Assembly (NCBI GenBank): GCA_028282005.1
Contig: JANQIV010000156.1
Span: forward strand, 1-40,507
Origin: Melioribacteraceae bacterium
Lineage (GTDB): Bacteria; Bacteroidota; Ignavibacteria; Ignavibacteriales; Melioribacteraceae
Length of the DNA: 40,507 nt
Direction of reading: 5' to 3'
The position numbers and the translations under genes were made by a program. Below the pieces are notes generated by a model that worked only from the letters and a program-made list of their open reading frames with translations, had not been told where the DNA came from and ran no database searches. Below are positions 1-40,507 of the stretch, one piece after another (positions within the stretch are counted from its first letter, which is position 1; each line of letters begins with the position of its first letter).

Positions 1-1
1 T

Positions 2-784
2 TTAAGAACAGCAGCTTCCGGAATGTATGCACAGCAAATTAATATTCAAGTTATCTCCAATAATATTGCTAACATCAATACAACCAGTTTCAAAAAGAAC
101 CGGGCTGAATTCAAAGATTTGATTTATCAGGAAGTTTCTGCTAATCCTCAAAGTTCAGAAGTTCCGGGTATCTCCGAAACATCAAGTGATAAAATTCAAA
201 TTGGTAACGGTGTAAAGCCTTCATCCACTCAAAAAATTTTTGAACAAGGTGATCTTCAGCAAACCGGGAAAGAACTTGATGTCGCTATTCAAGGTGATGG
301 TTTTCTCCAAGTTAGAAGAGCAGATGGTACTTTTGCTTACACAAGAGATGGATCATTGAAGTTATCAAATGATGGTACTATTGTAACTACCGGCGGTCTT
401 GTCATAGAACCTGGTATTGCTATTACAAGTGATACTATTGGCTTAACAATATCTAAGGATGGATTGATTACTGCTACTGAAGTTGGTGGTGAAGAAGTTG
501 AAATAGGCCAGTTGGAATTAGCTAAGTTCGTAAATGCCGGTGGACTTAGAGCTTTAGGCGATAACCTTTATGAAGAAACGGAAGCATCAGGCGTTCCAAT
601 TTTGGGTAACCCGGATAGTGAAGGTTTTGGTTCTGTGCATCAAGGGTTTTTAGAAACATCAAATGTAGACATTGTTGAAGAAATGATTTCAATGATAACA
701 GCTCAAAGGGCTTACGAGATCAATTCAAAGACTGTAACTACTGTTGAAGAAATGATGAACATCGCAAATAATCTAAAAAGATAA
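2..784 (+). CDS. flgG: Flagellar distal rod protein FlgG (5' end cut by window)
   Basis: FlgG forms the distal rod of the flagellar basal body. The reading frame is open from base 2, and the residues before the first internal Met (LRTAASG) are the usual FlgG N-terminus (...ALRTAASGM), so the true start lies a few codons upstream of the window. The N-terminal rod motif NNIANINTTSFKK follows, the central part carries DVAIQGDGFLQV and FAYTRDGSLKL, and the C-terminus has the family ending with SNVDIVEEM and AQRAYEINSK. About 260 residues is the normal FlgG length. It heads a same-strand series of rod and ring genes with very short spacers (flgA starts 12 bp after its stop), so it is probably cotranscribed with them. 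The paralogue FlgF is less likely because of the SNVDIVEEM ending and full length. Confidence 0.95.
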   Translation, partial: LRTAASGMYAQQINIQVISNNIANINTTSFKKNRAEFKDLIYQEVSANPQSSEVPGISETSSDKIQIGNGVKPSSTQKIFEQGDLQQTGKELDVAIQGDGFLQVRRADGTFAYTRDGSLKLSNDGTIVTTGGLVIEPGIAITSDTIGLTISKDGLITATEVGGEEVEIGQLELAKFVNAGGLRALGDNLYEETEASGVPILGNPDSEGFGSVHQGFLETSNVDIVEEMISMITAQRAYEINSKTVTTVEEMMNIANNLKR

Positions 785-795
785 TAATCGATAAA

Positions 796-1434
796 ATGAT
801 AAAACTGCTTAACATATTGTGTTTCTTAATTATCGGAGTAAATGATACTTCAGTCATTGATGAGTATTTGCAAAAGAATCTAACAGACTTTAATTCTTAC
901 GAATATGAAATAGTGACTGACATAAAAAATGATTTTACAATTGATGAAGATAGAAAACACAGATTAGGCAATGGATATATGCACTTGCCGGTTTTATTAA
1001 TTGTAAATGATAACTACGAAAAAAAATCTTCAGTCACTTTAAAAATTAAATTATACAAAGAAGTTCTTGTAGCAGCAAAAGATATTAAAGCTGGAGAAGA
1101 AATTCATGAAAGTGATTTTGTTAAACAACTAAAAAATATTTCCCGAAGCAGATCAAAAGTTATAAGTGATGAAAGTTTATTGGTATACAAAAAAGCAAAA
1201 AGGAATATTCATAAAGGAGATTTACTTTCAATCAATATGCTCCGTGATATTCCGCTTGTAAAAAGAGGTGACATGGTAAATGCTTTTTTGGAAATGGGAA
1301 CAGTCGTTGTCTCCTTCCGTGCATCATCAAGAGGAATTGGTAGTAAAGGTGATAGAATAAGAATTGAAAGAGATGACAAAAGGATTTTTATCGCTGAAGT
1401 AGTTGACAAAAATAATGTAAAAATAATTGAGTAA
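796..1434 (+). CDS. flgA: Flagellar P-ring assembly chaperone FlgA
   Basis: FlgA is a periplasmic chaperone that assists FlgI polymerisation into the P ring. This 212-residue protein has a hydrophobic N-terminus (residues 2-14) acting as a weak export signal. An SAF domain begins near residue 89, where VLVAAKDIKAGEEI is the classic SAF opening, and the C-terminal beta domain contains RGIGSKGDRIRI and ends EVVDKNNVKIIE. The first 85 residues are poorly conserved, as is usual for FlgA. It sits between flgG and flgH/flgI, its expected partners, which supports the call. No clear signal peptidase site is visible, so how it is exported is uncertain. Confidence 0.88.
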   Translation: MIKLLNILCFLIIGVNDTSVIDEYLQKNLTDFNSYEYEIVTDIKNDFTIDEDRKHRLGNGYMHLPVLLIVNDNYEKKSSVTLKIKLYKEVLVAAKDIKAGEEIHESDFVKQLKNISRSRSKVISDESLLVYKKAKRNIHKGDLLSINMLRDIPLVKRGDMVNAFLEMGTVVVSFRASSRGIGSKGDRIRIERDDKRIFIAEVVDKNNVKIIE

Positions 1435-1438
1435 TAAA

Positions 1439-2011
1439 ATGAAAAAGTTTTTGATAATTATCGCAATGTTTTCGCTTGGTATTCAAGCACAAGATTTGAG
1501 GAATAATGCCAGCCGCTCATTGTTCTCGGATTATAAAGCTTCGCAAATTGGCGATGCGGTAACAATCATAGTTGTTGAATCTTCACAAGCTTCTAATTCT
1601 TCTAGGACACAAACCGGTAAAAAAAGCAATGTTGGTTATCAGCTTGAAGGTACTATGGATGGCAGTTCATTGATCCCTGGTGTTGATATTTCATTGGGTT
1701 CTAACAATGATTTTGATGGCGGCGGATCAATAAATTCAACAGGAAATGTAAGAACAAAAATTAGTGCGCTGATAGATTCAGTTTTGGCAAATGGTTTAGT
1801 TAGAATCAGAGGAAGCAGAAAAATATCGATAAACGGTGAAGAACAAAAAGTATTTATTAAAGGATTAGTAAGAACTGCTGATCTTAATTCTGACAACACA
1901 GTTTTCTCATATAACATTTCAGAAGCAGAAATTACATTGGAAAATGAAGGAAAGATAGACGGCGCAAGCAGTCCGGGATTACTAACAAAAATCTTTCACT
2001 GGTTATTTTAG
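1439..2011 (+). CDS. flgH: Flagellar L-ring protein FlgH (no lipobox)
   Basis: FlgH builds the L ring in the outer membrane. I chose the ATG at 1439, 4 bp after the flgA stop, over an in-frame TTG at 1427 that would overlap flgA. From this ATG the protein begins with a clean signal peptide, MKKFLIIIAMFSLGIQA, with predicted cleavage before QDLRNN. Family motifs are present: SLFSDYKASQIGDAVTIIVVE, GNVRTKISALIDSVLANG, GSRKISINGEEQ and a terminal GLLTKIF. Length (190 residues) is normal to slightly short. The protein has no cysteine at all, so it cannot be a lipoprotein, unlike enterobacterial FlgH, which is acylated at an N-terminal Cys. Confidence 0.93.
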   Translation: MKKFLIIIAMFSLGIQAQDLRNNASRSLFSDYKASQIGDAVTIIVVESSQASNSSRTQTGKKSNVGYQLEGTMDGSSLIPGVDISLGSNNDFDGGGSINSTGNVRTKISALIDSVLANGLVRIRGSRKISINGEEQKVFIKGLVRTADLNSDNTVFSYNISEAEITLENEGKIDGASSPGLLTKIFHWLF

Positions 2012-2019
2012 GTGATAAC

Positions 2020-3111
2020 ATGAAAAAGGTAACATTAGCATTAATAATATTTTTGATCACATTTTCAAACAGCAATGCGCAAAGGATTAAAGACCTAGCA
2101 TACTTTAGAGGTATAAGCTCTGAACAGCTTATTGGTTATGGGCTTGTGGTAGGTTTAGCTGGTACCGGGGATAGTCACCGTTCCTCATTTACAATTCAGT
2201 CAATTACAAGTATGCTCAAAAGATTTGGCATTACTGTTCCCGAAACAAATTTAAGAACAAGAAACGTAGCTGCTGTAATGATTACTGCTAAGGTAAATAA
2301 TCTTTACAAGTCGGGAACTGAATTTGATGTTGTAGTTTCGTCTATGGGTGATGCTACCAGTTTGATGGGAGCTACTCTATTGATGACCCCACTTTCCGGA
2401 GTAGATGGATCGGTATATGGTATAGCTCAAGGCCCAATATCCATAGGTGGGTTTGACATTAATACAGAATCCGGTGGTAGAGTTGCAAAGAATCATGCTT
2501 TATCAGGCAGGATACCTGGCGGTGGAAAATTGGAAGTAGAAATTCCTGGGGGAGAAATAAGCCAATCTGAATTAAGTTTATTATTAAGAGAGCCTGACTT
2601 TACTACTTTAAACAACATAGCATCAGCAATCAACCAGCAATTTGGTGATGGTACTGCGGAATCACAAGGTGCATCTGAAATAAGATTGGTAGTGCCGAAT
2701 GATGTTACAGATTTTACTTCATTTATTTCTCAGTTGGAGTCTATTGAAGTGCAAAAAGATGTTGTTGCAAAAGTTGTGTTGAATGAAAGAACCGGAACAG
2801 TAGTTACTGGTAGCAATGTTAGAATTTCACCTGTTACAATTTCTCATGGAAGTTTGAACATATCAATTCAATCTTATCCATTGGTAAGTCAGCCAAATTC
2901 ATTTTCAAATGGCGAAACTGTATTATTCAATAACTTAGTTCCAAAAGCAAATCAAGATAACGGAAACGCTGTTACAATAGATGGAGCATCAAACGTGCAG
3001 GAAGTTGCAGCTGCGCTTAATTCATTAAATGTTTCACCGAGAGATATTATTGCTGTATTTCAAGCATTAAAAGAAGCCGGGGCATTAACAGCGGAATTGA
3101 TAATAATATAA
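2020..3111 (+). CDS. flgI: Flagellar P-ring protein FlgI
   Basis: FlgI polymerises around the rod in the periplasm to form the P ring. The 363-residue product has a signal peptide (residues 1-20, ending SNSNA before QRIKD). The FlgI signature follows: ISSEQLIGYGLVVGLAGTGD, then RTRNVAAVMITAKV, VVSSMGDATSLMGATLLMTPL and GRIPGGGKLEVEIPGG. The C-terminal part has VVLNERTGTVVTGSNVRISPV and ends DIIAVFQALKEAGALTAELIII, which is diagnostic. Length is typical. It starts 8 bp after flgH, and its stop codon overlaps the flgJ start (TAATG), indicating translational coupling. Confidence 0.97.
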   Translation: MKKVTLALIIFLITFSNSNAQRIKDLAYFRGISSEQLIGYGLVVGLAGTGDSHRSSFTIQSITSMLKRFGITVPETNLRTRNVAAVMITAKVNNLYKSGTEFDVVVSSMGDATSLMGATLLMTPLSGVDGSVYGIAQGPISIGGFDINTESGGRVAKNHALSGRIPGGGKLEVEIPGGEISQSELSLLLREPDFTTLNNIASAINQQFGDGTAESQGASEIRLVVPNDVTDFTSFISQLESIEVQKDVVAKVVLNERTGTVVTGSNVRISPVTISHGSLNISIQSYPLVSQPNSFSNGETVLFNNLVPKANQDNGNAVTIDGASNVQEVAAALNSLNVSPRDIIAVFQALKEAGALTAELIII

Positions 3112-3914
3112 TGAGTAACATTCAATTAAAAATATCGAACCCGCAGCATATAAAAGAACCGAAGCCAATCGATCACAGGTTTTCTACGGCTCATAAAGCT
3201 AAGCTTGCAAAGGCTTCAAAAGATTTTGAAAGCATGTTGACAAGCATGATGCTAAAGAGCATGACAAAATCGACAAATGGTTTATTTGGTGATAGCAACT
3301 TTGGCGGGAATGTTCTCGATACTTTTTTTGAACAAGAGTTATCAAATCACATAACAGGTTCACAAGGATTTGGAATAGCAGAACAAATTTATAAAAGAAT
3401 AACCGGCGAAGAGTTAAACTTAGAAGAGTTTATAAAATTCAAAAACAGTAAACCAAACGAATTAAAAATTAAGAATATTGATAAAGGCAATGGAGCAGTC
3501 ACTCCTAGCAATAGTGCATCAACTAGATTAAAAAAATATGAACCGATTATAAAAGAAGCATCAGCAAAATTTGGTGTACCTCAGAATTTAATTAAGTCAG
3601 TAATACTCACTGAATCTGCTGCAAAAGAAAATGCGGTATCAAGTGCAAAGGCAAAAGGATTGATGCAGTTGATGGACGGAACAGCAAAGGATATGGGGGT
3701 AAAAAATGTTTGGAATCCTAAAGAAAATATTTTCGGAGGTAGCAAATATTTATCTCAAATGTTAAAAAAATATGATGGGGACTTGAGCAAATCTCTTGCA
3801 GCATATAACGCGGGTCCGGGCAATGTAGATAAATATGAAGGGATTCCTCCGTTTACCGAAACACAGAATTATGTAAAAAGAGTTATGGGTTACTTAAACT
3901 ATTTGGAAAGTTAA
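3111..3914 (+). CDS. flgJ: FlgJ-like rod-binding protein fused to SLT lytic transglycosylase
   Basis: FlgJ caps the growing rod and opens the peptidoglycan for it. Residues about 34-100 match the rod-binding domain (KASKDFESMLTSMMLKSM, FGGNVLDTFFEQELSNH). Residues about 142-260 are not the glucosaminidase of enteric FlgJ but a soluble-lytic-transglycosylase (GH23-type) domain. Its catalytic Glu168 lies in ILTESA, followed by KGLMQLM (182-188), AYNAGPGNV (231-239) and ETQNYVKRV (250-258). A low-complexity linker (about 105-140) joins the halves. No signal peptide is visible, as expected for a protein exported through the flagellar apparatus. The start overlaps the flgI stop. Domain assignments rest on motif recognition and are strong. 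Confidence 0.92.
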   Translation: MSNIQLKISNPQHIKEPKPIDHRFSTAHKAKLAKASKDFESMLTSMMLKSMTKSTNGLFGDSNFGGNVLDTFFEQELSNHITGSQGFGIAEQIYKRITGEELNLEEFIKFKNSKPNELKIKNIDKGNGAVTPSNSASTRLKKYEPIIKEASAKFGVPQNLIKSVILTESAAKENAVSSAKAKGLMQLMDGTAKDMGVKNVWNPKENIFGGSKYLSQMLKKYDGDLSKSLAAYNAGPGNVDKYEGIPPFTETQNYVKRVMGYLNYLES

Positions 3915-3915
3915 A

Positions 3916-4371
3916 ATGGAATCAAAAAACTTAATCGATGTACTAAAAAAACAAAAACTGAATCTTGAAAATCTTCTTGGTGCTGCTAAAGAAAAACAAA
4001 AAGTTTTGATAAATAATAAGCGCGAAGAACTTGATACAGTTGGTAAACAGGAAGAAAAGCTAATTTTCCGTGTGCAGCAAACAGAAAAAGAAAGAATTGC
4101 TGTAGTAAATCAATTAGCTTCAAGAAACGGTTTGAATCCAAAGGCAATTAAAATCGGTGATCTTATCAGTAAACTTTCAACAACCGAAGACCCGGAAGTA
4201 ATTTTTGAATTAACAAATTTAGAAGAAGAAATTAAAGAACTAGTTGCTGAAATAAAATCTACAAACAGCAGAAATATGTTTTTAATACAGCACTCAAGGA
4301 AATTTATTGAATACACTATGAAAGCAATTTTTGGTGAAGGCAAAAAATCAATTTTAGACAGGAAAGTTTAA
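3916..4371 (+). CDS. flgN: Flagellar export chaperone FlgN-like protein
   Basis: FlgN is the cytoplasmic chaperone for the hook-filament junction proteins FlgK and FlgL. This 151-residue protein is charged, almost wholly helical and rich in Glu and Lys. It shows the FlgN pattern of an N-terminal helix (LIDVLKKQKLNLENLL) and a long coiled coil around residues 10-60, with a shorter C-terminal helical part (IQHSRKFIEYTMKAIFG). Sequence similarity in this family is weak, so position supports the call: it starts 1 bp after flgJ and lies 1 bp before flgK, its predicted client. No membrane segment or signal peptide is present. Confidence 0.8.
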   Translation: MESKNLIDVLKKQKLNLENLLGAAKEKQKVLINNKREELDTVGKQEEKLIFRVQQTEKERIAVVNQLASRNGLNPKAIKIGDLISKLSTTEDPEVIFELTNLEEEIKELVAEIKSTNSRNMFLIQHSRKFIEYTMKAIFGEGKKSILDRKV

Positions 4372-4372
4372 G

Positions 4373-5734
4373 ATGAGTGTTAACAAATTAATGGATATCG
4401 CCAATAGGAGCTTGCAAGCCTATCAAGGTGCGTTAACGGCTACTTCCAATAATATTGCTAATGCCGGTAACAAAGATTACTCCAGACAGAGAGTAATATT
4501 AACTTCTGAACCGCCGGATCGAGGAACAGGATTGAATTACGGTTCAGGTATAACACTTTCCGGTATTCAAAGAATTCGTGATGTTTTTATTGACAGCCAA
4601 AGATATCAATACAACAGTAAACAAGCTTCTGCTGAAAAACACTCAAACATTTTAGCAAAGATGGAAACTCTTTTGAGTGAACCTTCTGAAGCCGGTTTAT
4701 CAAATTTGATGAATTCATTCTTCAATTCTTTTGAAGAATTATCTGCAGATCCAACTTCGATGCCATTAAGAAATAATGTATTAAATGCTGCTCAAAGATT
4801 TACAGATAAGCTAAATACTTTGTATGGTGGTTATTCCAGCCTTCAAGATGATTTGAGAAATGAAGCACAAATTTATGTTAATGATCTTAATGATTATTTA
4901 GAGCAAATTCAAAATTTGAATAAAGAAATATTTGCTTCACAGACAAGGGGTTCGGATGCCAATGAATTACAGGATGAAAGAACAAGGATTATAAATGAAT
5001 TAAGTCAGATTGCAAATATAACTGTGCAGACTAATTCTGATAGCAGTGTAAGTATTTCGATTGGCGGAATATTTGCTGCTGATAGGCTTCACCATTTGGA
5101 GTTTGCCTTGGAAGAGCAGAATGGCACTCTTAAAATTGTTACGGAAAAAGATAATGTTTCGATGTCGTTAAACGGTGGAAAACTGTATGGTACAACTAGG
5201 ATATATAATGAAATTATTCCAAGCTACCTTACTGCACTAGATGATATTGGTAATGGTATTATGGATAATGTAAATACTGCTCATAACGCAGGTTATACAT
5301 TCACGGATCCACCGCAGACAAGTATAGATTTTTTTGATAGTTACACTAACGGTTTGTTGTCGATCAATCAAAATATCCTTGATGATGCAGCTATGATAGC
5401 AATTTCTTCCGATGGTAATGATGGTAATAATGATGTTGCACTTGAAATAGCTGCTTTGAAAGACCAGGATTTGATAAACGGAACCTCGATAATGGATACG
5501 TATTCAGCTTTTGTAAATGATCTTGCAAATGAAAAATTATTGCAGGACGAAAATGCCAGCTCATTTCAATTGGTAATTAATCAATTGGAAGGACAAGTTT
5601 CTGAAATCTCCGGTGTATCCATAGATGAAGAAATGGTAAATGTATTGAAATATCAAAAGTCGTTTGATGCTGCAGCCAGATTGGTTAGAGTAGCGGATGA
5701 ACTTATGCAAACCTTACTAAATGCCTTTGGCTAA
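4373..5734 (+). CDS. flgK: Flagellar hook-associated protein 1, FlgK
   Basis: FlgK is the first hook-filament junction protein, exported through the flagellar secretion system. The N-terminus carries the conserved D0 helix and the motif NNIANAGNKDYSRQRV (about residues 25-40). The C-terminus has the family ending: GVSIDEEMVNVLKYQKSFDAAARLVRVADELMQTLLNAFG. The coiled-coil D1 section (about 90-200) includes DLNDYLEQIQNLNKEIF and DANELQDERTRIINELSQI. At 453 residues it lies at the short end for FlgK. It follows flgN by 1 bp and precedes flgL by 18 bp, the usual order. Confidence 0.96.
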   Translation: MSVNKLMDIANRSLQAYQGALTATSNNIANAGNKDYSRQRVILTSEPPDRGTGLNYGSGITLSGIQRIRDVFIDSQRYQYNSKQASAEKHSNILAKMETLLSEPSEAGLSNLMNSFFNSFEELSADPTSMPLRNNVLNAAQRFTDKLNTLYGGYSSLQDDLRNEAQIYVNDLNDYLEQIQNLNKEIFASQTRGSDANELQDERTRIINELSQIANITVQTNSDSSVSISIGGIFAADRLHHLEFALEEQNGTLKIVTEKDNVSMSLNGGKLYGTTRIYNEIIPSYLTALDDIGNGIMDNVNTAHNAGYTFTDPPQTSIDFFDSYTNGLLSINQNILDDAAMIAISSDGNDGNNDVALEIAALKDQDLINGTSIMDTYSAFVNDLANEKLLQDENASSFQLVINQLEGQVSEISGVSIDEEMVNVLKYQKSFDAAARLVRVADELMQTLLNAFG

Positions 5735-5752
5735 TAGGTTAGGAGAATTATT

Positions 5753-6649
5753 ATGAGAATAACAGATAGTTTATTACAGACAACATTTTTATCTAATTTG
5801 AACAACACGAAAAATTCGTTGTCCAAAGTTCAGCAACAATTAACAACCCAGAAAAAAATAAATGTTGTTTCCGATTCTCCGTCCGGCTCAGCCAGGGTAA
5901 TGCGTTTAACAGGTCAGTTACAGGATATCAATGCTTATATTGAAAATATCAACAATGGTAAAACCTTTTTGCAGTCAAGCATTAATGCAATGGAAGGAAT
6001 GCAGACTGAGATACAATCGATACTTGTTGACTTTACAGCCATTAAAAATGCTATTACAGACGATTCACTTCCTTCATTTGGCGAAAAGTTGGAATCTGCT
6101 TTAGATTCGATAATTGACAGAGCTAATTCAAAGTTTGCCGGTAAATATCTTTTTGGCGGAACCGATAATTCACAGGAGCCATACGGGTACAATGCTACAC
6201 CTCCTCCAAATATTGAGCAAACTATTGCTGATAGCTCCGGTGAAGTAAAAGTAAAAATTTCTTCAACAATTTCGCAGAAGATTAATGTAACCGGCGATGA
6301 GTTATTTGGTACTATTGACGGTACAGATGTTCTAAACACTCTTTATGATATAAAAGAAAATTTAAAGTTGGGTGTAAGGCCTAGTGAAGCCGAAATACAA
6401 GTTGTTGAAGATTTTAATGAAAAAATTATTTCAGTAATGGCTTCTGCCGGAAATAATCTAAATAGAATGGACAATACACTTGAGATACTCTCAGGTCAAG
6501 AATTAGAATTAAGAGATATAATTTCAAAAGAGCAGGACGTTGATATTGCCCAATCAGTAATTGAAATGGAAAACCAGCAATTTGCTCTTGACGTTGCATA
6601 CAAAACATCTTCAATGATATTACCAAAATCACTACTGGATTTCTTATAA
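5753..6649 (+). CDS. flgL: Flagellar hook-associated protein 3, FlgL
   Basis: FlgL is the second hook-filament junction protein and resembles flagellin. Residues 1-60 form the flagellin-type N-terminal helix, MRITDSLLQTTFLSNLNNTK, followed by LSKVQQQLTTQKKINVVSDSP and an assembly region with GKTFLQSSINAM. FAGKYLFGGTDNSQEPY (about 125-142) is a strong FlgL motif. The C-terminal helix (QDVDIAQSVIEMENQQFALDVAYKTSSMIL...SLLDFL) completes the D0/D1 coiled coil. The length of 298 residues is typical. A good ribosome-binding site (TTAGGAG) precedes the ATG. Its stop overlaps the motA start in TAATG. Confidence 0.95.
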   Translation: MRITDSLLQTTFLSNLNNTKNSLSKVQQQLTTQKKINVVSDSPSGSARVMRLTGQLQDINAYIENINNGKTFLQSSINAMEGMQTEIQSILVDFTAIKNAITDDSLPSFGEKLESALDSIIDRANSKFAGKYLFGGTDNSQEPYGYNATPPPNIEQTIADSSGEVKVKISSTISQKINVTGDELFGTIDGTDVLNTLYDIKENLKLGVRPSEAEIQVVEDFNEKIISVMASAGNNLNRMDNTLEILSGQELELRDIISKEQDVDIAQSVIEMENQQFALDVAYKTSSMILPKSLLDFL

Positions 6650-7419
6650 TGAGTAAAAAACAGGGAAGTTTTTTAGGTCTAATATTAGGTATCGTTTCAA
6701 TTTTCGGGTCTTTCTTTTTAGAAGGAGGGTCTTTTCAGGCTTTATTTCTAATACCCCCGATCATAATTGTATTTGGTGGTACATTTGCCGCAACCATCAT
6801 TGGATTTGGGTTTGACAAATTCAGGCAAATATACGCGTTGGCTAAGTTAGCTTACGATCCTCGCAATTTTGATATAAAAAATCTAATTGAAGGAATCGTT
6901 GAAATATCAATGAAAGTAAGAAAAGAAGGTTTGCTTGCGGTTGAAAAAGACCTTGAACAATTGGAATACAAATTCCCGCAAAAAATGATAAAGTTTGTTT
7001 TGGATGGAACAAATGCTGAGATGCTTGAGATTGTGGCTGCTACAGAGATTAAAGCAATGGAAAGAAGACATCATTCAAATATTTCAATTTTTACAAAAAT
7101 GGGTGGCTATGCACCAACTATGGGTATTATCGGAACTGTAATGGCATTGATAATGACCCTTGCAAATGCTGGCGAAGACCCAACTTTACTTATTCACAAT
7201 ATTGCATCGGCATTTATTGCTACCTTGTGGGGAATTGTAAGTGCTAACCTCTTTTGGCTGCCGATAGCGGATAAATTAAAACTATGTCATTTAGAAGAAA
7301 AACATATGATGGAAGTATCTTTGGAGGGAGTTCTAGCAATCCAAAGTGGGGAGATCCCGACGTTGGTGAGAGCCAGAATGATGAGTATGCTCCCGGTAAA
7401 AGATCAAGAAAATCAATAA
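6649..7419 (+). CDS. motA: Flagellar motor stator protein MotA (first pair)
   Basis: MotA is the ion-channel subunit of the stator that exerts torque on the rotor. Four membrane segments are visible: about residues 6-24, 30-52, 148-170 and 180-202. The cytoplasmic loop contains VRKEGLLAVEKDLEQ, and GYAPTMGIIGTVMALI marks TM3 with its proline. The length (256) and the loop sequence match the MotA/PomA class of Bacillus, Vibrio and Aquifex rather than the longer enteric MotA. The C-terminus (LEEKHMMEVSLEGVLAIQSGEIP) is conserved, so the protein is real to its stop. The last 136 bp are also used by motB in another frame. Confidence 0.95.
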   Translation: MSKKQGSFLGLILGIVSIFGSFFLEGGSFQALFLIPPIIIVFGGTFAATIIGFGFDKFRQIYALAKLAYDPRNFDIKNLIEGIVEISMKVRKEGLLAVEKDLEQLEYKFPQKMIKFVLDGTNAEMLEIVAATEIKAMERRHHSNISIFTKMGGYAPTMGIIGTVMALIMTLANAGEDPTLLIHNIASAFIATLWGIVSANLFWLPIADKLKLCHLEEKHMMEVSLEGVLAIQSGEIPTLVRARMMSMLPVKDQENQ

Positions 7420-8096
7420 CCAGTACCGGTGATGATTTTAATGAGGAAGAGAGTAATGATAGATATCTCATTACTTATGCTGACTTAATCACACTGTTAT
7501 TAGGGTTGTTTATAATATTATATGCTATGTCAAATATAGACGCTGAAAAATATAAAGAAACCGTTTCTGCATTAGGAAGCGTGTTCGGATCACAAGCAAA
7601 TTTCCCGGTTATAAATCCTGAGCAAAAAATGATTGATAGTTTTAGTTCTTTCCCGACATTAAAAGAAAAATTGCAGGATGTTATTGAGCAGAATGGTTAT
7701 GAAGAAGCAATTAAACTAAGTGAAAATGAGAGGGGAATTACTGTTAGTATTTTAGGGGATATACTTTTCCCATCGGGTAGTGCTGAACTTGCAGAAGAAT
7801 CAATAGAAGTATTAAATAAATTAGCAAAGATTATAAAGCCTCTGCCGAATGATTTAAGGGTAGAAGGGCACACAGATAATGTTCCGATAAATAATAATTT
7901 GCATCCATCAAATTGGCATTTATCTGTGGCAAGGGCAACAAACACAGCTTATTACTTGATGAATGATGAAGATATCTCGCAAGATAAAGTATCAATTGTC
8001 GGTTATTCGGAATACAAACCTGTTGCGACAAACGAAACGGAAGATGGCAGAGCATTAAATAGAAGAGTAGATTTAGTAATTTTAAATAATAATTAA
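7284..8096 (+). CDS. motB: Flagellar motor stator protein MotB (first pair), start inside motA
   Basis: MotB anchors the stator to peptidoglycan and carries the proton- or sodium-binding Asp. A single membrane helix (about residues 61-83) starts RYLITYADLITLL and contains the ion-binding Asp67. A plug-like region follows. The OmpA-like peptidoglycan-binding domain (about 155-268) has VEGHTDNVPI, NWHLSVARA and GRALNRRVDLVI. The only usual start codon upstream of the helix in this frame is the ATG at 7284, inside motA; no GTG or TTG lies between it and the helix. The cytoplasmic tail is therefore about 60 residues, roughly twice the usual length, and its first 45 residues are dual-coded with the MotA C-terminus. 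Confidence 0.92.
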   Translation: MSFRRKTYDGSIFGGSSSNPKWGDPDVGESQNDEYAPGKRSRKSITSTGDDFNEEESNDRYLITYADLITLLLGLFIILYAMSNIDAEKYKETVSALGSVFGSQANFPVINPEQKMIDSFSSFPTLKEKLQDVIEQNGYEEAIKLSENERGITVSILGDILFPSGSAELAEESIEVLNKLAKIIKPLPNDLRVEGHTDNVPINNNLHPSNWHLSVARATNTAYYLMNDEDISQDKVSIVGYSEYKPVATNETEDGRALNRRVDLVILNNN

Positions 8097-8112
8097 CAAA
8101 AAGAAAAGGATC

Positions 8113-8508
8113 ATGAAACTACAAACTTTGCAGTTCGGTGACATCGAATTTGATGAAAATATCATCATCAAATTTGAAGACGGAATACTAGGTTTTGAAG
8201 ACCAGAAAAGATTCATAATGATTACCGAGGATGACGGAATTTTTTACTGGCTTACATCGGTTGATGAACCTGAGCTAGTTTTCCCACTTTTCCCTTTGGG
8301 ATTAATTAACGATAAATATCCCGTAGTGGAAAACTTTGAAGCTTTCGGAATAGTGAATTTAGATAAGGATGTAAATAACATCACACTTAATATGAAAGCT
8401 CCGATTTACTTAAATCACGGGGACAAAAAAGGATTCCAGAAAATTCTGGATAAAGAGGAATTCCCTATTAATTACAAACTATTTGTAGAAGAAGAGGATA
8501 AAAAGTAA
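8113..8508 (+). CDS. fliW: Flagellar assembly factor FliW
   Basis: FliW binds flagellin and, when flagellin is exported, is freed to bind CsrA and relieve repression of flagellin translation. The 131-residue protein has family motifs: IIIKFEDGILGFEDQKRFIM near residues 17-36, then FYWLTSVDEPELVFPLF and NNITLNMKAPIYLN. An AAGGA ribosome-binding site lies just upstream of the ATG. csrA follows 2 bp downstream, the conserved FliW-CsrA arrangement. Its place after motB and before csrA suggests post-transcriptional control of flagellin is encoded within the motor operon; flagellin itself is not in this window. Confidence 0.95.
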   Translation: MKLQTLQFGDIEFDENIIIKFEDGILGFEDQKRFIMITEDDGIFYWLTSVDEPELVFPLFPLGLINDKYPVVENFEAFGIVNLDKDVNNITLNMKAPIYLNHGDKKGFQKILDKEEFPINYKLFVEEEDKK

Positions 8509-8510
8509 AC

Positions 8511-8759
8511 ATGCTGGTACTATCAAGAAGAAATAATGAAAAAATTAGGATTGGCTCCAATATAGTGATCAGCATTTTAGGAGTTTCCGAAAATCATGTT
8601 AAGATAGGTATTGAAGCACCGAGTGATGTGAAAATTTTAAGAGAAGAAATTTACGAAACAGTTAAGAAAGAGACATTGGAAGCAACTAAGAAAAGCCGCG
8701 AAATATCTAAAGCCGATCTGTCTAAACTATCCATTAACAAAATTAAAAAGAAAAAGTAA
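8511..8759 (+). CDS. csrA: Translational regulator CsrA
   Basis: CsrA is a dimeric RNA-binding protein that blocks or alters translation by binding GGA loops in 5' leaders. The start MLVLSRR, GIEAPSDVKILREEIY with the RNA-contacting Arg44, and VKIGIEAP are all intact. At 82 residues it has a C-terminal extension of about 25 residues ending in the lysine-rich NKIKKKK. FliW-regulated CsrA proteins usually have a longer C-terminus than E. coli CsrA, so the length fits the neighbouring fliW; the very basic tail could also add RNA affinity (inference). Its stop overlaps the start of the next gene (TAATG). Confidence 0.96.
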   Translation: MLVLSRRNNEKIRIGSNIVISILGVSENHVKIGIEAPSDVKILREEIYETVKKETLEATKKSREISKADLSKLSINKIKKKK

Positions 8760-9466
8760 TGGATAAGCTCAAGAAAAAATACAAAGTATTAATCGTAGAT
8801 GATTCGGATGTTATTCTCAATTTTATGAAAGATTTCTTTAAGGAATATGATTTTGAAGTTCTTACATGCAGCGACGGACTTGAAGGTTTAAGGGTTGCTG
8901 CAGAAGAAAAGCCTGATTTAATTTTCCTTGATTTAATGATGCCAAATTTGGATGGCTTAAAGATGCTTCAGGTAAAAAGTGTTTTAAAAGATATCCAAAG
9001 CATTCCTGTAATTGTAATTAGTGCAAATACAGTAAGGAGAAATGTAATGGCAGCACTTGAAGCAGGGGCCTATAAAGTAGTTTCGAAGCCATTAAACAAG
9101 GATCAAATAATAGGCTATGTAAATGAAATTTTTGGTGGTGGTAATGTCTTTGAATCTAAGCAGGTTACTGAGTTTGAAGACAAAGCAATTAAGAATAATC
9201 TAGCTAAATTTTTCATAGAAACTTTCGATAAAAAGAGAAAAACAATAAATGATGCGATTAGACAAAAAGACGCACAAAAACTGAAAACCGTAATTCACGA
9301 GATTAAAGGTGCAGGCGGTACAATGGGGTACCCGGAGCTAACGGAGATTAGCAAAGAGATTGAAGGAAAAGATTTTCAATTAACAACAGACTGGATTTTT
9401 GCAGAAATGAAATGCAACCAGCTGTTCATAGAGATAAAACAGATTGAAAAAGAAATTACTAATTAA
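8759..9466 (+). CDS. Receiver-HPt phosphorelay protein
   Basis: This 235-residue protein joins two phosphorelay modules. Residues 8-125 form a receiver: acidic pair in VDDSD, phospho-acceptor Asp58 in IFLDLMMP, Ser88 in VISAN and Lys110 in SKPLN. Residues about 145-232 form a histidine phosphotransfer domain with HEIKGAGGTMGY, so His180 is the likely phosphorylated residue. There is no output or kinase domain. Such proteins pass phosphoryl groups between a kinase and another receiver. Candidates in the same cluster are the kinase at 12862-14742 and the receivers at 11104 and 11496 (inference). The start overlaps the csrA stop by one base, so it is probably translationally coupled to csrA. Confidence 0.88.
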   Translation: MDKLKKKYKVLIVDDSDVILNFMKDFFKEYDFEVLTCSDGLEGLRVAAEEKPDLIFLDLMMPNLDGLKMLQVKSVLKDIQSIPVIVISANTVRRNVMAALEAGAYKVVSKPLNKDQIIGYVNEIFGGGNVFESKQVTEFEDKAIKNNLAKFFIETFDKKRKTINDAIRQKDAQKLKTVIHEIKGAGGTMGYPELTEISKEIEGKDFQLTTDWIFAEMKCNQLFIEIKQIEKEITN

Positions 9467-9480
9467 AGAAGAATAAAGTC

Positions 9481-10335
9481 ATGTTAATAATTGTTGGAGT
9501 AGTAGTAGTAACTGTTGGCGTTATCGTTGGATTTTTAATTGCCGGCGGACAACTGGCTGTATTGATCCAGATTTCTGAGTTCGTTACAATTGGCGCAGTA
9601 GCAATTGGTAGCTTAATTATTATGTCCCCTATTTCTTTAATTAAAAAAATTATAGCCGCAATACCCAGAGCAATGACACATAAAACTGATACAAAAGAGG
9701 ATTACTTAAATCTTCTAAAATCATTTTATGATTTGTTTTTGGTTTCACAACGTGACGGATTGCTAGCTATTGAAAAACATATAGAATCACCTGAAGAAAG
9801 CGAAGTTCTTAAAAACAATACAAAGTTTTTGCACAATAAATATGCGCTTACTTTTTTTACCGATACATTAAAAGTTATGCTTTCCGGTGGTGTTCCTCCC
9901 CATGAAATTGAATCTTTGATGGACACTGAGATTGAAACTTTTGAAGCGGAATCAAAACCTGTCCCTCATATTATCACAAAAATTGCAGATGCTTTACCGG
10001 GTATAGGTATTGTAGCTGCGGTACTTGGTATTATTGTAACAATGGGTAGTATTAATGCTGGTGCTGAAACAGTTGGTAAAAAAACTGCAGCAGCATTAGT
10101 GGGAACATTCTTAGGAGTACTTTTGTCGTATGGGTATTTTAATCCTCTTGCTACGAACACTGGGCATATGCTTGAAGCCGGCGTTCGTTATCTCGAGACA
10201 ATTAAGGCAGCCGTAGTTGCTTATGCAAAAGGTAATCCCCCGGTTGTTGCAGTAGAGATCGCACGAAGAACAATTTTCTCTGATGAGAGGCCTGACTTTG
10301 CTGAACTTGAAGCATACTTAAGAGGCAAGAACTAA
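9481..10335 (+). CDS. motA: Flagellar motor stator protein MotA (second, enteric-type)
   Basis: This second MotA has 284 residues and resembles the longer E. coli class rather than the copy at 6649. It starts with a hydrophobic hairpin (residues 1-22 and 33-53), followed by a long cytoplasmic loop including RDGLLAIEKHIESPEESEVL and ETFEAESKPVPHIITKIADALPGIGIVAAVLGIIVTMGSI, the latter being typical enteric MotA TM3 sequence. Next come KKTAAALVGTFLGVLLSYGYFNPLA (TM4) and a C-terminal tail with SDERPDFAELE. It precedes its partner motB by 1 bp. Two stator types in one cluster suggest dual stators, possibly for different ions or loads (inference). Confidence 0.94.
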   Translation: MLIIVGVVVVTVGVIVGFLIAGGQLAVLIQISEFVTIGAVAIGSLIIMSPISLIKKIIAAIPRAMTHKTDTKEDYLNLLKSFYDLFLVSQRDGLLAIEKHIESPEESEVLKNNTKFLHNKYALTFFTDTLKVMLSGGVPPHEIESLMDTEIETFEAESKPVPHIITKIADALPGIGIVAAVLGIIVTMGSINAGAETVGKKTAAALVGTFLGVLLSYGYFNPLATNTGHMLEAGVRYLETIKAAVVAYAKGNPPVVAVEIARRTIFSDERPDFAELEAYLRGKN

Positions 10336-10336
10336 A

Positions 10337-11107
10337 ATGGATGACAATTCAGCTCCTATTATAATAAAGAAAGGCCGTAAGAAAGGTGAAGGACACCACG
10401 GTGGTGCCTGGAAAGTTGCTTACGCGGATTTTGTTACAGCGATGATGGCGTTATTTATTGTACTTTGGATTTTAAACCAGAGTGATGAAATTAAAGATAA
10501 TGTTTCGCACTATTTTAATAATCCGAGAGGTGTTGCTATTGGTGGTGGTCCAAGTACTCTTGATGGAAAAAGTAATACCTTCGTTGAAGATAACGTAATG
10601 TATCAAATGAAAATGAAAGAAATGGAAACTGAGCGTTTACAGAGCATGGGTGAATCTATTATTAAGCAACTCGAAAGAAATGCATCTTTTCCTGATCTAG
10701 CCGAACAAGTTGATATAACTGTTACCGATGAAGGTTTACGAATTGAATTGATGGAAACTTCGACTGATTCCTTTTTCGATTTGAGCACCGCCGTACTAAA
10801 TCAACATGCAAATAATGTTTTGTCATCTATTGGAGAACAGTTAGCAATATTAAATAATAAAATAGTTATTGAAGGGCATACTGATGCAAGGCAATTTCCC
10901 GGAGGTGGTTTAGGTTATACTAATTACGAATTAAGTACTGACAGAGCAAATGCTGCTAGAAGAGCTTTAATAAATGCCGGAATTGATTTAAACCAAATAG
11001 ACGAAGTTCGTGGTTATGCCGATAATAGACTTATTATTGAAGATGATCCTTTCCATGCTTCTAATAGAAGAATTAGTATAATTGTGAGATTCACAGAAGA
11101 ATTATGA
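10337..11107 (+). CDS. motB: Flagellar motor stator protein MotB (second, enteric-type)
   Basis: The N-terminus shows the enteric MotB pattern: IIIKKGRKKGEGHHGGAWKVAYADFVTAMMALFIVLWIL, with the channel Asp31 in AYADF and a single membrane helix at about residues 28-47. A periplasmic linker (50-140) leads to an OmpA-like peptidoglycan-binding domain (about 140-253) with VIEGHTDAR, YELSTDRANAARRAL and ASNRRISIIV. The 256-residue length is somewhat shorter than E. coli MotB. It lies 1 bp after its motA partner and overlaps the following receiver gene by 4 bp (ATGA). Confidence 0.94.
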   Translation: MDDNSAPIIIKKGRKKGEGHHGGAWKVAYADFVTAMMALFIVLWILNQSDEIKDNVSHYFNNPRGVAIGGGPSTLDGKSNTFVEDNVMYQMKMKEMETERLQSMGESIIKQLERNASFPDLAEQVDITVTDEGLRIELMETSTDSFFDLSTAVLNQHANNVLSSIGEQLAILNNKIVIEGHTDARQFPGGGLGYTNYELSTDRANAARRALINAGIDLNQIDEVRGYADNRLIIEDDPFHASNRRISIIVRFTEEL

Positions 11108-11496
11108 ACAAATCAATACTAATAGTTGAAGATGATCCTTTTACTCAAAAATTTTATGAGCATCTTTTCGGAAGAAAAGGTTACAATTTAATTCAAACAG
11201 AAGATGGGAATGAGATTTTTGAATTACTTGAAAAAAACAATATTTCGCTATTGATATTAGATATCAACTTGAAGAATACTTACGTTGAAAAAGAAAAAAT
11301 GGACGGAGTTTCTATTTCCAGAAAAATCAAAATGGATCCGAAATATTCAAATTTACCAATATTATTAATTTCTGCATTTAATAAGAAAACAGGAAACCGT
11401 AATTTTTTTGATGAAAGTCTGGCAGATGATTATATTGTAAAACCGGTAACAGACTTTAATTTTTTAATACAAAAAATAAATTCTTTGATAAACTAA
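11104..11496 (+). CDS. Stand-alone response-regulator receiver
   Basis: This is a single receiver domain of 130 residues with no output domain, so it probably acts by binding or by passing phosphate on. The acidic pair is in VEDDP (Glu9, Asp10, Asp11), the phospho-acceptor is Asp53 in LILDINL, the Ser is in LISAF and the Lys is Lys113 in VKPV. A short insertion after the phospho-acceptor strand (NTYVEKEKMDG) lengthens the beta3-alpha3 loop. It overlaps motB by 4 bp and is followed without gap by another receiver gene. A CheY-like role at the switch is possible but not shown; the loop insertion is not typical of CheY. Confidence 0.88.
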   Translation: MNKSILIVEDDPFTQKFYEHLFGRKGYNLIQTEDGNEIFELLEKNNISLLILDINLKNTYVEKEKMDGVSISRKIKMDPKYSNLPILLISAFNKKTGNRNFFDESLADDYIVKPVTDFNFLIQKINSLIN

Positions 11497-12158
11497 TGGC
11501 TGACCAAAGAGATAAAATATTAATAGTTGAAGACGAAGAAGATACAAGATTTATCTTGGAAAGACTTCTTTCAAAAAACGAATTTGAAGTTAAAACTGCG
11601 GAGAACGGCATTATAGCTTTGGACGTACTGAAGTCTTATTCGCCAAAAGTTATTTTAGCAGATTGGACTATGCCGCAAATGGACGGCCTAAAATTATGTG
11701 ATGTGCTAAAAGCCAAAGAAGAAACTAAACTTATTTATTTTATTGTGTTAACTGCCAGAGCATCACTGAAAGACCGTGTAACCGGACTTGATGTTGGCGC
11801 AGACGATTTTTTAGTGAAACCTGTAGAAAATCAAGAATTACTTGCCCGAATTAGATCAGGTATCAGAATTCACAATCTTCAAAACGAATTAAAAAATATT
11901 GAGCACAGCAAAGCAATTGTAGAAATGGCGTGTACTATCGGGCATAAAATTAATAATCCCTTAGCCAGTTTAAGTATGTCTGTTCAATCGCTTCAAGAAG
12001 AGTTGGAAGAAGCGGCAAAAAATAATTTAGAAGATGACCTTTTTATTATCAACGAATCAATTGATCGGATCAAAAAATTTGTTGCAACCCTCCAAAACCT
12101 TCAAAATCCGGAATTCACAAAATATGCCCTTAATAATAAGATGTTAAAATTAGACTAA
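11496..12158 (+). CDS. Receiver fused to histidine-kinase dimerisation helices, no ATPase domain
   Basis: Residues 7-120 form a receiver: VEDEED, phospho-acceptor Asp56 in LADWTMP, Thr86 in LTARA and Lys108 in VKPV. A helical linker leads to residues 137-205, which look like a HisKA-type dimerisation helix pair with the H-box MACTIGHKINNPLASLS (His150). The protein stops at residue 220, so no HATPase N, G1 or G2 boxes exist. It cannot autophosphorylate by the standard mechanism; it could serve as a phosphotransferase, a scaffold for another kinase, or a receiver dimer. It is the last gene before a sigma-28-like promoter. Confidence 0.82.
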   Translation: MADQRDKILIVEDEEDTRFILERLLSKNEFEVKTAENGIIALDVLKSYSPKVILADWTMPQMDGLKLCDVLKAKEETKLIYFIVLTARASLKDRVTGLDVGADDFLVKPVENQELLARIRSGIRIHNLQNELKNIEHSKAIVEMACTIGHKINNPLASLSMSVQSLQEELEEAAKNNLEDDLFIINESIDRIKKFVATLQNLQNPEFTKYALNNKMLKLD

Positions 12159-12166
12159 TTTAGTAT

Positions 12167-12193
12167 TAACATTTTTCAAGTTTCTTCCGATAA
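12167..12193 (+). promoter_or_regulatory. Sigma-28 (FliA)-type promoter
   Basis: TAAC, a 15-bp spacer and TCCGATAA match the flagellar sigma-28 pattern TAAA-N15-GCCGATAA at 10 of 12 fixed positions. It lies in the short gap before the gene at 12212, with a predicted transcript start near 12200 and a TGGAG ribosome-binding site just before the ATG. The same -10 octamer with the same spacing occurs at 19493-19519 on the other strand. The octamer also occurs inside motB (7883) and, on the minus strand, inside flgA (830-837), but without a matching -35. Confidence 0.6.
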
Positions 12194-12211
12194 TAAGCTG
12201 TGGAGTAGTCT

Positions 12212-12862
12212 ATGCTTGAAAAAATTGTAAATATTAACCATAGTCAACCATATAAGGGTGGTAAAAAAAACAGCGGAAATTTTGAAAAGTTTATCTCTAA
12301 TACTTATTCTGAAAAATCACTTGGCAGAGATTCAATCGTTTTTTCGCCGGCTGCTGTTTATTTATCACGTATTAATTGGCTGTTAAAAGACGTCAGTTAT
12401 CCTTCGGAAGAAAAGATATTTATTGAATTCATGATTGACGATTTTGACATCAAAACGGAAATTGACCTAGTAACTTTTGCAACTGCGAGTTACCAAGAGT
12501 ATACTATTATAAAGAAGAATAAAAGTTTGGTTAAAAATCTAAGTTCATTAGTAAAATTAAAAGTTCTCAAAAATAAAATAGAGAAGAGTGACGAATTTTA
12601 TTCAAATGGACTAAGAGGATTAAAAACATTGTTTGATAGAGTTGAAAGCCTTAAGCTTTCTTCCTCTTTTGATAAAGACGACAGTTACTCAATAAACTAT
12701 TTACTCGATGGAATTTTAAGCGATTTGATCCGCGAGTTTGAAAGCATCAACAATTCGCTGCTTACTTTTATCAATAAACTTGGTAAGTACGATTTTGTAA
12801 AAGAATTAAAATTTAATAATGAGCTTGAACCCGTAATTATTGAAAAAGTTTATTCAGTATAA
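12212..12862 (+). CDS. Unknown protein behind a sigma-28-type promoter
   Basis: I do not recognise a family for this 216-residue protein. It has no signal peptide or membrane segment and looks cytoplasmic. The first 40 residues are Lys- and Ser-rich and probably flexible. Residues 39-60 read GRDSIVFSPAAVYLSRINWLL, in which the D-S-I-V-F-S-P-A pattern recalls the short D-x-V-x-h-S-x-x-A segment of FlgM-type anti-sigma factors; this is a weak resemblance only. The rest is mixed, with helical stretches (about 105-205). It is the first gene after a likely sigma-28 promoter, and its stop overlaps the start of the histidine kinase gene (TAATG), so the two are coupled. A role in late flagellar regulation is inference. 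Confidence 0.7.
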   Translation: MLEKIVNINHSQPYKGGKKNSGNFEKFISNTYSEKSLGRDSIVFSPAAVYLSRINWLLKDVSYPSEEKIFIEFMIDDFDIKTEIDLVTFATASYQEYTIIKKNKSLVKNLSSLVKLKVLKNKIEKSDEFYSNGLRGLKTLFDRVESLKLSSSFDKDDSYSINYLLDGILSDLIREFESINNSLLTFINKLGKYDFVKELKFNNELEPVIIEKVYSV

Positions 12863-14742
12863 TGATTGATAACCCAATAAAATATGATGATTACCCTGTT
12901 GGGGGTGAATCATTCGATTCTGAAAATGAATTAAAAAAATTGAAAGAACTTCCCGATACAAAACCTCTGGCGATGGTTGATTCAAGCGGTACAATCGAAT
13001 ACGCCAATAATTCTTTCAAGAATTTATTCTCATTGAAAGAAGGGGAAAATTTTACTGCACTTAATTCTGAACCGAATATAGTTTTCTTAATTCAAAATTT
13101 GATAAACAGTAACTATCAAAGTTTTCACTTTGATATGTTTTTGCTTGATGCAGAGAGTTTTGAAAACTCAAGCTTCTATGTTGATATTGATAGAATTTTT
13201 GTAAATGGTGTTCAATATTTTGTAATGCTTTTCAGTTCACATTCCGAAAGAAAAAAACTTGAAGACAGGATCAACAATCTTCACAATGCTTTGGAATATG
13301 GGGATGTATCCGTAATAATAACAGATGAAAAAGGGATCATTAATTATTCATCAAAACCTTTTGAAGGAATTTTATCAATTGGGATTGAACATTTATACAA
13401 TAATTATTTGGCGGATGTTTTTGTTGATTACCTGACACAAGAGGAACTTGAAGAATTAAAAAGAGCTATCAAAAATAAAAATGAATGGGTAAAACTAATA
13501 TCCAACATCTCCTCGGATGGTAATCTTTGGTTCAAAGAGATTAAGCTGAATGTGGTTCAAAAGCATGATGACGAATCCTACAATTTTATTTTAGTTGCCC
13601 ACGATATCACTAATTACATTCTAAAAACCCGGGTGATAAAAAATTCTGAACAAAGACAGAAATCTATAATTAACAATATTTCTGATCCACTGATAATTAT
13701 TAGAAAGCAGAACAATGAATTAATATTTGAAAGCGCTAACGAAATTTTCTTTAATGCTTTCTCTGTAGATAAAATAAAAGTTGAAAAGCCGTTAACCAAA
13801 GCTCTTAAAGGCGATCTTTATGATACGCTTATGAAAGCTATTATAAATTCTGAAATTGATAAAGAGCATCATACTCAGTTTAGGTACCGTAATAAAAAGT
13901 ACAAAAGAGATTACATTGGAAAAATAACTTACACAGATGATCCTTATGATAATGTTCGCTTATTTATTGTAAACTTTTCCGATATCACTGAGCAGATGAA
14001 GATACAGGAACAATTGCAGAATGCTTACGAAAAGGAAACGAGGCTGAACAAACTTAAGTCGGCCTTTATGGCTAATATTTCACATGAGATTAGAACCCCG
14101 TTAAATGCCATAGTTGGTTATTCTGAATTAATTGAAGATGATATTGATTTAAATGATTATGATTCAATCCAAGAAAATGCAAAGTACTTAAAAGATGGCG
14201 TTAACAGGCTATTAAATTTAGTAGAAAACATTGTTGAGGCGTCCATTATCGAATCCGGTGAATATGAATTTGACTATGAAATATTGAATGTCAATTCAAT
14301 GTTGTATCAAATTCACAAAGATAATCTTTCCAAAACACGCGAACTTAATTTGTCATTTGATCTAAAACTTTCTGAAAAACAAATGAAAATTAAAGTTGAC
14401 GAATTTAAGTTCGGCAAGATATTCAGTATGATTATCGATAACGCAATGAAGTACAACAAGCAAGATGGTAATGTTACTTTATCTACTTTTGAAGAAGAAA
14501 ATAACGTTGTAATTGAACTAACCGACACAGGCATTGGAATTGAAAAAGATAAATTAGATAGAATTCTTGAACCCTTTATTCAAGAAGAGGAAGAAGGTTA
14601 TAAAAGAAGATATGAAGGTGCCGGACTTGGATTAACAATAGCTTACAAGTTAACAATATTGCAAAAAGGCAAATTCTTCATCGAAAGCACACCAGACGTC
14701 GGTACAAAAATTACTATCAAATTTGCACGCCAAATAGTTTAA
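12862..14742 (+). CDS. PAS-domain sensor histidine kinase
   Basis: This 626-residue kinase has no membrane segment and is probably cytoplasmic. Three PAS-like segments are visible: about 30-120 (AMVDSSGTIEYANNSF), 138-255 (SVIITDEKGIINYSSKPF) and 268-385 (PLIIIRKQNNELIFESANEIFF). A HisKA domain follows with the H-box FMANISHEIRTPLNAIVGYSE, His408 being the phosphorylation site. The HATPase (about 500-626) has IIDNAMKYNK (N box), TDTGIGIEKDKL (G1) and EGAGLGLTIAYKL (G2). It is the only complete kinase in the flagellar cluster, so it is the likely phosphoryl source for the receiver and HPt proteins upstream (inference). It is coupled to the unknown gene before it. Confidence 0.92.
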   Translation: MIDNPIKYDDYPVGGESFDSENELKKLKELPDTKPLAMVDSSGTIEYANNSFKNLFSLKEGENFTALNSEPNIVFLIQNLINSNYQSFHFDMFLLDAESFENSSFYVDIDRIFVNGVQYFVMLFSSHSERKKLEDRINNLHNALEYGDVSVIITDEKGIINYSSKPFEGILSIGIEHLYNNYLADVFVDYLTQEELEELKRAIKNKNEWVKLISNISSDGNLWFKEIKLNVVQKHDDESYNFILVAHDITNYILKTRVIKNSEQRQKSIINNISDPLIIIRKQNNELIFESANEIFFNAFSVDKIKVEKPLTKALKGDLYDTLMKAIINSEIDKEHHTQFRYRNKKYKRDYIGKITYTDDPYDNVRLFIVNFSDITEQMKIQEQLQNAYEKETRLNKLKSAFMANISHEIRTPLNAIVGYSELIEDDIDLNDYDSIQENAKYLKDGVNRLLNLVENIVEASIIESGEYEFDYEILNVNSMLYQIHKDNLSKTRELNLSFDLKLSEKQMKIKVDEFKFGKIFSMIIDNAMKYNKQDGNVTLSTFEEENNVVIELTDTGIGIEKDKLDRILEPFIQEEEEGYKRRYEGAGLGLTIAYKLTILQKGKFFIESTPDVGTKITIKFARQIV

Positions 14743-14986
14743 AAATAATCTTTTCTCGTTTGCAATTTCTATCTATTTTAGCTTAAGTTTAAAGACCGAA
14801 TAACTTCATAAGAGAAAAAAGTTTTATTATATGCTTCGGAATCTTATCCTTTATACTTTCAATAAGGTTGCAGAGTCCTCTGTGATTATAAAAAAAATAA
14901 AAATAAACTCTTTAAAGGATAATTCATTATTCAAAATAATTAGTTCATTTAATTAAGTAATTACTCAAATTTATTGGAGAAGATTT

Positions 14987-16975
14987 ATGAGCGAACATCA
15001 TACTCCTTCTAAATCTGCCGGTTTGCCGCACAACGCGTACACTGAACTTAAGCCGGGAGAAGAATATGTTCCTGTAATGTCCCCCGAAAAAGAGTATCCG
15101 GAAATTAACGTCTGGTCGGTTCTTTGGGGATTGGTAATGGCAATGCTGTTTAGTGCAGCAGCAGCATATCTTGGTTTAAAAATTGGGCAAGTGTTTGAAG
15201 CTGCTATTCCTATTGCGATTTTGGCTGTGGGACTTTCAACTATTGCTAAGAGAAGCAAAGCACTTGGCGAAAATGTAATTATTCAGTCTATTGGTGCTAC
15301 TTCAGGTACTATTGTAGCGGGAGCAATTTTTACAATTCCAGCTTTGTATATTCTTGATCTTCATGTTGAATTCATTCAAGTATTCTTAGCTTCATTGCTT
15401 GGTGGATTTCTTGGAATTTTATTTTTAGTCCCATTCAGAAAATATTTCGTTTCAGAAATGCACGGTAAGTTTCCTTTCCCTGAAGCAACAGCTACCACAG
15501 AGGTTTTAGTTGCAGGAGAAAAAGGCGGTAAACAAGCCGGCGTATTGGTTATCAGTGGTATCATCGGTGGTGTTTATGATTTTGTTGTTGCAACATTCGG
15601 CTGGTGGAGCGAAGTTGTAACTACACGTATTGTTGAAGCCGGACAAAGTTTAGCAGACAATATTAAACTTGTTTTCAGATTTAATATAAGTTCAGCAATT
15701 CTCGGGCTAGGTTTTATTGTCGGATTAAAATATACCGCTATAATTGCTGCCGGTTCATTTGTTTCTTGGTTTGTTTTAATTCCCATTATCGGTTACTTCG
15801 GTGCAAACATAACTGAAGTTGTTGGTTCAACTGCATCAATACCGATTGCTCAAATGTCAGCCGAACAGATCTTCGGAAGCTATGTTCGCCATATTGGTAT
15901 TGGTGGAATTGCAATGGCCGGATTTATTGGAATTATAAAATCATCCGGTGTGATCAAAACATCTTTCTCTCTAGGCTTTAAAGAATTGTTTGGTAAAAAA
16001 GAAGAAAACGGAAATAAATTAAGAACACAGCGTGACCTACCGATGAGTATTATAGCCGGGGGAATTGCTTTGTGTGTTGTTGTAATCTTTTTATTCTTTG
16101 CTTTCGGCGTTGTTGACAGCTTCTTCCATGCGTTTGTAGGATTAGTAATTGTACTAATAATTTCATTCTTGTTTACAACAGTTGCGGCTACTGCAATTGC
16201 TATTGTTGGTACGAATCCGGTTTCCGGTATGACGCTGATGACGCTGATTCTTTCATCAGTCGTGCTTGTTGCTGTCGGTTTATCCGGCCCGGCAGGAATG
16301 GTATCAGCTCTGATTATCGGCGGTGTTGTTTGTACAGCGCTTTCTCAAGCGGGTGCATTTATCACCGACTTAAAAATCGGTTACTGGCTTGGTTCATCAC
16401 CTTACAAACAGGAGAAATGGAAGTTCGCCGGAACAATTGTTTCTGCTGCGACAGTAGCATGGATTATAATGGTATTGAATGAAACTTACGGTTTTGTTGG
16501 CGAAGGCGCTTTGGTTGCTCCACAAGCAAATGCGATGGCTGCCGTAATTCAACCATTGATGTCAAATCAGCCAGCACCTTGGGTAATGTATATTACCGGT
16601 GCAATCTTCGCATTGATACTCACTATGATTAACGTGCCGGCGTTAGCTTTCGCATTGGGTATGTATTTGCCGATTGAATTAAACGCTCCATTATTGGCTG
16701 GTGGTATTATTGCTCACTTCGTACAAAACAGAAGTAAAGAGCAAAAATTAAATAATGCACGCAGAGAGCGTGGAACACTAATAGCATCCGGATTTATTGC
16801 AGGTGGAGCGTTGCTCGGTGTAATAAGTGCGATACTCAGATACCTTGGTTTTAACTGGGTTGATCCACACTGGCAAGAATCTCACATGGCTGAAATTATT
16901 GCACTGTTTGCTTTCCTTGCAATTGCTGCTTACATGGTTTGGGATGCTTTGAGAGCTAAAGAAGAGGAGGCATAA
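14987..16975 (+). CDS. OPT-family oligopeptide transporter
   Basis: The 662-residue protein is a polytopic membrane protein with about 14-16 hydrophobic segments. The opening NVWSVLWGLVMAMLFSAAAAYLGLKIGQVFEAAIPIAI and the ENVIIQSIGATSGTIVAGAIFTIPAL stretch are typical of the bacterial OPT family (PF03169 type). FPFPEATATTEVL, followed by GGKQAG, is the other strong family block. Members import oligopeptides or metal chelates by proton symport; the substrate here is not predictable. A good ribosome-binding site (TTGGAGAAG) precedes the ATG. The 244 bp upstream hold no other gene that I can see. It ends 12 bp before a strong hairpin terminator. Confidence 0.93.
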   Translation: MSEHHTPSKSAGLPHNAYTELKPGEEYVPVMSPEKEYPEINVWSVLWGLVMAMLFSAAAAYLGLKIGQVFEAAIPIAILAVGLSTIAKRSKALGENVIIQSIGATSGTIVAGAIFTIPALYILDLHVEFIQVFLASLLGGFLGILFLVPFRKYFVSEMHGKFPFPEATATTEVLVAGEKGGKQAGVLVISGIIGGVYDFVVATFGWWSEVVTTRIVEAGQSLADNIKLVFRFNISSAILGLGFIVGLKYTAIIAAGSFVSWFVLIPIIGYFGANITEVVGSTASIPIAQMSAEQIFGSYVRHIGIGGIAMAGFIGIIKSSGVIKTSFSLGFKELFGKKEENGNKLRTQRDLPMSIIAGGIALCVVVIFLFFAFGVVDSFFHAFVGLVIVLIISFLFTTVAATAIAIVGTNPVSGMTLMTLILSSVVLVAVGLSGPAGMVSALIIGGVVCTALSQAGAFITDLKIGYWLGSSPYKQEKWKFAGTIVSAATVAWIIMVLNETYGFVGEGALVAPQANAMAAVIQPLMSNQPAPWVMYITGAIFALILTMINVPALAFALGMYLPIELNAPLLAGGIIAHFVQNRSKEQKLNNARRERGTLIASGFIAGGALLGVISAILRYLGFNWVDPHWQESHMAEIIALFAFLAIAAYMVWDALRAKEEEA

Positions 16976-16987
16976 CTTATTTTATAG

Positions 16988-17021
16988 TAGAGACATCAAA
17001 TATGATGTCTCTATTTAATTT
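16988..17021 (+). terminator. Hairpin terminator after the OPT gene
   Basis: A perfect 11-bp stem (TAGAGACATCA and its complement, 16988-16998 with 17003-17013) with a 4-base loop is followed by TTTAATTTT. It separates the OPT gene from the convergent chemoreceptor gene, whose stop lies at 17023-17025. The T-rich tail is on the plus strand. Confidence 0.8.
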
Positions 17022-17022
17022 T

Positions 17023-19110
17023 CTAATTCAACATTCTAATTTCTGTATTCTGAATTCTGTTATTTCCCTCAATTTTGAATCTGTAAATATCATTGAGTAA
17101 TCTTTCAGTTGAGCTTTCCAGTTGACTTGCTGACATTGCAACTTGCGCTACACTTTCTGCTGACTGAATCGAAACGTTTTCAATCAATTTTATATTTTCT
17201 CTAATTTGTTGCGAAGCTCTTGATTGTTCTTCTGCGGCTGCGGCAACTGATTCGATATTAATTTCTACTTCTTTTGCAGCATTGATAATGTTTGTTAAAG
17301 TTTCGCCGGCTTTACTGGCTAACTCTTTGCCGCGTTCAACTTCTTTTGCCCCAAGCTGAATTCCTTTTACGGCTTCGTCGGTTTCACCCTGAATTTTTTG
17401 AATAGTTTGTGAAATCTCTTTTGTGGCTTTTGATGTCCTTTCGGCGAGCTTTCTTACTTCATCTGCAACAACAGCAAACCCTCGTCCCTGTTCTCCGGCA
17501 CGGGCAGCTTCAATAGCCGCGTTCAATGCGAGCAAGTTTGTTTGGTCTGCTATATCATCAATTACTTTAGTGATTTCATTAATTTCTTCACTGCTGTTTC
17601 CAAGTTGGGTAATTGCTTCAACTGCAACTTGAATTACATTTGAAATACTGATTATTCCTTTCATTGTTTCGTTTACAGCTTCGCCGCCAACTTTTGCAGT
17701 TTCACGGGCATCTTTAGCTGTGTTTGCCGCACTCATTGTACTGCGTGAAGTGTCCATAATTGAGTCTGAGATTTGCTCAATCGACCTCGTTAATTCTTGT
17801 ATTTGGTTACTCTGTTCCTGAACGCCAATGGTAATCTCATCAGCATTTCTAATAATTTTGGTACCGGCATCCGAAGTTGAATCTGCGGCATCTTTTACGC
17901 TAACCAACATCGCACGAATATTTTGAATGGCTTTGTTGAAGCCTTCGTAGAGTTTACCGATCATGTCGTCTTTATTATTTTGCAAGCCAACTGTTAAATC
18001 ACCTTCAGAGAATTTCTGCATTTCGTATAGGATTGTTTCGATACTATGTCTTAAATACTCATTCTGTTCGTTGGATAATTTTACTGCATCTTCAACTTTT
18101 TTCTCAACACTTTCTTTTTCTTTCTTAATTGCAGCAGTAGCTTCTTTGATTGTTTTTGCCATGCTGTTTAGGTGAGCAGTTAATTTACCAACTTCGTTAT
18201 CAGCTTCAACCTCAACATGAATATCATAGTTACCATTTGATATTTCGCCAGCCATTTCTCTTAAACGTTTAACTGGCTTTGTAATTTGCTTACTTATTGC
18301 AATTGAGAAAATCAGGCCGAAAATAATTGATAAAATTAGGACAGTAACTGTTGCACTTTGGATATCAGCTGCTTCAGTTTCTTTGTTCGAAATCAATCTT
18401 TCAAGTGTAGGCTTAATTTCTGCAACAATGATGTTAATTTTGTCGGTTAAACTAGTCTGGTTTTTTATTAAGTCTGTAGCGTAAATAAATTTTTGTTGAT
18501 AAACATCCGCGAGCCTGTAAATTTTATTTTTTTCTTCTTCGCTTAACCCAGATTCTGTTGTGTGCTCTTTTATAGCACTTACGGCGTTTTTAACTCGCCC
18601 AACGTATTTGTCTTTTTTTCTCATCAAGAAATCTTTTTCGCTTCTTCTTGCAGAAAGCATGTCAACTAAAATTGTTTCATTGTTTACAGCTTTTACTATT
18701 TCTTCGATTTTATGAACAGCTTCCCGTAGTTCGCCTTCAGCGCCGGATTCTTCGTTCAATCCCCTAAGCTTTCTGTTTTTTACTGCTTCTGCAAACGCTT
18801 TTCTGTAACTGACAATCTGGTTGGTAAGAATTTCAAAAACATCGTCATTATAAAGTTTAGAGACGCTTTCGAATCTAAAACAAATGGCTTCAACACTGTC
18901 TGCAAAATCTATATTCCGGGTAGTTAAAAATAATGTTTCATAGTTGCGGGCTTTTAATAAGTAATTTTCAAGCATCCTTGCATCATCTCTTTCGTCAAAC
19001 ACGACAGTTTTTTGTTGAGAAAAGTAAGCAACAATCAAAATCAATGCTAATAATGTAACTGATAATCCGATTATCTTTCCAAAAATGGAAAGATTCTTAA
19101 AGAAACTCAT
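17023..19110 (-). CDS. Methyl-accepting chemotaxis protein with HBM-like sensor
   Basis: I chose the ATG at 19110 over one at 19119 because the AAGGA ribosome-binding site abuts the first ATG but sits about 7 bases from the second. The 695-residue receptor has TM1 (about 10-30), a large periplasmic helical sensor (33-252) and TM2 (254-273). The sensor motif [17 protein letters not shown] resembles the helical bimodular (HBM) domain of McpS-type receptors for organic acids. A HAMP domain (about 275-327) is followed by a coiled coil and a second HAMP-like segment ([10 protein letters not shown], about 350-405). The signalling tip [20 protein letters not shown] is perfectly conserved. No C-terminal CheR-binding pentapeptide is seen. 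It couples to CheA/CheW, which are outside this window. Confidence 0.94.
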
Positions 19111-19161
19111 TTTGAACATCCTTGAATAGTGAATATAATAAAGAGCGGTTTTCCACTATAA

Positions 19162-19188
19162 TAATCGGAGGCTTGAGTGATTTATAAA
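19162..19188 (-). promoter_or_regulatory. Weak sigma-28-like promoter before the chemoreceptor
   Basis: On the minus strand TTTA, a 15-base spacer and TCCGATTA resemble the flagellar promoter pattern, with one mismatch more in the -10 box than the two better sites in this window. It lies about 50 bp before the chemoreceptor start, a plausible position. The match is weak and could be chance. Confidence 0.25.
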
Positions 19189-19313
19189 TATAGAATATGT
19201 TAAGAATTGATTAACTAATTGTTAATTATTCGAAAGATGTGAAGAATTTCAGGATAAGAAAAAACAGTATAAATTATCTTTTTTGTTTATTTCAGTAGTA
19301 CAGATTATGATGT

Positions 19314-19466
19314 TAACTTTATTTCTTTCAATGCTAACCCAATTGCAGTTTCAATTGAATATCTTCTGTTTAACAATCCTACTACTTCTTGAATAAAAGT
19401 TTTTTTCTTGAAGAACGGGACCCTGACTCCGTAAAAGTTCTGTGCTAATTCTATAAAGATGTTCAT
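19314..19466 (-). CDS. Small unknown protein (50 residues) behind a sigma-28-like promoter
   Basis: This short ORF encodes a 50-residue protein beginning MNIFIELAQNFYGVRVPFF and ending SIETAIGLALKEIS. It is predicted soluble, with a basic centre (KKK, RR) and a helical C-terminus. I know no family for it. Support comes from context: a purine-rich ribosome-binding site (GAGAG) a few bases before the ATG, a sigma-28-type promoter at 19493-19519 about 27 bp upstream, and a chemoreceptor gene downstream on the same strand. It is transcribed away from the aminotransferase gene. If real, it belongs to the flagellar regulon (inference). Confidence 0.5.
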
Positions 19467-19492
19467 GACAATCTCTCTTTCTTTTTAACTCA

Positions 19493-19519
19493 TTATCGGA
19501 GAAATCTTTTTTAAATTGA
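19493..19519 (-). promoter_or_regulatory. Sigma-28 (FliA)-type promoter for the 50-residue ORF
   Basis: On the minus strand TCAA, a 15-base spacer and TCCGATAA match TAAA-N15-GCCGATAA at 10 of 12 fixed positions. The -10 octamer and spacing equal those of the site at 12167-12193. The predicted start near 19486 gives a leader of about 20 bases for the ORF beginning at 19466. Confidence 0.5.
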
Positions 19520-19571
19520 GTGCTATTTTTAAACTATTTAATAATAATGAATCAATAGTGGGATTTTAGTG

Positions 19572-20711
19572 ATGAACATTACAAAAGCAAGACAGAATTT
19601 TGAGCACTTAAAAATCAGTAAAATTTATTTTAATCATTCTTCACTTGGGCCAATGCCTTTACCGGTTGCCCAAAAAGTTCATGAGTATATTAATGAAAGA
19701 AGCGGGGCGGAAGTTGATAATTTTAAGAAAACTTTAAAAACAGTTGGAGAAATAAAAAGCAAACTTGGAAAACTTTTGAATTGTGGTGCAAACAGAATTG
19801 CTTTTTGCGAAAATGTATCAACTGCGATTAGTATAATTGCTAACGGACTCAAATGGGAGAGAGGTGATAGAATTATTCTTGGAGATATTGAATTTCCGTC
19901 AAATGTTTACCCTTTTCTCAACTTGCAAAAACAAGGAGTTGAAGTAGATTTTGTAAAATCGAATAACGGTGTTTTATCAATTGATGATTATGAAAAACTT
20001 ATTACTGAAAAAACAAAAATGATATCAGTGAGCCACGTTCAGTTTTTAACCGGCTATAAAATTGATCTTGAAAGATTGGGTGCTTTATGCAAACAAATGA
20101 ATATTATTTTTTCTGTTGATGGTATTCAGTCAGCTGGAGTAACAAAAGTTGATGTTGAGAAAATGAAAATTGATTTCTTTACCGGAGGCTCTCACAAATG
20201 GCTGCTTGGTTTACAAGGATTTAATTACTTTTTTGTAAATGAAAATTTGCAAGAGAAAATTGAACAGCAGAATGTCGGGTGGATTTCAGTTAAAAATCCG
20301 TGGGATTTGACAGACTATAATTTAGAGCTTCGAAACAGTGCTGACCGATATCAAACCGGAACACAAAGCCTAATTGGAATGACAGCATTAAATGCTTCTC
20401 TTGATTTTTTTGAATCATTTGGCTTTGACGAGATAGAGAAAAGAATAAAATCAAATTCGGAATATTTTTTATCTCAATTAAAATTAAACGGTTATAAAAT
20501 AGTATTGGAAAATTTTAGCAAAGATATCATTGCCGGCATTGTGTCTGTCAAAATAGATAACGCAAAAAAGATTGAAGAAAAGTTAAAAGAGGGAAATATT
20601 ATTTGTACTGTACGTGACGGAATACTTCGATTTTCACCTCATTTTTATAATACTAAAGAAGAAATTGATATTGTTATTAGTGAACTAAGAGAGTTCACTA
20701 AAAGAAGTTAA
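19572..20711 (+). CDS. Class V PLP-dependent aminotransferase (cysteine desulfurase-like)
   Basis: This 379-residue enzyme has the class V fold. The N-terminal YFNHSSLGPMPLPV matches the substrate-entry loop. ENVSTAISIIANGL binds the PLP phosphate. SVDGIQSAG contains the PLP-ring Asp and Gln (about 183 and 186). GGSHKWLLGLQGF holds the Schiff-base Lys209. YQTGTQSLIGMTALNASLDFF is the usual later block. No conserved active-site Cys loop of SufS/IscS is evident, so it may be an isopenicillin-N-epimerase-like or kynureninase-like member rather than a true cysteine desulfurase; substrate unknown. I used the ATG at 19572, although a GTG codon lies directly before it. It diverges from the small ORF at 19314-19466 and has no obvious operon partner. 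Confidence 0.88.
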   Translation: MNITKARQNFEHLKISKIYFNHSSLGPMPLPVAQKVHEYINERSGAEVDNFKKTLKTVGEIKSKLGKLLNCGANRIAFCENVSTAISIIANGLKWERGDRIILGDIEFPSNVYPFLNLQKQGVEVDFVKSNNGVLSIDDYEKLITEKTKMISVSHVQFLTGYKIDLERLGALCKQMNIIFSVDGIQSAGVTKVDVEKMKIDFFTGGSHKWLLGLQGFNYFFVNENLQEKIEQQNVGWISVKNPWDLTDYNLELRNSADRYQTGTQSLIGMTALNASLDFFESFGFDEIEKRIKSNSEYFLSQLKLNGYKIVLENFSKDIIAGIVSVKIDNAKKIEEKLKEGNIICTVRDGILRFSPHFYNTKEEIDIVISELREFTKRS

Positions 20712-20758
20712 AGAAAAAAAGATTGAGCTTCTACGCGAAGTTATAATTAAACTATAAA

Positions 20759-20860
20759 TTGTCATTTCGAATCCCGGTGTTAGCCGGGGGAGAAATCTCA
20801 TCTTCGAGTAAAACATATCAAAAAGATTCTCACGTCGCTTCGCTCCTCAGAATGACAATC
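20759..20860. repeat. REP-like palindromic element
   Basis: ATTGTCATTTCGA at the left end is matched by an inverted copy, TCAGAATGACAAT, at the right end, about 100 bp apart. Inner pieces also pair: GAGAAATCTC on the left against AGATTCTC on the right, and CCCGGTGTTAGCCGGG forms a hairpin. This layout (GTCATT...GAGAAATCTC...GATTCTC...AATGAC) is a common dispersed intergenic repeat in Bacteroidota-related genomes. It lies between convergent genes (aminotransferase and exchanger). No second copy occurs in this window. Confidence 0.7.
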
Positions 20861-20883
20861 TAAGTGTGGCGGATTGATATTTA

Positions 20884-21810
20884 TCAAAAAATGAAGTCGT
20901 AGAACCAGCGGAAAAGGGCAATTAAGATTAATAACACACCCTCAATTTTTGTAATCTTCCATTTTGTGCGGATGAACAATAATAATATCGCAAGGTTGCA
21001 CGCAAGCAAAATTAAACTGAAGTAGTCATTATCTTGAATTGGCAAAGTTTTTAACATTGCTGCAACGCCAAGTACACCAAGCATATTAAACAGATCACTG
21101 CCGATTAAATTACCGATTGAAATCCCGTGTCTGCCCCTATAAAGCGCAACTATCGAAGTAGCCAACTCCGGCAATGAAGTTCCGGCTGCCACTATTGTAA
21201 TGCCGATTACCCATTCTGATATTCCAACTATTCTCGCGAGATTTGTTGCAGCATCAACTAAAAAATTTGCGCTTATAATTATAATTGCGATACCGGCTAT
21301 CAGCCTTGGAATATCAAACCATTTAAATTCTCCTTCGGGAATATCTTCTTCATCAACCTGTTCTTTATTCTTTATTAAAACAATTGTGTAAATTACTAAC
21401 GTTGAAAAAAGTAAAACGCCTTCGTAAAATTCCAGCACATGATCTCTAAAGAAAAGTAAGAGTAAAATACCTGTCCCAAGGAGAAGAAAGCCGTCCCTGA
21501 ACAAAAAAGTTCTGCTTGTTGATACAGTTGAAAATAGGGTTACTAAGCCAAGTATAATTCCGAGGTTAAAAATATTTGATCCGACAATATTGCCGACAGA
21601 TATTGCGGATTTACCGGCAAGAGCTGCGGAAACGGTAACTGCAAATTCCGGTGCGGAAGTAGCAAAAGCTACAACAGTTAATCCTATTACTAATTCAGAG
21701 AGTCCAAGTTTTTTTGCTATTCTTGAAGCTGATTCAACTACCCAAAGAGCGCCCCACCATAAACCAAAAGCCGAAGCAAAAATTATAAATACATCGTAAA
21801 AAAGGGTCAT
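20884..21810 (-). CDS. Calcium/sodium antiporter (CaCA family, YrbG-like)
   Basis: This 308-residue integral membrane protein exchanges Na+ (or K+/Na+) for Ca2+ across the inner membrane. It shows the inverted duplicated alpha repeats of the family: alpha-1 with AFATSAPEFAVTVSAALAG and VGNIVGSNIFNLGIILG (about 49-90), and alpha-2 with AAGTSLPELATSIVALYRG and IGNLIGSDLFNMLGVLG (about 207-250). Each repeat carries the ion-binding Glu in the PE(F/L)A motif. About ten membrane segments are visible, with a charged loop in the middle (KNKEQVDEEDIPEGEFK). There is no clear ribosome-binding site before the chosen ATG. It is monocistronic or distally linked to the small gene upstream on the same strand. 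Confidence 0.93.
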   Translation of the reverse strand: MTLFYDVFIIFASAFGLWWGALWVVESASRIAKKLGLSELVIGLTVVAFATSAPEFAVTVSAALAGKSAISVGNIVGSNIFNLGIILGLVTLFSTVSTSRTFLFRDGFLLLGTGILLLLFFRDHVLEFYEGVLLFSTLVIYTIVLIKNKEQVDEEDIPEGEFKWFDIPRLIAGIAIIIISANFLVDAATNLARIVGISEWVIGITIVAAGTSLPELATSIVALYRGRHGISIGNLIGSDLFNMLGVLGVAAMLKTLPIQDNDYFSLILLACNLAILLLFIRTKWKITKIEGVLLILIALFRWFYDFIF

Positions 21811-21901
21811 AAAGTAGTTTGATTAATAATAGTGAGGTTGCAAGAAAAGTAAATAAATCAAATATAGCAAGTTTTGTTTTGTATACTAAATTTGAGACCT
21901 G

Positions 21902-21925
21902 AGATTCCCGCAAAAGCGGGAATCT
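21902..21925. repeat. Perfect GC-rich hairpin (AGATTCCCGC / GCGGGAATCT)
   Basis: A 10-bp perfect inverted repeat with an AAAA loop. The ATTCCCGC...GCGGGAAT core is a widespread intergenic repeat form. It lies 66 bp downstream of the small gene at 21992-22210 (minus strand) and could end its transcript, but no T-run follows on that strand, so REP-like is as likely as terminator. Confidence 0.6.
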
Positions 21926-21955
21926 ATTTGATAACAAAGTTTGGAGGTCACATCA

Positions 21956-21971
21956 CCCCGGAAAACCGGGG
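21956..21971. repeat. Second GC-rich hairpin (CCCCGG / CCGGGG)
   Basis: A 6-bp GC-only stem with an AAAA loop, extended outward by ATCA (21952-21955) and TGAT (21976-21979) across a bulge. It sits 31 bp from the hairpin at 21902-21925 and just after the stop of the small minus-strand gene. The pair is unusually GC-rich for this AT-rich DNA. Confidence 0.55.
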
Positions 21972-21991
21972 TTCGTGATTACAATTAAAAT

Positions 21992-22210
21992 CTATTCTTC
22001 AGGATTGTATGTCAATTCAACTTTAACGTGAAAATCAGCACCGCTAAAAAGAGTATATTTAATTTCACCGATGGTGCATTTATAATCTTCGCCAACTAAT
22101 TCACTAATAACTTTTGAAATTCCATTTTCAAGCGCTTCAGGGCTTACGGATTTTAATTTGTTTTTTAGTAATTTTTCAACGTCAATTGCTTTTTCTTTTG
22201 ATTCACTCAT
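21992..22210 (-). CDS. Small acidic unknown protein
   Basis: I do not recognise this 72-residue protein. It has no signal peptide, cysteine pair or membrane segment except one Cys at about residue 45. The N-terminal two thirds look helical and charged (EKLLKNKLKSVSPEALENGISKVISEL), and the end looks like beta strands (IKYTLFSGADFHVKVELTYNPEE). A GGGAG ribosome-binding site with good spacing precedes the ATG, which supports it as a real gene. It lies 88 bp downstream of the phosphomannomutase gene on the same strand, so the two may be cotranscribed. An overlapping plus-strand ORF (22114-22548) is a shadow. Confidence 0.72.
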   Translation of the reverse strand: MSESKEKAIDVEKLLKNKLKSVSPEALENGISKVISELVGEDYKCTIGEIKYTLFSGADFHVKVELTYNPEE

Positions 22211-22298
22211 TTAAGTCACTCCCACATTTTTCAACATTAGACGGTAAATTTTATATGTTGTTTCAAAAATTAGTTTTTAAGAATAATAAAAATATTAA

Positions 22299-23645
22299 TC
22301 AGTTTCTAATCAAATTGAGAAGTTCTTCTGTTTTTTGCTTCATCAAATTTTCATCATTTTTCGCTTCAACATTTAGCCGCAGTAAAGGTTCAGTGTTGCT
22401 CATCCTAACGTTAAATCTCCAATCATCGTATTCAATTGAAACACCGTCAGTTAAATCCATTTTGCCGTCAGAATATTTTTCTTTAAGAAGCTCAAGTTTT
22501 TCAGGAGCATTTTCAATTCTGGAATTTATTTCACCCGAGCAAGGATAAGATGAAACCATCTCACCGACAAGCTCGGAAAGAGTTTTATTTTCTTCAGCCA
22601 TCAATTGCATAATTAATAAAAACGGGATCATTCCGCTGTCGGAATAATAATTATCTCTGAAGTAATGGTGGGCAGACATCTCGCCGCCGTAAATTGAATT
22701 TACTTTGCGCATCTTTTCTTTTATAAAAGCATGGCCGCTTACAGATTGAACAGCTTCGCCGCCGCCTTCTTTGACTATGTCCAATGTATTCCAGGTTAAA
22801 CGCGGATCGTGTACAATTTTTTCGCCCGGATATTTTTTTAGAATTGATTTTGAAAGTAAGCCGACAATGTAATATCCTTCAATGAAATTACCTTTTTCAT
22901 CGAAGAAGAAACAGCGGTCGTAATCGCCATCCCAGGCTACGCCTAGATCAGCATTGTGTTTTTTCATTGCATCAGTTGTGGGTTGCCTGTTTTCCGGCAG
23001 TAGCGGATTCGGAACACCATTTGGGAAATTGGAATCTGGCTCGTGGAAAACTTTAATCATTTCAATTGGCAGTTTAGATTCAATTGCATCGAGTGCAGGG
23101 CCTACACAACCATTGCCTGCATTTACAACAACTTTGAACGGCTTAATTTTATCAGCTTCATAAAATTTTGATAGGCTTTCTATAAATTCTTTCATTATGT
23201 CTTTATGTTCAACAGTCCCTTTTATTTTCGCTATTTCACCAAGATCATCATTTAAAATCATCTCTTCAATTTCACTTAAGCCTGATCCGTAACCCATCGG
23301 TACAGATCCTTTTTTAACAAATTTTAGTCCGTTATATTCCGGCGGATTGTGGCTAGCTGTAATCATAACTCCGGCATCTGCGTCTAAAAATGGAGTTCCA
23401 AAGTAGATCATTTCTGTTCCACACAATTCTAAATCAACTACATTTGCTCCGGCATCTGTAATTCCATTTGCTAATGTTTTAGATAAATCCGGCGATGATT
23501 CTCTTACATCCATTCCGATGACCACTTTTTTACAGTTCAAGTATTTAACTAAAGCCCTGCCTACTTTATAAGCTAAATCAACGTTTAGTTGATCAGGAAC
23601 TACTCCTCTGATATCATATGCTTTAAATCCCGGAATTTTAGACAT
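22299..23645 (-). CDS. Phosphomannomutase/phosphoglucomutase
   Basis: The enzyme interconverts hexose 1- and 6-phosphates for polysaccharide and nucleotide-sugar synthesis. The start at 23645 is set by a textbook GGAGG four bases upstream; the longer frame to 23762 adds a non-conserved leader. The product is 448 residues. Domain 1 has FKAYDIRGVVP and the phosphoserine loop TASHNPPEYNGLK with Ser98. Domain 2 has the Mg2+ loop DGDYDR (239-244). Domain 3 has the sugar-binding GEMSAHHYF (321-329). Domain 4 has the phosphate-binding RMSNTEPLLRLNVEA near the C-terminus. The last motif favours the PMM/PGM (AlgC-like) group over GlmM. It may be cotranscribed with the small gene at 21992. Confidence 0.94.
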   Translation of the reverse strand: MSKIPGFKAYDIRGVVPDQLNVDLAYKVGRALVKYLNCKKVVIGMDVRESSPDLSKTLANGITDAGANVVDLELCGTEMIYFGTPFLDADAGVMITASHNPPEYNGLKFVKKGSVPMGYGSGLSEIEEMILNDDLGEIAKIKGTVEHKDIMKEFIESLSKFYEADKIKPFKVVVNAGNGCVGPALDAIESKLPIEMIKVFHEPDSNFPNGVPNPLLPENRQPTTDAMKKHNADLGVAWDGDYDRCFFFDEKGNFIEGYYIVGLLSKSILKKYPGEKIVHDPRLTWNTLDIVKEGGGEAVQSVSGHAFIKEKMRKVNSIYGGEMSAHHYFRDNYYSDSGMIPFLLIMQLMAEENKTLSELVGEMVSSYPCSGEINSRIENAPEKLELLKEKYSDGKMDLTDGVSIEYDDWRFNVRMSNTEPLLRLNVEAKNDENLMKQKTEELLNLIRN

Positions 23646-23805
23646 TTTTCCTCCAATAATTAAAAATAATTGGTCGAATAATATCTTTTTTAAAAGATTT
23701 ATCAAAATCAAAGTTATGTTATAAATTCTGAGTGAAAGACAAAAAGAGCATTTTTTTTGCATTTTCTTTAAACGTTGAGGAAATTATCTTTCGCCGTTGT
23801 TTTTA

Positions 23806-24138
23806 ATGCTATGCTGGGAGGCTATTATAAAAAAAATTTCTACTAATTCCAAGAATTTTGCAAAATGCAATAATTCTAAGTGCAATTCATATTTTCTTTA
23901 CGATCCGCGAGAGTTACTAGGTGAAATCGGCATGCTATGCCCAACGTGTCGTGATAAAATTCATACCCATCACATAGTGCAATGCAAAAATTGTGAATCA
24001 ATAGTGGATTTTGTGGATGCTGATCCGAGTGAACTGCCAGTCATTTTTTATAGAGAAAAATGCCCGATTTGCAGTGACTCGAAGGAGGATGGAAAAGGGG
24101 ATCTGCCTTATACTTCTCCCGAATTTATCTTTGATTAA
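23806..24138 (+). CDS. Duplicated zinc-ribbon protein of unknown function
   Basis: The protein (110 residues from the ATG) has four cysteine pairs: CNNSKC, CPTC, CKNC and CPIC. They are spaced as two similar units, each running Cys pair, DPxEL and then C-P-x-C (YDPRELLGEIGMLCPTC against DADPSELPVIFYREKCPIC). Two tandem zinc ribbons from an internal duplication are the simplest reading. His residues at HTHH could add to metal binding. The start is unsure: the ATG at 23806 has no good ribosome-binding site, an in-frame TTG lies at 23797, and a GGGAGG inside the first codons (23816-23821) precedes no standard start codon. The function is unknown; it is divergent from the phosphomannomutase gene. 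Confidence 0.78.
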   Translation: MLCWEAIIKKISTNSKNFAKCNNSKCNSYFLYDPRELLGEIGMLCPTCRDKIHTHHIVQCKNCESIVDFVDADPSELPVIFYREKCPICSDSKEDGKGDLPYTSPEFIFD

Positions 24139-24265
24139 TTGCATTTGGAAAAAAATCTTACCGAATAACCGGAGAATTATTAATTCTTATAGGTCGATAT
24201 TTTATTGATTAAAATAAGATTCCGCCGTATTTTTTAATCGTGATATTCATTTTATAGGAGTTATT

Positions 24266-26389
24266 ATGCAAAAGCGTTCCGCTAAACCTGCTTTAATACT
24301 TTTTATTTTAGTTTTTTTTACTTCGATAAATTTATATGCTCAACAACCGCCTGAAGAGATAAAACACGGTAGATTTGATACCGGTAAAATGTGGGCATTT
24401 GATTTTCCCCCTGTTGAATACTTAGCAGAGGAATACGGATTCAAACCAGAAGAAAACTGGTTTGTTGATGTTCGCTTAGCTGCCCTTCGTATTCCTGGCT
24501 GTACTGCTTCTTTTGTTTCCGAAGACGGATTGATAATGACGAACAATCATTGTTCCGATGGCCCGAGAATGCGAATCCAAAAAGAAGGAGAAGATTTACG
24601 CAGCAACGGATACTACGCAGAATCACTTGAAGATGAAAGAAAAGTGGATGAATATTGGGCTGAACAGCTTGTTTTAATTGAAGATGTAACAGAAGAAATT
24701 AGAAAAGCTGTTGAAAGCGGAGATTCAAAAAAAGAGAAAGTAGAAAATAAAAACAAAAAGATAGCTGAGCTTGAAAAAAAATATAAAAAAGAAACCGGCT
24801 TAAGATGCAAAGTTTATGAGCTTTTTAACGGCGGTTATTATTCATTGTATGGTTTCAAAAGATATGAAGATATAAGAATGGTATTTATCCCTGAAGAAGC
24901 AATCGGTTATTTTGGTGGGGATTATGATAATTTTACTTATCCGCGTTACAATTTAGACTGCACATTTTACAGAATTTATGAAGATGGTAAACCGTTAAAA
25001 ACAGAACACTTTTTCAAATGGAGTAAAGATGGTGCCCAAAAAGATGAAGTTCTTTTTACGGTTGGAAATCCCGGAAGAACAAATAGATTAAAAACATTGG
25101 CACACTTAAAATTTTATAAAGAAGGTTATTACGGTAATTTAGCTTTCCTTTATGATGAATTGTACAATGGCTATGAAGAATTAAAAACACTTTATCCGGA
25201 AAGGGCAGAAGAATTTGAATTAATGAAAGTTGATATTGGTAATGCTCAAAAAGTTCTTACGAGATTAGACAAACACCTAGGCGATCCAAGTTTACTTGCG
25301 CGTAAAAAATCTTGGGAAAATGAATTAAAGATGGCTATTGAGGAAGATCCCGAATTAAAAGAAAAATATAGTGGTATTTGGGATACAATTGATAGAACTA
25401 GGGCTGAATTAACGGAATATCAGAAAAAAATAAATGCTTACAAACTGAGCAAGACATGGGATCCGCAATTTTATTTCATTCCGGTGAAATTAGTAGAACT
25501 TGCAAATGAATTGAATTTACCTGAAGAAAAAAGAAAAGAAGAATACCAGAATGAAAATCTTGAGAAAACTATAGCAAATATTTTCCCGGAAAAATTTGAC
25601 AATGCTATTGAGAAATTGAATTTGAGAATTTGGATTGATGCAGTTAAAAGAAATTTGGGTGATGAAGACAGCAAAACTAAGATACTGACAAACGGATTAT
25701 CTACGGATAAGGCTGTAGATTACTTGCTTTCAAAAACGATTGTTAATGATAAAGAGAAAGTTTTAGAATTAGCAAAAAAAGGAAGTGATGAAATTCTTAA
25801 TTCCAAAGATCCATTCATAAAATACGTAGCTGAAACGAGAGACGAATTAAAGGAATTGGAAGCAAAGAAAAAAGAAGTTGAAGATACTGAATCAGTTTAC
25901 GAAAACCTTCTTGGTTCACTTATGTATGATGTTTACGGAAATTCAATTCCGCCGGATGCTAACTTTACCTTGCGTTTAACTGACGGGGTATTAAAAACTT
26001 TTGAATACAACGGAACCATTGCGCAATTGTTTACAAACTTTTACGGCCTTTATGAAAGATATTATGGTTTTGAAAAACAATACCCATGGGATTTGCCCGA
26101 AAGATGGAAAAATCCTCCTGCAGAATTTGAATTATCAACTCCGTTTAATTTTGTATCCACACACGATGCAGTTGGCGGAAGTTCAGGCAGCCCGGTAATT
26201 AACAAAGAAAAAGAAATAGTTGGTTTAGCTTTTGACGGCAACATTAAAAGCATTATTGGCAACTTTATGTACATTGAAGAAGAAAACCGTAATGTTTCTG
26301 TCGCCTCTCAAGGGATGATTGAAGCTCTTAAGCATATTTATAAAGCGGATCGTTTAGTCAAAGAATTATTGAATGGAAAAATGAAATAA
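24266..26389 (+). CDS. S46 dipeptidyl-peptidase (DPP7-like), first copy
   Basis: S46 enzymes are periplasmic serine peptidases that release dipeptides from peptide N-termini. A signal peptide (residues 1-25, ending LYA before QQPPEE) fits. The catalytic triad is visible: His95 in MTNNHCSDG, Asp231 in NFTYPRYNLD and Ser640 in GGSSGSP. The position 18 residues after the Ser is Gly in AFDGN; in known enzymes Gly there goes with DPP7-type hydrophobic specificity and Arg with DPP11-type acidic specificity, so this is probably DPP7-like (inference). Length (707) is typical. TAGGAG precedes the ATG. It is a paralogue of the gene at 34179-36308. Confidence 0.94.
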   Translation: MQKRSAKPALILFILVFFTSINLYAQQPPEEIKHGRFDTGKMWAFDFPPVEYLAEEYGFKPEENWFVDVRLAALRIPGCTASFVSEDGLIMTNNHCSDGPRMRIQKEGEDLRSNGYYAESLEDERKVDEYWAEQLVLIEDVTEEIRKAVESGDSKKEKVENKNKKIAELEKKYKKETGLRCKVYELFNGGYYSLYGFKRYEDIRMVFIPEEAIGYFGGDYDNFTYPRYNLDCTFYRIYEDGKPLKTEHFFKWSKDGAQKDEVLFTVGNPGRTNRLKTLAHLKFYKEGYYGNLAFLYDELYNGYEELKTLYPERAEEFELMKVDIGNAQKVLTRLDKHLGDPSLLARKKSWENELKMAIEEDPELKEKYSGIWDTIDRTRAELTEYQKKINAYKLSKTWDPQFYFIPVKLVELANELNLPEEKRKEEYQNENLEKTIANIFPEKFDNAIEKLNLRIWIDAVKRNLGDEDSKTKILTNGLSTDKAVDYLLSKTIVNDKEKVLELAKKGSDEILNSKDPFIKYVAETRDELKELEAKKKEVEDTESVYENLLGSLMYDVYGNSIPPDANFTLRLTDGVLKTFEYNGTIAQLFTNFYGLYERYYGFEKQYPWDLPERWKNPPAEFELSTPFNFVSTHDAVGGSSGSPVINKEKEIVGLAFDGNIKSIIGNFMYIEEENRNVSVASQGMIEALKHIYKADRLVKELLNGKMK

Positions 26390-26412
26390 TAGTATTGACA
26401 CATTAATTTAGT

Positions 26413-26440
26413 AAGAGGGAGCAATAGCTCCCTTTTTTTA
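26413..26440 (+). terminator. Intrinsic terminator after the first S46 gene
   Basis: AGGGAGC and GCTCCCT form a 7-bp stem with an AATA loop, directly followed by TTTTTT. Purines before the stem can pair with the T-tract. It ends the first S46 transcript and separates it from the sigma-54 activator gene; the remaining 230 bp or so of spacer to 26672 show no other clear feature. Confidence 0.85.
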
Positions 26441-26672
26441 TTGTCAAAATTTGAAGTAAAAATTAATATTTGAAAATGAGTATTTAATAATTTATTATTA
26501 ATCACGATAATCTTATTAAAAATAATATATTATAATGGATGTTAGCACGTTGTAAATTGTTGATCTTTTAAAATCCAGACATATTTGGTTGATTGCTGAA
26601 ACATTTGATTTGACAAACTAAAGAAGAAAGATTAAGAAATCGCTTCTGTAATAACGAGGTAACGATAAGAAC

Positions 26673-28058
26673 ATGTCTGAGAACAAAATTAAAATTGTTG
26701 TCTACACTGATTCTGACGATATAGTCTCAGTCACAGAACCTTTACTAAGTTTTCCTTCCAAACTTATTTCTTTCAAAGTTTTTGTCTCAGATACAATAAA
26801 CCTTGAATACAGTGCCCTGACTGTTGTTTATTTAACTCAAATTCATTCAGATTTATTCGGCAGTGTGGTTGTTGAAAAAGATGAATTAAAAGATAAAATT
26901 GTTCTTGTTGTTGAAAGCAGAGAAGATTTTATTAGCGGCATGATCAGTAAGATGGGTTTCAAGAATACTTTTTATTTGCCGACGAATAAACAAAATTATG
27001 ATAACTACATTATTGATCATATTCGGAATCGGATTGTTCAATTAAACAAATCTGAAGGTTATAAACATCATAGAAGAAGCGATGATCCGTTTTCGCAAAT
27101 AATTGGCAATTCAAATGAATTAAAAAAAGTAGTAAAAAAAGCTAAGAGAATTGCTTCTAACAGATCCATGAATATTTTGTTGAATGGTGAAACGGGAGTT
27201 GGCAAAGGCCTTTTTGCAAAAGCAATACATGAATACGGAAATCCCCCCGATACCCCTTTCCTTGAAATTAATTGTTCCGAAATTCCTGAAACACTTTTGG
27301 AATCAGAATTATTTGGCCATGAAAAAGGTTCTTTCACTGATGCGCATAAAACTAAAACCGGCTTGTTTGAGATGGCAAACTACGGAACAATATTTCTAGA
27401 TGAAATTGGTGAGTTGTCATTAAATATTCAATCAAAACTGTTAAGAGTAATTGAGAAAAAGCTTATTAGAAGAGTCGGTAGTGTTGAAGATATTCCGGTT
27501 GATACAAGAATAATAACAGCTACAAATAAAGATCTTTCGGTTCTTGTTGAACAAAAAAAATTCAGATCAGATTTGTTTTTCAGACTTGATGTTATTTCAC
27601 TAGATATTCCGCCACTAAGTGAGAGAATAGGTGATGCAGTTGCAATTGCAAGATATTACTTTGATGAGTTTAGCCATAAATATGGTGTAGAAATTAATTC
27701 AATCGAAAAGGAATGTTTGGAGTTTATTGATAATTATGAATGGCCCGGTAATGCAAGAGAATTGATTCATACTATTGAAAGAGCTGTAATTTTATTTGAT
27801 GGCGGTGTTTTTAAATTGAAAGATATCGAAAGCCAGGTAAGAAAGTTTAATGGTGCTAAAAAGTTAAAAACTAAATCTGAGCAAACGAATTCAAACATCA
27901 TAAATATGCATGTGAATTTTGAAGAAACAGATTTAAAGATGCTTTCTTCAAGTTATGCTAAGAAAGTTATTGATAAAGTACAAGGCAATAAATCTAAAGC
28001 AGCAAGTTTTTTAAATATTTCGAGACCGACTTTAGATTCGCTACTAAAAATTAGTTAG
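26673..28058 (+). CDS. Sigma-54-dependent transcriptional activator with degenerate receiver
   Basis: This 461-residue protein is an NtrC-type enhancer-binding protein. Residues 5-120 have the length and strand pattern of a receiver but lack the phospho-acceptor Asp (TVVYLTQ where LLDxxMP is expected), so it is probably not controlled by phosphorylation. The AAA+ domain (about 138-378) has Walker A GETGVGKG (172-179), Walker B FLDEIGEL (241-248) and the Arg-finger region FRSDLFFRLD. The sigma-54 contact loop reads GSFTDA (219-224) instead of GAFTGA. A Fis-type helix-turn-helix ends the protein (NKSKAASFLNISRPTLDSLL). It lies directly upstream of a -24/-12-like promoter and dyad sites, so the following genes are its probable targets (inference). 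Confidence 0.92.
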   Translation: MSENKIKIVVYTDSDDIVSVTEPLLSFPSKLISFKVFVSDTINLEYSALTVVYLTQIHSDLFGSVVVEKDELKDKIVLVVESREDFISGMISKMGFKNTFYLPTNKQNYDNYIIDHIRNRIVQLNKSEGYKHHRRSDDPFSQIIGNSNELKKVVKKAKRIASNRSMNILLNGETGVGKGLFAKAIHEYGNPPDTPFLEINCSEIPETLLESELFGHEKGSFTDAHKTKTGLFEMANYGTIFLDEIGELSLNIQSKLLRVIEKKLIRRVGSVEDIPVDTRIITATNKDLSVLVEQKKFRSDLFFRLDVISLDIPPLSERIGDAVAIARYYFDEFSHKYGVEINSIEKECLEFIDNYEWPGNARELIHTIERAVILFDGGVFKLKDIESQVRKFNGAKKLKTKSEQTNSNIINMHVNFEETDLKMLSSSYAKKVIDKVQGNKSKAASFLNISRPTLDSLLKIS

Positions 28059-28142
28059 TAAATATATTTCGTTTTTCACGAGGGCAAATACTTTAAAATA
28101 TTTTACACTAAAAGATTAAATCAACTTTTTAATTGAATTAGT

Positions 28143-28200
28143 TTTGTAAAATTTTTTACAAATAACTGTAAATATCTTTTACAATTTTTTTTGTACAAAA
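28143..28200. promoter_or_regulatory. Cluster of three TGTAAA/TTTACA-type dyads
   Basis: Three inverted repeats lie in 58 bp. Dyad 1 (28143-28162) is TGTAAA-N4-TTTACA with extra paired bases. Dyad 2 (28167-28183) is TGTAAA-N5-TTTACA. Dyad 3 (28189-28200) is the palindrome TTTTGTACAAAA. Another TTTTACA half-site is near 28101. They lie about 90-145 bp upstream of the candidate -12 element, where enhancer sites for sigma-54 activators usually sit. They could also be operators for an unrelated regulator, and the DNA is AT-rich. Confidence 0.55.
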
Positions 28201-28222
28201 TCGTTAATTCACTTCTCTAGTC

Positions 28223-28240
28223 TGAAAAAGGCCTTTTTCA
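28223..28240. promoter_or_regulatory. Perfect 18-bp palindrome (TGAAAAAGGCCTTTTTCA)
   Basis: An 18-bp perfect palindrome centred on GGCC, about 35 bp before the candidate -24 element. It has no loop, so it is more likely a protein-binding site than a hairpin. Which protein binds it is unknown. Confidence 0.45.
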
Positions 28241-28274
28241 ACAGAAAACGATAGTTTTTTATTTAATTCAATTG

Positions 28275-28290
28275 CGGCATGTAATTTGAA
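28275..28290 (+). promoter_or_regulatory. Candidate sigma-54 (-24/-12) promoter
   Basis: CGGCATG, four bases and TTGAA match the sigma-54 pattern TGGCACG-N4-TTGCA, with the invariant GG at 28276-28277 and the correct 10-base distance to the -12 G at 28288. The mismatches are the leading T, C for T at one position and A instead of C after the -12 G. The predicted start near 28300 leaves a leader of about 85 bases with a GGAGG ribosome-binding site. An activator gene directly upstream raises the odds. Confidence 0.45.
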
Positions 28291-28383
28291 AAATTTCAAT
28301 TAGTTGAGAAAAATTAATTCAAAGAGTCAAACGATGAAAAAAATAGTAATAAATAATAAAATAAAAAGTGGAGGGAATGGAAT

Positions 28384-29007
28384 ATGAGAGTAATTAGATT
28401 TATTCCAATCATGTTGATGATATTACTTATCGCATGTGATAATGGAGTGGATTCGCTGAATTCTCAAGAACCAAACTTTGCAAATAGTTCTGAATTCAGT
28501 TGGGATGCTATACTAAAGGAACATGGATTAACAGCACTAAAAATGCCGAAAATCGAGCAGGGTTTATCAAAACAGCATTATGACGTACAAGAATATTATG
28601 TGAAAAAAGGTTGTTTTCTTTCAACTAAAGCAATTTATAAGAAAAAGGGAAGTAAAAACAAAAATGTAATAATTAATGCCAGTTTAGAAGTTAAGCCTGG
28701 TGCTCTTCCAGAGGATAAAACTCTTAGTATGATGTTGGATGATGAATTACTTGCCGGAAGTGTTGATATTGTATTCGACCCTCACATTGAAGAGTTTAAC
28801 CCAGTAGCATTACTTAATATTGATATGAAAGGACTAGATTTATCGGGTATTGATGAAGAAGATGTTAGAATAGTTTACTACGATCCAACTAATAATGGAA
28901 TAGAAGATATGAAATATGAAAAATTAGAAATTGATGTAAAGAAGGGTAGAATAAATTTAATAAATGCTGAAATCCCACATTTTTCCAGATACATCTGGTT
29001 GCGTTAA
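28384..29007 (+). CDS. Lipoprotein of unknown function (first of a pair)
   Basis: The 207-residue protein has a lipoprotein signal peptide with lipobox LIAC (Cys18). The remainder appears beta-rich, for example NVIINASLEVKPGALPEDK, then VDIVFDPHIEEFNPVALLNIDM, and ends AEIPHFSRYIWLR. The C-terminal IPHFSRY motif is shared with the next protein; HFSRY-like endings are also seen in ZU5-like beta domains (weak match). I assign no function. A GGAGG site precedes the ATG, and the gene is the first behind the dyads and -24/-12-like promoter. The pair may be outer-membrane or periplasmic sensing or structural lipoproteins (inference). Confidence 0.75.
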   Translation: MRVIRFIPIMLMILLIACDNGVDSLNSQEPNFANSSEFSWDAILKEHGLTALKMPKIEQGLSKQHYDVQEYYVKKGCFLSTKAIYKKKGSKNKNVIINASLEVKPGALPEDKTLSMMLDDELLAGSVDIVFDPHIEEFNPVALLNIDMKGLDLSGIDEEDVRIVYYDPTNNGIEDMKYEKLEIDVKKGRINLINAEIPHFSRYIWLR

Positions 29008-29038
29008 ATTTTTTAAATAAAATATAAATGGAGTGGAC

Positions 29039-29617
29039 ATGAAAAAGTTAACATTATCACTAGCGCTAATATTTATCATATTCTTTGGTTGTAGGGAAGA
29101 GTTAAATATTACAGAACCTGTTGAATCCGTAGGAATTGAGAATCAACAAACAAACGAACCTAACTGGTTAAAATTAGGAATACCTGAAGGAGCAAAATTA
29201 ACGAAGAAAACCTTTGCTTCTCAATTAATTGATGGTGCAGTTGGTGGAACAATTACAGTTGATACTGAATATGCCGGTGGTGATTTTGGACAAATCGCTA
29301 TTTGGGCTCAATTGACATTCCATCCTGGCTCATTTGACGGTGTTGTTGAAATAACTATGAATATTGATGATGAATACCTTTACACAGATTTTGGCCCGCA
29401 TATGGTATTTAATCAGTTAGCAGAATATTCTGTTATTTATACTGGTGTAAATACAACCGGATTGGTTGAAGATAGTTTAAGAGTAGCTTTTTTGGCTCCT
29501 GATGGGTCCTATGAATTTATGGAAACTGACGAAATTGATATTGATCATACAAATGGAACAGTACAATTACTTGAAACACAAATTCCACATTTTTCTCGGT
29601 ATGGTCTTACTCGTTAG
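29039..29617 (+). CDS. Lipoprotein of unknown function (second of a pair)
   Basis: I chose the ATG at 29039 over a GTG at 29033. The signal peptide has lipobox FFGC (Cys18 from this ATG), giving a 192-residue precursor. The mature part contains VGGTITVDTEYAGGDFGQIAIWAQLTFHPGSF, then VEITMNIDDEYLYTDFGPHMVF, and ends TQIPHFSRYGLTR, parallel to the previous protein. The glycine-rich GGTITVD and the HFSRY ending suggest a ZU5-like or related beta fold, unproven. It lies 31 bp after the first lipoprotein gene and precedes the TPR genes, so all are probably one operon. Confidence 0.75.
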   Translation: MKKLTLSLALIFIIFFGCREELNITEPVESVGIENQQTNEPNWLKLGIPEGAKLTKKTFASQLIDGAVGGTITVDTEYAGGDFGQIAIWAQLTFHPGSFDGVVEITMNIDDEYLYTDFGPHMVFNQLAEYSVIYTGVNTTGLVEDSLRVAFLAPDGSYEFMETDEIDIDHTNGTVQLLETQIPHFSRYGLTR

Positions 29618-29671
29618 GATTTATGCCGGATGAAAATTATATTTTGCTTGTGCAATTTATGGTGAGATAAA

Positions 29672-30925
29672 ATGGGTGAGTTGAATACAGAAATAAATAA
29701 TGTACTAAAATCATTTTTTCGTGAAGAAGAATTATTTGAGTTGAACAGACACTTATTTACAAAAAATTATTATAAAGAAAATGATTTTGAGAACCTGAAC
29801 GAAATTGATAAAGATCAGTTGTCAGTTTCGTTTTCTCCTGCCACAGAAAGAATTCTAATTGACCGTGCAATTACTTATGCAAAAAAGAGAATGAACCACG
29901 AAAAGTTTGCCTACTTTTTGAATGAAATAGCGAAAGTATGCATAGCTTATGGAAAAATGAAACTTGCACAGGAAATATTATCGAATGCAAAGAAAGAGAT
30001 AAAAAAAAAGGATTTGAAGGCTGAAGTATATCTTACAATTGCAGATATGTATTCAAGAAATGCAAAATGGCGAAAGTCGTTTGCTGCGATAAATAATGCT
30101 AAAAGAATATATGATAAAGATGAGAATTTATATGGTATAGCAAAATGTGAAAATTTGTTAGGCACAATTGCAGGCGATAGAGGTGAAATAAAGAAAGCCT
30201 TAACACATTTTCAAAATGGATTCAATTATGCTGAAGAACAGAATGATACTGCAATGGCAGCCACCATGGAAACCAATCTTGGAATAATAAATAATATTAT
30301 TGGAAATTATTCAGAAGCCCACCGTTATTTTAATCTCGCAATAAGAAAGTTTGTTGAACTAAAAGATAAAAGAAGAATTACAGAAGTTTCTCATAATATA
30401 GCTTTATCTTTTCTGAGTGAGGAATTATATGATTTATCTTTAGAACAACTAGATAAATGTATTAACAATGCGATTGAATCAAAATACCTTTCCATACTTG
30501 GAATTGCTTATTTAAATAAGGCTCAAATATATATCAGACAAGATAAGCTAAAAGAAGCAGCTCAATTTTTGGATAAAGCGCTTGATATCTGTAGTCAGAA
30601 TAATGATAAGCTTTCTGTTGCCGACATATATAAATTAAAAGGGATTGTATCTAGAAAGCATGCTGATTTTATTGGAGCAAAAGCATATTTTCTTGCAAGT
30701 ATTAAGTTAAATAATAGATTGAATAATCAACTTAACCTTGCAGAAACATTTTATGAATTAGCTGAAAATTATAAAAATGTCTCAGAGTTTGATAAAGAAA
30801 AATCTTTTCTAAAGAAATCACTTTTTATATTTTCAAAGATTGGTGAATCAGAAATGATTGATAAAATTGAAAATAATTTAGCAATTAATGAAAGGCAATT
30901 AAGTGGATTAGATGACGATGAATAA
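29672..30925 (+). CDS. TPR-repeat protein (first of a pair)
   Basis: The 417-residue soluble protein is almost entirely helical. Its core (about residues 85-400) is a run of tetratricopeptide-type repeats, for example AKCENLLGTIAGDRGEIKKALTHFQNGFNYAEEQND, TNLGIINNIIGNYSEAHRYFNLAIRKF and AYLNKAQIYIRQDKLKEAAQFLDKALDIC. This pattern resembles the Rap/PlcR-like and NB-ARC-associated TPR arrays that bind peptides or partner proteins. The first 80 residues are a separate helical domain. No signal peptide or catalytic motif is seen. It overlaps the start of its paralogue by 14 bp. A role as an adaptor between the lipoproteins and the kinase downstream is inference. Confidence 0.82.
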   Translation: MGELNTEINNVLKSFFREEELFELNRHLFTKNYYKENDFENLNEIDKDQLSVSFSPATERILIDRAITYAKKRMNHEKFAYFLNEIAKVCIAYGKMKLAQEILSNAKKEIKKKDLKAEVYLTIADMYSRNAKWRKSFAAINNAKRIYDKDENLYGIAKCENLLGTIAGDRGEIKKALTHFQNGFNYAEEQNDTAMAATMETNLGIINNIIGNYSEAHRYFNLAIRKFVELKDKRRITEVSHNIALSFLSEELYDLSLEQLDKCINNAIESKYLSILGIAYLNKAQIYIRQDKLKEAAQFLDKALDICSQNNDKLSVADIYKLKGIVSRKHADFIGAKAYFLASIKLNNRLNNQLNLAETFYELAENYKNVSEFDKEKSFLKKSLFIFSKIGESEMIDKIENNLAINERQLSGLDDDE

Positions 30926-32123
30926 TTCAAAATTGTTTGATGACATATCGGAAGTCCTGAAGAAATCTCTGTCAGAAAAAGAGTTCAATCAATTTTTTGA
31001 ATCTATTAATGATTTTCCTGAAGAATCTGATCAAGACATTGAAAAAAGTTTAAATGATAAAATCCAGGTTGAGCAAGAGTTTCCTCCTGGTTATGATAAA
31101 AGAGTATTTGTTGATAAAATTTCATCATTAACAGAGGAGATGTTAAACAAAAAATCTCATTTAGAATTTTTGGTAAACCTTGCAGAAGTGGTAATGAATT
31201 ATGATGAAAACGATTTGGCAACTGATCTGATAGAAGAGATATTAGAGAAAAGTAAATCTGAGAAAGATTTTGATTTGATTAAAGCGGATACTTTTTTGTT
31301 GTCTGCAAAAGTTAATTGGGGTCAAGCAATTTGGGATGAAGTATTTGCGGATACAAGAACTGCGGAAAAAAAATATAAAGAACTTGATAATTTGGAAGGA
31401 CTTGCAGATTGTCAAAACTTAAGAGGCATTACATACCTGGAAAAAGGGGAAATAGATAAAGCCGAAGGGTATTTTGAAAAAGCAATAAAAATTCTTAGCG
31501 GTAATGATAATAAAAAGTTAAAAGCAAAAATCACGTCAAACCTTGGCGTAGTTTATGATCTTAAGGGGTTATTTTTAAAAGCAGTAAGCCAATATGACAA
31601 AGCATTAGATCTTTATAAGAGTTTAGAAGATATTATGTCATCTGCCAGAACATATCATAATCTTGGGATGCTGAATATAAAATTAGAAAACTACGAAGAT
31701 GCAATAGAATATTTTGATGAATGTCTTAGTATTTCCCTTCCTAATGAATTCCTTTCAAATTGTGTTATTGCATTTTTAGGTAAAGCTTTTGTATATACTA
31801 AAACTGGAAATTTAAATTCAGCTGAATTGTTTTCTGACAAAGCAATGGATATTGCATATAGAATTAATGATGTCCTTTCAATTGCCGATGTTTATAAAGT
31901 AAAAGGCATGATTCAAAGTAAGCTTAATAATTTTGAACTATCTGAAGAAATGTTTGAAAACAGTGTGAGATTAACCGAAGAGTTTGATGATAAAGTTACT
32001 TTAGCCGAAGCACATAAAGAATTGAGCAACCTGTTTTCTAAAGTTAATTCTAACCTAAAGGCTGATTTACATAAAGATGAATCAAAAAAGCTTCTTGACA
32101 AGGATGATTTATCTGTAATATAA
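30912..32123 (+). CDS. TPR-repeat protein (second of a pair)
   Basis: This 403-residue protein is a paralogue of the preceding gene: the same layout, an N-terminal helical domain (about 1-85) and then TPR repeats such as ADCQNLRGITYLEKGEIDKAEGYFEKAIKIL, TSNLGVVYDLKGLFLKAVSQYDKALDLY, and YHNLGMLNIKLENYEDAIEYFDECLSI. Both carry the closing SVADIYKLKG / SIADVYKVKG unit. It is predicted cytoplasmic. Starts at 30912 or 30918 are both possible; either overlaps the preceding gene. The spacer of 37 bp to the kinase gene fits a common transcript. Confidence 0.82.
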   Translation: MTMNNSKLFDDISEVLKKSLSEKEFNQFFESINDFPEESDQDIEKSLNDKIQVEQEFPPGYDKRVFVDKISSLTEEMLNKKSHLEFLVNLAEVVMNYDENDLATDLIEEILEKSKSEKDFDLIKADTFLLSAKVNWGQAIWDEVFADTRTAEKKYKELDNLEGLADCQNLRGITYLEKGEIDKAEGYFEKAIKILSGNDNKKLKAKITSNLGVVYDLKGLFLKAVSQYDKALDLYKSLEDIMSSARTYHNLGMLNIKLENYEDAIEYFDECLSISLPNEFLSNCVIAFLGKAFVYTKTGNLNSAELFSDKAMDIAYRINDVLSIADVYKVKGMIQSKLNNFELSEEMFENSVRLTEEFDDKVTLAEAHKELSNLFSKVNSNLKADLHKDESKKLLDKDDLSVI

Positions 32124-32160
32124 TTGAACAAATTTTTTTTGATGATGAGATATTACTCTG

Positions 32161-34050
32161 ATGAAAAATGATATCCGGTTGGATAATTTATTTGATGGCA
32201 TTATTGTTTTAACTTCAGACGGAAAATTTAGATATTGGAATAAGAAAGCTGAGGCCATATTCAATTCTGAATTTAAAAATGAAGATGAACAGGATCTTCA
32301 AGCAGTTTTCGCTGGTAACAATTTAAAACTCCTCAAGAAAGTAATTCAATCTAAAAACCCATTAGAACAAATAGTTGAATTAGAAGGCCTCACTAATGAT
32401 GGTGGACAAATCCCTTTAGAAATTTCAGTTTCAAAGTTTATTGAAAATAAAGAAGAATACTATACTCTTGTAATTAGAGACATTACAGAGAAAAAACTGA
32501 AATCAAACATTTATAATTTTATACGCGATTTTGCATTTTCGATAAAAAAACAAGAATCACTAAAATGCGTTCTTGAATTAACGATAGAATCTATACAAAA
32601 GATCAGTTTAATTGAAAACGGAGGTATGTTTCTTTTTAAACACTTCCCTGTTATTGTTGAAGAAGAATTCCATCACAATGAAAATTCAGAATTAATTGAT
32701 ATTGTAATAGAATCATTTTTTATTGATAAAGTAGTTGCGAAATTAGAAAACAATGATGCGTTTTATTTGGATCAATTCACAGCCCCCAAGGAATTATTCT
32801 CTGGTATTGACTTTAAACCAATTACTTTAATTCCAATCCTGGAAAAAAATACAATCGTAGCAGTAATTTATTTGATTGTTGATGAAAAAGAACTAGGAAA
32901 AATACAGCAAGAATTGATCAATAACATTTCATTTCATTTTACCGGCGAAGTAAAACGAATACGAGTACAAAATGCATTAGTAAAAAGTGAAAGTAAAAAT
33001 AGGGCTATCTTAGATGCCTTGCCTGACTTAATGATGCATGTTGATGATTCAGGTAATATTATCAATTATAGAGGTTCATTAAAAGATTTTTTTGGGCATG
33101 AAGACAATATTGCAAACAAAAACATTTCTGAAATTTTTCATGAAGATATATCTGCATTAATTTCAATAATGATATTGCGAACAATAAAGACCGGCATAGT
33201 CCAGCAATTTGAATACAATATTAATATAGAAAAGAAGCAAAAATATTTTGATGGACGGATGTCCATTTTAAATGACAATGAAATAATAATTATTATTAGA
33301 GATATAACTCGTATAAAACAGACTCAAGTTTCGCTAGCGAAGAGTCAAAAAAATCTGGCAGAGTTAAATGCCCGCAAAGACAAATTCTTTTCAATTTTAG
33401 CGCATGATTTACGAAGCCCGTTCATTGGATTATTAGGTTATGCCGATATGTTAAAAAATGAATACTCCAGTCTCGAGCGGGATGAAATTAAAACGTTTGC
33501 ATCTAGTATCCATAGATCAAGCAAAAAGATCTTTAGTTTGTTGGAAAACCTTCTTCATTGGTCGAGGCTGCAGACTAACAGAATGGATTTTAAGCCAATC
33601 GAATTTAATTTGACTCAACTTATTGACCATGTGATTTCATTATTTAATATGAATTTTAAGGAAAAGAATATTTTACTGGAAAGAGAAATTTCTGAGGAAT
33701 TATTTGTTTACGCGGATCAATTTATGGTTGAGACAACCCTTAGAAATCTGATATCAAATTCGATTAAATTTTCGTTTAAGGATGGTACAATAAAAGTAAG
33801 TGCTAAAAAGAAGAATGGGATTGTAAAAGTAATTGTTGCTGATAATGGTGTTGGTATGTCAAAGGAAACTAAACAAAGTTTGTTTGATATTAGTAAAGCA
33901 AATTCTACAAGGGGAACAAACAATGAAGAAGGGACAGGGCTAGGTTTAATTTTATGCAAAGAGTTTGTTATAAAAAATAACGGAGACATTTCTGTTGAAA
34001 GTGAGTTAGGTACCGGCAGCAAATTTTCGTTTACTATTGCTTGTCCATAA
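32161..34050 (+). CDS. PAS/GAF-like sensor histidine kinase
   Basis: The 629-residue kinase has no membrane segment. An N-terminal PAS domain (about 8-115: GIIVLTSDGKFRYWNKKAEAIF, ending VIRDITEKK) is followed by a GAF-like region (about 117-270) and a second PAS (about 278-395: ALPDLMMHVDDSGNIINYRG). HisKA has FSILAHDLRSPFIGLLGYADML, with His415 phosphorylated. The HATPase shows LRNLISNSIKFS (N box), ADNGVGMSKE (G1) and GTGLGLILCKEF (G2). As the last gene of the locus it could act on a receiver elsewhere, because the local activator lacks a phosphorylatable receiver. A cytoplasmic kinase beside TPR proteins suggests the TPRs may deliver the signal (inference). Confidence 0.92.
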   Translation: MKNDIRLDNLFDGIIVLTSDGKFRYWNKKAEAIFNSEFKNEDEQDLQAVFAGNNLKLLKKVIQSKNPLEQIVELEGLTNDGGQIPLEISVSKFIENKEEYYTLVIRDITEKKLKSNIYNFIRDFAFSIKKQESLKCVLELTIESIQKISLIENGGMFLFKHFPVIVEEEFHHNENSELIDIVIESFFIDKVVAKLENNDAFYLDQFTAPKELFSGIDFKPITLIPILEKNTIVAVIYLIVDEKELGKIQQELINNISFHFTGEVKRIRVQNALVKSESKNRAILDALPDLMMHVDDSGNIINYRGSLKDFFGHEDNIANKNISEIFHEDISALISIMILRTIKTGIVQQFEYNINIEKKQKYFDGRMSILNDNEIIIIIRDITRIKQTQVSLAKSQKNLAELNARKDKFFSILAHDLRSPFIGLLGYADMLKNEYSSLERDEIKTFASSIHRSSKKIFSLLENLLHWSRLQTNRMDFKPIEFNLTQLIDHVISLFNMNFKEKNILLEREISEELFVYADQFMVETTLRNLISNSIKFSFKDGTIKVSAKKKNGIVKVIVADNGVGMSKETKQSLFDISKANSTRGTNNEEGTGLGLILCKEFVIKNNGDISVESELGTGSKFSFTIACP

Positions 34051-34093
34051 ATTGACAATTAAACATTTTCAAAAAACTTTTGTTATTTTAGTT

Positions 34094-34122
34094 GGGAAGC
34101 TTTTGCTTCCTTTATTGTTTTT
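34094..34122 (+). terminator. Intrinsic terminator after the kinase gene
   Basis: GGAAGC and GCTTCC form a 6-bp stem with a TTTT loop, followed by TTTATTGTTTTT. It ends the lipoprotein-TPR-kinase transcript and separates it from the second S46 gene. Confidence 0.75.
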
Positions 34123-34178
34123 AAAACAACAATTATATAAATCTACCGTCCAATTACATGCAAATAATTGAGGAAAAA

Positions 34179-36308
34179 ATGATAAGAAAAATAATTCCAT
34201 TAGTTGTTTTAATATTGTTCATTCTAAGCAATACCAATTACTCTCAGCAGCATTTTTATACAGAATTAAACATTGACACAGTGAAGTTTTCATTAAATGA
34301 TTTTGGTAAAATGTGGACATTTGATGATTTGCCGATTGATTATTTTAAAGAAAAATATGGTTTTGAACCTGATAAAGATTGGATTGAGCATGTTCAAAAA
34401 TCAGCATTGCAATTCGGCAATGGATGTTCCGCAGCGTTTGTTTCACCAAATGGATTAATTATGACTAATCATCACTGTGGCAGAAATGGTTTGCGCAGTG
34501 TTGAAAAAGAAGGAGAGGATATTTTATTAAACGGTTTTTACGCAGAGATACTCAAAGATGAAAGAAATGTTGGCGGATTGTTTGTAGATCAGTTGATCTT
34601 TATAGAAGATGTAACAAGTGAAGTAGTTGAAGCAATTAATTCCGGCGAAACAGATGATGAGAAAGTCGCTAATAAAGAAGCAAAAATTGACGAACTAATT
34701 GAAAAATATAATGAAGATACCGATTTAAATTGCAGAGTTGTTACACTTTATAACGGTGGTAAATATTCACTTTATGGTTATAAAAGGTATGAAGATATAA
34801 GGCTTGTTATGGCACCTGAATTTCAAATTGCCTCAACCGGCTGGGACTGGGATAACTTTACTTATCCTCGTTATGAGTTGGATTTTGCTTTTTACAGAGC
34901 TTATGATGAAGATGGAAATCCGGTTAAATCGGATAATTTCTTTAAATGGAATCCGGAGGGGCCGTCTGAAGATGAAGTGATTTTTACTGTGGGCAGGCCT
35001 GGTAACACAGACAGACTTGTAACACTTGATGAACTTGAATATATAAAAGATGTAAACAGTAATTTGTTGTTGATCGCTAATTCAATTTATTACGCAAATT
35101 TTGAGTTGTTTGAAAAGTACCCTGAAAGGCAATCTGAATTACTCAACATTGTAATGGGTGCAGGAAATAGCCGTAAAGTATTTGCCAGCAGAATTGCGGC
35201 TTTGAATGATGAATATTTATTAGCAAAGAAAACAGATTTTGAAGAACAGTTAAAAGCAAAAGTAAAGGGCGACTCAAAATTAAATGAAAAGTATGGAAAG
35301 CTATTTGACGGTTTGAAAACAGCAATTAAAGAAAGGCGAAGCTTTGTTAAAGAATTATGGGCCTATAATGACATTAATTTTGGTAAGCCTGAATATTTCA
35401 AGTTAGCAAAAAAAGTGATCAAATATGCTGAACAACTAAAATTACCTGATGACGAAAGATCTATTGATTATAAAGATGAAAATTTGGAAAATACAATTGA
35501 GACAATTTTCCATTTAGAATTTGATAAAGAATTGCACAACAAACTATTACGTGGAAGATTAAACTACATTGCCAGTCTGCTCGGTAGTGAAAATGAAATT
35601 GTCAATAAAATGATGTCTGATAAAAGAGGTGAAGAAGTTGTAAAATATGTACTTGATAAATCACAAATAAGTACTGAAGAAAAACTAAAAGAGTTTTTGA
35701 AAAACGATCCTGATGAAATATTAAATTCAGATGATCCATTCATTTATTTTCTTCAATCATCAAAAGGAAAATTTAAAGAAATTGGAAACAGAGATGAAGA
35801 ATTAAAAAACACCGTTGAAGTATTAAATCAATTATTAGGTGAATTGATTTTTGACATTTACGGAGATAAAATTCCACCTGATGCTACTTCAACTTTGAGA
35901 TTGTCGGATGGTATGATAAAAGGTTTTGAATACAACGGAACAATAGCCCCGGGCAAAACAACTTTTTATGGTTTGTATGATAGGTATTATTCATTCAATA
36001 AAAAATTGTACCCTTGGGGTTTGACACCGAAATGGGAAAATCCACCGGCTGGTTTTGATTTAGCAAATCCAATTAATTTTGCTTCAACTAACGACATAGT
36101 TGGCGGCAACTCTGGAAGTTCAATAATTAATTCAAAAGGCGAAGTGATTGGATTGGCTTTTGACGGCAATATTGAAAGTATAGCTGGTGCTTATGCTTGG
36201 CTTCCGGCAGCAAATAGATGTATAGGTGTTGATTCAAAGGGATTAATTGAATCTTTAAAGCATGTTTATAAAACTGAAAGATTAGTAAAAGAACTTTTGG
36301 GTAATTAG
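34179..36308 (+). CDS. S46 dipeptidyl-peptidase (DPP7-like), second copy
   Basis: The start at 34179 is set by GAGG five bases upstream; an in-frame ATG at 34158 has no such site. The 709-residue protein has a signal peptide (1-22, ending NYS before QQHFYTE). Triad residues are His99 in MTNHHCGRNG, the Asp in NFTYPRYELD, and Ser645 in GGNSGSS. Gly follows 18 residues later in AFDGN, again DPP7-like. It resembles the first S46 gene along its whole length (KMWTFDDLPIDYFKEKYGFEPDKDW against KMWAFDFPPVEYLAEEYGFKPEENW), so the two come from a duplication, now with a signalling locus between them. The C-terminus (ESLKHVYKTERLVKELLG) is also shared. Confidence 0.94.
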   Translation: MIRKIIPLVVLILFILSNTNYSQQHFYTELNIDTVKFSLNDFGKMWTFDDLPIDYFKEKYGFEPDKDWIEHVQKSALQFGNGCSAAFVSPNGLIMTNHHCGRNGLRSVEKEGEDILLNGFYAEILKDERNVGGLFVDQLIFIEDVTSEVVEAINSGETDDEKVANKEAKIDELIEKYNEDTDLNCRVVTLYNGGKYSLYGYKRYEDIRLVMAPEFQIASTGWDWDNFTYPRYELDFAFYRAYDEDGNPVKSDNFFKWNPEGPSEDEVIFTVGRPGNTDRLVTLDELEYIKDVNSNLLLIANSIYYANFELFEKYPERQSELLNIVMGAGNSRKVFASRIAALNDEYLLAKKTDFEEQLKAKVKGDSKLNEKYGKLFDGLKTAIKERRSFVKELWAYNDINFGKPEYFKLAKKVIKYAEQLKLPDDERSIDYKDENLENTIETIFHLEFDKELHNKLLRGRLNYIASLLGSENEIVNKMMSDKRGEEVVKYVLDKSQISTEEKLKEFLKNDPDEILNSDDPFIYFLQSSKGKFKEIGNRDEELKNTVEVLNQLLGELIFDIYGDKIPPDATSTLRLSDGMIKGFEYNGTIAPGKTTFYGLYDRYYSFNKKLYPWGLTPKWENPPAGFDLANPINFASTNDIVGGNSGSSIINSKGEVIGLAFDGNIESIAGAYAWLPAANRCIGVDSKGLIESLKHVYKTERLVKELLGN

Positions 36309-36310
36309 CT

Positions 36311-36359
36311 AAAAAAGAAAACCCCTCGTCCCAAATTTACTGCTTGGAATGAGGGGTTT
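36311..36359 (-). terminator. Strong hairpin terminator (best on minus strand)
   Basis: AAACCCCTC (36319-36327) pairs with GAGGGGTTT (36351-36359), with additional inner pairing CCAA/TTGG. On the minus strand the stem is followed by TTTTCTTTTTT, a near-perfect termination tract. On the plus strand it lies 10 bp after the second S46 gene and could end that transcript too, but the T-tract there is interrupted. Confidence 0.75.
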
Positions 36360-36500
36360 AAATCCTCCTTTTCCGCAATACAGCGGCTTCAATACTCTAA
36401 GAGTGGTTAGTACTACTTTTCCACTCAGGTGATTTGCTCTTTTAATTTTTTTTCGGTTTTTTGAAAAACCCTCTTTAAAAAAGCTAAACGCTTCACCCGC
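36311..36500 (-). ncRNA. Candidate structured RNA of unknown class
   Basis: On the minus strand a promoter-like TTGACA-N16-TATTTT (36506-36533) is followed by about 190 bases that end in a strong terminator (36311-36359). Bases 36360-36435 fold as a three-way junction: P1 pairs 36360-36364 with 36431-36435 and 36367-36369 with 36427-36429; P2 is CCGC/GCGG (36373-36376 with 36383-36386); P3 is GAGTGG/CCACTC (36401-36406 with 36421-36426), flush with P1 so the two can stack. No protein frame covers it. It is not recognisable as 6S, SRP, tmRNA or RNase P. It could instead be a plus-strand 3' UTR or a leader of the DUF1289 gene. Confidence 0.4.
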
Positions 36501-36505
36501 TTTCT

Positions 36506-36533
36506 AAAATAAAAATTGACGACAGAATGTCAA
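36506..36533 (-). promoter_or_regulatory. Promoter-like TTGACA/TATTTT
   Basis: On the minus strand a perfect TTGACA, 16 bases and TATTTT precede the candidate RNA, giving a predicted start near 36499. The -10 box matches TATAAT at 4 of 6 positions. In AT-rich DNA such matches arise by chance, so the weight comes from its position upstream of the structured segment and terminator. Confidence 0.35.
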
Positions 36534-36631
36534 ATTAATTTTTGATGGTCCGAAAAAATAATTTCGGAATTGAATTTTTGTAAATTTATTGTTGTTAAAA
36601 TATTACATTAATAAACTTTTTGATAAATATC

Positions 36632-36811
36632 ATGATTAAAACTCCATGTAATAATATTTGTGAGCTTGATAAAGAAAAAGATTTATGTAAAGGATGTTTT
36701 AGAACTTCGGAAGAAATCACCAAATGGATTTTTTTCGAAGACCACGAGAGAGAAGAAATAATAAATTCTTTAGAGAAGAGGAAAAAAGAATACCTGAAAG
36801 CGAACGATTAA
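36632..36811 (+). CDS. DUF1289-family small cysteine-rich protein
   Basis: The 59-residue protein has the DUF1289 pattern: a start MIKTPCNNICELD, then LCKGCFRTSEEITKW, with four Cys in two pairs (C-x3-C and C-x2-C) and a helical Lys/Glu-rich tail. Members are small, probably metal-binding proteins of unknown function. The ATG at 36632 fits the family start; a TTG at 36620 would add four residues. It stands alone on the plus strand between the structured region and the convergent transporter operon, whose last stop lies 8 bp away. Confidence 0.85.
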   Translation: MIKTPCNNICELDKEKDLCKGCFRTSEEITKWIFFEDHEREEIINSLEKRKKEYLKAND

Positions 36812-36819
36812 TTTAAAAT

Positions 36820-38109
36820 CTAAGATTCGCTTGTAATTAAATTGGAATCCTTTTTTAATTTTTTCCCGAAATTATTGGCTGCTAGCAAAGTTAGAAATAA
36901 AAATAAACAAGGAAATAAACTGATCCACCATGCTTGTGCTAAATAATTCTGCCCTGAATCAATCATAGCTCCCCATGTTGGATAATTATTGCCCAGGCCT
37001 AATCCCAAAAAACTAAGTGCAGATTCGGTCATAATTACATTTCCGTATTGTAAAACCAAATTGACAATAATTGAAGGTAGTATAATTGGCAGCATCTCTC
37101 TAAACAGAATTTGATAATTACTGAAGCCCAATAGTTTACTTGTTAAAATGAAATCCTTGCTTTTTAATGAAGCAGATTCATTTCTAATAATCTTAAATAA
37201 ACTCATCCATCCAAGTAATCCCAGTACTGCAACAACAGTGATGACAGAATTTCCAAATAGTCCAACAATCAAAATTATCATAAATATATTTGGGAAGGAC
37301 AGGAAAATATCTGAAATTCTATTAATGATTGTATCAGTATATCCGCCGAAATAACCTGCCAAGAAGCCTAAAGTAATTCCTATTGTTGCAATAATTATTA
37401 TTGATCCTAAACCGATAAATATTGAAAGCCTGGTTCCATAAATCAGTCTGGTAAATAAATCCCTTCCGAATTCATCCGTGCCGAATAAGAAAAAAAGATT
37501 TGAGGTTTCCATCGATGCATAATTCTTTTCAAATTGATCTAAAAGTATTTTCTTCTCTTTTGATTTTTGATACAGAATTATTTCTCTGTTATTGGTTTTT
37601 ATTTCGTCAGCTATATAAAATTCCCCGGTTAGCCCTTTATTAAAAAGTACATTTCTTTGTGAAACAAATTTCTGCTTTACATCAACATCCTCTCCTCGTT
37701 TCTTTTTCAATGTAATTATTTTCTTACTGCTAAATGGCGGTAATAACTTTGACACAGAAACGTTATGCTGGGAATCATAGTTTGACGGAGAAATTGCCGG
37801 AGCAAGTAGTGAAAATATAATCAGGATTGTAATAAATGCATTTGTAAAATCTAATTGCAAAAATAGGAAAGTTAATCTCTTCCTAAACAGATAAAGAATG
37901 AAAGGAACAGCAACAATTAATAAAAAAGAGAAATAATAATCGAATATTTCAATTCCTATTTGATCAATGGCTAACAAAGGTTCAATGAAAAGCAAGTTAA
38001 TATGCAGTAGTAAAAGAGATGCAGAATTCAAAAGGAAATTAATTCTGAATAGTAAAATCAATAAAAAGATAAACAATAGAAAATGCCATATTTTTAATTT
38101 TGTTTTCAC
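36820..38109 (-). CDS. Dipeptide/oligopeptide ABC permease (OppC/DppC type) with extended N-terminus
   Basis: The second permease of a peptide importer. The core (about 210-425) is typical: LFGTDEFGRDLFTRLIYGTRLSI, five or so membrane segments, and the EAA-like loop SKLLGFSNYQILFREMLP that contacts the ATPase, plus MTESALSFLGLGLG. At 429 residues it is about 120 longer than usual OppC. The extra part (1-105) holds about three to four hydrophobic segments, and a charged, probably periplasmic, stretch (about 110-205) lies before the GTDEFGRD motif. The start is GTG, directly after the OppB stop with no gap. No ATPase genes follow, so these must lie elsewhere. Confidence 0.9.
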   Translation of the reverse strand: MKTKLKIWHFLLFIFLLILLFRINFLLNSASLLLLHINLLFIEPLLAIDQIGIEIFDYYFSFLLIVAVPFILYLFRKRLTFLFLQLDFTNAFITILIIFSLLAPAISPSNYDSQHNVSVSKLLPPFSSKKIITLKKKRGEDVDVKQKFVSQRNVLFNKGLTGEFYIADEIKTNNREIILYQKSKEKKILLDQFEKNYASMETSNLFFLFGTDEFGRDLFTRLIYGTRLSIFIGLGSIIIIATIGITLGFLAGYFGGYTDTIINRISDIFLSFPNIFMIILIVGLFGNSVITVVAVLGLLGWMSLFKIIRNESASLKSKDFILTSKLLGFSNYQILFREMLPIILPSIIVNLVLQYGNVIMTESALSFLGLGLGNNYPTWGAMIDSGQNYLAQAWWISLFPCLFLFLTLLAANNFGKKLKKDSNLITSES

Positions 38110-39096
38110 TTAATTTAGAATCTCTTTAACGAGTCGTTTGTCAATTTTTATTTTTATAATATCGGCGATGAAATTGGCTAGAATTACTAGAGTGCCCGTA
38201 ATAAAAGTACACCCAATAACTAGTGGGTAGTCTCTCAATAATACAGCATTTACTGATAGTCTCCCTATGCCGGGCAGTCCAAAAATCACTTCAGTAATAA
38301 GTGAACCACTCAATAGAAGTCCAAGTTCTATTCCTGCAATGGAAATTATTGGCCCTGCCGCATTAGGCAGAATGTGTTTTAGTAAAATTTCATTTTCAGA
38401 AATTCCATTGGATCTCAAATAAACTACAAATGATTTTTTACTGATGAAATCAAAATTGTCTCTGAGATATTTATAAAAAACTATTGTTCCACCAATGGAA
38501 AGTGTTACGATAGGCAGTACTAAATGATAACTGTAATCAATGAGTTTTTCAAAAAACGATAGCTCACTAAAGTTAATTGATTTTAAATCCGAAGATGGAA
38601 ACCACTTTAGTGACACGGAAAAGATTAATATCAAAATTATTGCCAAAACAAATTGTGGTGTTGAATAAATGATTAATGCAGCTTTATCAAATAATTTATC
38701 AAGCAAAGTTCCTTTTCTTTTAAAAACGAATAATGCAAAGAAGGTGCTCAATGTTAATTGAATAAAAAAACAAATCAATGAAAAGAAAATAGAGAAAGGC
38801 AAAAATTCCATAATAACTTCGATGACAGATGTTCTGTAATTATATGAAATTCCGAAATTGCCAATTAATAGGTTTTTAATAAATCTAATGTATTGGTCAA
38901 ATATAGAACCGTTTAATCCGAAAGATTCTTTTACCTGTTCTGCAAACTCAGGGCTAAGTTCTGGGGAGATAAATTTTAATGTTGGGTCTCCCGGTGAGAT
39001 TCTTAATAAAATGAAGATAAAACTAATCATTAAAAACAAAATGATTAGTGAAGAAATAATTCTTCTCAGAATAATTTTCAATGCAGAATTTTGCAT
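38110..39096 (-). CDS. Dipeptide/oligopeptide ABC permease (OppB/DppB type)
   Basis: The 328-residue integral membrane permease pairs with OppC. The N-terminal helix (about 10-30) is followed by LLRISPGDPTLKFISPE and FGLNGSIFDQYIRFIKNLLIGNFGISYNYRTSV, both characteristic of OppB. The binding-protein-dependent transport domain contains ISENEILLKHILPNAAGPI, the EAA loop, and ELGLLLSGSLITEVIFGLPGIGRLSVNAVLLRDYPLVIG. Length is normal. It starts 4 bp after the binding-protein gene and abuts the OppC start, so the three form one operon. Confidence 0.95.
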   Translation of the reverse strand: MQNSALKIILRRIISSLIILFLMISFIFILLRISPGDPTLKFISPELSPEFAEQVKESFGLNGSIFDQYIRFIKNLLIGNFGISYNYRTSVIEVIMEFLPFSIFFSLICFFIQLTLSTFFALFVFKRKGTLLDKLFDKAALIIYSTPQFVLAIILILIFSVSLKWFPSSDLKSINFSELSFFEKLIDYSYHLVLPIVTLSIGGTIVFYKYLRDNFDFISKKSFVVYLRSNGISENEILLKHILPNAAGPIISIAGIELGLLLSGSLITEVIFGLPGIGRLSVNAVLLRDYPLVIGCTFITGTLVILANFIADIIKIKIDKRLVKEILN

Positions 39097-39100
39097 TTAT

Positions 39101-40507
39101 TTATTCCGAAACCGACCAGTTCCAGCTTTTATGAATTACACCGAGAGGAGAAATTTTTACTCCTTCGATCTTTCTATTGTATGCTACAATATTATGTTTC
39201 CAAAACATAAAGGTAACCGGATTATCATTATAAATTTTAGACTGAAATTCTTTATAAACAGTATTTAGATTATCGGGAGAAATTTTTGTTTCCATTTTAT
39301 CAAGTAGAATATCTGCATCTTCGTTTTGATAACTAACTAAATTTGGGACATTAGCTTCCAAATTTGAATGCCAGAAAGGTTTTAAATAAATTGGGATTGG
39401 AACCAGCCAGCCAGCTATCCAAGCATCATATTTTTTTGAAAAAAGGCCATCCCAAAATACTTGCGGTTCAATAGATTCTGTTGAAACTTCAATGCCAACA
39501 TTTTTTAAATTTTCTTTTATAATTGTTGATGAATATTCTCTTAACGGATTATCACCGGGATATCTCAACGTAAAGGTAAAACCTATTCCGTTTTTATCTA
39601 TTATACCGTCAAGATTTTTATCAGTCCATCCTTCTTCAGCTAATATCTCTTTCGCTTTCTGAGGATCGAAAGGTATTGGTTGTAGTTCTTGGTTTATTGT
39701 ATTTTTGAATATCGGAGCAATAGGTCCAACTGCTAATTTTCCGTAGTTGCTTAAGTATTCCTCTAAAATCAATTTTCTATTTATCGCTAAGCTTAACGCA
39801 TTTCTTACTCGACTATTTCCAAATAATTTATGAGGCGATACCTTTTGATTTTTTTCAAAAATTTCCGGATCAAGATTATTCCAGCCTATGTATTCGTATT
39901 CCCTACCTTTTTGAAATTCAATTTTGAGATTATAATTGTTTTGCAATTCATTTACATCCGCCGGATTTAATTCTTCGGCAAAATCCAATTCGCCGCTTTT
40001 AAGTTGATTAACAGTTGAATTGTAATCAGGAACAATCTTAAATATTAATTCAGATAACATTTCCTCATTGTATAAAATGGAGGATTGATTACTCTTTAGA
40101 ATTATAGCTTGATTCTTATTCCATGAACCTAATCGAAATGGCCCGGTTCCAATTGGATTTAAATTCTCTTCAGCCGTGGCTAAATTTTCTATTGGGATTT
40201 TTGCGAATATATGTTTTGGAATAATTGGAAAATCTATGTCGAATAATGAAGGAACAGCATTTTTATTGAAATTAATTTTTAATTCGTAGGGAGAGATTAT
40301 CTCAAATGATTTCTTTGCATCAATACTTAAGTCGTCATTTGTGAAATAGTTACCGAACGAACCATAAAACTTACTTTGTACCGTAGCATCAGAATAAAGC
40401 CTTAGTGAAAAAACAACATCATCGACATTAAATTTGCTGCTATCAGACCATAGAATATCTTCTCTTAATGTTATGCTGATACTTAATGAATATTCCGACC
40501 ATTCCAA
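39101..40507 (-). CDS. Peptide ABC transporter substrate-binding protein (5' end cut by window)
   Basis: This SBP_bac_5 (DppA/OppA type) periplasmic protein delivers peptides, or in some members nickel or sugars, to the permeases downstream. At least 468 residues of the C-terminal part are present; the signal peptide and first lobe segment lie beyond the window. Motifs include WSDSSKFNVDDVVFSLRLY, NPIGTGPFRLGSW, RNALSLAINRKLILEEYL, AKEILAEEGWTDKNLDGIIDKNG and a C-terminal WKHNIVAYNRKIEGVKISPLG. The frame stays open through position 40507. Its substrate cannot be told from the sequence. Confidence 0.93.
   Translation of the reverse strand: MEWSEYSLSISITLREDILWSDSSKFNVDDVVFSLRLYSDATVQSKFYGSFGNYFTNDDLSIDAKKSFEIISPYELKINFNKNAVPSLFDIDFPIIPKHIFAKIPIENLATAEENLNPIGTGPFRLGSWNKNQAIILKSNQSSILYNEEMLSELIFKIVPDYNSTVNQLKSGELDFAEELNPADVNELQNNYNLKIEFQKGREYEYIGWNNLDPEIFEKNQKVSPHKLFGNSRVRNALSLAINRKLILEEYLSNYGKLAVGPIAPIFKNTINQELQPIPFDPQKAKEILAEEGWTDKNLDGIIDKNGIGFTFTLRYPGDNPLREYSSTIIKENLKNVGIEVSTESIEPQVFWDGLFSKKYDAWIAGWLVPIPIYLKPFWHSNLEANVPNLVSYQNEDADILLDKMETKISPDNLNTVYKEFQSKIYNDNPVTFMFWKHNIVAYNRKIEGVKISPLGVIHKSWNWSVSE

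Follow-up and report, generated by a model that had tools for sequence, protein, structure and literature searches.

An uncatalogued, structurally conserved small RNA family predicted in the Melioribacteraceae (Ignavibacteria)

GibS, an intergenic sRNA of Bacteroides, is 145 nt long and carries a mainly single-stranded, conserved 5' seed (PMC7366714). From neighbouring phyla, Weinberg et al. (2010) described the candidate RNAs Chlorobi-1 (RF01696), Chlorobi-RRM (RF01697), and Bacteroidales-1 (RF01693) (PMC2864571). For the Melioribacteraceae and the Ignavibacteria, our literature search found no sRNA study. Here, we analyzed a 40,507-nt stretch of DNA from a Melioribacteraceae bacterium (contig JANQIV010000156.1, positions 1 to 40,507; hereafter, the window), and comparison with related genomes indicates that it encodes a member of an uncatalogued, structurally conserved sRNA family, which is predicted to be confined to one family of the Ignavibacteria.

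The RNA is predicted on the minus strand of a 323-base gap that opens at 36309, directly after a peptidase S46 gene (34158-36308, plus strand), and is closed by a DUF1289 gene (plus strand, from 36620 or 36632 to 36811). A first-pass annotation had described this gap as free of genes, and no long ORF was found between S46 and DUF1289. The window has a G+C content of 33%, and the genome is AT-rich. Elsewhere in the window are a second peptidase S46 paralogue (24266-26389; 46% identity between the two) and a csrA gene (8511-8666, plus strand; PF02599, 83 bits). A further stem with a T-rich tail, TCCGAAA...TTTCGGA, lies on the plus strand at 36549-36568, between the sRNA promoter and the DUF1289 gene.

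Both signals that the first-pass annotation had named at the two ends of the RNA are present (Table 1). The promoter-like TTGACA and TATTTT elements are separated by a spacer of 16 nt. Three promoter-like matches were found against 3.1 expected, and a single site is thus no rarer than chance. An inverted repeat, TTGAC-N8-GTCAA (36516-36533), lies over the -35 element as a possible operator, and was not seen in most homologs. The strong terminator, with the T-rich tail TTTTCTTTTTT at 36321-36311 on the minus strand, folds with z = -4.1, and is not listed by a simple terminator scan. The promoter spacing and the terminator together predict a transcript of 189 nt, close to the approximately 190 bases proposed earlier. 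This predicted transcript folds at z = -4.3, and the transcript minus its terminator folds at z = -2.6 (11 of 500 shuffles). Because the promoter match is at chance level and the z value without the terminator is only -2.6, the single-sequence fold and the promoter match are suggestive, not decisive.

Table 1. Predicted elements of the RNA (window coordinates) and tRNA-Ser(UGA) loci downstream of its homologs (coordinates within each locus)
Feature	Position	Strand	Basis or remark
-35 element TTGACA	36528..36533	-	motif match; TTG[AT] kept in 18/18 homologs
-10 element TATTTT	36506..36511	-	TAYGTT type in many homologs
Predicted sRNA transcript, 189 nt	36311..36499	-	5' end ~36499 inferred from promoter spacing
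P2, long 5' hairpin	36426..36499	-	arms 36499-36493 / 36432-36426; covariation in P2 and P2a
P2a (short) and P2b (variable) stems	36483-36475 / 36445-36437	-	
P2c, apical hairpin GGGUUU...AAACC	36455..36470	-	A4 invariant columns and pair counts
Conserved strand CCGAAnAA	36457-36448 region	-	
P3, hairpin GAGUGG/CCACUC	36401..36426	-	A2: 4/5 pairs changed on both sides; present in MFE folds
P4, hairpin CCGC/GCGG	36373..36386	-	compensatory change in G015: UCAC/GUGG
AAGGAGG linker, purine-rich, Shine-Dalgarno-like	36364..36370	-	joins P4 to terminator; similar motif in 14/18 homologs
Intrinsic terminator	36311..36359	-	stem 36359-36344 / 36335-36319 and T-rich tail
tRNA-Ser(UGA)	L214:6751-6837		
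tRNA-Ser(UGA)	L217:7989-8081		
tRNA-Ser(UGA)	L219:7696-7784		
tRNA-Ser(UGA)	L223:60-149		
tRNA-Ser(UGA)	L225:3483-3571		

BLASTN against 97 relatives yielded no clear homolog and mostly poly-A noise, because A-rich stretches dominate; matches within coding sequence (L004, L012, and L021) were rejected as chance. The gene neighbourhood did not lead to the RNA either, the gap after S46/DUF1289 not being conserved in relatives, and in 61 named contigs the covariance model R2 described below gave no match close to S46. When the entire gap of 323 bases served as the nhmmer query against the retrieved loci, long matches were obtained in genomes G009 (E = 1.3e-10) and G015 (E = 4.9e-10). A third match, in G052, was weaker (E = 0.0034), and none of the three positions is related to another. 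A covariance model (R1) built from these three sequences and that of the window detected the RNA in 18 of the family's 79 genomes, each with a single strong copy (E values from 1e-28 to 9e-10), and scored the window RNA at 117.6 bits (E = 1.7e-25). The second model, R2, which was built from a plain MAFFT alignment of the P2-P3 core of the 18 homologs, recovered the same 18 carriers. Low-scoring R1 matches (L183-L187 and L190) were not accepted as members, and an extra weak R2 match in G044 (34.6 bits), lying inside a PurM-like coding frame identified by eye, was rejected.

The mean pairwise identity of the homologs is 61% (range, 48-89%), and all 18 are intergenic, none of them overlapping an ORF of at least 90 aa. 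When covariance-model searches were extended to the order (164 genomes), the class (391), and the phylum (395), no member turned up outside the family; searches over more than 40 genomes used stricter filters, and diverged members may therefore be missed. Plasmids, phages, and viral contigs gave no match. The homologs settle what single-sequence folding had left moderately convincing, and for this reason we judge the gene to be real: a conserved small-RNA gene almost certainly exists on the minus strand at this locus.

The stems were then evaluated for covariation in two alignments. In A2, four sequences were aligned by hand in structural register, which was preserved through MAFFT by N padding and by trimming some bases from loops. 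In this alignment, whose register was set with knowledge of the structure, 98.3% of the cells were paired and 9 of 29 pairs were changed on both sides, whereas in the controls with the partners slid by 1-3 columns 39-51% of the cells were paired and 0-2 pairs were changed on both sides. The terminator stem columns were invariant across the four hand-registered rows. For A4, the MAFFT core alignment, the covariation score was 0.283, compared to about 0.06-0.16 when slid (slid range, 0.083-0.160). Pairing in this alignment reached 94% for P2, 90% for P2a, 92% for P2c, and 81% for P3, the lower value for P3 being partly due to arms misaligned by one base, and double changes were seen in P2, P2a, and P3. 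Relative to column shuffles, the covariation score and the number of double-change cells were in excess; the number of pairs with double changes and the further pair types were not. In addition, RNAalifold, run without a supplied structure, recovered P2 and P2a with double changes. The results from A2, A4, and RNAalifold indicate that the stems covary across homologous intergenic regions.

The predicted start (36499) is the first base of P2, which pairs CGGGUGA with UCACCUG in the window and YRGAUGA with UCAUCYG in the homologs. P2 contains an internal 3x3 purine loop, which reads GGA/GAA in most homologs. The 5' hairpin further comprises the short stem P2a (ACYU/ARGU type), the variable stem P2b, and the apical hairpin P2c, after which the conserved strand CCGAAnAA follows. 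In the MFE folds of most homologs, P2, P3, P4, and the terminator form separate hairpins. The three-way junction with stackable P1 and P3 proposed in the first-pass annotation is therefore unsupported, since the homologs show a row of hairpins instead. The sole closing P1 that could be reconstructed, AGCGG/CCGCU, has an ensemble probability of ~0.002, overlaps P2, and costs ~5 kcal/mol, and no consistent counterpart was found in the homologs. In the MFE fold of the interval originally annotated, the closing helix takes its 5' strand from the -10 box itself, a sequence upstream of the start site and outside the transcript.

The promoter match, at chance level in the window alone, gains weight from the homologs: TTG[AT] is located 34-35 bases upstream of the first P2 helix base in 18 of 18, and a TA-rich -10 element also precedes P2. 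The order of promoter, RNA, and terminator noted earlier, together with its spacing, is conserved among the homologs. No Rfam 15 family matched the window at its gathering threshold, and at the window RNA and the homolog loci scanned this RNA received only sub-threshold chance matches. Anti-hemB, at 19-22 bits against a cut-off of 49.5, matched the terminator-containing 3' half and was rejected. The neighbouring tRNA genes gave genuine Rfam matches, separate from this RNA. The earlier impression that the RNA resembles no known class thus holds for Rfam, and with its covarying stems and conserved promoter and terminator the proposal that the minus strand encodes a new structured RNA is borne out.

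The neighbours of the RNA differ between genera, and the downstream genes are mutually unrelated. In the window, the S46 peptidase gene lies downstream on the opposite strand, and opposite-strand neighbours were also found in G036, G002, G011, and G018. A same-strand gene follows within ~110 bp in G009, G052, G099, and G020. A few local sets of neighbours recur. Upstream, DUF1028 genes were found in G052, G011, and G036, and one gene further in G099 (by similar start), and a 1087-aa BNR/sortilin-type protein is encoded in G041, G053, and G018. An SBP/SLT transglycosylase gene is near the RNA in G031 and G005 and, by similarity, in G025. In G011, G097, G041, G018, and G046, a tRNA-Ser(UGA) gene in the same orientation follows the RNA at ~27-200 bp, and this site is possibly the ancestral location of the RNA.

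In G099, the RNA is located between a methyltransferase-like and a recD2-like gene (named by eye from the sequences). In G017 and G040, which share a genus with the carriers G052 and G099, the methyltransferase-like stop overlaps the recD2-like start, leaving an empty site (L230 compared to L229 and L231). Since the one gene runs straight into the other, the whole cassette is absent there. These empty sites fit a dispensable RNA gene, and the pattern of neighbours fits a gene of long standing that has been inherited vertically, with some moves to other loci and some losses.

The RNA has its own promoter and intrinsic terminator, is intergenic, and has no fixed downstream gene, as for stand-alone bacterial sRNAs. 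We consider it probable that it is a stand-alone regulatory sRNA that acts in trans, by base-pairing or protein binding. We infer that transcription would start at a housekeeping-type promoter belonging to the gene and would end at the intrinsic terminator. The folded 5' domain, with the P2 purine loop and the CCGAAnAA strand, would then stabilize the RNA or serve in recognition. Contacts with mRNAs or a protein would be made by a segment left exposed, either the loop of P3 or the AAGGAGG linker. No conserved classical antisense seed was obvious among the homologs. Since the best-conserved bases lie in the structured P2 domain, protein or ligand binding would also fit.

A less likely reading is that the RNA serves as a scaffold or decoy in an RNA-protein complex, in which the 5' domain would sequester or guide a protein with no mRNA pairing. 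The most conserved unpaired bases, the GGA/GAA loop and CCGAAnAA, indeed lie within the P2 domain, and GGA triplets are enriched (79, compared to 50.5 +/- 6.1 in shuffles). Because of this enrichment and of the csrA gene in the window, titration of CsrA was examined. However, CsrA, the obvious GGA-binder and the only partner compared, does not co-occur with the RNA: csrA is found in 15 of 18 carriers and in 48 of 61 non-carriers (63 of the 79 family genomes; Fisher p = 1.0), and was not found in the carriers G015 (98% complete), G025, and G005. A CsrA sponge is accordingly not supported. Somewhat less likely still, the 5' domain, with the covarying P2/P2a around the GGA/GAA purine loop and the GGGUUU...AAACCGAAnAA apex, might represent a new functional fold, either a catalytic RNA or a module that binds a specific protein or ligand, stand-alone and limited to one bacterial family.

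A cis-acting riboswitch, leader, or attenuator of a neighbouring gene is improbable. The RNA does end in a terminator, and the four genomes with a nearby same-strand gene would suit such a role, but the downstream genes differ, are unrelated to one another, and often lie on the other strand, as in the window and in the four genomes with opposite-strand neighbours; no set of related genes consistently follows the RNA in the same orientation. That the transcript serves as a very small mRNA, or as a dual-function RNA, is slightly more doubtful again. A near-leaderless AUG at bases 4-6, which is in the same place in 17 of 18 homologs (GUG in the window), opens a micro-ORF, MRNL.... However, a peptide is unlikely because the frame varies from 3 to 33 codons and because replacements in codons 2-3 (MRNL to MWSL) are compensated in the opposite arm, so that structure explains the conservation of the start region; among the 18 homologs, neither ORF length nor the peptide after residue 4 is conserved. 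Ordinary intergenic DNA, with a bidirectional S46 terminator and AT-rich fold noise, could account for the non-terminator z of only -2.6 and the chance-level promoter match, but is refuted by the homologs, which are full-length, occur at unrelated loci, and have helices that covary; it is very improbable indeed.

The analysis thus provides a well-supported candidate for a new sRNA family in the Melioribacteraceae, which is directly testable by virtue of its conserved fold, predicted start, presence/absence pairs in one genus, and covariance model. It also illustrates how profile search and covariation together can decide a case in which the folding of one sequence gives weak evidence.

Among known RNAs, 6S RNA (RF00013) likewise stands alone, is present in one copy, and measures about 180-190 nt; in contrast, the window RNA lacks a closing 5'-3' stem and a central bubble, and the best 6S match in the genome, at 12.4 bits, is elsewhere than this locus. 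CsrB/RsmZ-type CsrA sponges share the GGA enrichment, and csrA is present in the same genome and even the same window, whereas each RNA here has only 3-6 GGA and its presence is independent of CsrA. The Weinberg candidates are also candidate structured RNAs, of neighbouring phyla (Chlorobi and Bacteroidetes) and with unknown function, although all three are in Rfam, and neither the RNA of the window nor any homolog scanned is matched by an Rfam model. The closest in kind are GibS and other intergenic Bacteroides sRNAs, which are stand-alone, have their own promoter and terminator, and belong to one lineage within the wider Bacteroidota (PMC7366714). Judged by its description, GibS differs in that the window RNA is ~189 nt long and has its 5' end locked in the most conserved helix. 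On these comparisons, the RNA is best described as a predicted new family of a known kind of RNA, the intergenic sRNA.
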